Shown here: positions 1 through 64,000 of the stretch, piece after piece
Layout of the letters: each line of letters starts with the position of its first letter
Numbering within the stretch: position 1 is the stretch's first letter
Source: Burkholderiales bacterium 70-64
GTDB lineage: Bacteria > Pseudomonadota > Gammaproteobacteria > Burkholderiales > Burkholderiaceae_E
Reading direction: 5' to 3'
Length of the DNA: 64,000 nucleotides
Assembly (NCBI GenBank): GCA_001898645.1
Contig: MKUQ01000035.1
Coordinates: forward strand, 21,539-85,538
Made by a program: the position numbers and the translations under genes
The notes under the pieces: model-generated
The model's input: the letters and a program-made list of their open reading frames with translations, nothing else
What the model was told of the DNA's origin: nothing
Database searches by the model: none

Positions 1-1523
1 TCGAGCGCATGCAGTGCGCGATCCAGCGCGGCCGGGAGCACGCCGCTGCGGCAGAAGACGAGCGCGGTCCAGTGCGCGCCGAGCAGGTCGCCGAGATGCG
101 TCGCGCCGGCCACCATGTCGTCGAGCGGGCACTCACGCGCCACCGAGCCCGGTGCGGGCCCGCCGCCGAAGTGGTCGGAAGGCGCATTCAGCGAGGAGTC
201 GGTGTAGTCGATGGCGCTGGTCTGGCGGGGATTCACCACGCTGGCGACCTGCCGGTGGCGCTGCGCCAGCGACAGCACCGCTTCGCGCATCAGCGAGAAG
301 CCGCGCGACGGCGGAGCCATGAATTCAGTGCTCTGGATGGCGCTGGCGGCGTTGATGTGGAACGCGTGCAGCCGCTCTTCCGAGTACGTGTCGAGCAGCC
401 CGATCGGGGACCAGCCGCGGATGACGGCGGCCAGCTTCCAGGCCAGGTTGTAGGCGTCGTCGAAACCCGAGTTCAATCCGCGTACGCCGAAGATCGGCAT
501 CGCGTGGGCGGCGTTGCCGGCGAACAGGATGCGTTCGTAGCGGTAGCGCGGCAGCGTCATCGCCCCGGCGCGATAGGCACTGATCCACACGATGCGCCAC
601 GGCAGGTGCGCCTCGCCGATCATCTCGAGGTGGCGCGCCACGAACGCCGCCACCGCCGGCTCGGCGAGCGCCGCGTCGAGGTCGGCGTCATCGGGGATCT
701 GGTAGTCGAGGCGCCAGATGTCGTCGGGCTGCTTGTGCATCAGCACCGTGTAGCCCGGGTTCGACGGGGGATCGAACCACGCGCGGCGCTCGGCCGGGTA
801 GGCGCTGGGCAGCTCGATGTCGACGATCACGTACTTGCCCTCGAAGGCCGTGCCCTCGAGCTTCAGGCCGAGCTGCCTGCGCACCGGGCTCTGGCCGCCG
901 TCGCAGGCGACCAGCCAGTCGGCATCGAGCGAATACTCGACCGCCGCGCCGCCCGGCACCGCCGCGCCGGTGCCGGGCGAAGCGGTGTCGATCGAGGCGG
1001 GGTCGGTCGCACCCGCGCGGACGGTGAGCCCGACGCCGTCTTCGCGCTGCACGAAGCGGATCACCTCGTTGCCCCAGCGCAGGTCGATCAGCCCGGATTG
1101 CCGCGCGATCGCCTCGACGAGGAACTGCTCGATCCAGTACTGCTGCAGGTTGATCATCGGCGGCAGCTTCTGGTCGTCGTCGTGAGGCATGGTGAAGCGG
1201 AAGATCTCGCCGGTGCGGTAGAAGCTGCGGCCGCCGACCCAGTCCAGCCCCTTGTCGAGGAATGCCTCGAGCGCGCCCAGCCGGGCGATGATCTCCAGGC
1301 TGCGCCGCGAGATGCAGATCGCCCGGCTGCCGACGCAGACCGTGTCGTCCGCCTCGAGCACCACCGACGGGATGCCCCAGCGGGCGAGGGCCAGGGCGAG
1401 CGCCAGGCCCACCGGACCGCCGCCGGCGATCGCGACGCGGTGACGGGCCGGGTCGCGGGTGCCGTCGAGCGGGGGGATCGACGGCTCGTGGCGGACGTAC
1501 GAGAAGGGGCCGATGGACTGCAC
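1..1523 (-). CDS. FAD-dependent aromatic monooxygenase (MhpA/PheA/TfdB-like), 3' end truncated by window edge
   Basis: Minus-strand reading from GTG at 1523 gives VQSIGPFSYVRHEPSIPPLDGTRDPARHRVAIAGGGPVGLALA (FAD GxGxxG motif) and later GNAAHAMPIFGVRGLNSGFDDAYNLAWKLA. No stop before position 1. The ORF track misses it. Confidence 0.85.
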   Translation of the reverse strand, partial: MQSIGPFSYVRHEPSIPPLDGTRDPARHRVAIAGGGPVGLALALALARWGIPSVVLEADDTVCVGSRAICISRRSLEIIARLGALEAFLDKGLDWVGGRSFYRTGEIFRFTMPHDDDQKLPPMINLQQYWIEQFLVEAIARQSGLIDLRWGNEVIRFVQREDGVGLTVRAGATDPASIDTASPGTGAAVPGGAAVEYSLDADWLVACDGGQSPVRRQLGLKLEGTAFEGKYVIVDIELPSAYPAERRAWFDPPSNPGYTVLMHKQPDDIWRLDYQIPDDADLDAALAEPAVAAFVARHLEMIGEAHLPWRIVWISAYRAGAMTLPRYRYERILFAGNAAHAMPIFGVRGLNSGFDDAYNLAWKLAAVIRGWSPIGLLDTYSEERLHAFHINAASAIQSTEFMAPPSRGFSLMREAVLSLAQRHRQVASVVNPRQTSAIDYTDSSLNAPSDHFGGGPAPGSVARECPLDDMVAGATHLGDLLGAHWTALVFCRSGVLPAALDRALHAL

Positions 1524-1567
1524 GGCGGGTCTCCTGCTGCCTCGTCGCGGCGGTGATGGCGGCTCGG

Positions 1568-2716
1568 CTACATCGTTCGCGCGATCAGATCCTTCATGAC
1601 TTCGTTCGATCCGCCATAGATGCGCTGAACACGGGCGTCCATGAAGAGCTGCGCGATCGGGAATTCTTTCATATATCCGTAGCCGCCGAAGATCTGCAGG
1701 CATTCGTCGACGATGCGCCACTGCCTGTCCGAGCACCACCATTTGGCCATCGGGGCATCGGAAGGTTCGAGGGATTCACCGCGGGCGATACGCTCGATCA
1801 GACTGTCGATGAAGACGCGCGCCACGCGCGCTTCGGTCGCGCATTCGGCAAGCTTGAATCGGGTGTTCTGGAAATCCCACAGAGTCTGCCCGAACATCTT
1901 GCGGTTCTTCGCATGCTCGACGGTCAGCTCGATCGCCCGTTCCGCGGTGGCGACGCCGGCGATACCGATCGAGACGCGTTCCTTCTGGAACACGTCCATC
2001 AGCTGGCCGAAGCCGCGGCCTTCCTCGGCGCCGATGAGATGGCCGGCCGGCACTCGTACGTCGTCGAGAAAGATCTCGCAGGTGTCCAATCCGTTCTGGC
2101 CGATCTTCTCGAGCACCTTCCCGACGCGGAAACCGTCGCTTGCCCGGGTATCCACCATGAACAGCGAAATCCCCTTTGCGCCATGGCCACCGGTGCGTGC
2201 GGCCACGATCGAGAGCTCGGCCTGCCGACCATGCGTGATGAAGATCTTGCTCCCGTTGAGCACATAGTCGTCGCCGTCGCGCCGGGCGATGGTGCGCAAC
2301 GCCTTGACGTCCGTGCCGGCATCCGGCTCGCTGATGCAGACCGAGAGCATCGCCTCGCCCCGGGCGATCGAAGGCATCCACTTCAGGAGCTGCTCGTGGG
2401 TAGCGGTTCCGAAGAGGAAGTGGGGTGCGTTGAGGGCCCCGGGGACGAAGCCGAAGCTCGTATCGCAGGCCTTGGCCTGCTCCTCGATGACGACGCACTC
2501 GTGAGCGAAGGTGCCGCCATGACCACCGTATTGCTCCGGAATGCTCATGCACAGCAGGCCGAGGCGGCCGGCCTCCCGCCATACCTCCCGATCGATCTGG
2601 TGCTGCCGCTGCCATTTCGCCTGATGAGGCACGACCCGGTCTGCGAAGAACCTGCGGGCGGTTTCCCGCAGCAGATCCAGCTCCTCGGTCATCCAGGGTG
2701 ATCGGTAAGGGTTCAT
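1568..2716 (-). CDS. acyl-CoA dehydrogenase
   Basis: MNPYRSPWMTEELDLLRETARRFFADRVVPHQ...ISEPDAGTDVKALRT...QIFGGYGYMKEFPIAQLFMDARVQRIYGGSNEVMKDLIAR. ATG at 2716 preferred over the TTG at 2731 used by the ORF track. Confidence 0.95.
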   Translation of the reverse strand: MNPYRSPWMTEELDLLRETARRFFADRVVPHQAKWQRQHQIDREVWREAGRLGLLCMSIPEQYGGHGGTFAHECVVIEEQAKACDTSFGFVPGALNAPHFLFGTATHEQLLKWMPSIARGEAMLSVCISEPDAGTDVKALRTIARRDGDDYVLNGSKIFITHGRQAELSIVAARTGGHGAKGISLFMVDTRASDGFRVGKVLEKIGQNGLDTCEIFLDDVRVPAGHLIGAEEGRGFGQLMDVFQKERVSIGIAGVATAERAIELTVEHAKNRKMFGQTLWDFQNTRFKLAECATEARVARVFIDSLIERIARGESLEPSDAPMAKWWCSDRQWRIVDECLQIFGGYGYMKEFPIAQLFMDARVQRIYGGSNEVMKDLIARTM

Positions 2717-2789
2717 TCGCCAAAACTCCAAACAGACGGTGGATTCATCTCAAGGCTTCCACAGCTGGGCCATGAAGATTCATAAAATT

Positions 2790-2807
2790 CTACCAACTGG
2801 TTGGTTG
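2790..2807. promoter_or_regulatory. candidate TetR-family operator ctaccaactggttggttg
   Basis: Inverted repeat ACCAAC-TG-GTTGGT in the divergent intergenic region. 16/18 identical to the perfect palindrome at 9982-9999. Confidence 0.7.
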
Positions 2808-2864
2808 ACATGTCGAGCACGGCGAAATACGATGGCTGCTCATCTGATTCGGACGGGAGGAGAC

Positions 2865-4325
2865 GTGACGATCGATATCGCCCAGTCGACCTGGAATGCC
2901 AAGGCGTTCTCGAGCGGATGGCGCCCGCTTTCGGGTGAGCCGCTGCCGGTGATGGAGCCGGCCACGGGCCGGCGGCTCGCCGAGGTCGCGTCGGCGGGCG
3001 CGAAGGACGTCGAGCAGGCAGCGGCGGCGGCGAAGGTCGCGCAGCCCGGCTGGGCGGGGATGCCCTTCGCAGCGCGTGCCGCGATCTTCCGCCGCGCCGC
3101 GATGCTGCTGGAGGGTCAATTCGATGCGTTCGCCGACTGGATCGTCCGCGAGACGGGGGGCATCCGCCCGAAGGCGATGTTCGAGCTGGGCTCGGTCGTC
3201 AATCACCTGCACGAAGCGGCGGCGATGTCGACGCAGCCGCGCGGGATCGTGCTGCCGAGCGACGGTCCGGTGCTGAGCGTCGCGCACCGCGTCGCGCACG
3301 GTGTCGTCGGCGTGATCACGCCATTCAATTTTCCGTTCCTGCTGTCGAGCCGCGCCGTGGTACCGGCGCTTGCCGCCGGAAATGCGGTCGTGCTGAAGCC
3401 GGATCCGCGCACGCCGGTTTCGGGGGGCATCCTTCTCGCTGCGCTGTTCGACGCAGCGGGCCTCCCGCCGGGCGTGCTCCATGTCCTCCCCGGCGGCGCC
3501 GAGGCCGGCGAAGCCCTGGTCGCGGACCCGAGCGTCACGATGGTGTCCTTCACCGGCTCGACGGCTGTCGGGCGACGCGTGGGCGAGCTCGCGGGGCGTC
3601 ACCTGAAGAAGGTCGCCCTCGAGCTCGGCGGGAAGAACGCCCTGATCATCCTCGAAGATGCCGATCTCGATGCCGCGGTATCCAGCGGATCCTGGGCGTC
3701 GTGGCTGCACCAGGGCCAGATCTGCATGAGTGCGGGCCGCCATCTGGTGCATCGACGCATTGCCGGCGAGTACGTCGCGAGGATGACCGAGAAGGCGCGG
3801 GCCATGCGGGTCGGCGATCCGTTCCGCGAGGCCGTCGCGCTCGGGCCGCTCATCAGCGAGCGGCAGCGCCAGCGCGTGGCGCGCATCGTGGCCGATTCCA
3901 TCGATATGGGGGCGAAGCTGTGCGCCGGCGGCATTTCGCGGGAGCTGTTCTACGACGCCACGGTGCTCGACGAGGTGAGCCCGCGGATGCCCGCGTTTCG
4001 CGAGGAGATCTTCGGCCCGGTCGTGTCCGTCACCGCCTTCGATTCGGACGACGAGGCGGTGGCGCTGGCCAACGATACCGAATACGGGCTGTCGGCGGGC
4101 ATCCTGACCGCATCGCTGGCGCGCGGCATGGCGATCGCGCGCAGGCTGAACGTGGGCCTGGTGCACATCAACGACCAGACCGTGAACGACGACGGATTCA
4201 TGCCCATGGGCGGACGAGGAGCGTCCGGGAACGGCTCGCGCCACGGCGGTCCGGCGAACTGGGACGAGTTCACCCAGTGGCAATGGACCACTTATCGCGA
4301 TACGCCGCCGACTTATCCGCTGTAG
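2865..4325 (+). CDS. NAD(P)-dependent aldehyde dehydrogenase (benzaldehyde/vanillin dehydrogenase type)
   Basis: GTG start with ggagg RBS. Motifs GVITPFNFPF, VSFTGSTAVGRRVGE, LELGGKNALIILEDADLDAA, EEIFGPVVSV. Confidence 0.92.
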   Translation: MTIDIAQSTWNAKAFSSGWRPLSGEPLPVMEPATGRRLAEVASAGAKDVEQAAAAAKVAQPGWAGMPFAARAAIFRRAAMLLEGQFDAFADWIVRETGGIRPKAMFELGSVVNHLHEAAAMSTQPRGIVLPSDGPVLSVAHRVAHGVVGVITPFNFPFLLSSRAVVPALAAGNAVVLKPDPRTPVSGGILLAALFDAAGLPPGVLHVLPGGAEAGEALVADPSVTMVSFTGSTAVGRRVGELAGRHLKKVALELGGKNALIILEDADLDAAVSSGSWASWLHQGQICMSAGRHLVHRRIAGEYVARMTEKARAMRVGDPFREAVALGPLISERQRQRVARIVADSIDMGAKLCAGGISRELFYDATVLDEVSPRMPAFREEIFGPVVSVTAFDSDDEAVALANDTEYGLSAGILTASLARGMAIARRLNVGLVHINDQTVNDDGFMPMGGRGASGNGSRHGGPANWDEFTQWQWTTYRDTPPTYPL

Positions 4326-4341
4326 GCGAGGCCAGCAAGGA

Positions 4342-4357
4342 CCGGGCGGATGCCCGG
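4342..4357. other. hairpin ccgggc-ggat-gcccgg between the aldehyde dehydrogenase and Bug genes
   Basis: Perfect 6-bp arms with 4-nt loop. Could be a terminator or processing hairpin; no T-tract. Confidence 0.35.
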
Positions 4358-4404
4358 CCGTACCTCGAGCGGGGAATGGATCCCCGCCAACCAGGAGACA
4401 AGCC

Positions 4405-5484
4405 ATGCTTTTCGAGCCCGCTTCCTTTCGAACCCCCCGCAACCACCGGCGCGCGAAGGGGTGCACCCGGTGGTTGCACCGCTTCGCGCGCCGGTGGCGT
4501 GACGGCTTCGGCGCACGCGTGCGCACGTTCGTGCCGGCGCTGGCCTGTGCCCTTTCCCTGTGGGCGCCGGCATCGACCGCGATGGCCGACAACGGCAAGC
4601 TGTATCGCCTGCTGGTCGGCTTCGCTCCCGGCGCGGGGACCGATACGCTCGCGCGCATCTATGCGGACGCCCTGGCCGAAGCACTGGGGGCTTCGGTGGT
4701 GGTCGAGAACCGGCCCGGCGCCGGCGGATTGATCGCCGCGCAGGGGCTGAAGAACGCCGCTCCTGACAGCAACACCCTGATGATGGCGGTCGACCACCAG
4801 GTGGTGCTGCTGCCGCAGATCCTCAAGCATCCCGGCTTCGACGTCGAGCGCGATTTCGTGCCCATCGCGAGGTTGACGGCCTACTACCTCTGCCTCGCGG
4901 TGCACCCCTCGTCGAGCGCGAGCGACCTCGCAAGCTTCGCCAACGTGGTGCGCATGAACCCCGCACTGGGAAGCTTCGGCATGCCGGCACCCGGATCGAA
5001 TGCCCAGTTCATGGGGTACGTCATCGGGCGGAAATTCAACGTGACCCTGAACCCGATTGCCTATCGCGGGGCCGGCCCGGCGTTGACCGACCTGATTGCC
5101 GGCCAGGTGCCTGCGGCGATCGTGCCGTGCGACGCGATGGCCGAGTACCGCAAGGCCGGCCGGCTGAAGATCATCGCGGTCGCGGCCGACCAGCGCCTGC
5201 CCGCGATGCCCGAGGTTCCGACGATAGGCGAGTCGGGGCTGTCCGGCGTGCCGTCGGACTATTTCCTTGCGGTCTATGGGCCCGCGTCGATGAAGCCCGA
5301 GGCGTTGAAGCAGATATCGGAGGCCACGGCGCGCATCGCCGCTTCCCCGAAGTTTGCCGAGAGGGTGGCTGCGACCGGCTTGAATCTCTCGTTCGCCCCG
5401 GCCGACGACCTGCGCCGCATGGCCCGGCGGATGAGCGAATTCTGGGCCGAGCAGATCAGGGACTCCGGCTTCCAGCCGAACTGA
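4405..5484 (+). CDS. tripartite tricarboxylate transporter substrate-binding protein (Bug/TctC family); alternative GTG start at 4519
   Basis: LYRLLVGFAPGAGTDTLARIYADALAEALGASVVVENRPGAGGLIAAQ...GNAQFMGYV...MAEYRKAGRLKIIAV: Bug family signature. Signal peptide VRTFVPALACALSLWAPASTAMA fits the GTG at 4519. Confidence 0.92.
   Translation: MLFEPASFRTPRNHRRAKGCTRWLHRFARRWRDGFGARVRTFVPALACALSLWAPASTAMADNGKLYRLLVGFAPGAGTDTLARIYADALAEALGASVVVENRPGAGGLIAAQGLKNAAPDSNTLMMAVDHQVVLLPQILKHPGFDVERDFVPIARLTAYYLCLAVHPSSSASDLASFANVVRMNPALGSFGMPAPGSNAQFMGYVIGRKFNVTLNPIAYRGAGPALTDLIAGQVPAAIVPCDAMAEYRKAGRLKIIAVAADQRLPAMPEVPTIGESGLSGVPSDYFLAVYGPASMKPEALKQISEATARIAASPKFAERVAATGLNLSFAPADDLRRMARRMSEFWAEQIRDSGFQPN
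4439..4497. repeat. two overlapping, mutually exclusive inverted repeats at the Bug gene 5' end
   Basis: gcaaccaccgg (4439-4449) pairs with ccggtggttgc (4467-4477). ccaccggcgcgcgaag (4443-4458) pairs with cttcgcgcgccggtgg (4482-4497), a perfect 16-bp stem. Confidence 0.85.
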
Positions 5485-5516
5485 CATCCAGCGATTTCCG
5501 AAAGGCAGGACAGGTC

Positions 5517-6689
5517 ATGAAGATCATCAAGGTCGAATGTCTCCCGGTATCGACGCCGCTGAAGAAGCCGGTGTACATGCCGAACACGCGGATCACACGC
5601 ATCGACAGCCTGGTGCTCAAGCTGCACACCGACGACGGCCGCATCGGCTTCGCCGACTCGGGCGACACTTCCTCGTGGTACCGCGGCGAATCGCAGGATT
5701 CGATGGCGAGCATGATCTGTGACGTTTTCGCGCCGCGGATCCTGCTGGGCGAGGATCCGCGCAGGATCGAGAAGATCGTCGGCCGGATGGACCTGCTCGG
5801 CCGCGACAACAACCAGGCGAAGTCGGTGGTCGACTTCGCGTTGCACGATCTGAAGGGAAAGATCCTGGGCGTCCCGGTGTACGAACTGCTCGGCGGGCGC
5901 ACGGTCGACGGTGCGCGCCTCGGCTGGGTGCTGTCGGCAGGCCGCCCGGCCGACGTGGTCGCCGAGGCACGGGCCGCGCTCGCACATGGGTTCAGCCTGC
6001 TCAAGTTGAAGACCGGGCACGGGACGCTCGATGACGACGTCGCGATGGTCTCGGCCGTGCGCGAAGCGATAGGGCCGGATGTCCGGCTGACCGTCGATGC
6101 CAACGGATTCTGGACCTACGAGGAAGCCCTCAAGACGATCCGCAGGCTCGATCGCCACGGGCTCGAGCTGATCGAGCAGCCGTTGCCGCACTGGGATATC
6201 GAAGGCATGGCGCGGCTGCGCGACAAGGTCGGCACGCCCATCTATGCCGACGAATCGGCGCAGGAGCTGCATCACATCAAGGAGATCATCGATCGCCGTG
6301 CCGCCGACGGGCTGTTCATCAAGACGCAGAAGGCGGGCGGCCTGCTCAAGTCGCAGCGCTGGCTGACGATGGCCCGGCTGTCCGGATTGCCGGTGATGTG
6401 CGGGTGCATGATCGGATCCGGCCTGGAGACCAGCCCGGCGGCGCACCTGTGGGTGGCAGACCAGTGGGCCTCGCAGTACCTGAACGAAGCGCTCGGGCCG
6501 CTGATGATCCACGGGGTGTGGAACAGCGCCGACATTCCGGCGGGCGCGGACATCGCCTTGAACATCCCACGCTTCCAGGACGGGATGCTCTATCCGAACG
6601 AAGGGCCCGGCCTCGGCATCGAGCTGAACGAGGAGTTCCTGCTGCGCAACCGCACCGAGGGCAAGCAGCCGAGATCGGTGAGCCTGTAG
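5517..6689 (+). CDS. mandelate racemase/muconate lactonizing enzyme family (enolase superfamily)
   Basis: LLKLKTGHGTLDDDVAMVSAVREAIGPDVRLTVDANGFWTYEEAL...LELIEQPLPHWDIEGMARL...PIYADESAQ...KTQKAGGLLKSQRWL. Confidence 0.93.
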   Translation: MKIIKVECLPVSTPLKKPVYMPNTRITRIDSLVLKLHTDDGRIGFADSGDTSSWYRGESQDSMASMICDVFAPRILLGEDPRRIEKIVGRMDLLGRDNNQAKSVVDFALHDLKGKILGVPVYELLGGRTVDGARLGWVLSAGRPADVVAEARAALAHGFSLLKLKTGHGTLDDDVAMVSAVREAIGPDVRLTVDANGFWTYEEALKTIRRLDRHGLELIEQPLPHWDIEGMARLRDKVGTPIYADESAQELHHIKEIIDRRAADGLFIKTQKAGGLLKSQRWLTMARLSGLPVMCGCMIGSGLETSPAAHLWVADQWASQYLNEALGPLMIHGVWNSADIPAGADIALNIPRFQDGMLYPNEGPGLGIELNEEFLLRNRTEGKQPRSVSL

Positions 6690-6712
6690 GCGATGCAGCC
6701 CTTTCCCGCGAG

Positions 6713-7918
6713 ATGAGCATGGGTCCGCTGGCAGGCCTGCGGGTCATCGAGTTCGCCGGGCTCGGACCGGCGCCCTTCTGCGCGATGCTGCTCGCGGACC
6801 TCGGCGCCGAGGTCATCAGGTTCGACCGGATGGCCCCGGATCCGGCGGCTCCGGCAGCGGCGTCCGCGAGAGGCGACGTGCTGGGTCGCGGCAGGCGTTC
6901 GATCGCGATCGACCTGAAGGAACCGGCCGCCATCGAGGTGGCCCTCAGGGTCGTGGAACGCAGCGATGCCCTGGTCGAAGGGTTCCGGCCGGGGGTCATG
7001 GAGAAGCTGGGCCTCGGCCCCGAGGTCTGCCTCGCCCGGAACCCCAGGCTGGTTTACGGTCGCGCGACCGGGTGGGGCCAGTCGGGGCCGCTCGCGCACT
7101 GCGCAGGTCACGACATCAACTACATCGCCCTGAGCGGCGTGCTGCACAGCATGCGCCGGCGCGACGAGCGTCCGCTGCCCGTGCCCGGCTTCGCGGGCGA
7201 CTTCGGCGGCGGAGGGATGCTCCTCGCGCTGGGCATCGTAGCCGCAGTGCTCGCGGCGCGCGAGTCGGGCCATGGACAGACCGTCGACGCGGCGATCACC
7301 GACGGGTCGGCCCTGCTCGCGGCGCTCATATACGGGTGGAGGGCGGTGGGCCTGTGGCGCGACGAAGCAGGCAGCAACAGCGGCGATTCGGGAGCCCATT
7401 TCTACGACACGTATCGCTGCGCCGACGGAAAGTACATCGCCGTCGGCGCGATCGAGCCCCGGTTCTATGCACTGCTGGTCGAACGATGCGGCCTCTCCGG
7501 CGAGATCGATCTGGGTGCGCAGTGGAAGCCGGAGGCGTGGGCTGCACAAAGACAGAAGCTCGCGCAGGTGTTCACGACACGCACGAGGGATCAGTGGTGC
7601 GAGCTCCTGGAAGGAACGGATGCCTGCTTCGCGCCGGTGCTCGACCTCGCCGAGGCGCCCCGCCATCCGCACAACAGGGCGCGCGGGACCTTCGTGGAGA
7701 TCGACGGCGTCGTCCAGCCAGGCCCCGCGCCGAGATTCGGCCGGGACCGGCCCGACATTCCGGGGCCGTCGCCTATGCCCGGGGCGGACACTGACGCGAT
7801 CCTCGCCGAGCACGGCTGGAGCCGGGACGAGATCGGGTCTCTGCGCGAGCGCGGGGTCGTGGTCCAGGCCGCTCCGCCGGGCGATGGCCGGCCCGCCGGC
7901 GCGAGGAGCGGGCAATGA
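6713..7918 (+). CDS. CaiB/BaiF family CoA transferase (alpha-methylacyl-CoA racemase-like)
   Basis: MSMGPLAGLRVIEFAGLGPAPFCAMLLADLGAEVIRFDR...RGRRSIAIDLKEP...LVEGFRPGVMEKLGLGPEVCLARNPRLVYGRATGWGQSGP. Confidence 0.93.
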   Translation: MSMGPLAGLRVIEFAGLGPAPFCAMLLADLGAEVIRFDRMAPDPAAPAAASARGDVLGRGRRSIAIDLKEPAAIEVALRVVERSDALVEGFRPGVMEKLGLGPEVCLARNPRLVYGRATGWGQSGPLAHCAGHDINYIALSGVLHSMRRRDERPLPVPGFAGDFGGGGMLLALGIVAAVLAARESGHGQTVDAAITDGSALLAALIYGWRAVGLWRDEAGSNSGDSGAHFYDTYRCADGKYIAVGAIEPRFYALLVERCGLSGEIDLGAQWKPEAWAAQRQKLAQVFTTRTRDQWCELLEGTDACFAPVLDLAEAPRHPHNRARGTFVEIDGVVQPGPAPRFGRDRPDIPGPSPMPGADTDAILAEHGWSRDEIGSLRERGVVVQAAPPGDGRPAGARSGQ

Positions 7919-7980
7919 CCGCCCGTGGCCGGCCTATGACGCCCGGCCCGAGTTGACGCCCGGCCCGAGCTTCCGGGGAG

Positions 7981-8724
7981 TCACCCCGACGGGCGTTCCC
8001 GGCGCGAGCGCCGCTCGGCGCGGTGGGTGCTCACGCCCTCGGCGAAGATGTCCATGAACGCGTCCGCGATCTCGTCGATCGACAGCTTGCCGTCGGCGCG
8101 GTACCAGCGAGGCACCCAGTTCAGCGCGCCGAACAGCATCGCCGACGCCAGCCCGGGATTGCAGGGCCGGATGCTGCCATCGGCGATCCCTTCCAGGACC
8201 AGGCTGCGCACGGTCGTGTCGAGGCGCTTCTGGAACTTCCGGATCACGCCCCCGGGCACCTGGTCGACCGGCTTGGATCCCACCATCGCGAGGCAGCGCC
8301 CGAAGTCGTTGTTCTGCGCATGCGCCAGCTGCGTGGCGAAATCGCGCAGGCGCCCGAGCACGGGAACCGAGCGATCGCCCATCCGCTCGATCACCGATTC
8401 GAGATCCTCGAACGATCGCACCAGGCACTGGTAGAGGATCGACTCCTTGCTCTCGATGTAGTGGTAGAGCGTGGCCTTGTGCATGCCGAGCCGATCGGCG
8501 ATCGAATCGAGCGATGTGGCCTCGTAGCCGTTTTCGGCGAAGAGCTGGGCCGCCACACGGAGAATGGCGGTCAGCTTGTCCTCGTGCTTGCGCGGCCGGG
8601 CGCGGCGACGCGCAGGCGGCACGCCGCTGGACGGCGCCGCCCCTGATCGAGAGGCCCTTCGGGAAACCGGCCCTTCGCGCCGGGCGCTCTCCGGTCTGTC
8701 CGCTTTCTCGACGTGATCAGCCAC
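7981..8724 (-). CDS. TetR/AcrR family transcriptional regulator
   Basis: KLTAILRVAAQLFAENGYEATSLDSIADRLGMHKATLYHYIESKESILYQCLV: TetR HTH. Confidence 0.92.
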   Translation of the reverse strand: MADHVEKADRPESARREGPVSRRASRSGAAPSSGVPPARRRARPRKHEDKLTAILRVAAQLFAENGYEATSLDSIADRLGMHKATLYHYIESKESILYQCLVRSFEDLESVIERMGDRSVPVLGRLRDFATQLAHAQNNDFGRCLAMVGSKPVDQVPGGVIRKFQKRLDTTVRSLVLEGIADGSIRPCNPGLASAMLFGALNWVPRWYRADGKLSIDEIADAFMDIFAEGVSTHRAERRSRRERPSG

Positions 8725-9967
8725 CAGGGCGCTCGCTTCGATGCACGGCGATCGCGTGCGATTCCAGCAGACGACCGATGCTTGCGTCGCTCATTCCGAT
8801 CTCGCGCAGCACCTCGAGAGTGTGCTCGCCGAGCAGAGGGGCGCGTCGGCGTACGCCTCCGGGTGTCGCAGACAGCTTCGCGGGTACGCCGGCCACGCAC
8901 ACAGGCGTCGAAGAGCCCGGGTGTTCGATTTCGGGGAGCATGTCGCGAGCAGAGAAATGAGGGTCGGCGAATATTTCCTGTGCAGTATAGATCGGTCCGA
9001 ATGGTACGCGCGCACCCATCAGATCGGTGAGTTCCGCCTTGGTGCGTGAGCGGGTGAAGGCTTCGATTTCCGCCTGCAGCGCCGCCCGGTTTTCCCAGCG
9101 TCCTTTTTCCGAGGCATAGCGGGGATCCCCGACCAGATCCGGGCGCTGCATCACGGCGCACAATTCGACCCACTGCGGGTCGTGGACCGCGGCGATGGCG
9201 ATCGCGCCGTCCTTCGTGGCCACGGTACCGAAGGGTGCCATGCCGGGCATGCCGTTGCCGATCGGTCGCGGCGACACGCCCGTGTAGGCATAGCTCGTGG
9301 TGAGCAATTCGGAGAGCGCCAGCACGGTATCGACCATCGCGACGTCGACGTATTGTCCGCGTCCGGTGATGCGTGCGTTCCACAATGCAGCCATCGTTCC
9401 GAAGGCGGCCATCAGTCCGGGGACGGTGTCGCCCAATCCTCCGCCGACCTTGGTCGGATGGTCGGCATCGGGGCCGGTCATGCCCATCCACCCGCCCATC
9501 GCCTGAGCGACGATGTCGAACGCCGGCCAGTCGATGTAGGGGCTGGTGCCGCCCGCGTGATCGCCGAAGCCGCGAACGGACGTATAGACCAGCCGCGGAT
9601 TGCGTTTCGACAGCGCATCGAAACCCAGGCCCAGCCGATCGAGCACGCCGGCGCGGTAGTTCTCGACCAGCGCGTCCGCCCGTCCGGCCAGCTCGCCGAA
9701 GACCTCCCGGCCTTCGGGCCGCTTGAGGTCGATGACGATCCCGCGCTTGTTGCGGTTGCAGAACTGGAACAGGCCGCCGTATTCGCGGACCGAGTCGTCC
9801 GGAGTGTGGGGGCCGGTGCGGCGGAAGAAATCGCCCTCCGGCGGCTCGATCTTGATGACATCGGCGCCGTGGTCGGCCAACAACTGCGTGCAGAAGGGTC
9901 CGGCCAGCGCATGCGTCGCATCGAGCACGCGCAAGCCGGCAAGAGCCCCGTTGAGTGCGGCAACCAT
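8717..9967 (-). CDS. CaiB/BaiF family CoA transferase
   Basis: MVAALNGALAGLRVLDATHALAGPFCTQLLADHGADVIKIEPPEGDFFRRTGP...NRNKRGIVIDLKRPEGREVF. ATG at 9967; the ORF-track start at 9988 is a TTG inside the operator palindrome. Overlaps the TetR start region by 8 bp. Confidence 0.93.
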   Translation of the reverse strand: MVAALNGALAGLRVLDATHALAGPFCTQLLADHGADVIKIEPPEGDFFRRTGPHTPDDSVREYGGLFQFCNRNKRGIVIDLKRPEGREVFGELAGRADALVENYRAGVLDRLGLGFDALSKRNPRLVYTSVRGFGDHAGGTSPYIDWPAFDIVAQAMGGWMGMTGPDADHPTKVGGGLGDTVPGLMAAFGTMAALWNARITGRGQYVDVAMVDTVLALSELLTTSYAYTGVSPRPIGNGMPGMAPFGTVATKDGAIAIAAVHDPQWVELCAVMQRPDLVGDPRYASEKGRWENRAALQAEIEAFTRSRTKAELTDLMGARVPFGPIYTAQEIFADPHFSARDMLPEIEHPGSSTPVCVAGVPAKLSATPGGVRRRAPLLGEHTLEVLREIGMSDASIGRLLESHAIAVHRSERPGG

Positions 9968-9981
9968 CTCTTCCCCGAATA

Positions 9982-9999
9982 CAACCAACTAGTTGGTTG
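9982..9999. promoter_or_regulatory. perfect 18-bp palindrome CAACCAACTAGTTGGTTG, candidate TetR operator
   Basis: Perfect dyad 15 nt upstream of the CoA-transferase ATG. Matches 2790-2807 at 16/18. Confidence 0.8.
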
Positions 10000-10056
10000 G
10001 GAATTATGCCGCACCGGCACCGTCTGCCGCAACCGCGGCGGACGGCGCGACCCGCT

Positions 10057-11310
<1,254 letters not shown>

Positions 11311-11464
11311 TTAAGCGTTTCCGGCGGCCCGACGCAGTGGGGGAAGTGCCCGGCAGGGTTGCCCCGGCGCGTGCGCGGGGGCGTCGACATGCCCCGGCCT
11401 CGACGGCGCGCACGGCGGGCGATAATGCCGCTTCCCTCCGTCAGGCTCCTGGTGCGGTTTGCCG

Positions 11465-12145
11465 ATGTCGCTCGTCTATCTCGTTCGCCACGCGCAGGCC
11501 TCGTTCGGGGCCCAGTGCTACGACCAGCTGTCCGATCTCGGCCGCCAGCAGGCGCGCTGGCTCGGCGAGTACTTCGCGGCGCGCGGGCTGCGCTTCACGA
11601 AAGTGCTGGCCGGCACCCTGGCGCGCCAGCAGGACACGGCGCGCGAGGTGATCGCGGCGATGACCGGCGGCGAGGCGCAGGCGCCGCTGGTGCATGCCGG
11701 GCTGGACGAATACCCCGGCGAGGCGCTCTACGCGGCCTGGACCGGCATGAACGACCCGCGTCCGCAACAGCGCCTGGACCAGCGCGAATACTGGCGCACG
11801 TTTCGTGCCGCGATGCAGGCCTGGGCCGACGACCGGCTGAGCGGAGTGCCCGAGAGCTGGGCCGCCTTCGGTGCGCGCGTGCACGAGGCAGTGAGCGAGG
11901 CGGTCCGGGGAACGGGCCGCGACGACGCGATCCTGGTGGTGAGCTCGGGCGGGGTGATCGGCCGCCTGGTGGCCGATGTCGCCGGCGCGCCCGCACGCAC
12001 CGCGATCGAGCTGAACCTGCAATGCCGCAACAGCGGCTTTTGCGAACTGATCGCCGGCGGCGGCTCGCTGCGGCTGCTCAGCTTCAACAACATCCCCCAC
12101 CTGGAGGCGCCGCCGCAGCGGCGCCAGGCGATCACGTTCGCATGA
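11465..12145 (+). CDS. histidine phosphatase (phosphoglycerate mutase) superfamily protein
   Basis: MSLVYLVRHAQASFGAQCYDQLSDLGRQQARWLGEYF: RHxx phosphatase motif. Confidence 0.9.
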   Translation: MSLVYLVRHAQASFGAQCYDQLSDLGRQQARWLGEYFAARGLRFTKVLAGTLARQQDTAREVIAAMTGGEAQAPLVHAGLDEYPGEALYAAWTGMNDPRPQQRLDQREYWRTFRAAMQAWADDRLSGVPESWAAFGARVHEAVSEAVRGTGRDDAILVVSSGGVIGRLVADVAGAPARTAIELNLQCRNSGFCELIAGGGSLRLLSFNNIPHLEAPPQRRQAITFA

Positions 12146-12166
12146 GCGCGCGCGGATCGAGGCCGG

Positions 12167-12409
12167 TCAACCTGCCTTGGCGGTGGAATCCTTGACGCAC
12201 TTGTTCACGAAGCTGTTCTTCGCGGCGCCGTGCAGCTTCTTGTCGGCGGCCGTCGCCTGGCAGGCGTCCTTCTCGCACTTCTTGACGAAGCTGTTCTTCG
12301 CGGCGCCCGAGAGCTTCTTCTCGGCCGCGCGATCGGCGCAGCTGGGGTCGGCCGCGTATGCGCCGACGACGAACAACGACAGGCAGGCGGCAACGAGCAT
12401 TCTGGACAT
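12167..12409 (-). CDS. PsiF-repeat family small exported protein
   Basis: MSRMLVAACLSLFVVGAYAADPSCADRAAEKKLSGAAKNSFVKKCEKDACQATAADKKLHGAAKNSFVNKCVKDSTAKAG: signal peptide and two PsiF-like repeats. Confidence 0.85.
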   Translation of the reverse strand: MSRMLVAACLSLFVVGAYAADPSCADRAAEKKLSGAAKNSFVKKCEKDACQATAADKKLHGAAKNSFVNKCVKDSTAKAG

Positions 12410-12546
12410 GGTGTCTCCGGTTCCGGAAGGGCGCCCCCGGCAGGCGCAGGCAAAAACTATACTGCGGCGCGCTCCCGGGACGTGGCTGCCGCAGCGCGAG
12501 TTGCGCGCGCGCGACAGGGTCCGCGCAGTGGGCGACCGATCGACCG

Positions 12547-12654
12547 GCCCGCGCCGGCACGGCTGGCCCGCTCGGTACGGGCCGCTCGTCTGGCATGGGT
12601 CGCCGGTTCGGCGTGGATTGCCGACTTGGCGTGAGTCGCCGCTTCGGCGTCTGC
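12547..12654. repeat. decayed 18-bp tandem repeat (three clear units 12601-12654, about three degenerate units before)
   Basis: CGCCGGTTCGGCGTGGAT / TGCCGACTTGGCGTGAGT / CGCCGCTTCGGCGTCTGC at exact 18-bp register. CGCTCGTCTGGCATGGGT precedes at 12583. Confidence 0.65.
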
Positions 12655-12656
12655 TG

Positions 12657-14693
12657 ATGCTGCGCTCCTGGCCGTGGTTGGCCCTCGCTGCGCTGGCCGT
12701 GGGTCCGGCAGCCGCGCAGCCGCGGCCCGACGCCGGTGCCGGTGCGCCGGCCGGCGCTGCCGCGGCGGCTGCACCCGCATCACCCGCGTCGCCCGCATCA
12801 CCCTCATCGCCTTTCGAAGACACCCTGGCGCAGCGCCTGCGCGCCTGCTCCGCCTGCCACGGTGCGCAGGGCCGCGCGACCCGCGACGGCTATTTCCCGC
12901 GCATCGCCGGCAAGCCGGCGGGCTACCTGTTCAATCAACTGCGCAGTTTCCGGGATGGACGCCGGCACTACCCGGCCATGGCCGGCCTGCTCGCGCAGAT
13001 GTCCGATGCCTACCTGCACGAGATCGCCGGCTACTTCGCGGCGCTCCAGCTGCCTTATCCCCCGCCGCAGGCGGCAGCATTGCCCGAGGCGGCGCTCGCG
13101 CAGGCACGCGTCCTGGTGTTCGAGGGCGATCCGGCGCGCGAGCTGCCGGCCTGCGCGCAGTGCCATGGGCGCACGCTCACCGGCACGGCGCCGGCGATCC
13201 CCGGCCTGCTCGGCCTGTCGCGCGACTACCTCAACGCCCAGTTCGGCGCCTGGCGCGACGGCCTGCGCCATGCCGCCGCGCCGGACTGCATGGCGCGCAT
13301 CGCCGGGCGGCTGCGGCCCGAGGAGATCGGCGTGCTCTCGCGCTGGCTCGCCGCGCAGCCGCTGCCGGCGAACACCACCCCGCAGCCGCGCCTGCCGGCC
13401 GATCCGCCGATGCGCTGCGGCAGCCTGGCTGGGGAAGATACGGCCGCGCCGGCCCGCGCGCCGGCCGCGCTGCGCGGCGACGCCGGCGACGCGCGCGAGG
13501 CGCGCGACGCACGCAATGTCGGAGACGAGGTCGTGCGCGGCGCCTACCTGGCGGCGGCCGGCAACTGCGCCGGCTGCCACGCCGCACCGGACGGGACGCC
13601 GTTCGCCGGCGGCCGCGGCGTGGTCACCCCCTTCGGGACGGTATACGCCCCGAACCTCACCCCCGACGACGAGACCGGGCTCGGACGCTGGCGGTCCGAC
13701 GACTTCTGGCGCGCCATGCACGAGGGGCGTTCGCAGGACGGCCGGGCGCTGTATCCGGCTTTTCCGTACCCGCAGTACACGCACATCGACCGCAAGGACG
13801 CGGATGCGATCTTCGCCTTCCTGCGCAGCCTCGCGCCGGTCAGGCGCGCGAACCGGCCGCACGCGCTGCGCTTTCCCTTCGACCGGCCGCTCGTGCTCGA
13901 GGCCTGGCGGTGGCTGTTCTTCCGTCCGGCAGCCTTCGTGCCCGAGCCGACCCGTTCGGCCGAATGGAACCGCGGCGCCTATCTGGTCAGCGGGCTGGGG
14001 CATTGCGCCAGCTGCCATGCGCGGCGCAACGTCTTCGGGGCGACGAAGGACCCCGGGCGCTTCGACGGCGAGACGATGCCGGCGCTGGGCTGGTATGCCC
14101 CGTCGCTGCATGCGCCCGGCCAGGCGGGCGTGCAGCATTGGCCGGTCGAACGCATCGTGGCGCTGCTGCGCGACGGGGTGGCCCCCGGCGCCGGGGTGGC
14201 CGGGCCGATGGCGGAGGTCGTCTACTCGGGCACGCAGCACCTCTCGGAGGCGGACCTGCGCGCCGTGGCGACCTACCTGAAGGCGTTGCCGGCCGAGCCG
14301 GCGGCCGGCGGGCAGGGCGAGCGCGGGCGCGGCGATGGCGCCGCGGGCGCGGACCGGCGCTTCGAGGCCGGTGCGCGCCTGTACCGCAGCCATTGCGCCG
14401 ACTGCCATGGCCGCGGCGGCGAAGGGGTGCCGCGCGCCTATCCGCCGCTGGCCGGCAACCGGGCGGTGACGCTCGATCCGCCGGTCAACCTGGTTCGCGT
14501 CGTGGCCCACGGCGGCTTCGCGCCGACCACGGCGGGCAACCCGCGGCCGTTCGGCATGCCACCGTTCACCCAGGCGCTGGACGATGCGCAGCTCGCCGCG
14601 GTGCTGTCGTACGTGCGCAATGCATGGGGCAATCGCGCTGCGCCCTTGAGCTCGGCCGACGTCGGCCGGTATCGTGGCAGTGCGGGACAGTGA
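12657..14693 (+). CDS. multiheme c-type cytochrome with five CxxCH motifs (c4-like diheme region plus triheme dehydrogenase-cytochrome-like region)
   Basis: Signal peptide MLRSWPWLALAALAVGPAAAQ; CxxCH at CSACH, CAQCH, CAGCH, CASCH, CADCH. Confidence 0.9.
   Translation: MLRSWPWLALAALAVGPAAAQPRPDAGAGAPAGAAAAAAPASPASPASPSSPFEDTLAQRLRACSACHGAQGRATRDGYFPRIAGKPAGYLFNQLRSFRDGRRHYPAMAGLLAQMSDAYLHEIAGYFAALQLPYPPPQAAALPEAALAQARVLVFEGDPARELPACAQCHGRTLTGTAPAIPGLLGLSRDYLNAQFGAWRDGLRHAAAPDCMARIAGRLRPEEIGVLSRWLAAQPLPANTTPQPRLPADPPMRCGSLAGEDTAAPARAPAALRGDAGDAREARDARNVGDEVVRGAYLAAAGNCAGCHAAPDGTPFAGGRGVVTPFGTVYAPNLTPDDETGLGRWRSDDFWRAMHEGRSQDGRALYPAFPYPQYTHIDRKDADAIFAFLRSLAPVRRANRPHALRFPFDRPLVLEAWRWLFFRPAAFVPEPTRSAEWNRGAYLVSGLGHCASCHARRNVFGATKDPGRFDGETMPALGWYAPSLHAPGQAGVQHWPVERIVALLRDGVAPGAGVAGPMAEVVYSGTQHLSEADLRAVATYLKALPAEPAAGGQGERGRGDGAAGADRRFEAGARLYRSHCADCHGRGGEGVPRAYPPLAGNRAVTLDPPVNLVRVVAHGGFAPTTAGNPRPFGMPPFTQALDDAQLAAVLSYVRNAWGNRAAPLSSADVGRYRGSAGQ
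12774..12809 (+). repeat. 9-bp tandem repeat encoding the Pro-Ala-Ser linker of the cytochrome
   Basis: cccgcatca cccgcgtcg cccgcatca ccctcatcg, translated PASPASPASPSS. Confidence 0.8.
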
Positions 14694-14706
14694 AACGGGA
14701 GCATCG

Positions 14707-15270
14707 ATGAGCGGGCGTGCCTTCTATCGCAGCGACGAGCTCGAGGGGTGCATGGCGGGCATGGCCCGCCGGGCATACGGCCTCTTCCCCGATCCGTCGA
14801 CGCTGCTCGTGGTCGGCATCCTGCGTCGCGGCGCACCGCTGGCCGACCGGCTGTGCGCGCACCTGCGCGGAATGTGGGGCGTCGAGCGCATCGAGCGGCT
14901 CGACCTGGACATCAAGCGCTATGCCGACGACCTGACGCTGCTGTTTCCGCAGACGCGGCTACGCGAGGCAGGCGAGGCGCAGGCGATCGAGCTCGCCGGG
15001 CGCAGCGTGCTGCTGGTGGACGACGTGCTCTACGAAGGCCACTCGCTGCTGCGCGCCGTCGAGTGGCTGTCGCGCCGCGGCGCGGCCGCGGTGCGCAGCG
15101 CGGTGCTGGTCGACCGGGCCTGCGCCCGCCTGCCCATGAAGGCCGACGTGGCAGGGATCACGCTCGAGGTGGCGCCGCTGCAGATCGTGGATGTCCACGT
15201 GCCGCCGTACGAGTCCGAGTTCGAGATCTACATCAACCGGCGTGAGGAAAAGGATGTTCGAGGATCGTGA
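14707..15270 (+). CDS. phosphoribosyltransferase (PyrR/Hpt-like)
   Basis: LLVVGILRRGAPLADRLCAHL...AIELAGRSVLLVDDVLYEGHSLLRAVEWL: PRPP-binding motif VLLVDDVLYEGHS. Confidence 0.88.
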   Translation: MSGRAFYRSDELEGCMAGMARRAYGLFPDPSTLLVVGILRRGAPLADRLCAHLRGMWGVERIERLDLDIKRYADDLTLLFPQTRLREAGEAQAIELAGRSVLLVDDVLYEGHSLLRAVEWLSRRGAAAVRSAVLVDRACARLPMKADVAGITLEVAPLQIVDVHVPPYESEFEIYINRREEKDVRGS

Positions 15271-15880
15271 CGATGCGGCGCGGCGCCTCGCCGAGGCGCT
15301 CGCGCCCTGGCGCGGGCAGCGCCCGCTGGTGCTGGCGATTCCGCGCGGCGCGGTGCCGATGGGGCGGCTGGTCGCCGAGGCGCTGGGCGGCGAGCTGGAC
15401 GTGGTGCTGGTGCGCAAGATCGGCGCGCGCTACCACCCCGAGTTCGCCCTGGCCGCCATCGACGAGACGGGCGAGCTGCAATGGACGCCGGGCATCGATC
15501 CGGCGGCGGCCGACCCGATGTGGCTCGAGCACGAGAAACATGCGCAGCTCGACCTGCTGCGCCAGCGCCGCGCCCGCTACCGGCGCGGCCGCGAAGCGAT
15601 CGATCCGGCCGGGCGCGTGGTGATCGTCGTCGACGATGGCCTGGCCACCGGCTCGACGATGGCCGCGGCGCTGCACGCCATCCGCGCGCGCAAGCCGGCG
15701 CGCCTGATCTGCGCGGTGCCGGTCGCCGCGCCCTCGGCGCTGGAGCGGGTGCGCCCGTTCGCCGACGAGGTGGTGTGCCTGTCGGCGCCGACGTCGTTCC
15801 AGGCGGTGTCGCAGTTCTACGGCCGCTTCCCCCAGATCGAGGACGACGAGGTCGAGCGGATCCTGGCCGGCGTGGGCTGA
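15254..15880 (+). CDS. phosphoribosyltransferase domain protein
   Basis: PLVLAIPRGAVPMGRLVAEALGGELDVVLVRKIGAR...RVVIVVDDGLATGSTMAAALHAIRARKPARLICAVPVA; overlaps the upstream gene by 17 bp. Confidence 0.9.
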   Translation: MFEDRDDAARRLAEALAPWRGQRPLVLAIPRGAVPMGRLVAEALGGELDVVLVRKIGARYHPEFALAAIDETGELQWTPGIDPAAADPMWLEHEKHAQLDLLRQRRARYRRGREAIDPAGRVVIVVDDGLATGSTMAAALHAIRARKPARLICAVPVAAPSALERVRPFADEVVCLSAPTSFQAVSQFYGRFPQIEDDEVERILAGVG

Positions 15881-15946
15881 AGGGAAAGGTCCCGCCGGCA
15901 GGGCCGGCCGGCTGCGCTTGACACCCCGAGGGGTATACTGGAAGAT

Positions 15947-15960
15947 AGTAATCTATTACT
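15947..15960. promoter_or_regulatory. candidate TetR operator AGTAAT-CT-ATTACT
   Basis: Inverted repeat 25 nt upstream of the TetR start. Resembles AGTAAC-AC-GTTACT at 26020-26033, beside a paralogous TetR gene. Confidence 0.65.
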
Positions 15961-15984
15961 AACTTTCAGGAGGCCTGGCCGGCC

Positions 15985-16593
15985 ATGGATGCCCCGGTGC
16001 GACACCTTCCCGCCGACGAGCGGCGCGCGGTCACGGTGGAAACGGTGATCGGGTTGGCCGCCGAGCAGAACCCGAGCGAAATCACCACCGCTGCCATCGC
16101 GACGCGCATGGGGCTGACCCAGGGCGCACTGTTTCGCCATTTCCCCACCAAGGACGCGATCTGGCAGGCGGTGATGGAGTGGGTCGCAGAGCGGCTCTTC
16201 GCGCGCATCGAGCGCGCGGCTGCCGGGGCCGCCACCCCGCTGGCGGCACTCGAGGCGATCTTCCAGGCGCACGTCGAGTTCATCGCTGCGCATCCGGGCG
16301 TGCCGCGCATGCTGTTCGGGGAGTTGCAGCGAGCCGAAGGTTCCGCCGCCAGGCGGATGGTGCAGGCGCTGCTCGTTCGCTACCGCGCGCGTGTGGTGGA
16401 GCTGATCGCGCAGGGCCAGGCGCAGGGAGAGATCGCCGCCGAAATCGACCCGGCCCCGGCAGCGACGCTTTTCATCGGCGCCGTCCAGGGCCTGGTCATG
16501 CAATCCATGCTGGCCGGCGACGTCAAGCGCATGCGGCGCGATGCGCCGGGTGCCTTCGCGATCTTCCGGCGCGGCATCGGAAGCGCGTCGTGA
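15985..16593 (+). CDS. TetR/AcrR family transcriptional regulator
   Basis: ITTAAIATRMGLTQGALFRHFPTKDAIWQAVMEWV: TetR HTH. Confidence 0.9.
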   Translation: MDAPVRHLPADERRAVTVETVIGLAAEQNPSEITTAAIATRMGLTQGALFRHFPTKDAIWQAVMEWVAERLFARIERAAAGAATPLAALEAIFQAHVEFIAAHPGVPRMLFGELQRAEGSAARRMVQALLVRYRARVVELIAQGQAQGEIAAEIDPAPAATLFIGAVQGLVMQSMLAGDVKRMRRDAPGAFAIFRRGIGSAS

Positions 16594-17783
16594 AGCGGCC
16601 CTCGATGAACCGGCGCACCCTGGGGCTGGGCACGGTGATCGCCGTGCTGGTGAGCCTGTTCGGCTGGGTGGCGGTGCGCTCCGGCCCGCTGGCGCCGGTG
16701 CCGGTGACCGTGGCCACGGTCGAGTCGCGCGCCATCGCCCCGGCGCTGTTCGGCATCGGCACGGTCGAGTCGCGCTATACCTATCGCATCGGTCCGACCG
16801 TGGCCGGGCGGGTCGCGCGCGTCGACGTGCAGGTGGGCGACAGCGTGCGCGCCGGGCAGCAGGTCGGCGAGATGGATCCGATCGACCTCGACCAGCGCGT
16901 GGCTGCCCAGCAGGCGGCGCTGGATCGCGCGCGCGCCGGGGTGGCGGCGGGCGAGGCCCAGGTGCGCGATCTCGCTGCGCGCCTGGCCTTCGCCGAGACG
17001 CAGGCACGGCGCTATCAGCAACTGCTCGCGGCGCGCTCGGTGAGCGAAGAGGTGGCCGAGACGCGCCGCCAGGAGCGCGACGTTGCCGAGGCCGGGCTGT
17101 CGGCGGCGCGCGCCGGCCTGGACGCCGCGCGCCGCGAGCAGGCGCGCGCCGGCGCCGAGCACCAGGCGGCGTTGCGCCAGCGTGCCAGCCTGCGCCTGGT
17201 GGCGCCGTCCGCGGGCCTGGTGGCGGCGCGCCCGGCCGACCCGGGCACCACCGTGGTGGCCGGGCAGGCGGTGATCGAGGTCATCGACCCCGCAGCGATC
17301 TGGATCGACGTCCGCTTCGACCAGTTGCGCGCCGGGCAGCTGCGCGGCGGCCTGCCGGCGCGCGTCGAGTTGCGTTCGCGAACCGGCGAGGTGCTCGCGG
17401 GAAGGGTGCTGCGCATCGAGCCGCTGGCCGATGCGGTGACCGAGGAAGCGCTGGCCAAGGTGGTGTTCGATACCCTGCCGCAACCGGCGCCTTCGATGGG
17501 CGAGCTGGCCACGGTCACCGTCGAGCTGCCGGCGCTCGCTGCGCGCCCGAGCGTCTCGAACGCCAGCGTGGTGCGCGTCGACGGGCGGCTCGGCGTCTGG
17601 ATGGTCGAAGCCGGCGGGCTGCGCTTCGCGCCGGTCAGGCTCGGGGCCTCCGACCTCGACGGGCGCATGCAGGTGCTCGAGGGCCTGGACGGCGGCGAGC
17701 GGGTGGTGGTCCACAGCCAGCGTGCGCTCGATGCGCGCAGCCGCATCCAGGTCGTCGACCGGCTTCCGGGCCTGCCGTCGTGA
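16590..17783 (+). CDS. HlyD/MacA-type periplasmic adaptor (membrane fusion) subunit
   Basis: N-terminal TM anchor; YTYRIGPTVAGRVARVDVQVGDSVRAGQQVGEMD; coiled-coil; LVAPSAGLVAARPADPGTTVVAGQAVIEVID. Confidence 0.9.
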   Translation: MKRPSMNRRTLGLGTVIAVLVSLFGWVAVRSGPLAPVPVTVATVESRAIAPALFGIGTVESRYTYRIGPTVAGRVARVDVQVGDSVRAGQQVGEMDPIDLDQRVAAQQAALDRARAGVAAGEAQVRDLAARLAFAETQARRYQQLLAARSVSEEVAETRRQERDVAEAGLSAARAGLDAARREQARAGAEHQAALRQRASLRLVAPSAGLVAARPADPGTTVVAGQAVIEVIDPAAIWIDVRFDQLRAGQLRGGLPARVELRSRTGEVLAGRVLRIEPLADAVTEEALAKVVFDTLPQPAPSMGELATVTVELPALAARPSVSNASVVRVDGRLGVWMVEAGGLRFAPVRLGASDLDGRMQVLEGLDGGERVVVHSQRALDARSRIQVVDRLPGLPS

Positions 17784-18982
17784 TCAGCCTGGCCGGGCGC
17801 GACATCCTGCAATCGTGGGGCAAGTTCGTCTTCACGGGCGTGGGGCTGGGCCTGCTGATCGGCGCCACGCTCACCATGGCGGGGGTCTACCGCGGCATGG
17901 TCGACGATGCGCGGGTGCTGCTCGAAAGCAGCGGCGCCGACCTGTGGGTGGTGCAGCAGGACACCCTCGGACCCTATGCCGAGTCGTCGAGCCTGTACGA
18001 CGACACCTGGCGCGGCATCCTCGCCATGCCGGGCGTGGCGAGCGCGGCCAGCGTCACCTACCTCACCATGCAGGTGCGCCGCGGCGAGCGCGACGTGCGC
18101 GCCATGGTGGCCGGTGTCGTTCCCGGAGGCCCGGGCGAGCCGGGGCAGCCCCGCCACCTGGTGGCCGGGCGCCACCTCACGCGCGGGCACTACGAGGCGG
18201 TGGCCGACCTCGCTACCGGCTTTGCACTGGGCGACCGGATCGGCATCCGGCGCAACACCTACACCGTGGTGGGCCTCACCCGCCGCATGGTGTCCTCGGG
18301 CGGCGACCCGATGGTGTTCATTCCGCTCAAGGATGCGCAGGAAGCCCAGTTCCTCAAGGACAACGATGCCATCGTGCGCCAGCGCCGGCGCACGGCGCGC
18401 AACCCCGCCTTCGATCGTCCCGGCGTGCCCGGCCTGCTCGACGCGGTCATCGCCTCGCAGAGCGCCAACCCGTACGTCAACGCAGTGCTGGTGCGCCTGG
18501 CGTCCGGCTACGACGCGCGCGATGTCGCCGATCCGATCCGGCGCTGGAAGCGGCTGCAGGTGTACACCCGCGCGCAGATGGAGGAGATCCTCATCGGCAA
18601 GCTGATCGCGACCTCGGCGCGTCAGATCGGCCTCTTCCTGGTGATCCTGGCCATCGTCAGCGCGGCCATCGTGGCCTTCATCATCTACACCATGACGCTC
18701 GGCAAGATCCGCGAGATCGCGGTGCTCAAGCTCATCGGCACGAAGAACGCCACCATCGCCTCGATGATCCTGCAGCAGGCGGTGCTGCTCGGCCTGATCG
18801 GCTTCGTGGTCGGCAAGGTGGCCGCCACGCTGTGGGCACCCGTCTTCCCGCGCAACATCGTGCTCGAGGCGGGCGATGCGGCGCGCGCCATCGCCGCCGT
18901 GCTGGTCATCTGCGTGCTGGCCAGCGTAGTGGCGATCCGGGCCGCGCTGAAGGTCGATCCGGCGGAGGCGGTCGGTGGCTGA
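17780..18982 (+). CDS. ABC transporter permease, FtsX/MacB family
   Basis: GTG start; N-terminal TM VFTGVGLGLLIGATLTMAGVYRG; C-terminal FtsX-like TMs IVSAAIVAFIIYTMTLGKIREIAVLKLIGTKNATIASMILQQAVLLGLIGFVVG. Confidence 0.9.
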   Translation: MISLAGRDILQSWGKFVFTGVGLGLLIGATLTMAGVYRGMVDDARVLLESSGADLWVVQQDTLGPYAESSSLYDDTWRGILAMPGVASAASVTYLTMQVRRGERDVRAMVAGVVPGGPGEPGQPRHLVAGRHLTRGHYEAVADLATGFALGDRIGIRRNTYTVVGLTRRMVSSGGDPMVFIPLKDAQEAQFLKDNDAIVRQRRRTARNPAFDRPGVPGLLDAVIASQSANPYVNAVLVRLASGYDARDVADPIRRWKRLQVYTRAQMEEILIGKLIATSARQIGLFLVILAIVSAAIVAFIIYTMTLGKIREIAVLKLIGTKNATIASMILQQAVLLGLIGFVVGKVAATLWAPVFPRNIVLEAGDAARAIAAVLVICVLASVVAIRAALKVDPAEAVGG

Positions 18983-19724
18983 TCGGTCCGTGCTCGACCG
19001 GCCGGTGGTCGATCGACGGCCTCCGGGCATCCGCATCGAGGGCCTGCGCAAGCGCTACGGCGAGGGTGAAACGGCGGTCGACGCCCTGAAGCACGTCGAC
19101 ATGGTCGTGGCGCCGGGCGAGGTCGTGGGGCTGATCGGCCCGTCCGGCTCGGGCAAGAGCACGCTCCTGAAGTGCCTGGGCGCGGTGATCGAGCCGAGCG
19201 GAGGGCGCATGACGCTGGGCGACCGGCTCACCTACGACGACGGCTGGAAGATCCGCGACCTCCGCGAGCTGCGCCGCGACCGGATCGGCTTCGTGTTCCA
19301 GGCACCGTACCTGATCCCCTTCCTCGATGCCACCGACAACGTCGCGCTGCTGCCGATGCTGGCCGGGCGCCCGAACGAGGAGGCGCGCCGGCGCGCGCAC
19401 GAGGTGCTCGCCGCGCTGGACGTGGCGCACCGCGCACGCGCCATGCCGGCACAGCTTTCCGGCGGCGAGCAGCAGCGGGTGGCGATCGCGCGTGCGCTGG
19501 TGAACCGGCCGCCGGTGATCCTCGCGGACGAGCCCACCGCGCCCCTCGACAGCGAACGCGCGCTGGCGGTGATCCGGATCCTCAACGAGATGGCCCGGCA
19601 GTACGAGACCGCGGTCGTCGTCGTGACGCACGACGAGAAGATCATCCCGACCTTCCGGCGCATCTATCAGATCCGCGACGGGCGCACCCACGAGGAAGCC
19701 GGCGAAGGGAGGTCGTTCGAATGA
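18975..19724 (+). CDS. ABC transporter ATP-binding protein (MacB/LolD type)
   Basis: Walker [10 protein letters not shown]; signature [15 protein letters not shown]; Walker [13 protein letters not shown]. Confidence 0.95.
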
Positions 19725-21229
19725 ATCATCGTGGGCCGTTTCCGGCGCATCCGCCGCGGCGCTCGCGCGGGTGGCCGGGCATGCACCGGCGTGCCGTGCT
19801 CGCTGCCGGCGCGCTGGCGCTGGCCGGCTGCGCCGCAGGACCCGACTGGCGACGCCCGCCGGCACCGGCGGCGGACCGCTACACCGCCGGCGCAGCGCCT
19901 TCCGTCACCGCCGCAGCCGGCGTCCCCCTCGGCGAGGCCCAGCGCCTGGTCGCGGGCGCGTCGCCCGAGGCGCAGTGGTGGCGCGGGTTGCGCTCGGCGC
20001 GGCTCGATGCGCTCGTCGAAGAGGCCCTGCAGGCCAGCCCGACACTGGAAGCGGCGAGCGCGACGCTGCGCCAGGCGCAGGAGACCCTCGCGGCGCGCAC
20101 CGGCGCGACCGTCTATCCGCAGGCCGACGTCGCAGCGGGCGTGCAACGCCAGCACATCAACGGCGCACCACTCGGGCAATCGGGCGCCGAGCGCACCTTC
20201 GAGCTGTACACGGCTACGCTGGGCGCAGCCTGGGATCCCGACCTGGCCGGCGGCAACCGGCGCACGCTGGAAGCACTGGCCGCCCAGGTGGAGCATCAGC
20301 GCTACCAACTGGAGGCGTCACGCCTGGCGCTGGCCGGCAACGTGGCGAGCACCGCGATCGTGCAGGCGAAGTGGGCCGCGCAACTGCAGGCCGGCGAGGC
20401 GATCGTGGCGGCGCAGGCCGGGCAGGTCGACATCACGCGCCGGCGCCTGGCGCTGGGGGCGGCGTCGCACGAAGACCTGCTGGCGCTCGAGGCGCAACTC
20501 GCGCAGGCGCGCGCCCAGTTGCCCGCACTGCGCGGCCGGCTCGCGCAGGCCGATCACCTGCTTGCCGTGCTGCTCGGCCGTGCTCCTGCCGAGGATGCGA
20601 CGCCGCGCTTCGCACTGGCCGAGTTCGGGCTTCCCGCCGATCTGCCGCTGCGCCTGCCTTCGGAGCTGGTGCGCCGGCGCCCGGACATCCGGGCCTCGGA
20701 AGCCCTGATGCACGCGGCCAATGCGCAGCACGGGGCGGCACTTGCCAGGCTATATCCGCGCATCACGCTGAGCGCCTCGCTCGGTTCACAGGCGCTGGCC
20801 GGCAGCGCCCTCTTCGGCGCCGGTTCCATGGCCTGGGGGCTTGCCGGCCAATTGGCCCAGCCCTTGTTCCAGCCGGGATTGCCTGCCGAGGCGCGCGCGG
20901 CCGAAGCCGGTTTCGAGGCGGCAGCCGCGAACTACCGGCAGACCGTGCTGCAGGCCTTGCGCGGCGTGGCCGACGTGCTGCGCGCGCTCGAGCACGATGC
21001 GCAGGCGCTCGCCGCGCAGGCCGACGCAGACGCCGCAGCGCAGGCCTCGCTGGCATCGATTCGAAGGCGCCACGAGCTCGGCGTGGCCAGCTACCTGCAG
21101 TTGCTGGTGGCCGAGCAGCAGGCGCAGCAGGCACGCCTCGACCTGATCGCGACGCAGGCGCAGCGGCTGCTCGATTCGGTTGCCCTCTACCAGGCGATGG
21201 GGGGAAGCGCTCTCGACGGCGACGGCTGA
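19721..21229 (+). CDS. outer-membrane efflux lipoprotein (NodT/TolC family)
   Basis: Lipobox LALAGCAAGPDWRRP; LPSELVRRRPDIRASEALMHAANAQHGAALARLYPRITLSASLG; overlaps the preceding gene by 4 bp (ATGA). Confidence 0.93.
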   Translation: MNHRGPFPAHPPRRSRGWPGMHRRAVLAAGALALAGCAAGPDWRRPPAPAADRYTAGAAPSVTAAAGVPLGEAQRLVAGASPEAQWWRGLRSARLDALVEEALQASPTLEAASATLRQAQETLAARTGATVYPQADVAAGVQRQHINGAPLGQSGAERTFELYTATLGAAWDPDLAGGNRRTLEALAAQVEHQRYQLEASRLALAGNVASTAIVQAKWAAQLQAGEAIVAAQAGQVDITRRRLALGAASHEDLLALEAQLAQARAQLPALRGRLAQADHLLAVLLGRAPAEDATPRFALAEFGLPADLPLRLPSELVRRRPDIRASEALMHAANAQHGAALARLYPRITLSASLGSQALAGSALFGAGSMAWGLAGQLAQPLFQPGLPAEARAAEAGFEAAAANYRQTVLQALRGVADVLRALEHDAQALAAQADADAAAQASLASIRRRHELGVASYLQLLVAEQQAQQARLDLIATQAQRLLDSVALYQAMGGSALDGDG

Positions 21230-21241
21230 AAGGGTTGCGGC

Positions 21242-21256
21242 GCGGCCGATGGCCGC
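21242..21256. terminator. possible bidirectional stem-loop GCGGCC-GAT-GGCCGC
   Basis: Perfect 6-bp arms between convergent genes; no T-tract. Confidence 0.3.
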
Positions 21257-21276
21257 TGCCCGCGAGCGCCGTCTGC

Positions 21277-22719
21277 TCAGGAGGGCGTGAAGCTTCCCGG
21301 CCGGGGAGCCGAGAGCGCCGATCGTCCGGCGGGTTCGTGACCCGGCGGCATCGGCAGCGTGATCGCCACGTGCAGGCCGCCGAGCGAGGTGGAGCGCTGG
21401 TAGCGGATCGTGCCTTCGTATTGCGCCACGATGTCGCCGACGATCGCCAGTCCCATGCCATGCCCCGGCCGACGCTCGTCGCCGCGCAGGCCGGCCGTGC
21501 CGATGCGTTCGAGCAGCGGCTCGGGCACGCCCGGACCGTCGTCTTCGATGTCGATGGCGAGCACCGCCGCGGTCCCTTCGTGCTCGGGTGGCCGTGGCAC
21601 CGTGCCGCCGGCGAGCGACAGCGTCACCCGTGCGCGGCTGCGCGCCCACTTGCAGGCGTTGTCGAGCAGGTTGCCGATCAGCTCCAGCATGTCTTCCCGA
21701 TCGAACGGCAGGTTCGCGTCGGGCGCCTCGACGGCGATGTCCACGGCTCGATCGCGATGCAGGCGGCGTACCGCCTGCGCCAGCGCAGCGAGCTGCACGC
21801 GCGCCTCGAAGGGCTCGCCCGCGGCCCCGGCCCCTGCCAGGCGCGCGCGATGCAGCTCGCGCTCGATGGTTTCGCGCATCGCGTCGAGCTGCCTGTGCAC
21901 GTCGGCGGCCAGTTGCGGTTGGCCGAGCGCGGCGAGGTCGTCCGCGGCGTGACCGAGCGAGGCCAGTGGCGTCTTGAGCGCGTGGGAGAGGTTGCCGGCG
22001 GCATGCCGGATGCGCCCGAGGCGCCGGGCGTGGTGCCGTGCCAGGCGACCCAGCGCATCGAGGATGGGCTGCACCTCGGAAGGCGCCGGTCGCGCCGAGC
22101 CCGTGGCATCCGATGGCGGCACCTCGCCGCGCTCCAGCCGGCGGCACGTCCGCACTGCCTCGTCCAGCGGCGCCAGTCCGCGCACCAGCAGGCGGCGCTG
22201 CAGCGCCAGCAGCGCCAGCAGCGCCAGCGCCACCCCGATCAGCAGCCGCGTGCGGAAGCGGTCGATGGCGGCGTCCAGCGGACCGATATCCTCGGCGACC
22301 TGCACCACGATACCGCCGTCCGGCGCCGCGAAACGCCGGGCATAGACCAGCAGCGACTGCCCGGCCGGCCCGAGGCGCTGCTCGACCGATTCGCGGCGGC
22401 CGGCATCGAGCGTGGCGCCGAGGTCCTCGTCCCAGAGGGAGCGTGAGTGGATCGCCTCTCGCCCGAAGCGAATCACGAAGTAGCGGCCCGACAGCGGCAA
22501 CTCGTAGGACGTGCCGGCAGCGCCTTCGACGGCGGCCTGCGGGTCGGTCGCGTCGAGCACGTGCGCGTACAGCAGTTCGGCGTCCTGGCGCAGGCGGGTC
22601 AGCACGTAGTCGTGCATCAGCCGCCGCGGGAAGTCCTGCAGGCCGAAGGCGAGCAGCCCCGCGGCCACCAGCAGCACCAGCGACAGCGACAGCGACAGCC
22701 GGTTGCGCAGCGAGTTCAC
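21277..22719 (-). CDS. sensor histidine kinase
   Basis: [23 protein letters not shown] (H box), [18 protein letters not shown] (N box), [35 protein letters not shown] (G boxes). Confidence 0.93.
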
Positions 22720-23381
22720 CGGCCGCCCTGGAACACGTACCCCTGTCCGCGCCGGGTCTCGATGCACGTGGCCCCGAGCAGGGTGCGCAACCTGCGCACG
22801 TAGACCTCGATCACGTTGCTGTCGCGCTCGGCGTCGTAGTCGTACACGTGCTCGGCCAGCCGCGTCTTGGACAGCACCTGGCCGGGATGGCGCATGAAGT
22901 AGCGCAACAGCCGGAACTCGGTGCCGGTGAGCGCTTGCTCGCGCCCGTCGTCGTGGAGCAGGCACTGGCGCGCCTCGTCCAGCCGCCAGGGGCCGGTGCG
23001 CAGCTCGGGCGCCTGCACGGGCGCGGCGCGCCGCAGCAGCGCCTGCACGCGCGCAAGCAGCTCCTCGACGTGGAACGGCTTGCCGAGGTAGTCGTCGGCG
23101 CCGGCCTGCAGGCCCGCCACGCGTTCGCTCCAGCCGTCGCGAGCGGTGAGGATCAGCACCGGGACGGTGTTGCCCGCCCCGCGCCACTCGCGCAGCATCG
23201 ACAGCCCCGGCTTGCCGGGCAGGCCGAGATCGAGGATCACCGCATCGTACGGCTCGGTGGCGCCCAGGTGGGCGCCATCGATGCCGTCGGCGGCAAGGTC
23301 GACCGCGTAGCCCGCGCCCTTCAGGCGCTCGAGCAGGCGCTCGCCCAGCGCTGCGTCGTCCTCGACGATCAGCAGGCGCAT
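22716..23381 (-). CDS. OmpR-family response regulator
   Basis: [33 protein letters not shown]...[20 protein letters not shown]...winged-helix [30 protein letters not shown]-like end. Confidence 0.95.
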
Positions 23382-23385
23382 GCGC

Positions 23386-23715
23386 TCACCGCGACCTGCG
23401 CCGCAGCAGCTCGCCGCTGCCGGCGTCGAGCTCCAGCTTGTGCACGGCGTCGGCGTTGTCGATCACCTTCACCTCGTAGACGTAGCGGCCGTTCTCGCGA
23501 TCGAGCTCGACCTCCACCACCTGCCCGGGCTGCGCGGCGCGCGCGCGGCTCAGGATGTCCTCCATCGGGAGGATCTTGCCGCTCTCGCGCAGCTGGCGGA
23601 CTTCCTGCTGGCGGATGCGATCGCTGGCGGCCGCGGGCGGCGCATCGACCAGCATCGCAGCGGCCGAGACCGCCGCGACGGCGGCGGCGGTGAAGATCCA
23701 CGGGGTCTTGCTCAT
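23386..23715 (-). CDS. PepSY domain exported protein
   Basis: Signal peptide [89 protein letters not shown]. Confidence 0.85.
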
Positions 23716-23824
23716 CTTCCGGCTCCTTCGTTGACGCCCCGTCGGCGACGGGAACGCGGCGAAGTATCGCGGTGCGCCGCTGAAGCGAAGCTGAACGGCG
23801 CGGGCTCGATTCCCGCGGGCGAGT

Positions 23825-24406
23825 CTACGCCGCCGCCGGCTCGGGCGCCGTCCATTCCCGGCAGATCTTGCGCGTCTGCTCGCGTGCCAGCGGCTCGCCG
23901 GTGAGGCCGCACAGGTGACCGTCTCCGGCCGGCAGGAAATGCGCGCATTGCCGGCACACGCCGAAGGCGCGGTTGCCGTTCTGGCGCTGCAGCGCGGTCA
24001 GCAGCGCCCGCAGCCGCTCGCCGATGTCGGCCTGCGCGCCGGCGGCGCGCAGCGCCGCGTCGAGCCGCCGGGTCCAGCCGCGGGCGAGGACCGCCCGGCC
24101 CGCCGCGGTGAGCGCCAGATGCAGGTGCTTGCCGTCGCGCTCGTCGGGCTGGCGCGCGACGAGGCCCCGGCGCTCGAGCACCGCCAGCGTCTGCGACACC
24201 GTTCCGCGGGTGATCCCGAAGTATTCGGCTACCGCGATCGGCCGGTCGCTGTAGCGGTTGGCGCGGGCGAGGTAGGCCAGCACCTGCAGGTGGATGGGCA
24301 GCAGGCCGTGGCGCGCGGCGTCTTCGCGCACCGACTGCTGCAGCAGCGCCGCCAGGCGCTCGAGCAGCAGCGGGGTGTCGTCGACCGGCAACCAGGCATC
24401 GTCCAT
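23825..24406 (-). CDS. MarR family transcriptional regulator with C-terminal Cys-rich segment
   Basis: ILAYLARANRYSDRPIAVAEYFGITRGTVSQTLAVLERRGLVARQPDERDGKHLHLALTAAG; C-terminal CRQCAHFLPAGDGHLCGLTGEPL. Confidence 0.9.
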   Translation of the reverse strand: MDDAWLPVDDTPLLLERLAALLQQSVREDAARHGLLPIHLQVLAYLARANRYSDRPIAVAEYFGITRGTVSQTLAVLERRGLVARQPDERDGKHLHLALTAAGRAVLARGWTRRLDAALRAAGAQADIGERLRALLTALQRQNGNRAFGVCRQCAHFLPAGDGHLCGLTGEPLAREQTRKICREWTAPEPAAA

Positions 24407-24414
24407 CGCCGCAA

Positions 24415-24431
24415 TGTATCGCCTCGATACA
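24415..24431. promoter_or_regulatory. MarR operator copy 1: TGTATCGCCTCGATACA
   Basis: Inverted repeat TGTATCG-CCT-CGATACA, 8 nt upstream of the marR-like ATG. Confidence 0.75.
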
Positions 24432-24469
24432 TCGTTGACAAGAGCCGCACGCCGGCTTACGCTCCATCA

Positions 24470-24486
24470 TGTATCGACTCGATACA
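24470..24486. promoter_or_regulatory. MarR operator copy 2: TGTATCGACTCGATACA
   Basis: Perfect dyad TGTATCGA-C-TCGATACA. 16/17 identical to copy 1 and followed by the same tcgttg. Confidence 0.8.
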
Positions 24487-24548
24487 TCGTTGCTTCCCGC
24501 GGCAACGTGCCGGCAGGCGCAGCCGCATCCATCGTCGAGGAGCCCTCC

Positions 24549-24782
24549 ATGACCACCGCCACTTTCTTTCACGCCGGCTGTCCGGTCTGCGTGTCGGCCG
24601 AGCAGCAGTTCGTCGATGCGCTCGACCCGGGCCGATACCGCGTCGAGGTCGTCCATCTGGGCCAGCACAAGGACCGCATCGCGGAAGCCGAGCGGCTCGG
24701 CGTGCGCTCGGTGCCGGCGCTGGTGATCGACGGCCAGCCCTTCCACATCAACTTCGGGGCTGCGCTGGCCGACCTGAAGTGA
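24549..24782 (+). CDS. small thioredoxin/glutaredoxin-fold protein
   Basis: MTTATFFHAGCPVCVSAEQQFVDALDPGRYRVEVVHLGQHKDRIAEAERLGVRSVPALVIDGQPFHINFGAALADLK: CPVC motif and cis-Pro SVPALV. Confidence 0.88.
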   Translation: MTTATFFHAGCPVCVSAEQQFVDALDPGRYRVEVVHLGQHKDRIAEAERLGVRSVPALVIDGQPFHINFGAALADLK

Positions 24783-25270
24783 ATCCGCCATCCCCCTATC
24801 CGACGGCGCCGCCCTGGCAGGTGGCGCAGTGGTTCAATGCCGCGCAGCCGCCGTCGCTCGAATCGCTGCGCGGACGCATCGTGGTGCTGCACGCGTTCCA
24901 GATGCTGTGCCCGGGATGCGTGCAGCACGGCCTGCCGCAGGCGCAGGCGGTGCAGCGCGAGTTCGCCGGCCATGACGTGGCGGTGATCGGCCTGCACACG
25001 GTGTTCGAGCACCACGAGGCGATGCGGCCGGCGTCGCTGGCCGCCTTCCTGCACGAATACCGCATCGCCTTCCCGGTCGGCGTCGACCTGCCGGCCGCCG
25101 AGGGTCCTGTTCCCCTCACCATGCGCGCCTACGACATGCGCGGCACGCCCACCCTGGTGGTGATCGACCGCGCCGGCCGCATCCGGCTGCATGCCTTCGG
25201 CCGCGTCGGCGACCTGGCCTTGGGCGCTCTCATCGGCGGCCTGCTCGCCGAGCCCGCGCCGGCGCCCTAG
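24779..25270 (+). CDS. AhpC/TSA-TlpA-like thioredoxin-fold protein (peroxiredoxin-like)
   Basis: GTG start overlapping the previous stop; LRGRIVVLHAFQMLCPGCVQHGLPQAQAVQREFAGHDVAVIGLHTVFEHHEAM...MRGTPTLVVIDRAGRIRLHAFG. Confidence 0.88.
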   Translation: MNPPSPYPTAPPWQVAQWFNAAQPPSLESLRGRIVVLHAFQMLCPGCVQHGLPQAQAVQREFAGHDVAVIGLHTVFEHHEAMRPASLAAFLHEYRIAFPVGVDLPAAEGPVPLTMRAYDMRGTPTLVVIDRAGRIRLHAFGRVGDLALGALIGGLLAEPAPAP

Positions 25271-25980
25271 CCTGACACCGTCGTTCGCCCCGGCCGCCGG
25301 GAAGCGGGTGCGCCGCGGCTGGAGGAAGACCCGGCGCCGCGAAAACCGTCGAGCAGCAGCGGCCACAGCCGCCGCGCCGCCTCGAGCATGCCGCCCTCGC
25401 CGCCGAACAGGGTCGACTGCACCGCCAGGCCCTGCACGGTGCCAATGAGCAGCACCGCGGCGGCTTCCTCGTCGAGCGAGGCCGGCAGCTCGCCGGCCTC
25501 GCGCGCGGCGGCCATGGCGGCGCACAGGCGCTGGCGGTAGCCGCCCACCATCGTGCGCACGCGCGATTGCGCCGACGACGGCCCGGGGCGCTGCAGCTCG
25601 TGGTACAGGATGCGCGTCACCCCCGGGTAGCGCGCCACGAAGCCGACGTGGGCGAGGAACACGCCCTCGAGCGTGCGCATCGGCGTGCTGCCGACGGCGA
25701 AGGCCGCGTCGATGATCTCGCCCAGGGTCTGGCGCACCCAGTCGAACACCGCTGCCCAGATCGCGTCCTTGTCGGGGAAATGGCGAAACAGTGCTCCGTG
25801 GGTGACGCCGACCCGTTCGGCGATGGCCTGGGTGGTGATGCCCTCGGGGCCGGCGTCGCGCGCCAGCTCCACCACCGCCAGCACGATCTCGCGCCGGCGC
25901 TCGGCGCCGCTCAGGCGCACGCGCGTGGCGGCGGGCCCGCGCGAAACCGGAACCGGCCTGGCCGGCGCCGCGCTGCTCAT
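25267..25980 (-). CDS. TetR/AcrR family transcriptional regulator (possible upstream start at 26016)
   Basis: GITTQAIAERVGVTHGALFRHFPDKDAIWAAVFDWV; alignable along its length with the 15985 TetR. Confidence 0.9.
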   Translation of the reverse strand: MSSAAPARPVPVSRGPAATRVRLSGAERRREIVLAVVELARDAGPEGITTQAIAERVGVTHGALFRHFPDKDAIWAAVFDWVRQTLGEIIDAAFAVGSTPMRTLEGVFLAHVGFVARYPGVTRILYHELQRPGPSSAQSRVRTMVGGYRQRLCAAMAAAREAGELPASLDEEAAAVLLIGTVQGLAVQSTLFGGEGGMLEAARRLWPLLLDGFRGAGSSSSRGAPASRRPGRTTVSG

Positions 25981-26019
25981 CGCATATCCCTCCTGGCAGC
26001 GTGCCATGCTCGACATGTA

Positions 26020-26033
26020 AGTAACACGTTACT
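26020..26033. promoter_or_regulatory. candidate TetR operator AGTAAC-AC-GTTACT
   Basis: Inverted repeat in the divergent tetR/fmdE-like intergenic region. Confidence 0.7.
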
Positions 26034-26072
26034 ATCCTAAGGGCGTTTTCCTTCCGCTACAAGGCCGGCCAC

Positions 26073-26714
26073 ATGAGCAGCGTCGTCTCCCCGCAGTCCT
26101 CCAGCCCCGCGTTCTTCGCCGACGCACCCACCATCGTCATGCGCGACTCGCTGGCCGAGTTCCTCGGCGCCGCCGACGCCGGAGTGTTGGAGTATCGCTA
26201 CGTCGACGCGGTGCGCCTGGCCGGGCATTCCTGCCCGACCGTGGCGGGCGCCTGGCTGATGGCGCGCGCGGCGGTGCGGGCGCTGTACCCCGAGGGGCAG
26301 CCGCTGCCCGAGCGCGGCGCGATCCGCATCGACTTTCGCGAGCGCCGCGATGCCGGGGTCACCGGCGTGGTGGCCAACGTGCTCGGGCTGGTGACCGGTG
26401 CCGCGGGCGACGGCGGCTTTCCGGGCATCGGCGGGCGCTTCGTGCGGCGCGATCGGCTGTTCTTCGAGCAGCCGGTAGGCGCGCAGGTGCGCTTCACGCG
26501 TCTGGACAACGATCGCGCGGTCGAGGCCGAGGCCAATCTGAGCCGGGTGCCGAGCGATCCGCGCATGGCGTGGGCGATGTCGCGCAGCCTCTCGGACGAT
26601 GCCAGCGCCGAGGAGACCGCGCTGTTTCGCGAGCTCTGGCAGGACCGCGTGCGCCGCGTCCTGGTCGAGCATGCCGACGACCCGGAATTGATCACGATCA
26701 AGCCGATACGCTGA
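26073..26714 (+). CDS. FmdE-like protein (formylmethanofuran dehydrogenase subunit E-like domain)
   Basis: EYRYVDAVRLAGHSCPTVAGAWLMARAAVRALYPEGQPLPERGAIRIDF: GHxCP motif typical of FmdE-like proteins. Confidence 0.6.
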   Translation: MSSVVSPQSSSPAFFADAPTIVMRDSLAEFLGAADAGVLEYRYVDAVRLAGHSCPTVAGAWLMARAAVRALYPEGQPLPERGAIRIDFRERRDAGVTGVVANVLGLVTGAAGDGGFPGIGGRFVRRDRLFFEQPVGAQVRFTRLDNDRAVEAEANLSRVPSDPRMAWAMSRSLSDDASAEETALFRELWQDRVRRVLVEHADDPELITIKPIR

Positions 26715-26740
26715 GGCACGTTCGAGCACCGGCTGCGCGG

Positions 26741-26770
26741 TTGACACAAACAGGACCAAAACGGTACTGT
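26741..26770 (+). promoter_or_regulatory. sigma70-like promoter TTGACA-N18-TACTGT with overlapping dyad ACAGGACC-AAAAC-GGTACTGT
   Basis: Upstream of the Rrf2-suf operon; dyad at 26750-26770 covers the spacer and -10. Confidence 0.65.
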
Positions 26771-26810
26771 TTAGCGCAGGGCGGAGCAGGAACCGCCAGG
26801 AAACACGGAC

Positions 26811-27284
26811 ATGCTTCGCATCAGCAGGCTCGCGGATTACGGGACGATGGTGATGACCCAGATGGCCAGTCAGCCGCAACGGCTGTTCAGCGCCGCGGAT
26901 CTCGCCTTGTCGCTCGGCCTCGGCCGCGCCACGGTGAGCAAGGTCCTCAAGAGCCTGGCGCGGCGCGAGCTGGTCGCCAGCGTGCGCGGCCTGCATGGCG
27001 GGTATTCGTTGAGCCGGCCGCCGCAGGAGATCACCGTGGCCGACATCGTCGATGCGCTCGAGGAGCAGCCGTTCGGGCTCACGGAGTGCAGCGCCACTTC
27101 CGGCCTGTGTGACATCGAAACCAGTTGCCGCGTGCGCACGAACTGGCAGCAGATCAGCCTGATCGTGCGCCGCGCACTCGAAGGCGTGACGCTGGCCGAC
27201 ATGGCGCCGCCGCTGCGCGAGCAGCCGATCGTGCTGCATCGCGCGCCGCGCGCCGCCGCGCAGGCGAGCGAATCGACGCAATGA
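26811..27284 (+). CDS. Rrf2 family SUF-system Fe-S assembly regulator
   Basis: [71 protein letters not shown]; Cys cluster [15 protein letters not shown]; directly upstream of sufB. Confidence 0.92.
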
Positions 27285-27300
27285 CAGGAGTCAGCCCTAC

Positions 27301-28749
<1,449 letters not shown>

Positions 28750-28763
28750 AGGAGAGAACGAGC

Positions 28764-29566
<803 letters not shown>

Positions 29567-29570
<4 letters not shown>

Positions 29571-30885
29571 GCGACATCGACACCTGGCTGGGCGTCTTCC
29601 GCACCCGCGCGGCGAGCCTGTCGGGAGCCGGGCTGCCCTGGCTCGCCGCGATCCGCCAGCGTGCCATCGAACGCTTCGCCGACGAGGGCTGGCCGACCCA
29701 GCGCATGGACCACTGGCGGCACACGTCGCTCGCCTTCCTGGGGCAAGCGAGCTTCGACGAGGCATCGGGCGGTGATTCCGCCGCGGCGCAGGCTGCCGTG
29801 GCGAAGCTGCGCGGCGAGGACGACGGCGGGCACTGGCTGGTGTTCGTCGACGGCCGCTACGCCGCGGCGCTGTCGCAGGTCGGCGCCTTGCCCGCCGGCG
29901 CGAGCGTGGGCGCCCTGTCCGAGGCGCTGGCTGCGCAGCCCGAGCGGGTGCAGGCCGCCTTCGGCAGCGCCGACAGCGGCGCCAGCCCGGTGGCGCTCAA
30001 CGCGGCGCTGGCCACCGACGGCGCGTTCGTGCACCTGGCGCGCGGCACGGCGCTCGAGGCGCCCATCCACCTGGTGTTCGTCGCCAGCGCGCCGAACGCC
30101 GCCTCGCATCCGCGCAACCTGGTGGTCGCCGAGGCCGGCGCGCAGGCCACGATCGTCGAGCACTGGCTCGGCGGCGGCGCCGCGGCCGCCTCGCTCAGCA
30201 ACGCGGTGACGCGCATCGAGGCCGGCGCCGACGCACGCATCACGCACGTCAAGCTGCAGGAAGAGGACCAGCAGGCGGTGCACCTGGCCGCCATCGAGGT
30301 CGCGCAGGCGCGCGGCTCGGTGTTCGGTTCGCACTCGCTGTCGTTCGGGGCGCGCCTGGCGCGCCACGACATCGTCACGCGCTTCGAGGGCGAGGGCTGC
30401 GAGGTGCTGCTCAACGGCCTGTACCACGTCGACGGCCGGCGTCACGTCGATCACCACACGCGCATCGATCACCTGCAGCCGCGCGGCACCAGCCGCGAGT
30501 TCTACCGCGGCATCGTCGACGAGGCCGCGCGCGGCGTGTTCGCCGGGCGCATCGTGGTCGCCGCGGGCGCGATGCGCACCGATGCGATCCAGCGCACCGA
30601 CAACCTGCTGCTCTCGCCGCGCGCCGAGGCCGACGCGCGCCCCGAGCTCGAGATCTACGCCGACGACGTGAAGTGCGCGCACGGCGCGACGGTCGGGCAG
30701 ATCGACGAGGCGAGCCTGTTCTACCTGCGTTCGCGCGGCATCGACGAGCCGCACGCGCGCAACCTGCTCACCTACGCCTTTGCCGCCGAGGCCCTGGCGC
30801 GCATCGGCCTGGCGCCGCTGCGCCGGCGCGCCGCGGCCACCCTGCGCGCGCGCCTGCCCGGCGGCGAGCTCATGGAGGAGTTGTC

Positions 30886-30889
<4 letters not shown>
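29567..30889 (+). CDS. sufD: Fe-S cluster assembly protein SufD
   Basis: GLYHVDGRRHVDHHTRIDHLQPRGTSREFYRGIVDEAARGVFAGRIVV...CAHGATVGQIDEASLFYLRSRGI. Confidence 0.96.
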
Positions 30890-32189
<1,300 letters not shown>

Positions 32190-32193
<4 letters not shown>

Positions 32194-32645
32194 GCCTGAG
32201 CCGTGGCGACCTGCGCGAGCTCTATCAGGAGGTGATCTTCGATCACAACCGCAGCCCGCGCAATTTCCACGAGATGGAGCATCCCGACCGGGTGGCCGAA
32301 GGGCACAACCCGCTGTGCGGCGACCAGCTCACGCTCTACGTGCGCCTGGACAAGGGCGTGGTCGCCGACGCGAGCTTCGTCGGGCATGGCTGTGCCATCT
32401 CCACCGCCTCGGCCTCGCTGATGACCGAGGCGGTGAAGGGGCATACGGTCGAAGAGGTCGAGGCGCTGTTTCGCGATTTCCATGCGCTGCTCACGGATGC
32501 GGCGCCCCCCGGCCGGGATTTCGGCAAACTCGAAGTACTGGCGGGCGTCAAGGAATTCCCGGTGCGAGTGAAGTGCGCGACGCTCGCCTGGCACACGCTG
32601 CACAACGCACTGATCGGCGCCGGGGATCCGGCCAAGACGGAATGA
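32190..32645 (+). CDS. sufU: SufU/IscU-like Fe-S scaffold/sulfurtransferase
   Basis: LRELYQEVIFDHNRSPRNFHEMEHPDRVAEGHNPLCGDQLTLYVRL...FVGHGCAISTASASLMTEAVKG...VKCATLAWHTL. Confidence 0.93.
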
Positions 32646-32655
32646 AGGAGTTGCG

Positions 32656-33231
32656 ATGGGTTACCGGCACGGCGATATCCAGGAAGTCACGCTGACCCGC
32701 GATTGCCCCGCGGTCATGGTGCCCTGGGGGACCGGCACGACGCTGGAAGCAGGGCGGGTGGGCTACATCAGCCAGCGGCTCGGCGGTACGTTCACCGTCA
32801 TGGTCGACGGCAACCTGTATCGCATCGACGGGCGCCATGCCGACGCGCTCGGCCTCGAGCTCGACCCTTCCGAGGCGCTGGCCCTCGGCGTCGACGGCGG
32901 TCCGCCCACCACCGCCGAGGCGGTCGAGAAGGCGGCCTGGATGCACCTGTCCACCTGCTACGACCCCGAGATCCCGATCGACATCGTCGCGCTCGGGCTG
33001 GTCTACGGCTGCGACGTCAAGCCGCTCGAGGACGGGCGCTTCCGCATCGAGGTGCGCATGACGCTGACCGCCCCTGGCTGCGGCATGGGTACTCTGCTGG
33101 CCGACGAGGCGCGCGACAAGCTGCTCGGCATTCCCAACGTGGCCGAGGTCGACGTCGAGCTGGTGTGGGATCCGCCCTGGAGCAGAGAGATGATGAGCGA
33201 GGCGGCGCAGCTCGAGATGGGCCTGCTCTGA
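32656..33231 (+). CDS. sufT: SufT-like Fe-S assembly protein (DUF59/MIP18 family)
   Basis: WMHLSTCYDPEIPIDIVALGLVYGCDVKPLEDGRFRIEVRMTLTAPGCGMGTLLADEARDKLLGIPNVAEVDVELVWDPPWSREMMSEAAQLEMGLL. Confidence 0.93.
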   Translation: MGYRHGDIQEVTLTRDCPAVMVPWGTGTTLEAGRVGYISQRLGGTFTVMVDGNLYRIDGRHADALGLELDPSEALALGVDGGPPTTAEAVEKAAWMHLSTCYDPEIPIDIVALGLVYGCDVKPLEDGRFRIEVRMTLTAPGCGMGTLLADEARDKLLGIPNVAEVDVELVWDPPWSREMMSEAAQLEMGLL

Positions 33232-33279
33232 TCGGGCCTGTCCTGATTCCGGCCCTGACGTCCTTGACCTGAATCAAAC

Positions 33280-33317
33280 ACGAATCATTTGCATTAAGCG
33301 ACACTCCGTTGCTATCT
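33280..33317 (+). promoter_or_regulatory. promoter TTGCAT-N17-CTATCT with a Fur-box-like sequence over the -35
   Basis: acgaatcatttgcattaag (33280-33298): its reverse complement matches GATAATGATAATCATTATC at 11/19 by hand count. Confidence 0.4.
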
Positions 33318-33375
33318 TCCTGACCTGCGACTCCCGATCCTGGCGGGTCGCGGCCCCCCAAGATCGGAGTCGTCG

Positions 33376-35418
33376 ATGCCCACGTTGCGTGTCCGGCCGC
33401 TGTACGCGGCGCTTGTCTGCATGTTCGCCGCTGCCGGCGCCTCGGCGCAGGAAGCGCAGTCGCTGCCCGAGGTCAGCATCACGGCCAAGGGCTACCAGTC
33501 GGACGACGCCGAAACTCCCATCTCGGTCGGCAACGTGGATCGCCAGCAGTGGCTCGACCGCGGCGCCGCCAACGTGGGCGCCGCCCTGCGCGGCCTGCCC
33601 GGCCTGTCGGTCACCAGCGACGGTGCCCAGGGCCAGAACCCGGTCATCCGCGGGCTGCGGCGCGAAAGCATCGTGCTGATGGTCGACGGCATGCGGATGA
33701 ACTCGGCGCAGCCGGCAGGGGCGATCGCCTCCTTCATGTCGCTCGGGCTCGCCGACCGCGTCGAAGTCGTGCGCGGCCCGGCATCGGTGCTCTACGGCAC
33801 GGGGGCGCTCGGCGGGGCGATCAACGTCATCCTGCCCCAGGCGCGCTTCGAGCCGGGGCTGCACGTACGCGCCGGCGCCCAGTTCGACAGCGCCAGCAGC
33901 GGCCTGCGCGGCAGCGCGGTGGCCAACCTCTCCGAAGGCGACCACGCGCTGATGCTGGGCGCCTCGGCGGCGAACCTGGGCGACTACCGCGCGCCCGACG
34001 GCCGGGTCGGTCTCACCGGCTACGACAGCGACAGCCTGATCGGGCAATACCGCTTCCGCATCGACGCCTCGCAGCAGTTGCGGCTGTCGCTGCAGCAGCA
34101 CGTCGACCGCGACGTCTGGTATCCGGGGTCGGCCAAGCCGGGCACGCCGCCTGCGCTCGGCACGGTGACCGTCCATTCCCCGGAGCAGAAGCGCCAGCTG
34201 GCCGAGATCGGCTATCGCCGCAGCGGATCGGGCGATCGTCCGCTCAACTTCGATGCGCGCGTGTATCACCAGACCGTCGAGCGCCAGATCAACGCGTTCG
34301 CCAGCGCGCTCGGTCGCGACCAGACCGACACCCACGTCTCGTTCGACACCAACGGCGTGGACCTCAAGGCCGACTGGCTGGCCCACCCCTCGCACCTGCT
34401 GTCGTTCGGCATCAACGCGTGGCGCATGGAGGCTTCGCCCGAGCGCTACCTGAACAACAATCCGCCGCTGTTCAACAACCACGTGCGCAACGATCCGTTC
34501 GCCGACGGCCGGATCGACGCTGCCGGGGTGTGGATCCAGGACGACATGCGCTTCGGCTCGCTGGCGCTGCTCGCCGGGCTGCGCCACGACGTCGTGCGCG
34601 GCGAGGCTGCCTCGATGAGCAACGGCGCGGTGACCAGCGGCCTGTCGCGCACCGACAGCGCCAACTCGGGCAGCCTGGGGGCGATCTGGGAGGTCTCCCC
34701 GCTGCTGCGGCCCTATGCCAACGTCTCGCGCGCCTTCCGCGCCGGCGACATGCGCGAGCGCTTCGAGGCCTCGCCGCGCGGCGACGGCTACTTCTACGTG
34801 GGCAATCCGCAGATCCGTCCGGAGGTGGCCACGCAGTTCGAGGTCGGCCTCAAGGGCAGCACCGGCAACGTCCACTACACGCTGTCGACCTATCGCACGC
34901 GCATCACCGATTTCATCACCGGGCGGGTGACCGGCGCGGTGCAGAGCGGCCTGCCGGTGAAGCAGACCGAGAACATCGGCGAAGCCGTCCTGCGCGGGGT
35001 CGAGGCGCTGGCGCGCTGGCAGTTCCAGCCGCGCCAGTGGGCGAGCATCGCCTGGTCGCAGGTGCGCGGCTGGAACCGCGACATCGGCGAGCCGCTGTTC
35101 CAGATGCCGGCCGACGAGCTCACGCTCGGATGGGAGGGCGGCCTGGCCGACGGCTGGAGCGCCGACGCGGCGCTGCGGCTGGTCAGGCGCCAGGATCAGG
35201 TGGCGACCGTGTTCTCGCGCGGCACCGAAGACGCCACGGCGGGATTCGCCACGGCCGACTTCGGCGTGAGCTATCGCTGGCGCCAGCAGCGCGTGCGGGT
35301 GGCCCTGCTCAACGCGTTCGACAAGCCGTATCACGAGCACCTGGCCGAAGGGCTGTCGGGGCAGGAGATCCGCGCCCCCGGCCGCAGCCTGCTGCTCTCG
35401 TGGCAGGGCAGCTTCTGA
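33376..35418 (+). CDS. TonB-dependent outer membrane receptor
   Basis: Plug AALRGLPGLSVTSDGAQGQNPVIRGLRRESIVLMVDGMRMNSAQPAGAIASFMSLGLADRVEVVRGPASVLYGTGALGGAINV; C-terminal GRSLLLSWQGSF. Confidence 0.95.
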   Translation: MPTLRVRPLYAALVCMFAAAGASAQEAQSLPEVSITAKGYQSDDAETPISVGNVDRQQWLDRGAANVGAALRGLPGLSVTSDGAQGQNPVIRGLRRESIVLMVDGMRMNSAQPAGAIASFMSLGLADRVEVVRGPASVLYGTGALGGAINVILPQARFEPGLHVRAGAQFDSASSGLRGSAVANLSEGDHALMLGASAANLGDYRAPDGRVGLTGYDSDSLIGQYRFRIDASQQLRLSLQQHVDRDVWYPGSAKPGTPPALGTVTVHSPEQKRQLAEIGYRRSGSGDRPLNFDARVYHQTVERQINAFASALGRDQTDTHVSFDTNGVDLKADWLAHPSHLLSFGINAWRMEASPERYLNNNPPLFNNHVRNDPFADGRIDAAGVWIQDDMRFGSLALLAGLRHDVVRGEAASMSNGAVTSGLSRTDSANSGSLGAIWEVSPLLRPYANVSRAFRAGDMRERFEASPRGDGYFYVGNPQIRPEVATQFEVGLKGSTGNVHYTLSTYRTRITDFITGRVTGAVQSGLPVKQTENIGEAVLRGVEALARWQFQPRQWASIAWSQVRGWNRDIGEPLFQMPADELTLGWEGGLADGWSADAALRLVRRQDQVATVFSRGTEDATAGFATADFGVSYRWRQQRVRVALLNAFDKPYHEHLAEGLSGQEIRAPGRSLLLSWQGSF

Positions 35419-35473
35419 TACGGTGCGAACGAACGCAAGAGCGCATGAACCGGCGCGCTTGCGCGGCGGCAGT

Positions 35474-38400
35474 CTAAGGCAAGGGTACGCAGGCCGACCC
35501 TGAATCGGGCCGGTCGAGAAAGGGCAGCAGCGCCGGCGCGAGCGACTTCAGCAGCTGGGTGGGCAGCGCGCTGGTGAAGCGATACCGTTCCGCGTAGGGT
35601 TCCCTGACGTAGGCCATCATGGTGCCGTAGTAGCGCTCGCCGATCAGGAATACGAAGGTGGCCGAGCGGCTTACCACCCGCGACGAGATCAGCTGTCCGC
35701 CCCGGCCGTAGACGTCGAAGCGGTGATCGCCGGTGCCGGTCTTGCCGCCGATGGCCAGCGGCGTGCCGTCGGGGCGCGCGAGCGTACCGGCCAGACGCCG
35801 CGCGGTGCCGCGCTCGACCACGCCGAGCACGGCGCTGCGGGCTGCCTGGGCGACCTCGTGCGGCAGCACGCGTTCGGCCGGCGGCGGGTCGAAGTCCAGG
35901 CGCGTCTCGTAGGGCGTGCCGCGCGCGAAGGCGAGCGATTCGATGCGCGCCACCGGCAGGCGCAGGCCGTCGTTGACCAGGATCCCCATCAGCTCGGCGA
36001 GCGCTGCCGGGCGGTCGCCCGAGGCGCCCAGCGCCGTCGCGTAGGAAGGGGTGAGGGCGTCGAACGGATAGCCCAGCCGGTGCCAGGCGCGCTGCACCTC
36101 GAGAAAGGCCTCGACCTCGAGCAGGCTGCGGATGCGCACGTCCTGGGCGTTCTTGTTGCGGGTCTTGAACAGCCAGCCGTAGACCTCCTGGCGCTCGGCG
36201 CGGCTGGCCGCGTACGCGTCGCCGAGCGACGCCTCGGGATGGCGGCGCAGGAAGCCGACCAGCCACAGCTCGAGCGGGTGCACGCCGGCCACGTAGCCGC
36301 GGTCGGCCAGCGAGGGCAGTGCACGCGGCCCCTGCTTCTCGTGCAGCGCGTGCACCGTCTGCGCGGAGAGCTCGTTGCCGGGCAGCCGCTGCGCCAGGAA
36401 GCGCCCCAGCGCGTCCGCGTCGGCATCGGGCTCGAGCTCGAGAAAGACGGCGGACAGCCGTCGCGGCGACGTGCGCACGCCCTGCAGGAGCACCTCTTCC
36501 GCCTCCTGCGGCGATTTCCCCTGGTACTTGCGGTAGAAGCGGGCGATGAACTCGCGCCCTTCCCGGTCGGCGAAGCGCGACAGGTATTCCTGGCGCGCCG
36601 GATCGGAGCGGTCCTCGAGCAGCGTCGCGCTCGAGCCGGGCACCTTGAACATCAGGTGGTGCACGATGTCGCGCATCAGCCGGATGAAGACCAGGTTCAC
36701 CGAGCGTTCGAGGGCTTCGCGCACGCTCAGCACGCGGCCGTTGTCGGCCGCCTCGAAGTTGCCGAAGCGGTGCAGCCCGCCGCCGGTGAAGAACTCCTCA
36801 GCGGGGCTGGCCGAGTAGCGGCGCTGCATGGCCGCCTCGAGCATCGCCGCCAGCGTGGCGTCCGCGCCGCTGCGCAGCAGGTAGTCCTTCGCCCAGCGCC
36901 CGAGGGCGTCGCGCGGGCTGACCGCGACGGCCTCGAGCTGCGCGGGCGCCAGGCCGCTCCAGCGGGCGTGCAGGTCGGCCACCAGCTCCAGGTAGGTGAC
37001 CAGCGTGCGCAGCTTGGCGGTGGAGCCGAGGTCGAGCCGCGCGCCCTCGTTGATGTCGAACGGCTGGTCGAAGTTGTCGGTCTGCACGCGCAGCAGGTTG
37101 GCGTGCTCGCCGCGCTCGAACAGGGTGAAGCTGAACACCAGCTTGCCCGGATCGTCGTCCGGCTGCAGCAGGCTGTGGCCGTACAGGCCGGCGGCGCGCG
37201 CGGTGGCCGGATCGGCCAGGCCGCGCAGCACGCGCGTGGCGGTGCGCTGGGCCTCGCCGTCGAGCGTGCTGCGCGCGGCGAGATCGAGCCGGTCGAGATC
37301 GTAGGCGCGCGGCACGTCGAGCATGGCCGAGAGCCGGGCGCGTACCGCCGTGGCCGCCTTGCGCTCGGTGAACGAGATCGCCGGCTCGGGAGGCGGCTGC
37401 GCCTGCCGCTGCAGGCGCACCGCCAGGGCGGCGTCGCGCAGCGCCGGGCTGATCATCCCGGCCCGCTCCATGAGCCGCAGGTAGCTGTCGGTGAGCCCGG
37501 CCAGGTCGGCCTCGCCGCCGAACAGGTACCACGAGGGCCGGCGCTGCGCGATCATCAGCGACAGCGCCTGCTTGAAAGCGGTGGCGCGTTCGCGCAGGGC
37601 GGCCTCGGCCATCGGCGCCTCGTCGTCGCCGTCGCGCAGCAGCCGGTTGATCTCGGTGAAGTCGCGCCCATACCAGGCCCACAGCCCGTCGCCGATGCCG
37701 TTGACCTCGCCGAAGCCGGGCCTGGCCGCCAGCGGCACCGTGTTCAGGTAGTCGGTCACGATCTCGCGGCGCCGCGCCAGGGTGTCCTCGCCGTCGAGGT
37801 AGGCGCGCAGCGAGGCCGAGGCCATCTGCCGCAGCTTCTCGGTGGCCGATTCGGTGCGGCCGTCGGGCGAGTGCCGGTATTTCTCGATCTGGGTGGCCAG
37901 GGTGCTGCCGCCGTGCGCGGGATGCGCGCCGTCGGCCATGCGCCACACCTGGTCGACGACCGCCTTGGCGAGGCGGTCCCATTCGATGGCCGGGTTGCGC
38001 GCCGGCTGCTGCGTATCGAGCAGGTCGCGATCCTCGACGAACAGCAGCGCGTCGACCAGCAGCGACGGCACCGATTCGAAGCGCGCATAGACCCGCTGCG
38101 GGAAGCGCGCCACGAAGGTGGGCTCGCCGCGGCATTCGCGCAGCTCCAGGCCGGCCTGGTCCTTCTCGCGGTAGATCGCGAACAGGCCGCGATCGAGCAG
38201 ATCGATCATGCCCGGCGACATGCGCGCCTGGGCGCTCACGCGAAAGCCCTGGCGCTCGAGCCGCTCGACGAATTCCGGCAGCTGGCGGTAGCCCAGCCGC
38301 TCGTCGTACGGGCCCGCCTCCGGGAAGCGGATGGCGTCGCTCGGCCCGGCGCCGACCTCGAAGCGCAGCTCGCGCGCGATCCCGGCGAGGCGGGCGGCCT

Positions 38401-38527
38401 GCAGGCGATGGGTGCGTACTTCGTCGATGACCAGCCAGGCGGCCGTGCCGATGACGGCGATCACCGTGGCGGCGGCAAGCAGGGTTCCGGACCTTTTCGA
38501 CGGCAACAACCAGGCAGGTACGGACAC
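35474..38527 (-). CDS. class A penicillin-binding protein (GT51 transglycosylase plus transpeptidase)
   Basis: GT51-like LLVDALLFVEDRDLL and HGGSTLATQIEKYRHSP; transpeptidase STAKLRT and KTGTGDH; GTG start. Confidence 0.88.
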   Translation of the reverse strand: MSVPAWLLPSKRSGTLLAAATVIAVIGTAAWLVIDEVRTHRLQAARLAGIARELRFEVGAGPSDAIRFPEAGPYDERLGYRQLPEFVERLERQGFRVSAQARMSPGMIDLLDRGLFAIYREKDQAGLELRECRGEPTFVARFPQRVYARFESVPSLLVDALLFVEDRDLLDTQQPARNPAIEWDRLAKAVVDQVWRMADGAHPAHGGSTLATQIEKYRHSPDGRTESATEKLRQMASASLRAYLDGEDTLARRREIVTDYLNTVPLAARPGFGEVNGIGDGLWAWYGRDFTEINRLLRDGDDEAPMAEAALRERATAFKQALSLMIAQRRPSWYLFGGEADLAGLTDSYLRLMERAGMISPALRDAALAVRLQRQAQPPPEPAISFTERKAATAVRARLSAMLDVPRAYDLDRLDLAARSTLDGEAQRTATRVLRGLADPATARAAGLYGHSLLQPDDDPGKLVFSFTLFERGEHANLLRVQTDNFDQPFDINEGARLDLGSTAKLRTLVTYLELVADLHARWSGLAPAQLEAVAVSPRDALGRWAKDYLLRSGADATLAAMLEAAMQRRYSASPAEEFFTGGGLHRFGNFEAADNGRVLSVREALERSVNLVFIRLMRDIVHHLMFKVPGSSATLLEDRSDPARQEYLSRFADREGREFIARFYRKYQGKSPQEAEEVLLQGVRTSPRRLSAVFLELEPDADADALGRFLAQRLPGNELSAQTVHALHEKQGPRALPSLADRGYVAGVHPLELWLVGFLRRHPEASLGDAYAASRAERQEVYGWLFKTRNKNAQDVRIRSLLEVEAFLEVQRAWHRLGYPFDALTPSYATALGASGDRPAALAELMGILVNDGLRLPVARIESLAFARGTPYETRLDFDPPPAERVLPHEVAQAARSAVLGVVERGTARRLAGTLARPDGTPLAIGGKTGTGDHRFDVYGRGGQLISSRVVSRSATFVFLIGERYYGTMMAYVREPYAERYRFTSALPTQLLKSLAPALLPFLDRPDSGSACVPLP

Positions 38528-38694
38528 GGTGATTCAGGGCGGATGCAACGCCGTGAAGATACCGTGGCGGCGGGGTGAACGCATACTCAGCCCTGTTGCG
38601 GCAGCCCGACGGTCGACGCCGACGCCACGCTTCGCCTATTCTGTATGCACGCATGTCGCGAAAATCGGACATCACCCCTCGTCACGACCCTGTC

Positions 38695-39651
38695 ATGCCG
38701 GTCCCGACCTTCCACGGCGTCTACCCGATCCTGGCCACGCCGTTCGACGACGACGAGCGCCTCGACGAGGCTTCGCTGCGCCGCATGCTCGCTTTCATGC
38801 TGCGCATCGGTGTGGACGGCGTCACCGTGCTGGGCGTGCTCGGCGAAGCCAACCGCATGAGCGATCGCGAGCGAGAGGCGGTGGTGCGCATCGCGCGCGA
38901 GACGCTCGGCGAGGCGATCCCGCTCATCGTCGGCGTCTCGCATCCGGGCACGCGCGCCACCGTCGAGCTCGCGGAGATGGCCGCCCGCTGCGGAGCGAGC
39001 GCCCTGATGGTGGCTCCCACTGCCGAGCCGGTGCCGAGCGAGGCGCGCATCGCCGAGTACTACGCCCGGGTGTGCGAGGGCGTCGGCCTGCCGGTGGTGC
39101 TGCAGGACCATCCCGCCTCCACCGGCGTGCACATGAGCGTGCCGCTGCTCGCGCGCATCGTCGCCGACAATGCGCGCGTCGCCTGCATCAAGGCCGAGGC
39201 GGTGCCCTCGGCGAGCAGGATCGGGGCGCTGCGCACCGCGCTGTCGGCGCCGGGCTCGCGCGAGGTGCCGATGCTCACCGGTCTCGGCGCCCTCTACGGC
39301 CAGTTCGACCTGGAGAGGGGTTCGAGCGGCTACAACACCGGCTTCGCGTTTCCGGAGGTGCTCCAGGCGCACCTGGCGGCGTTCCGCAGCGGCGAGGCGG
39401 CGCTCGCGCGGCGCATCTGGCGCCATTTCCTGCCGCTCATCGTGTTCGAGCAGCAGCCGGGGGTCGGCGTGCGCAAGGAGATCCTGCGCCGGCGCGGCCT
39501 GCTGTCGAGCGCGCGGGTGCGGCATCCGGGCGCCGCCATGGCGAGCGCCGACGCCGGGCAGCTCACGGCGCTCATCGACTTCGTCATGCCGCAGGTCGAC
39601 ATCACCCGGCCGCTCGACGTGGCGGCGGTGATGGAGCGCGCCTCCTCGTGA
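38695..39651 (+). CDS. dihydrodipicolinate synthase (DapA) family aldolase/lyase
   Basis: TFHGVYPILATPFDDDERLDEASLRRMLAFMLRIGVDGVTVLGVLGEANRMSDRERE; alternative in-frame ATG starts at 38653 and 38575. Confidence 0.9.
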   Translation: MPVPTFHGVYPILATPFDDDERLDEASLRRMLAFMLRIGVDGVTVLGVLGEANRMSDREREAVVRIARETLGEAIPLIVGVSHPGTRATVELAEMAARCGASALMVAPTAEPVPSEARIAEYYARVCEGVGLPVVLQDHPASTGVHMSVPLLARIVADNARVACIKAEAVPSASRIGALRTALSAPGSREVPMLTGLGALYGQFDLERGSSGYNTGFAFPEVLQAHLAAFRSGEAALARRIWRHFLPLIVFEQQPGVGVRKEILRRRGLLSSARVRHPGAAMASADAGQLTALIDFVMPQVDITRPLDVAAVMERASS

Positions 39652-41147
39652 ACGAACCGGCCGCCTTCTTCGCGCCCGCGCCGTTCGACGACGCGCGGGC
39701 CGCGCTCGAACGCGTGCGCGCCGTCTACCAGGCCAACGTCGACTGGCTGCACGAGGCGTTCGCGCGCTTCGCCTCGGGCGAGGACACGGGCCGCCGCGTG
39801 CGCGCCTGCTATCCGTTCGTGCGCCTGCGTACCGAATCGGTGCTGCGTCCCGATTCGCGCCTGAGCTACGGCTTCGTGGCGGGCGCCGGCACCTACGAGA
39901 CCACCCTGACGCGGCCGGACCTCTTCGGCGAGTACTACCTCGAGCAGTTCGAGCTGCTGATGCGCAACCATCGCGTACCGCTCGAGGTCGGTACCAGCAC
40001 CCAGCCGATTCCGGTGCACTTCTGCATCGGCGAGCACGATCCGGTGGAGGGCACGCTCACCGCGCAGCGCCGCCGCCGGATGCGCGACTGCTTCGACCTG
40101 CCCGACCTCGGCGCGATGGACGACGGCATTGCCAACGGCACCCACGAGCCGCGGCCGGGCCAGCCGCACCCGCTGGCCCTGTTCACCGCGCCGCGGGTCG
40201 ACTATTCGCTGCATCGCCTGCGCCACTACACGGGGACCAGCCCGGAGCATTTCCAGAACTTCGTGCTGTTCACCAACTACCAGTTCTACGTCGACCAGTT
40301 CGTCAGGCTGGGCCGCGAGCTGATGGCCGGGCCCCCGCAGCAGCACCGCTACGCTGCCTTCGTCGAGCCGGGCGATGTCGTGACCCGCTGCGCCGGCACC
40401 GCGGGCGCGGGCCGGGAAGCGTCCGGCGCGCCGCCGCCGCGGCTGCCGCAGATGCCGGCCTACCACCTGGTGCGCGAGGACCGGGCCGGCATCACCATGA
40501 TCAACATCGGCGTGGGCCCGGCCAACGCGAGGACCATCACCGATCACGTCGCGGTGCTGCGTCCCCACGCCTGGATCATGCTCGGCCATTGCGCGGGGCT
40601 GCGCAACACGCAGGAGCTCGGCGATTACGTGCTGGCGCACGGCTACGTGCGCGAGGATCACGTGCTCGACGAAGAGCTGCCGCTGTGGGTGCCGATCCCG
40701 GCTCTGGCCGAGGTGCAGGTGGCGCTCGAGACGGCGGTGGCCGAGATCACGCAGCTGCGCGGCTTCGAGCTCAAGCGGCTGATGCGCACCGGCACCGTGG
40801 CGAGCACCGACAACCGCAACTGGGAGCTGCTGCCCTCGCACGGCGTGGCGAGCACGCCCGAGCGCCGCTTCAGCCAGAGCCGGGCGATCGCGCTCGACAT
40901 GGAGTCGGCCACCATCGCCGGCAACGGCTTCCGCTTCCGCGTACCCTACGGCACGCTGCTGTGCGTCAGCGACAAGCCGCTGCACGGCGAGATCAAGCTC
41001 CCGGGCATGGCCGACCGGTTCTACCGCGAACGCGTCGAGCAGCATCTGCGCATCGGCATGCGCGCCCTGGAGCTGCTGCGCGAGCAGGGCGTCGAGCGGC
41101 TGCACAGCCGCAAGCTGCGCAGCTTCGCGGAAGTCGCCTTCCAGTAG
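39648..41147 (+). CDS. amn: AMP nucleosidase
   Basis: RACYPFVRLRTESVLRPDSRLSYGFVAGAGTYETTLTRPDLFGEYYLEQFELLMRNHRVPLEVGTSTQPIPVHFCIG; GTG start overlapping the previous stop. Confidence 0.93.
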   Translation: MNEPAAFFAPAPFDDARAALERVRAVYQANVDWLHEAFARFASGEDTGRRVRACYPFVRLRTESVLRPDSRLSYGFVAGAGTYETTLTRPDLFGEYYLEQFELLMRNHRVPLEVGTSTQPIPVHFCIGEHDPVEGTLTAQRRRRMRDCFDLPDLGAMDDGIANGTHEPRPGQPHPLALFTAPRVDYSLHRLRHYTGTSPEHFQNFVLFTNYQFYVDQFVRLGRELMAGPPQQHRYAAFVEPGDVVTRCAGTAGAGREASGAPPPRLPQMPAYHLVREDRAGITMINIGVGPANARTITDHVAVLRPHAWIMLGHCAGLRNTQELGDYVLAHGYVREDHVLDEELPLWVPIPALAEVQVALETAVAEITQLRGFELKRLMRTGTVASTDNRNWELLPSHGVASTPERRFSQSRAIALDMESATIAGNGFRFRVPYGTLLCVSDKPLHGEIKLPGMADRFYRERVEQHLRIGMRALELLREQGVERLHSRKLRSFAEVAFQ

Positions 41148-41158
41148 CGGGGTCCGCC

Positions 41159-42595
41159 ATGCACCTGTCGCCGCACCTGCCTTCCCTCGTCGTGGCGCGG
41201 CTGCTGGCGCGCGCCGCGCTGCTGGCGCTGTGCGCCGCCTGCGCGCCCGCGGCGTTCGCCTGGAGCAACCACACGCTGGGTGCCTGGCCGGCGCTCGCGG
41301 GCATGCCGGAGCTGCACGAGCTCGCCCCGGTGCGCGTCGAGAGCCTCGAGACCTTTCTCGCCGCCGAGGCGGCGAATCTCGAGGCGGTGCTCGATGCCGA
41401 AGAGCGCTGGGCACGCGAGCACGTGCCCGTCTACCCGCCGCGGCCCGATGCGCTGCGGTTCACCGCGGCCGGAGCGGCCGGGCCCGGCGAGCTGCAAAGC
41501 CGCTTCATCGCCGCGGTGCGCATCGCGCCCGATTCGCGCCTCGGGCTGTTCCTGCAGCGCCTGCCCGGCGATCCGCCCGACGGCCGTGCCGGCGTGCCGG
41601 CGCGCAACGTGACCACGCTCGCGCGCGACCACGCCGTGGAGTCGGCGCGCTATGCCGCCCTGCGCGAAGGCGAGGCCGTCTCCTCCCTCGCGGTGCTCGC
41701 CACGGCGTGCGACGAGCCCGACTACGGCCTGGACATCGGCCTGTGGGAGGACAACGGCACCCCGCAGGGCCGGCTCTACGGCTTCGGCAAGCAGCCGTTC
41801 GGCAACCCGGCGCTCGACTTCGGCAGCCAGGCTCCGTTCCACATGGGCTTCTACCACGAGGCGGCCATCATCTACGCGGCCGCCGGCTTCCTGAAGCGCA
41901 CCTATCCCGAGTACCGCATCCATCTGTGGAAGACGCTGGCGCTGCATGCGCTGCGCACCGGGCACGACTACTGGGGCTGGCGCTTCGCGGGCTGGGCGCT
42001 GCACTACCTGCAGGATCTCACCCAGCCCTACCACGCGCGGGTGCTGCCCGGGGTGGGCACGGCGCGGATGCTGTGGATCAACGCGCTGCACATGGCCGGC
42101 TGGCCGCGGGCACGCGACCAGGCGGTCACGCTGGTCTCCAACCGCCATCTGGCGCTGGAGAACTTCGCGCGCACCGCGATGATCTCAGGCGGCCGCGAAA
42201 TCCGTGGGGCAGGGCCGCTCGTCGAGGCGCTGGCGGGCCGCACAGCCGTCGGCGGCCAAACCGCGTACGACGACGACAGCCCGCGCGCGGTGGTGTCGCG
42301 CCATGCGGCGGACGCCGCCGACGAGGTCGACCGGATCATCGCGGCTTCGCTGCCTGCGCGCTATGTCGACGATCCGGGCTTCGAGTTCGGCGTCGCCGAG
42401 GACGGCATCGACCTGTACGCGTCGCTGGGCCGCGACGATCCGGCGAAACGCGATGCGATGATGCGCATGCTCGCGCCCCTGATGGCCGAGTTCGGCACGC
42501 ATACACGTGCATTCGTGCGGGCGCTGCTGGCCGATCCGGGCCTCAGCGACGCGATGTCGCGCCGCGGCGCCCGTTCGCCGCCAGGATCTTCCTGA
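41159..42595 (+). CDS. exported zinc-dependent phospholipase C / S1-P1 nuclease-fold protein
   Basis: Signal peptide ...CAPAAFA then WSNHTLGAWPAL (mature N-terminal Trp); GHDYWGWRFAGWALHYLQDLTQPYHARVLPG zinc-ligand-type helices. Confidence 0.65.
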   Translation: MHLSPHLPSLVVARLLARAALLALCAACAPAAFAWSNHTLGAWPALAGMPELHELAPVRVESLETFLAAEAANLEAVLDAEERWAREHVPVYPPRPDALRFTAAGAAGPGELQSRFIAAVRIAPDSRLGLFLQRLPGDPPDGRAGVPARNVTTLARDHAVESARYAALREGEAVSSLAVLATACDEPDYGLDIGLWEDNGTPQGRLYGFGKQPFGNPALDFGSQAPFHMGFYHEAAIIYAAAGFLKRTYPEYRIHLWKTLALHALRTGHDYWGWRFAGWALHYLQDLTQPYHARVLPGVGTARMLWINALHMAGWPRARDQAVTLVSNRHLALENFARTAMISGGREIRGAGPLVEALAGRTAVGGQTAYDDDSPRAVVSRHAADAADEVDRIIAASLPARYVDDPGFEFGVAEDGIDLYASLGRDDPAKRDAMMRMLAPLMAEFGTHTRAFVRALLADPGLSDAMSRRGARSPPGSS

Positions 42596-43793
42596 TCAGC
42601 GCCGGGCTTTCCCCGCGCCGGTGGAGGTCGGCCATCGCCCGCATCGGCGGATCGATGTGCGTGAAGAAGGCGAGATAGCCCGCGCACAGGTGGTTCAACC
42701 CCTCCTCGCCCTCGGCCGTGACGTCGTGGCGATGCTTGGGGCATCCGCCCCGGCAGGCGAACAGCACCGGGCACGTACGGCAGCGCTGCGGCAGGCGGTC
42801 GCGCTTGTCGCGCCCGAAGCGCCGCTGCTCGGGGCTGCCGGCGAGCTCGGCGAGGGACGCATCGTGCAGGCTGCCGCGCCGGAAGCGCGGGTAGACGTAG
42901 TGGTCGCAGGCGTAGACCGATCCGTCGTGCTCGATGGCCAGCGCCGCGCCGCAGACTTCGCTGTGCACGCACAGCCCGCCGGGCAGGCCCAGCCACTTGG
43001 CCAGCGCGACCTCGAACAGCTGGACGTGGATGTTCCCGACGTCGTGCCGGACCCAGCGATCGAAGATCGTGACCAGGAAGCGCCCCCAGTCCTCGCCCGT
43101 CACCGACCAGTCGGTGACGGGCCGGCGGCCGATGGCGATCCCGTCGGGCGCACCGAGCGCGAGGCCCTGGCCGCGCTCGTCTTCGTCGGCCACGGCCTCC
43201 ACCACCGGGATGAACTGCATGTGGCGCGAGCCGATGTCCTTGAGGAAGCGGTAGACCTCCAGCGGCCGGCCGCTGTTGGCGCGGCTCACGCAGGTCAGCG
43301 TGTTGAAGGCCACCTCGTGGCGGCGCAGGACCTCCAGGCCGCGCATCGCCGCGGCCCAGGTGCCGCGCCCGCGCGCGTCCACGCGGCTGCGATCGTGCAG
43401 CGCCTGCGGTCCGTCGATGCTCAGGCCGACCAGGAAGTCGTGCTCGGCCAGGAAGGCGCCCCACTCGTCGTCCAGCAGCGTGCCGTTGGTCTGCAAGGCG
43501 TTCTCGATCGTCCTGCCGCCGGCGTAGCGGCGCTGCAGCGCCACCACCCTGCGAAAGAAATCGACCCCTGCGAGGGTGGGCTCGCCGCCCTGCCAGGCGA
43601 AGTCGACATGCCTGCCGGGCTGGGCTTCGATGTACTGGCGCACGAACGCTTCCAGCGTCTCGTCGCTCATGCGCCAGTGCGGCGCCGGCGCGAAGAAGGC
43701 CTCCTTCTCGAGATAGAAGCAGTAGCGGCAGCGAAGGTTGCACTTCGGGCCGATCGGCTTGGCCATCAGGTGGAAGGGGAACGCGGCGGGCAT
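42543..43793 (-). CDS. radical SAM/SPASM protein, anaerobic sulfatase-maturating enzyme type
   Basis: MAKPIGPKCNLRCRYCFYLEK (CxxxCxxC), FAWQGGEPTLAG, SPASM-like CGAALAIEHDGSVYACDHYVYPRFRRGSL...CRTCPVLFACRGGCPKHR. Confidence 0.92.
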   Translation of the reverse strand: MPAAFPFHLMAKPIGPKCNLRCRYCFYLEKEAFFAPAPHWRMSDETLEAFVRQYIEAQPGRHVDFAWQGGEPTLAGVDFFRRVVALQRRYAGGRTIENALQTNGTLLDDEWGAFLAEHDFLVGLSIDGPQALHDRSRVDARGRGTWAAAMRGLEVLRRHEVAFNTLTCVSRANSGRPLEVYRFLKDIGSRHMQFIPVVEAVADEDERGQGLALGAPDGIAIGRRPVTDWSVTGEDWGRFLVTIFDRWVRHDVGNIHVQLFEVALAKWLGLPGGLCVHSEVCGAALAIEHDGSVYACDHYVYPRFRRGSLHDASLAELAGSPEQRRFGRDKRDRLPQRCRTCPVLFACRGGCPKHRHDVTAEGEEGLNHLCAGYLAFFTHIDPPMRAMADLHRRGESPALIRKILAANGRRGATSRR

Positions 43794-44036
43794 CGCGGCA
43801 CTCCGGGTTTGTCCGCAGGATAGTTGATTTCTTCCATCAGCGGCTGCGGACCTATCGTTCGCCGCATGATCCAGATCGACTCCCCCCGCCGGCTCATCGC
43901 CGGCCGTCACCGCGCCGCCCATCCTTCGCGGCGTCCTGCCATCTCGTAGAATGATCGTCCCGGCTGCGTGCGGGCGCGCGCATCGCCGGCGCGCCCCACC
44001 GTACTCCCGGATTCCCCTCGTTTCCTGGCACCGGAC

Positions 44037-47000
44037 GTGACCACCTGGCAGTTCTGGATCGATCGCGGCGGCACCTTCACCGACGTCGTGGCGCGGCGTC
44101 CCGACGGCACCTTGGCGACGGCGAAGCTGCTGTCCGAGAACCCGGAGCACTACGAGGATGCCGCGGTCGAGGGCATCCGCCGCATGCTCGGCCTCGCCCC
44201 CGGCGAGCCGATCGGCCCCGAGCGCGTGGAGGTCGTCAAGATGGGCACCACGGTGGCCACCAACGCGCTGCTCGAGCGCCGTGGCGAGCCGCTGGTGCTG
44301 GCGATCACGCGCGGCTTTCGCGACGCGCTGCGCATCGCCTACCAGAACCGGCCGCGGCTGTTCGATCGGCGCATCGTGCTGCCCGAGATGCTGTATCGCG
44401 AGGTGATCGAGGTCGACGAGCGCGTCGGCGCCGACGGCAGCGTCGTGCGCGCGCTCGACGAGGCGGGCGCGCGCGCGGCGCTCTCGGCGGCGTACCGGCG
44501 CGGCCTGCGCGCGATCGCGATCGTGCTGATGCACGGCTACCGGTACGCGGCGCACGAGGAACGGCTCGCCGCCATCGCAGGCGAGATCGGCTTCACGCAG
44601 ATCTCGGTCTCGCATCGCGTTTCGCCGCTGATCAGGCTCGTCGGCCGCGGCGACACCACCGTCGTCGATGCCTATCTGTCGCCGGTGCTGCATCGCTACG
44701 TCGATCGCGTCGCTCGCGCGCTGCCGGGCATACGCCTGCAGTTCATGCAGTCCAACGGCGGGCTGGCCGATGCGCGCGCCTTCCAGGGCAAGGATTCCAT
44801 CCTGTCGGGGCCGGCCGGGGGCATCGTCGGCATGGCGCGGGTGAGCGCGGCCGCCGGCTTCGATCGCGTGATCGGCTTCGACATGGGAGGCACCTCGACC
44901 GACGTATCGCATTTCGCCGGCGAGCTCGAGCGCGAATTCGACACGCTGGTGGCCGGCGTGAGGGTGCGCGCGCCGATGCTGGGCATCCACACGGTGGCCG
45001 CCGGCGGCGGCTCCATCCTCCATTTCGACGGCGCGCGCCTGCGCGTGGGGCCCGATTCGGCCGGCGCCGATCCGGGGCCGGCGTGCTATCGGCGCGGCGG
45101 CCCGCTCACGGTCACCGATGCCAACCTGATGCTGGGCAGGATCCAGCCCGATTTCTTTCCGGCGGTGTTCGGCCCGCGCGGCGACCAGCCGCTCGATGCG
45201 CTCGTCGTGCGCGAGCGCTTCGCCGAGCTGGCCGCGCGCATCGCCGCCGGGACCGGCCGCGCCATGACGCCCGAAGAGGTGGCGCAGGGCTTCGTCGACA
45301 TCGCGGTGGCCAACATGGCCAACGCGATCAAGAAGATCTCGGTGCAGCGCGGCTACGACATCACGCGCTACACGCTCACCACCTTCGGCGGCGCCGGCGG
45401 CCAGCATGCCTGCGAGGTCGCCGATGCGCTGGCCATGCCGCGGGTGCTGGCGCATCCGCTGGCCGGCGTGCTGTCGGCCTACGGCATGGGGCTGGCCGGG
45501 CAGGCGGCGATGCGCGAGCGCTCGGTCGAGCACCGCTTCGACGATGCTGGCCTGGCCGGGGCACGCGGGGTGCTCGACGAGCTGGAGGAGGCCGCCCGCG
45601 CGGAGCTCGCCGCGCAGGGCGAGGCGGAGGGCTCGGTGCGCATGCGCCGCCTGCTGCACCTGCGCTACGAGGGCACCGATACCGCGCTGGCGGTCGAGGC
45701 CGACACGGCGGCGGCCATGCTCGAGCGCTTCGAGGCCGCCTACCGGCAGCGCTTCGCCTTCCTGATGCCGGACCGCGCGCTGGTGATCGACTCGGCGGTG
45801 GTCGAGGCCGCCGGCGAGCCCGGGCAGGGTGCCTCGCTCGCGCCGCCCGGCGAGCGCACCGGTGTGCTCGCGCCGCAGGCGCGCGTGCGCATGTTCACGC
45901 GCGGCGCCTGGCACGAGGCGCCGCTGTGGCGGCGCGAGCAGCTCGTGGCCGGCGACGTGCTCGACGGCCCGGCGATCGTGGCCGAACCGACCGCGACCAC
46001 GGTCATCGAGCCCGGCTGGCGCGCGCGGCTCGGCGAGCGCGGCGACCTGGTGCTCGAGCGCCGCGAGCCGCGCCCGCAGCGCTCGGCGGTGGGCACCGAG
46101 GCCGATCCGGTGATGCTGGAGATCTTCAACAACCTGTTCATGTCGGTCGCCGAGCAGATGGGCTACCGGCTGCAGAACACCGCGCACTCGGTGAACATCA
46201 AGGAACGGCTCGACTTCTCCTGCGCGGTGTTCGATGCGGCCGGCCGCCTGGTGGCCAACGCACCGCACATGCCGGTGCATCTGGGCTCGATGGGCGCGAG
46301 CGTGCGCGCGATCATGCGCGCGCACGCGCCCGGCCCGGGCGCGGCGCCGCTGGCCCCGGGCGACGTCTACGTGCTCAACGATCCCTATGCAGGGGGCACG
46401 CACCTGCCCGACGTCACCGTGATCACGCCGGTGTTCGACGAGGCGGGCGCGACCATCCTCTTCTACGTCGGCTCGCGCGGCCACCATGCCGACATCGGCG
46501 GCACCACGCCGGGCTCGATGCCGCCCGGCAGCGCCCACATCGACGAGGAGGGCGTGCTGCTCACCGATTTCCAGCTCGTCGGCGCCGGGAGGCTGCACGA
46601 GGCGGCGCTGCGCGAGCGGCTCGCCGGCGCGCGCCATCCGGCGCGCAACCCCGACCAGAACCTCGCCGACCTGCGCGCGCAGGTCGCCGCCAACGAGAAG
46701 GGCCGCGAGGAGCTGGTGAAGATGGTCCGCCACTTCGGCCTCGACGTCGTGCAGGCCTACATGCGCCACGTGCAGGACAACGCCGAGGCCTCGGTGCGCC
46801 GGGTGATCGGCGCGCTCAGGGACGGCAGCTTCGAGGTGAGGCTCGACAACGGCGCCGTGATCCGTGTGCGCATCGCGGTCGATCGTGCGGCGCGTTCGGC
46901 CGTGGTCGACTTCGCCGGCACCTCGGCGCAGCAGCCGAACAACTTCAACGCGCCGCTGGCCGTCACCATGGCCGCCGTGCTCTACGTGTTCCGCACGCTG

Positions 47001-47678
47001 GTCGAGGACGACATCCCGATGAACGAGGGCTGCCTCGTGCCGCTCGAGGTGCGCGTGCCCGAGGGCTCGATGCTCAACCCGCGCTATCCCGCGGCGGTGG
47101 TGGCCGGCAATGTCGAGACCTCGATGTGCATCACCAACTGCCTGTACGGCGCGCTCGGCGTGATGGCTTCGGGGCCTCCGACGATGAACAACTTCACCTT
47201 CGGCAACCAGCGCTACCAGTACTACGAGACCATCTCCGGGGGCTCGGGCGCCGGCGGCGTCTTCGACGAGCAGGGGCGCCTGACCGGGGGCTTCGACGGC
47301 ACGGCGCTGGTGCAGACGCACATGACGAACTCGCGGCTCACCGACCCCGAGGTGCTCGAATCGCGCTTCCCGGTGCGCCTGGAGAGCTACGAGATCCGCG
47401 CCGGCTCGGGCGGGGCGGGCAGGTGGCGCGGCGGAGACGGCGGCGTGCGGCGCGTGCGCTTCCTCGAGCCGATGACGGCCTCGATCCTCGCCAACGGGCG
47501 CGTGCATCCGGCCTTCGGCACGGCCGGCGGCGCGCCCGGCGCCCTGGGGGCCGACTACGTGGTGCGCGGCGACGGACGCCTCGAGCGCCTGCGCCATGCC
47601 GATACCGTCGAGCTGGCCGCCGGCGACGTGTTCGTGGTGGAGACGCCCGGCGGGGGAGGGTTCGGCATGCCCGGTTGA
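44037..47678 (+). CDS. 5-oxoprolinase/hydantoinase, fused HyuA-HyuB-type subunits
   Basis: WQFWIDRGGTFTDVVARRPDG...KMGTTVATNALLERRGEP...GFDMGGTSTDVSHFAGELER...(second half) DPVMLEIFNNLFMSVAEQMGYRLQNTAHSVNIKERLDFSCAVFDAAGRLVANAPHMPVHLGSM. GTG start. Confidence 0.93.
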   Translation: MTTWQFWIDRGGTFTDVVARRPDGTLATAKLLSENPEHYEDAAVEGIRRMLGLAPGEPIGPERVEVVKMGTTVATNALLERRGEPLVLAITRGFRDALRIAYQNRPRLFDRRIVLPEMLYREVIEVDERVGADGSVVRALDEAGARAALSAAYRRGLRAIAIVLMHGYRYAAHEERLAAIAGEIGFTQISVSHRVSPLIRLVGRGDTTVVDAYLSPVLHRYVDRVARALPGIRLQFMQSNGGLADARAFQGKDSILSGPAGGIVGMARVSAAAGFDRVIGFDMGGTSTDVSHFAGELEREFDTLVAGVRVRAPMLGIHTVAAGGGSILHFDGARLRVGPDSAGADPGPACYRRGGPLTVTDANLMLGRIQPDFFPAVFGPRGDQPLDALVVRERFAELAARIAAGTGRAMTPEEVAQGFVDIAVANMANAIKKISVQRGYDITRYTLTTFGGAGGQHACEVADALAMPRVLAHPLAGVLSAYGMGLAGQAAMRERSVEHRFDDAGLAGARGVLDELEEAARAELAAQGEAEGSVRMRRLLHLRYEGTDTALAVEADTAAAMLERFEAAYRQRFAFLMPDRALVIDSAVVEAAGEPGQGASLAPPGERTGVLAPQARVRMFTRGAWHEAPLWRREQLVAGDVLDGPAIVAEPTATTVIEPGWRARLGERGDLVLERREPRPQRSAVGTEADPVMLEIFNNLFMSVAEQMGYRLQNTAHSVNIKERLDFSCAVFDAAGRLVANAPHMPVHLGSMGASVRAIMRAHAPGPGAAPLAPGDVYVLNDPYAGGTHLPDVTVITPVFDEAGATILFYVGSRGHHADIGGTTPGSMPPGSAHIDEEGVLLTDFQLVGAGRLHEAALRERLAGARHPARNPDQNLADLRAQVAANEKGREELVKMVRHFGLDVVQAYMRHVQDNAEASVRRVIGALRDGSFEVRLDNGAVIRVRIAVDRAARSAVVDFAGTSAQQPNNFNAPLAVTMAAVLYVFRTLVEDDIPMNEGCLVPLEVRVPEGSMLNPRYPAAVVAGNVETSMCITNCLYGALGVMASGPPTMNNFTFGNQRYQYYETISGGSGAGGVFDEQGRLTGGFDGTALVQTHMTNSRLTDPEVLESRFPVRLESYEIRAGSGGAGRWRGGDGGVRRVRFLEPMTASILANGRVHPAFGTAGGAPGALGADYVVRGDGRLERLRHADTVELAAGDVFVVETPGGGGFGMPG

Positions 47679-47719
47679 CACCCTCGTTCGGTCTCGATAA
47701 TCTATCAAACGCTTGATAG
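47675..47719 (+). promoter_or_regulatory. sigma70 promoter TTGACA-N17-TAATCT overlapped by operator-like dyad CTATCAAACGCTTGATAG
   Basis: -35 at 47675-47680, -10 at 47698-47703, dyad at 47702-47719 (7-bp perfect arms); -35 overlaps the upstream stop codon. Confidence 0.75.
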
Positions 47720-47763
47720 AATTTAGCTTCTCCCCCGAAGAAAGAGTCGAGACCGAGGCTGTC

Positions 47764-49812
47764 GTGAACGTTGCCGCGTCCCCGTACCGGTGGCTCCTGT
47801 CGCCGCTGAAGATCGGAGCCATGACGGTGCCGAACCGGATCATGATGCCGGCGATGCACCTGAACTATCACCGGGACGGGTGCTTCGGCGACGACCGGCT
47901 GGTGGCCTTCTACCGGGAGCGGGCGCGCGGGCGCGCCGGCCTGATCTCGGTCGGCGGGTTTGCCGTGGACCCGGCCGGGGCGGGGGTGTTCAAGAGCCTG
48001 CTGCTCGGGCTCTGGAACGATGAGTTCATTCCGGACCTCAGGCGCCTCACCGGCGCGATGCACGCGGCGAATCCCGAGGGCAAGGTCGCCTGCCAGCTCT
48101 ATCACACGGGCCGCGTCTCGCCTTCGCGGCTCACCGGGCTGCAGCCGGTCGGTCCTTCGGAGATCCAGTCGCGCTTCAATCCGGAGCCGATCCACGTCCT
48201 GTCGACCGACGAGGTGCAGGCGCTGGAGCGCAAGTACGTCGAGGCCGCGATCCGGGCGCGCGAGGCAGGGTTCGACTGCATCGACGTCTTCTGCGGGGTC
48301 GGGCACCTCATTGCCCAGTTCCTTTCGCCGGTGACGAACGACCGCACGGACCGCTACGGCGGTTCGCTCGAGAACCGCGCGCGCTTCGCGACCAACATCG
48401 TGGCCGCGATCCGCGCGGCGCTGCCCGGCGTTCCGATTCTCGTGCGGCTGGCCGGGCACGATCTCCTTCCCGGCGGCAACACCCACCACGAGGTCGCCCG
48501 CGTCGCCGGCCTGCTCGAGGCGGCCGGCGCCGATGCGTTCAACGTCACGGGCGGCTGGCACGAGTCGCGCGTGCCGCAGATCACCGGCGACGTGCCGACG
48601 GGCGCCTATGCCTGGCTCGCCGAGACGATCAGGGCCGCGGTCGGCGTCCCGGTGGCGGCGTCGAACCGGATCAACGATCCCGCGGTCGCCGAGCGGATCC
48701 TGCGCGAGAACCGCGCCGATTTCATCTCGATGGGCCGGCCGCTGCTGGCCGATCCGCACCTGCCGCGCAAGCTGATCGAGGGCGAGCCCGGGCAGATCAA
48801 TCACTGCATCGCGTGCAACGTCTGCCTCGACAGCGCATGGGCCGGCCCGGCACGCTGCCTCGTCAACCCGGCGGCCGGCCGCGAGGCCGAAGCGGCCGCG
48901 CCGCCCTCCGCCGGCAAACGGGTGCTCGTGGTCGGCGGCGGCCCGGCCGGGATGATGGCCGCGAAGGTGGCGGCCGCGCGCGGCCATACGGTTGCGCTCT
49001 GGGAGAAGGCGCCGCAACTGGGCGGCGTGGCGGCGATCGGCGACGTGGCGCCGGGCAAGCGCGAGTACCGCTGGCTCTACGAGGACCTCGCGCGCCAGGT
49101 CGGCGGCGACGAGCGCATCGACCTGCAGCTCGGCCGGGAAGCGACGCTCGAGGCGATCCGCGCGGCGCGACCCGAAGTCCTGGTCCTGGCCACCGGCGGG
49201 CATCCCGTCTACCCGGACCTGCCGGTGCCGGAAGATGCGGAGATCGAGATCGTGCACGCGCACGACGTCCTGGCCGGCGCCATGGACCGCGTCGGCCGCG
49301 ACGTGGTGGTGCTCGGCGGCGGCCCGACCGCCTGCGAGACGGCGCTGCACATCAAGGAGCAGGGCGGCCTCGACGGCGAGACGGTCAAGTTCCTGCTCGT
49401 GCACCGCCTCGTGGAGGCGGACGAGCTTCGCGACATGGCCATGCACGGGCGCCGCTCGCGCCGGGTCAGCATCGTGCAGCGTTCGGCGCGGTTCGCGAAG
49501 GACCTCAACAAGTCGGTGCGCTGGACCCTGCTGGAGAGCATGGAAGCCGCCGGCATTGCGTCCTTCGCGAACAGCACCATCCGTTCGATCGAGCGCGACG
49601 CGGTGGTGATCGCCGCGGCCGACGGCGCGCCGACGCGCATTCCCTGCGACACGATCGTCCTCGCCGTCGGCGTCTCCGCGGACGACCGCCTGCACGCCGA
49701 GGTGCGGGCGAACCTGCGCGAGCTGCCGGTGTTCGTGATCGGAGACGCCGCGGCGCCGCGCCAGGCGACCGAAGCGCTGCTGGAGGGATGGCAGGTCGCG
49801 AATTCCCTTTAG
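47764..49812 (+). CDS. NADH:flavin oxidoreductase/2,4-dienoyl-CoA reductase-like (Old Yellow Enzyme plus FAD/NAD domain)
   Basis: LLSPLKIGAMTVPNRIMMPAMHLNY...FDCIDVFCGVGHLIAQFLSPVTNDRTDRYGGSLENRARFA...CIACNVCLDSAWAGPARCLVNPAAGRE...RVLVVGGGPAGMMAAKVAAARGH. GTG start. Confidence 0.93.
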   Translation: MNVAASPYRWLLSPLKIGAMTVPNRIMMPAMHLNYHRDGCFGDDRLVAFYRERARGRAGLISVGGFAVDPAGAGVFKSLLLGLWNDEFIPDLRRLTGAMHAANPEGKVACQLYHTGRVSPSRLTGLQPVGPSEIQSRFNPEPIHVLSTDEVQALERKYVEAAIRAREAGFDCIDVFCGVGHLIAQFLSPVTNDRTDRYGGSLENRARFATNIVAAIRAALPGVPILVRLAGHDLLPGGNTHHEVARVAGLLEAAGADAFNVTGGWHESRVPQITGDVPTGAYAWLAETIRAAVGVPVAASNRINDPAVAERILRENRADFISMGRPLLADPHLPRKLIEGEPGQINHCIACNVCLDSAWAGPARCLVNPAAGREAEAAAPPSAGKRVLVVGGGPAGMMAAKVAAARGHTVALWEKAPQLGGVAAIGDVAPGKREYRWLYEDLARQVGGDERIDLQLGREATLEAIRAARPEVLVLATGGHPVYPDLPVPEDAEIEIVHAHDVLAGAMDRVGRDVVVLGGGPTACETALHIKEQGGLDGETVKFLLVHRLVEADELRDMAMHGRRSRRVSIVQRSARFAKDLNKSVRWTLLESMEAAGIASFANSTIRSIERDAVVIAAADGAPTRIPCDTIVLAVGVSADDRLHAEVRANLRELPVFVIGDAAAPRQATEALLEGWQVANSL

Positions 49813-49847
49813 TGGCTGGTTTACCAGAGAATCGGAAGGAGACAGAC

Positions 49848-51077
49848 ATGAACGAAACGAGTGGAAGCATGGCGGCGCGCTGGAAGGCGCCGCTGGCGGC
49901 GTTCGCATTGATGGCGGTGCTCGGCATCGGCCCGCAGGCGCTTGCCCAGCAGGCGACGGAGATCCGGATCGGGTTCGTCAATCCGGCCACGGGCGCCTTC
50001 GGCGCGCTCGGGAAGTCGGCGCGCAAGGGCATGGATCTCGCGATCGAGAACGCCGCAGCCAGGCCGCAGACGAAGGGCATCCGCTTCGTCGTCGAGGAAC
50101 GCGACTCCGCCGCCAAGACCTCCGACGCCATCCGCTACGCGCGCGAGCTGATCCAGCGCGAGAACGTCGACGTCCTGGTGGGCGGCCTGTCCAGCGCCGA
50201 ATGCCTGTCGCTGCAGAAGCTCGCCGCGGAGGTCAAGATCGCCTACCTGCCGACCAGCGGCTGTTGGGCCGACGAGTTCGCCCTGGCCGAGAACGTCAAC
50301 CCCTATGCGTTCCGCGTCACGGCGAGCAACAGGCAGCGCAACTATGCGTTCGCCGAATGGCTGGTGAAGAACAGCGGGAAGAACTGGTACGTCGTCTATT
50401 CCGATTTCGCGTACGGCCAGTCGGGCCTCAAGGCGTTCCGCGAGGCGATGGCGGCCGTGGGCGGCACGGTGAGCGGATCGATCGGCATCCCGTTCGGCGC
50501 CACCGACATGGCGTCGTACATCAGCAAGATCGACCGCTCGGCCGACGGCCTGTACTTCGTTCTGGCCGGCCGCGACGCGATCCTCGCGCTGCAGGAAGCG
50601 GCATCCCAGGGGCTGGCGGGCAAGATGAAGCTGGCCGGCATGCAGTCGCTGATCGTTCCCGAGAACTTCCCGCAGATCCCGGCCTCGGCCGAGGGGCTGT
50701 CCTTCATCGGCGCCTACCCGCGCGATGCCACGGGGCCGCTCGATACGCCGGAGAACCAGGCGTTCCGGAAGGCCTACGCGGCGAAATATCCCGGCGAGGT
50801 GGTCGGCCTGAATGCGCTCGAGGCATACCAGACCACCAACGTCCTGCTCGCGGCCATCGAGCGCTCGGGCTTCAAGGGACGCAAGGACACCGGCAAGCTG
50901 ATCGAGGCGTTGTCCGGATTGAAGCTCGAAGCGAGCAGGGAGTTCCCGGCGGGCGCGATCACCATCAGGGCCTCCGACCATCAGGGCGTGGCGCCGCTGT
51001 ACATCGCGGTGGTCCGTGGCGGCAAGGAGCAGGTCATCCACGCCATTCCCGCGGCCGAGATCGACCGCATCAAGTAG
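49848..51077 (+). CDS. branched-chain amino acid-type ABC transporter substrate-binding protein (LivK-like)
   Basis: IRIGFVNPATGAFGALGKSARKGMDLAIENAAARPQTKGIRFVVEERDSAAKTSDAIRYARELIQRENVDVLVGGLSSAECLSL. Confidence 0.93.
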   Translation: MNETSGSMAARWKAPLAAFALMAVLGIGPQALAQQATEIRIGFVNPATGAFGALGKSARKGMDLAIENAAARPQTKGIRFVVEERDSAAKTSDAIRYARELIQRENVDVLVGGLSSAECLSLQKLAAEVKIAYLPTSGCWADEFALAENVNPYAFRVTASNRQRNYAFAEWLVKNSGKNWYVVYSDFAYGQSGLKAFREAMAAVGGTVSGSIGIPFGATDMASYISKIDRSADGLYFVLAGRDAILALQEAASQGLAGKMKLAGMQSLIVPENFPQIPASAEGLSFIGAYPRDATGPLDTPENQAFRKAYAAKYPGEVVGLNALEAYQTTNVLLAAIERSGFKGRKDTGKLIEALSGLKLEASREFPAGAITIRASDHQGVAPLYIAVVRGGKEQVIHAIPAAEIDRIK

Positions 51078-51087
51078 GCGCCGCCCG

Positions 51088-51825
51088 GTGATCGAGCTGC
51101 AGACGACCGGGGTGAGCCGCAGCTTCGGCGGCCTGCTGGCGGTCGACCGCGTCGACCTCACCGTGCGCCGCGGCGAGTTGCGCGCGCTGATCGGCCCCAA
51201 CGGCGCGGGAAAGAGCACGCTGCTCAACCTGCTGGCAGGCACCCTGGCCCCGAGCGCGGGGTCGATCCGGCTCGGGGATCGCAACATCACCCGCGCCTCG
51301 GTGCCGCAGAGGGCGCTGCTCGGCATCGGCCGCTCTTTCCAGGTGGTGAACCTGTTCGAAGGGCTGACCTGCCGGCAGGTGCTGGAGCTCGCGCTGCAGC
51401 GCGACGTGCCGATGCGCCGATGGGCGCTGCCGTCCGGCGCGGCGGCCATCCGGCGCCGCGCCGCCGAGGCGCTGGAGGCCGCGGGCCTGGCGTCGATCGC
51501 CGACGAGGAATCGACGCGCATCTCCCACGGGCTGCAGAAGCGGCTCGAGATCGCCCTCGCCCTGGCCAATGCGCCGCGGGTGCTCCTGCTCGACGAGCCG
51601 ATGGCCGGGATGAGCGCCGAGGAGCGCATCGCCCTGCGCGAAACGCTGCGGCAGGTGGCCGGGCGCAGCACCATCGTCTTCGTCGAGCACGACATCGAGA
51701 TGGTGATGAGCCTGGCCGCGAGCGTGACCCTGCTGCACAACGGCACGATCGTCTGCGAGGGCACGCCCGACGAGGTGCGCCGCAACCCGGTCGCCCAGGA
51801 CGTCTACCTGCGGGGCGAGCGCTGA
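51088..51825 (+). CDS. ABC transporter ATP-binding protein (LivG-like)
   Basis: VSRSFGGLLAVDRVDLTVRRGELRALIGPNGAGKSTLLNLLAG...ISHGLQKRLEIALALANAPRVLLLDEPMAGMS. Confidence 0.95.
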   Translation: MIELQTTGVSRSFGGLLAVDRVDLTVRRGELRALIGPNGAGKSTLLNLLAGTLAPSAGSIRLGDRNITRASVPQRALLGIGRSFQVVNLFEGLTCRQVLELALQRDVPMRRWALPSGAAAIRRRAAEALEAAGLASIADEESTRISHGLQKRLEIALALANAPRVLLLDEPMAGMSAEERIALRETLRQVAGRSTIVFVEHDIEMVMSLAASVTLLHNGTIVCEGTPDEVRRNPVAQDVYLRGER

Positions 51826-52511
51826 TGCTCGAGCTCGAGAACCTCGACGCCGGCTACGGCAAGGTCCAGATCCTGCGCGACGTCGGCCTGCATGTCGGTG
51901 CCGGCGAGATCGTCGGCCTGGTGGGCCGCAACGGGGTCGGCAAGAGCACGACGCTGCGCGCCATCGTCGGGCTCGCCAGGCGGATGGCGGGGCGCATCCG
52001 GGTCGGTGCCAGGCTGCTCGAGACCTCCGATCCGTCGCGGATGGCATCGCTGGGCATCGGCTACGTCGCGCAGCACCAGGAGATCTGCCCCGACCTGACG
52101 GTGGAGGAGAACCTCCTGGTGCCGCTGTTCGCGTCGCGCCGCTCGCCGCGCTGCATCGGGCCGATCTACGAGCGCTTCGGGCGGCTCAGGGAGCGCGCGC
52201 GCCAGCGCGCGGGCTCGCTGAGCGGGGGCGAGCGCAAGGTCCTCGCCTTCGCCCGCATCATGCTCCTCGAGCCCGACGTGTACCTGATCGACGAGCCGAC
52301 CGAGGGGCTGATGCCCTCGGCGGTCGCCGAGATCGCCGCGCTCGTTGCCGGCATGCGCGAATCCGGCGCCGCGGTGCTGCTCGTGGAGCAGGACCTCGGG
52401 CTGATCCGCAAGCTGTGCGACCGCATCTACTGGATGAACGTCGGGCGCGTCGAGGCATGCACCGATGGCTTCGATGCCGCGACCGCCGACAGATTCCTGG
52501 GAGTGAAATAG
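51825..52511 (+). CDS. ABC transporter ATP-binding protein (LivF-like)
   Basis: MLELENLDAGYGKVQILRDVGLHVGAGEIVGLVGRNGVGKSTTLRAIVGL...LSGGERKVLAFARIMLLEPDVYLIDEPTEGLMP. Confidence 0.95.
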   Translation: MLELENLDAGYGKVQILRDVGLHVGAGEIVGLVGRNGVGKSTTLRAIVGLARRMAGRIRVGARLLETSDPSRMASLGIGYVAQHQEICPDLTVEENLLVPLFASRRSPRCIGPIYERFGRLRERARQRAGSLSGGERKVLAFARIMLLEPDVYLIDEPTEGLMPSAVAEIAALVAGMRESGAAVLLVEQDLGLIRKLCDRIYWMNVGRVEACTDGFDAATADRFLGVK

Positions 52512-53357
52512 ATGGAGCAGATCGCCGCTCAACTTGCCAACGGCCTCGTGGTCGGCACGACGATCGCGCTCACCGCCCTGGGCCTCACGCTGGTGTTCGG
52601 CATCCTGCACATCGTGAATCTCAGTCACGGCGAGTTCTACATGATGGGGGCGTACTTCACCTGGGCGGCGCACTCGGTGCTCGGGAACTTCTGGGCGAGC
52701 GCGGTGCTCGCGGCCCTGGCCACGGGCCTGGTCGGCGGGGCGCTGCTGCTCGCCTTCGCCGGGCGGCTGGCCGGAGCGGGCCCGCTGCGATGGGCGCTCC
52801 TGACCCTGGGGTTCGGCTACGTGCTGCGCGAGCTCGCGCACCTGCTGTTCGGCAACGATTTCAAGCTCGTCGACCTGCCGCTGGAAGGCACCGTGCCCTA
52901 TTTCGGCGGCCTGTACCGCGTCGTGGTCATGCTCGCCAGCATCGCGCTCATCGCGGCGCTGGCGCTGTTCCTCGGCAAGACCCGCTACGGCGTGATGATC
53001 CGCGCCATCGCCAGCAACCGCGAGGCTGCCCAGGTCGCCGGCGTCTCGGCGCGCAAGGTCTACGCATGGATCGCGTTCATCAGCGCCCTGCTGGCCGGGG
53101 CCGCCGGCGCATTCATGCTGCCGATCACCAGCGCGTATCCCACCATGGGGCTCGAGATCCTGATCATGGCCTTCGTGGTGGTGGTGGTCGGCGGAATGGG
53201 CAACATCCGCGGCGCGCTGGTGGCGAGCCTCTTCGCCGGCCTGCTGCAGTCGGTGCTGATTCTCGTGATGAAGCCGAGCTTCGCCATGATCGTCGTGCTG
53301 TGCACCTTCATGCTCGTGCTGGTGCTGCGCCGCGAGGGGGTGCGCGCCGCATGGTGA
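52512..53357 (+). CDS. branched-chain amino acid-type ABC permease (LivH-like)
   Basis: LANGLVVGTTIALTALGLTLVFGILHIVNLSHGEFYMMGAYF...IRAIASNREAAQVAGVSARKVYAW. Confidence 0.95.
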   Translation: MEQIAAQLANGLVVGTTIALTALGLTLVFGILHIVNLSHGEFYMMGAYFTWAAHSVLGNFWASAVLAALATGLVGGALLLAFAGRLAGAGPLRWALLTLGFGYVLRELAHLLFGNDFKLVDLPLEGTVPYFGGLYRVVVMLASIALIAALALFLGKTRYGVMIRAIASNREAAQVAGVSARKVYAWIAFISALLAGAAGAFMLPITSAYPTMGLEILIMAFVVVVVGGMGNIRGALVASLFAGLLQSVLILVMKPSFAMIVVLCTFMLVLVLRREGVRAAW

Positions 53358-54295
53358 GCGCCGCCGGCAGGGGGGCGATCGCCTGCGCGGCGCTGGCCGC
53401 GGCCGCGGTGGTGCCGTTCTGGCTGCCTCCGTACTTCGTCTACCTCCTCACCGAGCTCGTCATCTGGGGGCTGGTGGCAGTCTCGCTCGATCTGCTGATC
53501 GGCTACGCGGGCCTGCCGAGCTTCGGGCACGCGGTCTTCTTCGGGGTGCCGGCCTACGCGTTCGGCATCGCGGCCACGCGCAGCGAATCGCTGGCGATCG
53601 CGTTCGCCGCGGCCCTGGTCGCGATCGCCGCCGTCTCCGTGCTGGTCGGATATCTCGCCACGCGCACCGGCGGAGTGGGCTACATTATCGTCACGCTGCT
53701 GTGCTCCTTCGCGTTCTTCATCGGCGCGATCGCCTGGACCGGCCTGACGGGTGGGGAGAACGGGCTCTACGTTCCGGCCGCAATGTCGATGGATGCGCTC
53801 CCGATGCATGCCCGCTACCTGATCGTGCTCGCCATCGGCGCGCTCGTCGGCGGGTTCGCGTGGTGGCTCAGCCGCTCCGCCTATGGCCTCGCGCTGCTCG
53901 GCATCAAGGCGAACGAACGCAGGATGCAGGCGATGGGCTACGACACCAAGAAGTACAAGTTCCAGGTCACGGTGCTCGCCGGAAGCATCGCCGGCATCGC
54001 GGGGGTGCTCTACGCGCTCGTGGTGCGCACGCTCTCGGCCGAGCTCGTCGGGCCCGAGCTTTCGACCGAGGCCGTCATCTGGGTGCTGCTGGGCGGTGCG
54101 CAGACGCTGATCGGTCCGGTCCTGGGAGCGGCGCTCTTCATCTCGCTGAAGCAGATCCTCAACAACATTCCGGCGTATCCGATGCTGCTCGGGCTGGTCT
54201 TCGTGGCGGTCGTCGCCTGGGCGCCGTCGGGGCTCGTCAAGCTGCGGCTGCCGCAGCTGCGCGGTGTACGAACCGATGAACGAACGCAAGACTGA
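53351..54295 (+). CDS. branched-chain amino acid-type ABC permease (LivM-like)
   Basis: LTELVIWGLVAVSLDLLIGYAGLPSFGHAVFFGVPAYAFGI...LLGIKANERRMQAMGYDTKKYKFQVTVLAGSIAGIAGVLYALV. Confidence 0.94.
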   Translation: MVSAAGRGAIACAALAAAAVVPFWLPPYFVYLLTELVIWGLVAVSLDLLIGYAGLPSFGHAVFFGVPAYAFGIAATRSESLAIAFAAALVAIAAVSVLVGYLATRTGGVGYIIVTLLCSFAFFIGAIAWTGLTGGENGLYVPAAMSMDALPMHARYLIVLAIGALVGGFAWWLSRSAYGLALLGIKANERRMQAMGYDTKKYKFQVTVLAGSIAGIAGVLYALVVRTLSAELVGPELSTEAVIWVLLGGAQTLIGPVLGAALFISLKQILNNIPAYPMLLGLVFVAVVAWAPSGLVKLRLPQLRGVRTDERTQD

Positions 54296-54896
54296 GTCCG
54301 ACGGCGAAAGCGCCCTGTCGGCCGCGGCGCTGCGCAAGCGCGAGGAGATCAAGACGGCGGCCAAGCTCCTGTTCGCCGAGCAGGGTTTCGCGGCCACGTC
54401 GATCCGCCAGATCGCCGCCCGCGCGAACCTGGAGGGCGGCTCGCTCTACTACCACTTCCCCGACAAGCTGGAGATCCTCTACGCGATCCTCGACGAGGGC
54501 AACCGCGAGCTGCTCGAGATGGCCGAGCGCGTGCTCCACGACGACGAGGGGTCGGTTCCGGCGCGCCTGCGCGAGCTGATTCTCGGCCACGTCCGCATCC
54601 TGGCCAGGGACCAGGCGCGGTTCATGGTGGTGGTGCGCGAGCTGAGCGAATTGAGCGGCCCGCGCCGCGACCGGATCATGGCGCAGCGCAAGCAGTACGA
54701 GAAGGCGGTCCAGACGCTGCTCGCCCGCGGCATCCACCAGGGGACGCTGCGCGAGTGCGACGTGAAGGTGGTCAGCTTCGGCCTCATCGCGTTGCTGAAC
54801 GGCGTGGCCTTCTGGTTCCGTCCGAACGGGCCGGCGAGCGTCGACGAGATCGGCGAGGAGTACGCGCGGACGCTCCTGGACGGGTTGCGAAGATGA
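54276..54896 (+). CDS. TetR/AcrR family transcriptional regulator
   Basis: REEIKTAAKLLFAEQGFAATSIRQIAARANLEGGSLYYHFPDKLEILYAILDEG. Confidence 0.92.
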   Translation: MNERKTESDGESALSAAALRKREEIKTAAKLLFAEQGFAATSIRQIAARANLEGGSLYYHFPDKLEILYAILDEGNRELLEMAERVLHDDEGSVPARLRELILGHVRILARDQARFMVVVRELSELSGPRRDRIMAQRKQYEKAVQTLLARGIHQGTLRECDVKVVSFGLIALLNGVAFWFRPNGPASVDEIGEEYARTLLDGLRR

Positions 54897-56485
54897 GGCC
54901 CGACGAGGGCGCGCTCACCATCCGTGGCGCGCTGGACCGTGCGTGCCGGTGGTTCGCGGGGAATACGGCGCTGGCGCAGGACGCGCGCCGGGTCTCGTAC
55001 GCCGAGCTGGGCGCGCGGACCCGCTCGATCGCCGCCGGCTATCGCCGCCTGGGCCTGGGAAAGGGCGATCGCATCGCCTTCCTGTGCGCGGCCTCGATCG
55101 ACCATGCGCTCGCCTACTATGCGTCGCACCGCCTCGGCGCCATCGCGGTGAACCTGCACCTGCGCGAGCCGGCGGACGCGCAATCGAGGCTGTTCGAGCG
55201 GCTCGAGCCGCGTGTCCTCGTCTACGACGACGAGCGCGCCGAGCTCGCCGCGGCGCTGACGTCCCGGCATCCGGGCCTGGTGCCGGTACGCACCGGCGGC
55301 TCCGACGCGCTGGGCTCGATTCCGCTCGCCGAGCTCGGCGGGCGGGACGATGGCGAAGAAGCGGGGCCGCTGCACGAGGACGACCCGGCGATCATCCAGC
55401 TCTCCTCGGGAAGCACGGGGGTGCCCAAGGCGCTGGTGCACTCGCACCGCTCGGTGCTCGAATCGTGGAGCGGCGGCCTCTACATGTGGTCGGGCATCTC
55501 GCCGCACGACCGCTTCCTCAATGGCTTCGCTCCCTCCTTCGTCGTATGGCTGGTGCACGCGGGCGCCTTCCTCGCCCAGGGCGGGGGCGTCTGGCTGCAG
55601 TCGAAGTGGGACCCGGCGGCGTTCCTGGGCGCCGTGCAGGAGAGCGGGATCACCTGTACCGCGCTCACGCCCACGCAATGGCGGACCGTGCTCGCGGCCG
55701 GGCCCGAAGCCTACGAGCTGCGATCGCTGCGCCTGGCGGCCTACCTGGGCGAGAAGCTCGAACCGGCCGGTCTGCGCGAGCTGATGCGCCGCGTCTGTCC
55801 GCAGTTCAGCAGCTTCTACGGGATGTCCGAATGCCTCGGCCTCGGAGGCTGCGTCGTCCGCGGTTCGGAGATCGTCGGGCAGGACAAATGGGGCAGCGTC
55901 GGGCGGCCGAGCCTGAACTCGGACCTGCGCGTCGTCGAGGCCGGAGACGGGCCGGTCGTCGAGAAGCCGGCCGGCGAAATCGGCGAGATCGTGGTGCGCG
56001 CGGCCTCGTTCGCGCAGTGCAACTGGGGTGATCCGGACTGGCAGCGGCGCGTCGTCACGCCCGACGGCTGGTACCGGACCGGCGATCGCGGATGGGTCGA
56101 CCCGGACGGCTTCGTCTACCTGCAGGGGCGCGTGGACAACCAGATCGCGACCGGCGGCATCAAGGTGGCGCCCGAGGAGATCGAGCAGGTCATCGGCACC
56201 CACCCCGGCGTGGCGGCGGTCGCCGTGTTCGGCGCCGACGACGAGCGGTGGGGCCAGCGCATCGTGGCGCTGGTCGTGAGCCGCGAGGCGTCGCTCACGG
56301 GCGCCGAGCTCGAGCAGTGGTGCCGCGGCGGCGAACGTCTCGCCGCGTACAAGTGCCCCAAGCAATGGTGCTTCGTCGAGGCGCTGCCGCTCACCGGCGT
56401 CGGCAAGCTCGATCGCAAGGCGCTCGCGGTGCTCGCGACGGCCTGCGCGGGGCGCATCGACACCGATCGCACGGAACGGCCATGA
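54893..56485 (+). CDS. AMP-dependent acyl-CoA synthetase/ligase
   Basis: IIQLSSGSTGVPKALVHSHRSVLESW...GWYRTGDRGWVDPDGFVYLQGRVDNQIATGGIKVAPEEIEQVIGTHPGVAAVAVFG...LPLTGVGKLDRKAL. Confidence 0.95.
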   Translation: MRPDEGALTIRGALDRACRWFAGNTALAQDARRVSYAELGARTRSIAAGYRRLGLGKGDRIAFLCAASIDHALAYYASHRLGAIAVNLHLREPADAQSRLFERLEPRVLVYDDERAELAAALTSRHPGLVPVRTGGSDALGSIPLAELGGRDDGEEAGPLHEDDPAIIQLSSGSTGVPKALVHSHRSVLESWSGGLYMWSGISPHDRFLNGFAPSFVVWLVHAGAFLAQGGGVWLQSKWDPAAFLGAVQESGITCTALTPTQWRTVLAAGPEAYELRSLRLAAYLGEKLEPAGLRELMRRVCPQFSSFYGMSECLGLGGCVVRGSEIVGQDKWGSVGRPSLNSDLRVVEAGDGPVVEKPAGEIGEIVVRAASFAQCNWGDPDWQRRVVTPDGWYRTGDRGWVDPDGFVYLQGRVDNQIATGGIKVAPEEIEQVIGTHPGVAAVAVFGADDERWGQRIVALVVSREASLTGAELEQWCRGGERLAAYKCPKQWCFVEALPLTGVGKLDRKALAVLATACAGRIDTDRTERP

Positions 56486-57354
56486 CCTCGCCCGGCCTCG
56501 CTCCCGGGGCACCCGTGCGCGCGAATACCGCCTGGTTCGCGTCGCTGGCGATGGTGGCCTTCGCCGGCAACTCGCTGCTGTGCCGCGCGGCGTTCGAGCG
56601 CACCGGCATCGATGCGGCCACCTTCACGCTGGTGCGCATCGTCTCGGGCGCGCTGGTGCTCGCGGTGCTCGTGCGGATGCGCGGCTCGAGGCCCGCCACG
56701 AAGGCCGGCTGGCTTCCGGGCCTCGCGCTCTTCGGCTACGCGGCGACGTTCTCCTATGCCTATGTCGGGCTTCCGACGTCGACCGGAGCGCTGATCCTGT
56801 TCGGCTCGGTGCAGGCCACCATGATCGGCCACGCGCTGCGCACGGGCGAGCGCTTCCGGGGCTGGCAGCTGGCGGGCCTCGGCCTCGCGTTCGCCGGTTT
56901 CGTCGCGCTGCTGCTGCCGGGCGCGAGCGCGCCGCAGTGGCTGCCCGCTTCCTCGATGATCGCCGCCGGCGTGTTCTGGGGGGCGTATTCGCTCGCCGGG
57001 CGCGGCGCGGCGGATCCGCTCTCGGCCACGGCCTCGAACTTCGCCCGGGCGGTCGTGCCGGCGGCCATCCTGAGCATCGCGACGATCGGGTCGAGCCGGG
57101 CGGATCCCGAAGGAATCGCCTACGCGGTCGCCTCCGGTGCCCTGGCCTCGGGCATCGGCTATGCGATCTGGTATGTTGCCGTGCGCGGGCTGCGCGCCGG
57201 TTCCGCGGCGGTCATCCAGCTCAGCGTGCCGTTCATCGCTGCGCTGGGCGGCATCGCGCTGCTGGGCGAGGCGCTCACGCTGCGCCTGGTGATCGCCGCG
57301 GTGGCGCTGACGGGCGGGATCATGCTGGTGCTGTCCCGAGGGGGTGCCCGCTGA
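56482..57354 (+). CDS. EamA/DMT superfamily transporter
   Basis: Ten-TM pattern; NTAWFASLAMVAFAGNSLLCRAAFERTGIDAATFTLVRIVSGALVLAVLVRM...GGIALLGEALTLRLVIAAVALTGGIMLVL. Confidence 0.9.
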   Translation: MTSPGLAPGAPVRANTAWFASLAMVAFAGNSLLCRAAFERTGIDAATFTLVRIVSGALVLAVLVRMRGSRPATKAGWLPGLALFGYAATFSYAYVGLPTSTGALILFGSVQATMIGHALRTGERFRGWQLAGLGLAFAGFVALLLPGASAPQWLPASSMIAAGVFWGAYSLAGRGAADPLSATASNFARAVVPAAILSIATIGSSRADPEGIAYAVASGALASGIGYAIWYVAVRGLRAGSAAVIQLSVPFIAALGGIALLGEALTLRLVIAAVALTGGIMLVLSRGGAR

Positions 57355-57384
57355 CTTCACTCCATCCGGAGATCGTTTCCCCCC

Positions 57385-58203
57385 ATGCACATGGACCCGC
57401 ACCCGTTCGATACCGCGATCCGGCTCGCGCCCGCGGGCGAGAACGCCTACTCGGGAGCGACCAGCCCCGCCTACGCGAACATGGTGGGGCCGTTCGGCGG
57501 GATCACCTGCGCCGTGCTGCTCAACGCCGTGCTGGTGCATCCGCAGCGCCAGGGCGAGCCGGTCTCGCTGACGGTGAACTTCGCCGCGCCGATCGCCGAC
57601 GGCTCTTTCGGGATCGAAGCCCGGCCGGTGCGCACCAACCGGTCGACCCAGCACTGGGTGATGCAGCTCGCGCAGCAGGGAGCGGCCGTCGCGACCGCCA
57701 GCGCGGTGTTCGCCGTGCGGCGCGAGACGTGGTCGGCCGCGGAGGCGGAAGCGCCCCGCGACATGCCCGCTCCATCGACCCTTCCGCGCATGCCGGCGAC
57801 CGGCCGCCCGGCGTGGGTCCGGTGCTATGACTTCCGTTTCATGGAAGGCGAGCTGGCCGGCTCGTTCGACGGCCGGGAGCAGGCGCATGCCCGAAGCCGG
57901 CTGTGGGTGCGCGACGAGCCGCCGCGCCCGCTCGACTTCGCATCGCTGGCGGCGCTCTGCGACAGCTTCTTCCCGCGCATCTTCCTGCGCCGTCGCGCCT
58001 TCGTGCCGGTCGGGACGGTGTCGCTGACCACCTTCTTCCATGCCGACTCGGCCCTGCTCGCCGGCCAGTCCGAGCGGCACGTCGTGGGCACCGCCCGGGC
58101 GATGAGCTATCGCAACGGGTACTTCGACCAGAGCGCCGAGGTGTGGAGCGACGCCGGCCAGTTGCTGGCCAGCAGCCACCAGGTGGTTTATTACCGCGAG
58201 TAG
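57385..58203 (+). CDS. acyl-CoA thioesterase-like (hotdog-fold) protein
   Basis: NMVGPFGGITCAVLLNAVLVHPQRQGEPVSLTVNFAAPIADGSFGIEARPVRTNRSTQHWVMQLAQQG...ATASAVFAVRR. Confidence 0.87.
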   Translation: MHMDPHPFDTAIRLAPAGENAYSGATSPAYANMVGPFGGITCAVLLNAVLVHPQRQGEPVSLTVNFAAPIADGSFGIEARPVRTNRSTQHWVMQLAQQGAAVATASAVFAVRRETWSAAEAEAPRDMPAPSTLPRMPATGRPAWVRCYDFRFMEGELAGSFDGREQAHARSRLWVRDEPPRPLDFASLAALCDSFFPRIFLRRRAFVPVGTVSLTTFFHADSALLAGQSERHVVGTARAMSYRNGYFDQSAEVWSDAGQLLASSHQVVYYRE

Positions 58204-58212
58204 AATGCAGCC

Positions 58213-58614
58213 ATGAAATGGAACCTGCCGGTCGAGGAGTTCACCACTCCCAATCCCGTCACGGCGACGGAAGACATGTCGATCGACGAGCTGCGGCAGC
58301 TGATGCAGCAGTACGGCGTGCGCCACCTCCCGATCGTCCGCGCGGGCGTCGTGGTGGGGGTGGTCAGCGACCGCGACGTGCGTCTCGCCCAGGGCCTGGG
58401 CGCCGAGCACAAGATCCAGGTGTGCGCCGCGGACATCATGGCCGCCGCTCCCGTGGCAGTGAAGGCTTCCACGCCGCTGGACGAAGTGGCCTATGCCATG
58501 TCCGACAAGAAGATCGGCAGCGTGATCGTCAACGAGGACGACGGCGAGTTCCTGGGCATCTTCACCGTGACCGATGCCTTGAACGCGCTGATCGAGATCA
58601 GCCGCAAGGGCTGA
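58213..58614 (+). CDS. tandem CBS domain protein
   Basis: MSIDELRQLMQQYGVRHLPIVRAGVVVGVVSDRDVRLA...DEVAYAMSDKKIGSVIVNEDDGEFLGIFTVTDALNAL. Confidence 0.93.
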   Translation: MKWNLPVEEFTTPNPVTATEDMSIDELRQLMQQYGVRHLPIVRAGVVVGVVSDRDVRLAQGLGAEHKIQVCAADIMAAAPVAVKASTPLDEVAYAMSDKKIGSVIVNEDDGEFLGIFTVTDALNALIEISRKG

Positions 58615-58657
58615 CGCAGCGCCAGCACCCCTGTTGCGATACCCCCGGGCCGGGGCA

Positions 58658-59473
58658 CTACTTCCCTTCCCGCATCTCGTTGCCGAGCCTGCTCGCCATC
58701 TGCCGCGCATAGAAGCGCGGCGCCAGCCGCGATGCCCACCACGACAGGCGCGAGACCCGGTCGGGCAGGAGCAGGCGCCGTTCGCGCACGGCGGCGCGGA
58801 AGATCTTCTCGGCCACCGCCTCCGGGCTCGAGCGCGCGCCGACGATGGCCTGGGCATGGCGCACCGGCCCGCCGTCGCCGGCCAGGGCGTTGCTCTCGAT
58901 GCCGGTCCGGATGAAGGAAGGGCAGACCAGCAGCGTCTTCACGCCGGCTGGCTCCAGCTCGACGCGCAGGCTGTCGAAGAAGCCGTGCAGCGCGTGCTTG
59001 CTCGCCGCGTAGCCGGTGCGCGCGATCAGCGGCGCGAAGCCGGCGACGCTGGAAATCGCGATGATCATGCCGCGCCGTGCCAGCAGATCCTCCAGCGCCG
59101 CGTGCGTGCAGTGCAGCGCGCCGAAATAGTTCACCTCCATGACCCGGCGCAGCACGGCCGGCCGCGTGGCGGCGAAGCCGCTGCGGTGGGTGATCCCGGC
59201 GTTGTTGATCAGGACGTCGATGCCTCCGAAGGCGCGACGCGCCTCGGCCAGGGCGCGCAGGCAATCGTCCTCGTGCGTCACGTCGCAGGTCGCCGTGATG
59301 CAGGCCGCGCCGGCTTCGCGCAGCGCGGCAGCGGTGTGCGCCAGCCCGGCTTCGTCGCGATCGAGCGCGGCCACGCGCGCCCCCGCGGCGGCGAAGCGCA
59401 GCGCCAGTGCACGCCCCAGCCCGCCGGCTGCACCGGTGACCGCTACCGTCCTGCCGCGGAAATCACGGGCCAT
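58658..59473 (-). CDS. short-chain dehydrogenase/reductase
   Basis: VAVTGAAGGLGRALALRFAAAGARVAALDRD...LINNAGITHRSGF...ISSVAGFAPLIARTGYAASKHAL (YxxxK). Confidence 0.95.
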   Translation of the reverse strand: MARDFRGRTVAVTGAAGGLGRALALRFAAAGARVAALDRDEAGLAHTAAALREAGAACITATCDVTHEDDCLRALAEARRAFGGIDVLINNAGITHRSGFAATRPAVLRRVMEVNYFGALHCTHAALEDLLARRGMIIAISSVAGFAPLIARTGYAASKHALHGFFDSLRVELEPAGVKTLLVCPSFIRTGIESNALAGDGGPVRHAQAIVGARSSPEAVAEKIFRAAVRERRLLLPDRVSRLSWWASRLAPRFYARQMASRLGNEMREGK

Positions 59474-60428
59474 GCCGATGCGTGCGCAGGTACAGGTCGA
59501 ACACCTGGGCCGATGTCAGCTGGGGCACGTAGCCGAACTCGGCGATCAGCCGCGTGTTGTCGAGCACCGGCCGGTAGCGCAGGAAATCGACCTGTTCCGG
59601 GCCGTACTGCGTGAGGCCGAGGGGCTTGAGCAGGCCGAGGACGAAGCGCAGCAACCCCGCCGGCAGAACCAGGCACCGCTTGCCCAGCTTCGCCGCGATC
59701 TCGCCGATGGTCAGTGCACCGCTCCCGGCGACGTTGTAGGTGCCCGTGCGATCGGTCTCGATCGCGCGCAGCAGGCAGGCGACGACGTCCTGGTCCCAGA
59801 CGAAGACGAAGGGGCTGTCCGAGCCGCGGACGGCGATGAGGCGCGGCTTCTCGAACAGGTCGGTGATCTGGTTGCGCACCGTCTCGCCGAGGATGGTGCC
59901 GATGCGGAACACCACCTGCCCGAGCTCGGGATGCAGGGTGCGCCAGCGCGCCAGCATCTCCTCGACCAGCCGCTTGTGATGCGCGTAGGCGAAGGCCTCG
60001 TTGCCGCGCAGCGGCCAGTCCTCGGTGATCCAGGGCGGATTGTCCGGATGGTAGCCATAGGCCGCCCCGCTGGAGGTGACCACGATCTTCTTCACGCCGG
60101 TGGCGGTGCAGGCGGTCAGCACATTCTCCGTGCCCTGCACGTCGACCGAGTATTCGAACTGCCGGTTGCTGTTCCTGCCGGGCGTGACGATCGAGGCGAG
60201 ATGCACCACCACGTCGCTCCTGCAGCGCTCGAACAGCTCGAGCAGATCAGGCGAGCGCACGTCGACCCGGGCGTACTCGACCCTCGGCAGGCGCTGCTGC
60301 GGCGGCACCTCGCGCACGTCCGCCGCGACGATCGCGTCCACGTCGATGCGCCCGGCCGACAGGGCTGCCACCAGCTGCGAGCCGAGATAGCCGCCCGCGC
60401 CGGTGACGAGCACGCGCGGGCCGCTCAC
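59463..60428 (-). CDS. NAD-dependent epimerase/dehydratase family protein
   Basis: PRVLVTGAGGYLGSQLVAAL...VKKIVVTSSGAAYGYHPDNPPWITEDWPLRGNEAFAYAHHKRLVEEML; GTG start. Confidence 0.92.
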   Translation of the reverse strand: MSGPRVLVTGAGGYLGSQLVAALSAGRIDVDAIVAADVREVPPQQRLPRVEYARVDVRSPDLLELFERCRSDVVVHLASIVTPGRNSNRQFEYSVDVQGTENVLTACTATGVKKIVVTSSGAAYGYHPDNPPWITEDWPLRGNEAFAYAHHKRLVEEMLARWRTLHPELGQVVFRIGTILGETVRNQITDLFEKPRLIAVRGSDSPFVFVWDQDVVACLLRAIETDRTGTYNVAGSGALTIGEIAAKLGKRCLVLPAGLLRFVLGLLKPLGLTQYGPEQVDFLRYRPVLDNTRLIAEFGYVPQLTSAQVFDLYLRTHRHGP

Positions 60429-61339
60429 GCCGGCGCTTCCACCGGCGGCGCCTGGCGCGACCAGAAGGTGGCCAGGGAAAGGCCGGCGACGATGTGCCAG
60501 ATGCCCCACCACGCGGTGACCACCGCCATGCCGCCGAGGCCGTCGAAGAAGTTGAAGATGAGGATCAGCCCCAGCCCGGAATTCTGGATCCCGCACTCGA
60601 TGCATACGGCGCGCCGGTCCCGCTCCGGCAGCCCGGTGGCCCAGGCCAGGCCGTAGCCCGTGAGCAGCGCCGAGGCGTTGTGCACGAAGACCACGCCCAC
60701 CACCATGCCGACGTAGAGCGTGAAGTACTGCCAGTTGGCGCCGAGCGCCGCCAGCACGAAGACCAGGAAGAAGACGAGCGAAAACACCTTCATCGGCTTT
60801 TGCGCCCGCTGCGTGAAGCGCGGCCAGCGCCGCGACACGAGCAGGCCCGCCGCCAGCGGCAGGCCGAGCAGGAGCAGGACGTGCAGGAACATCTCGAGCG
60901 GATTCATCGCCACCTGGCGCAGGATGGGCTGCGCCGGCTCGTAGAGCCCGCCCCAGAAGGCGATGTTGAGCGGCGTCATGAAGATCGCCGCGAGCGTCGA
61001 CAGGGTGCTGATCGACACCGACAGGGCGGTATTGCCCCTGGCGAAATGGGTGAGGAAGTTGGAGATGTTGCCGGCCGGGCAGGACGAGACCAGGATCATG
61101 CCCAGCGCGATGCTCGGCCGCGGCTCGAGGAGCAGGACCAGCAGGTAGGTGAAGGCGGGGAAGACGAGGTGATGGCCGAGCAGCCCGATCGCCAGGGCGC
61201 GCGGCGTGCGCAGCGCTTCCCTGAAGTCGGAAGCCTTCAGTTCGAGCGAGACGCCGAACATGACGAAGCCCAGCACGCAGTTCAGGATGAACAGCGTCTG
61301 CGGATTGAAGTTGAGCCGGACGAGATCGATGTCGGTCAT
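60425..61339 (-). CDS. bile acid:sodium symporter (BASS) family transporter
   Basis: LFILNCVLGFVMFGVSLELKASDFREALRTPRALAIGLLGHHLVFPAFTYLLVLLL...MILVSSCPAGNISNFLTHFARGNTALSVSISTLSTLAAIFMTPLNIAFW. Confidence 0.93.
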   Translation of the reverse strand: MTDIDLVRLNFNPQTLFILNCVLGFVMFGVSLELKASDFREALRTPRALAIGLLGHHLVFPAFTYLLVLLLEPRPSIALGMILVSSCPAGNISNFLTHFARGNTALSVSISTLSTLAAIFMTPLNIAFWGGLYEPAQPILRQVAMNPLEMFLHVLLLLGLPLAAGLLVSRRWPRFTQRAQKPMKVFSLVFFLVFVLAALGANWQYFTLYVGMVVGVVFVHNASALLTGYGLAWATGLPERDRRAVCIECGIQNSGLGLILIFNFFDGLGGMAVVTAWWGIWHIVAGLSLATFWSRQAPPVEAPA

Positions 61340-61349
61340 GGCTGCCTCT

Positions 61350-63104
61350 TCACCTGCCGGCCGGTTCCTCGTGCATCTTCTTGAAGTGCATCAGCCCCGG
61401 CGCCCACATGTGCTTGACGGGATCGACGTCGACGTGAACGACCGAGCAGCGGCCCGACTCGAGGGCGCGCTGCAGGGCCGGCCTGAGCGCCTTCGGGTCG
61501 GAGACCCGCTCGCCGTACGCACCCATCGACTCGCCCAGCTTGTCGAAGGCGATCTCGCCGAGGTCGGCCTTGATGGTCTCCTCGGGCCCGAGGTGCTTGA
61601 ACAGCATGGTCTTGAAGGGGCGCAGCATGAACTGCTGGTTCATCTTCACCATGCCCCACTGCCGGTCGCACAGCACGATGTAGATCACCTGCGCCTTGTT
61701 GCGGACCGCCGTCTCCACCTCCTGCGGGTGGAAGCCGAAGGCGCCGTCGCCGATGATGCAGCACACCGGCTTGCCCGGCAGCGCCACTGCCGCGCCCACC
61801 GCCTGCGCCATGCCGGCGCCCAGCATGCCGAACTTGAAGGTCGACAGGATGCGGTTGGGCACGTCGGCGCGATGGTAGAACATGGCCCAGATGGTGGCGT
61901 TGCCGCCGTCGGCCACCAGCACGCTGTCCTTGGGGAACACCTCGCCGCAGGCCGCGGCGATGTGCGCCGGATGCATGGGGATGGCCGTGTCGGCGAGCGC
62001 CTTGTCCCAGCCGGCGCGGTCCTCGCGCATGGCCTTGGCGTAGCCGGCGACGCGCGCGCGGCGCGGCTCGAGGTTCATCTCGCCCTTGCGCCGCTCCAGC
62101 TCGTCGCCGAGCCGTTCGAGGAAGCGCCCGGCGTCGGCCTGGATGGCGAGGTCGGCCGGCTTGTTGAGGCCGAGGACGTCGGGATCGATATCGACCTGGA
62201 TGGTCTTCTGCCCGGACGGATCGCGCCAGTAGGGCGGCTTGCCCCACCAGTCGGTCTCGCCGAGGCGCGAGCCGACGATCAGCGCCACGTCGGCGTCGTT
62301 GCGCACCTTGTGGTTCACCTTGACGTGCGGCATCGGCATGGCCAGCGGCGAGGTCTCCGGAAGCACGCCGCGCGCCGCCCAGCTCGTCGTCATCGGCGAG
62401 TGCAGCAGCTCGGCCACGCGCGCCAGGGCCTCGAAGGCGCCGGCGTGGATCACGCCGCTGCCGGCGTGGATCATCGGCGCCTGGGCGGCGACCAGCAGCT
62501 CGGCCGCGCGCGCCACCTGCTCCGCAGCCGGTTCGAGCGGCGTCGCGCTGCGGTACTGGTGCGGCGCCCAGAAGGCGACGTCGGCCTTCTCCTTGCCGTT
62601 CAGGATGCTCTCGGGCACGTCCACGTGCACCACGCCGGGCCGCCCCTCCCAGCTCTTGCGCAAGGCCTTGCGCATCAGCTCCGGCACGCGCGCGAAGCTC
62701 GAGACGGCCGTGCTCCACTTGGCGATCCTGCCGATGACGCCGCTCTGGTCGAAGCACTGGTACGCGCCGCCGCGGTCGGGGTACATGATGCCGGGCCGGC
62801 GCGCGCTGGTGACGACCAGCACGCGGTTGCCTTCTCCCTGCTCCACCACCAGGCCGGGCAGGATGTTGGCCACGCCCGGGCCGTTGCTGGCCATGCACAC
62901 TCCGAGCTTGCCCGTCAGCCGCGCATAGGCGCCCGCCATGTGCGCGGCGCTGGTCTCGTGGCGCGGCGTCACGATCTCGATGCCCAGCCGGTGCAGGGCC
63001 GAGTAGAAGCCGAAATAGGTGCCGTCGATGATGCCGAACACCTTCTCGACACCCTCGTTCTGCAACATGCGGGCGATCACCTCGCCGCCGCTGATTTCCG
63101 CCAT
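61350..63104 (-). CDS. thiamine pyrophosphate-dependent enzyme (acetolactate synthase-like family)
   Basis: MAEISGGEVIARMLQNEGVEKVFGIIDG...TPRHETSAAHMAGAYARLTGKLGVCMASNGPGVANILPGL...TPP-binding IIGDGAFGFHPQEVETAVRNKAQVIYIVLCDRQWG; alternative ATG at 63137. Confidence 0.93.
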   Translation of the reverse strand: MAEISGGEVIARMLQNEGVEKVFGIIDGTYFGFYSALHRLGIEIVTPRHETSAAHMAGAYARLTGKLGVCMASNGPGVANILPGLVVEQGEGNRVLVVTSARRPGIMYPDRGGAYQCFDQSGVIGRIAKWSTAVSSFARVPELMRKALRKSWEGRPGVVHVDVPESILNGKEKADVAFWAPHQYRSATPLEPAAEQVARAAELLVAAQAPMIHAGSGVIHAGAFEALARVAELLHSPMTTSWAARGVLPETSPLAMPMPHVKVNHKVRNDADVALIVGSRLGETDWWGKPPYWRDPSGQKTIQVDIDPDVLGLNKPADLAIQADAGRFLERLGDELERRKGEMNLEPRRARVAGYAKAMREDRAGWDKALADTAIPMHPAHIAAACGEVFPKDSVLVADGGNATIWAMFYHRADVPNRILSTFKFGMLGAGMAQAVGAAVALPGKPVCCIIGDGAFGFHPQEVETAVRNKAQVIYIVLCDRQWGMVKMNQQFMLRPFKTMLFKHLGPEETIKADLGEIAFDKLGESMGAYGERVSDPKALRPALQRALESGRCSVVHVDVDPVKHMWAPGLMHFKKMHEEPAGR

Positions 63105-63192
63105 CGCGTGTTTCCTCGCATCGCCGGGAATCGGCAACGCCGGCGATCATTGCATGGCGGCCACTCCCTGACAATAACGAACGGAACGGACG

Positions 63193-63215
63193 AGCCCCGG
63201 GCGAGGCCCGGGGCT
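63193..63215 (-). terminator. strong stem-loop AGCCCCGGGC-GAG-GCCCGGGGCT downstream of the hemerythrin gene
   Basis: Perfect 10-bp arms, 3-nt loop; 48 nt after the minus-strand stop at 63263; weak T-tract. Confidence 0.6.
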
Positions 63216-63262
63216 GCGTCGATCGCGGTACGGCGCCCGCCGGGCCCCGGCGGACCCGGAGC

Positions 63263-63700
63263 TCAGGCCGCCTGGTGCTCCGCGCAGCTCGCGTGGCGTT
63301 CGATCAGCGGGTAGAAGTCGCGATCCTCGTGCCGCATCCGGTCGTATATCGACTTCAGCACCCGGTTGGCATCGGCGCGAAAGCCCTCGGCATCGCCGAT
63401 GACGCGGTCCGCGGTGTTCCACCGCCGTGCGAATTCCATATAGGCCGACAGGATCGAGCGCATCTCCTCCTGGAACCGCGCGCCCAGGCGGGCCAGCGTC
63501 CGGTTGCCGCTTTGCTGCAGCGCCGGGTACAGCAGGCGGTCCTCGGCGCCCAGGTGCAGCTTGATCACCGAGCTCATCGAGACGATGCCCCGGGCGATCT
63601 CGGCAGCGTTCCGGGCCACGCCCGCGCGGCTCAGCGTCCTGAGCGCGGCGATGCCGTCGAGGATCTCGGTGTGCTCGTGCTTGAAGCGGTCGATGTTCAT
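63263..63700 (-). CDS. hemerythrin HHE cation-binding domain protein
   Basis: MNIDRFKHEHTEILDGIAALRTLSRAG...VIKLHLGAEDRLLYPALQQSGN...YDRMRHEDRDFYPLIERH: HExxH/HxxxE/HxxxD-type ligand pattern. Confidence 0.92.
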   Translation of the reverse strand: MNIDRFKHEHTEILDGIAALRTLSRAGVARNAAEIARGIVSMSSVIKLHLGAEDRLLYPALQQSGNRTLARLGARFQEEMRSILSAYMEFARRWNTADRVIGDAEGFRADANRVLKSIYDRMRHEDRDFYPLIERHASCAEHQAA

Positions 63701-63726
63701 GGTTCGTTCTCCGTCGGCACAGGTAA

Positions 63727-63749
63727 AAGATATATACGATGTAAATCTT
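63727..63749. promoter_or_regulatory. NsrR-like operator aagatatatacgatgtaaatctt
   Basis: 11-1-11 architecture; 16/22 match by hand to AAGATGYATTT-N-AAATRCATCTT; 27 nt upstream of the hemerythrin ATG. Confidence 0.6.
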
Positions 63750-64000
63750 ATTCCCGTACCCAAAACCGGCGTCCTGGGCGCCTCATGAAAGCGATGAACG
63801 GAGGCACGGACCAGACGAGCGGCGCGTGCAATTGCGATCGTTCGCGCCAGTCGACATCGAGGGCGGGGTGCCGGCGCATGGCCGGCGAGGTAGCTGATGG
63901 GTTCGACACGGGATGGCCGGCACACGTTGCGCATCAGGTGTCCTAGTCGAGACTTGATCTGACGGACACGCCGCCTAAGCGGCCTCGGCAGCCGGTTCGG

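Follow-up and report, generated by a model that had tools for sequence, protein, structure and literature searches.

A predicted TetR operator at two intergenic sites of a Burkholderiales catabolic gene cluster

PaaR, a TetR-type protein, represses phenylacetate catabolism in Burkholderia cenocepacia and Thermus thermophilus (PMC9493321, PMC6651687). Operators related in their half-sites have been described for it: ACCAACCGGTCGGTT in PpaaH of B. cenocepacia, and AACnAACGTTnGTT for TTHA0973 (PMC9493321, PMC6651687). For PfmR (TTHB023) of T. thermophilus HB8, the predicted site is TACCGACCGNTNGGTN (PMC7022988). MbdR of Azoarcus sp. CIB is also a TetR repressor, and its inducer is the first CoA thioester (PMC4424350); both PaaR and MbdR respond to aryl-CoA (PMC9493321, PMC4424350).

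Local TetR repressors of CoA catabolic clusters are a common kind of system, and the window considered here (the whole 64-kb stretch of DNA that was analysed) appears to contain a further example. Judged by sequence, its TetR joins the TetR repressors of CoA-dependent catabolic clusters, with a predicted operator and target genes that differ from those of PaaR. PaaR, PfmR, and MbdR are the closest systems in operation. PaaR resembles the predicted system in three respects: a TetR repressor; a CoA-dependent aromatic pathway; and a palindromic operator made from related half-sites, the window half-site AACCAAC being similar to those of PaaR. However, the window operator, CAACCAACnnGTTGGTTG, has a 2-bp centre and longer arms, with a spacing unlike that of the PaaR operator, and the associated genes are not paa genes but encode acyl-CoA dehydrogenase (ACAD), aldehyde dehydrogenase (ALDH), TctC, MLE, racemase, and CoA transferase. 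PfmR is likewise a TetR protein, and a solved Thermus TetR is among those closest to the window TetR by sequence, but PfmR has half-site bases of its own and regulates phenylacetate and fatty-acid genes. MbdR is a betaproteobacterial TetR protein governing an aromatic pathway through an 18-bp palindrome that spans promoter elements, although its operator, ATACN10GTAT, is unrelated to that of the window, and its pathway is the anaerobic 3-methylbenzoyl-CoA route. By analogy, an acyl-CoA is the favoured candidate for the effector of the window TetR. This effector probably differs from that of PaaR.

Two palindromes in one gene cluster

The cluster and its neighbour comprise the following features, for which gene starts are predictions.

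1 to 1496, minus strand: FAD-dependent aromatic monooxygenase (PRK08132 subfamily), directly downstream of the ACAD gene on the same strand
1568 to 2731, minus strand: acyl-CoA dehydrogenase (ACAD), start TTG 2731 or ATG 2716
2790 to 2807, unstranded: predicted operator site 1, CTACCAACTGGTTGGTTG; homologous position kept in orthologous loci
2865 to 4325, plus strand: aldehyde dehydrogenase (ALDH); closest solved relatives are 4-hydroxybenzaldehyde, vanillin, and benzaldehyde dehydrogenases
4405 to 5484, plus strand: TctC/Bug periplasmic solute receptor
5505 to 6689, plus strand: enolase-superfamily MR/MLE protein; closest solved relative 2QDE (543 bits)
6710 to 7918, plus strand: alpha-methylacyl-CoA racemase homologue (CaiB/BaiF fold)
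7981 to 8724, minus strand: TetR-family regulator, TetR_N plus TetR_C_24; recognition helix MHKATLYHY
8717 to 9967, minus strand: class III CoA-transferase; closest named family succinyl-CoA:mesaconate CoA-transferase, below its cut-off
9982 to 9999, unstranded: predicted operator site 2, CAACCAACTAGTTGGTTG, a perfect palindrome; kept before the CoA-transferase gene in orthologous loci
10057 to 11235, minus strand: pobA, 4-hydroxybenzoate 3-monooxygenase (TIGR02360, 682 bits, above cut-off)

Both palindromes are intergenic: site 1 lies between the ACAD and ALDH genes, and site 2 about 15 nt upstream of the CoA-transferase ATG (9967). They differ at two of 18 positions; the initial annotation had paired them as a 16/18 match, and its sequence and coordinates are exact. 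Nor does the motif recur at many unrelated genomic positions. With up to three mismatches allowed, the operator pattern finds only sites 1 and 2 in the window (100 dinucleotide shuffles gave 0.00), and with up to two these remain the only places across the 4.72-Mb genome. The next-best genome matches (n=2) have three mismatches each, which is the estimated chance level. A weight matrix scores the two sites at 35.7 and 30.1 bits, and the next non-overlapping place in the window at 7.0; the matrix was trained on operators including sites 1 and 2, so these scores are not independent, whereas the mismatch counts are. In 300 genomes of the order, about 0.03 matches per genome have one mismatch or none, a frequency about equal to that of the reversed-pattern control, and two sites in one genome, 7.2 kb apart, are therefore far above background. 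Other pattern matches within the order are at background level; four were inspected, and none adjoins such a cluster. No published paper containing the exact operator strings was found in the openly licensed literature searched.

Two further palindromes may be recorded here. A perfect CAACCAACTAGTTGGTTG is present at L095:1501 (G098), in a genome that lacks the TetR ortholog; a different TetR gene, with VSVGSVYQYF in its helix region, lies about 0.5 kb away. Within the window, the ACCGACCAGTCGGT-like place at 43100 was dropped as an operator, lying inside a coding region; there, 43100-43117 reads TCACCGACCAGTCGGTGA, a PaaR-like palindrome in a gene that by eye is radical-SAM and sulfatase-maturase-like, and is probably due to chance.

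Conservation of the operator with its regulator

The regulator has the amino-terminal helix-turn-helix of the TetR family (PF00440, 53.8 bits against a cut-off of 24) and a TetR_C_24 domain (PF17932, 76 bits). A short palindromic operator near its own gene and over promoter elements, as expected for the family, is likewise found. The last nucleotides of the CoA-transferase gene overlap tetR. MbdR is among the sequence relatives of the regulator, as is a Thermus TetR (3vpr) that we take to be PfmR. The 18-bp palindrome is very probably the operator of this TetR, as the initial annotation had proposed; the assignment draws on phylogenetic footprinting, co-occurrence, and recognition-helix conservation.

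In nine other genomes with an orthologous TetR, from the Burkholderiales (including Hydrogenophaga) and Acinetobacter, the operator precedes the same genes. This makes ten loci with the window, from a non-exhaustive ortholog search; the cluster is split over contigs in two genomes, and contigs are short in several of the relatives, which are metagenome-assembled genomes. Among the genomes compared, the TetRs nearest to that of the window (L021, 75%; L018, 59%; L019, 56%; L020, 54%) each come with at least one palindrome site that departs from the YR pattern at no more than one position, and the loci of more distant TetRs have no site with fewer than three mismatches. L021, which is the same single contig as L121, comes from a genome of the window's genus. 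So does L122 (TetR 56%), which has one operator, not two. The second site is absent there, as expected where the CoA-transferase gene has been relocated into the ACAD unit; the brief sequence available upstream of tetR contains no operator-like site. The promoter region of L123 (G422), a fragment of a contig, is uninformative.

The recognition helix, [MI]HKATLYHY, is invariant in the window TetR and its orthologs. Paralogs (23-37% identity) have different helices, among them TKPTLYYY, SKPTLYYY, and TKAALYHY, and at their loci every site has at least three mismatches. Operator and helix thus go together, since HKATLYHY is kept in orthologs and changed in paralogs.

Co-occurrence was evaluated in 68 Hydrogenophaga genomes after the pattern had been fixed. 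The TetR is present in five, and the pattern in 5/5 genomes with the TetR and 1/63 without it (Fisher p=5.8e-7, a value to be read with the provisos that genomes of one genus are not fully independent and that L018, one of the five, was known beforehand). The extra match (G899) has no cluster genes around it. The newly added Hydrogenophaga loci follow the window in placing one site between the ACAD and ALDH genes and another ahead of the CoA-transferase gene.

Some loci depart from this plan. Two Hydrogenophaga genomes have a third operator (L146:3206 and L148:1490) about 200 bp upstream of the CoA-transferase operator, which possibly serves a divergent gene. In L018, a 46-bp perfect palindrome (11913-11958; GCCTTCCATTTTGTCAACCAACT plus its complement) is centred on the operator (11927-11944) and gives it TTGACA on both sides. 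The Acinetobacter loci L019 (12203-12253) and L020 (12600-12649) have two tandem operators, 32-33 bp apart, in the ACAD/MLE gap, an arrangement that suggests two dimers. Two weak sites, L019:18365 and L020:18684, score no better than the shuffle maximum and are not counted as operators. The cluster module is accessory, because in Acinetobacter only 1/120 sampled genomes has the TetR, that one being the centre of the sample.

Promoter elements and the mode of control

The following promoter elements are predicted around the two sites.

2787 to 2816, minus strand: predicted ACAD promoter, TCGACA, 18-nt spacer, TAGAAT
2805 to 2833, plus strand: predicted ALDH-operon promoter, -35 TTGACA at 2805-2810, 17-nt spacer, -10 TACGAT at 2828-2833
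10003 to 10008, minus strand: -10-like box CATAAT, read from the sequence, 3 nt upstream of operator 2

On the ALDH side, the -35 element shares 3 nt with the right arm of site 1; on the ACAD side, the promoter spacer is almost entirely the site 1 operator. Two promoter-like matches straddle site 1, versus 0.1 in shuffles. In 8/8 Burkholderiales loci, TTGACA lies at the edge of the operator and is followed after 17 nt by a -10-like box; conservation of the ACAD-side promoter is poorer than that of its plus-strand counterpart. In Acinetobacter, the second tandem operator has TTGACA-17-TACATT (L019) or TTGACT-17-TACATT (L020), as in the ALDH-side arrangement; this was read by eye, the scripted promoter comparison having used the first tandem copy there. 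At site 2, CATAAT lies so close to the operator that the transcription start site would be expected within it. Relatives likewise have a -10-like box immediately before their CoA-transferase operator. No consensus -35 element was found for the site 2 promoter, the best match being poor.

These operator placements predict steric repression at both sites. Site 2 further predicts autoregulation, because tetR sits behind the CoA-transferase gene. Without inducer, a dimer at site 1 would block the divergent ALDH-TctC-MLE-racemase and ACAD-monooxygenase promoters, and a dimer at site 2 would block the promoter that the CoA-transferase gene shares with tetR. As a CoA thioester of the pathway builds up, the repressor would probably release, and the local regulon would be induced. 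We infer both the physical binding and the repression by this TetR from sequence comparison.

Could the palindrome belong to another regulator (a different TetR, or a protein of MarR or LysR type), with the cluster TetR acting elsewhere? The genome encodes 25 TetR proteins, three others on the same contig as the cluster TetR, and the half-site is like the general ACC[AG]AC type used by several TetRs. However, the operator co-occurs across genera with the cluster TetR and with its recognition helix, and no further regulator gene is seen between the paired sites, making a different binder very improbable. Binding by the cluster TetR as an activator, at all or some of the promoters, is if anything less probable still: some TetR proteins do activate transcription, but these operators cover the -35, spacer, or start-site region, a position typical of repression.

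Chance, a repeat element, and a terminator stem are all extremely unlikely explanations of the two palindromes. A weak terminator-like call does cover site 2 on the minus strand, yet that match has five pairs and no real T run. Against these readings stand the shuffle expectation of 0.00, the presence of just two copies genome-wide, the intergenic location of the sites, and the conservation of homologous positions. The genome-wide count and the Hydrogenophaga survey with its loci refute chance and a repeat element outright.

The gene set and a possible aromatic-acid pathway

The initial annotation had placed the cluster at 1-10 kb. Its left side reaches further: the FAD monooxygenase gene (PRK08132, 610 bits versus a cut-off of 416) extends about 270 bp left of the window start (L124:9269-11035). 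Beyond site 2, pobA lies upstream of CoA-transferase-tetR on the same strand, a neighbour without an operator of its own. Of the two CoA transferases that had been counted, the class III enzyme at 8717-9967 stands. The product of 6710-7918 is better called a racemase homologue, because it scores 362 bits to AMACR/MCR but 118 bits to the closest CaiB/BaiF entry that is not a racemase, and because it is identical to MCR at the positions aligned with the catalytic His, Asp, and Glu of that enzyme (presumably numbers 126, 156, and 241).

The shared operator is in line with the earlier proposal of one inducible pathway. Its substrate, then left wholly undefined, can be narrowed, since the gene set suggests that an aromatic acid is channelled to hydroxybenzoate. 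The Acinetobacter clusters have a different ALDH, 38-40% identical to that of the window and still closer to 4-hydroxybenzaldehyde dehydrogenase (623 bits). These clusters also encode a 3-hydroxybenzoate 6-monooxygenase that scores above cut-off, a gentisate-dioxygenase-like cupin that falls below its own, maleylacetoacetate-isomerase-type and fumarylacetoacetate-hydrolase-family proteins, an OprD porin, and, just short of its cut-off, a transporter of the aromatic acid/H+ symporter type. The gentisate genes of L020 are preceded by an operator.

An aromatic-acid pathway is, on balance, the likelier role of the cluster. Given the resemblance of the ALDH, the FAD monooxygenase in the ACAD unit, and the Acinetobacter gentisate genes, this pathway probably forms hydroxybenzoate from an alpha-branched aromatic acid. 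The carboxylic acid would be activated by CoA transfer, then epimerised and dehydrogenated; cleavage would yield an aryl aldehyde, which the ALDH would oxidise to hydroxybenzoate. We infer this order of reactions, and the substrate, from the gene set. More tentatively, the cluster may specify a new aerobic pathway under a new TetR regulon, in which an alpha-branched aromatic acid (such as a substituted arylpropionate or a benzylsuccinate-like compound) is converted to 3- or 4-hydroxybenzoate via CoA transfer, alpha-epimerisation, dehydrogenation, and an aryl aldehyde, with an enolase-superfamily enzyme of new function. No described pathway with this gene combination was found in the openly licensed literature searched.

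The predicted regulon supplies a precise operator for an uncharacterised regulator, and ties orphan enzymes, including the enolase-superfamily protein close to 2QDE, into one unit of control. Identification of the effector would also point to the pathway substrate, because the repressor probably senses a CoA thioester of the pathway. As for the wider distribution of the monooxygenase, L021 has a 76% identical copy, and a 38% relative is found at the edge of the Acinetobacter cluster in L020.
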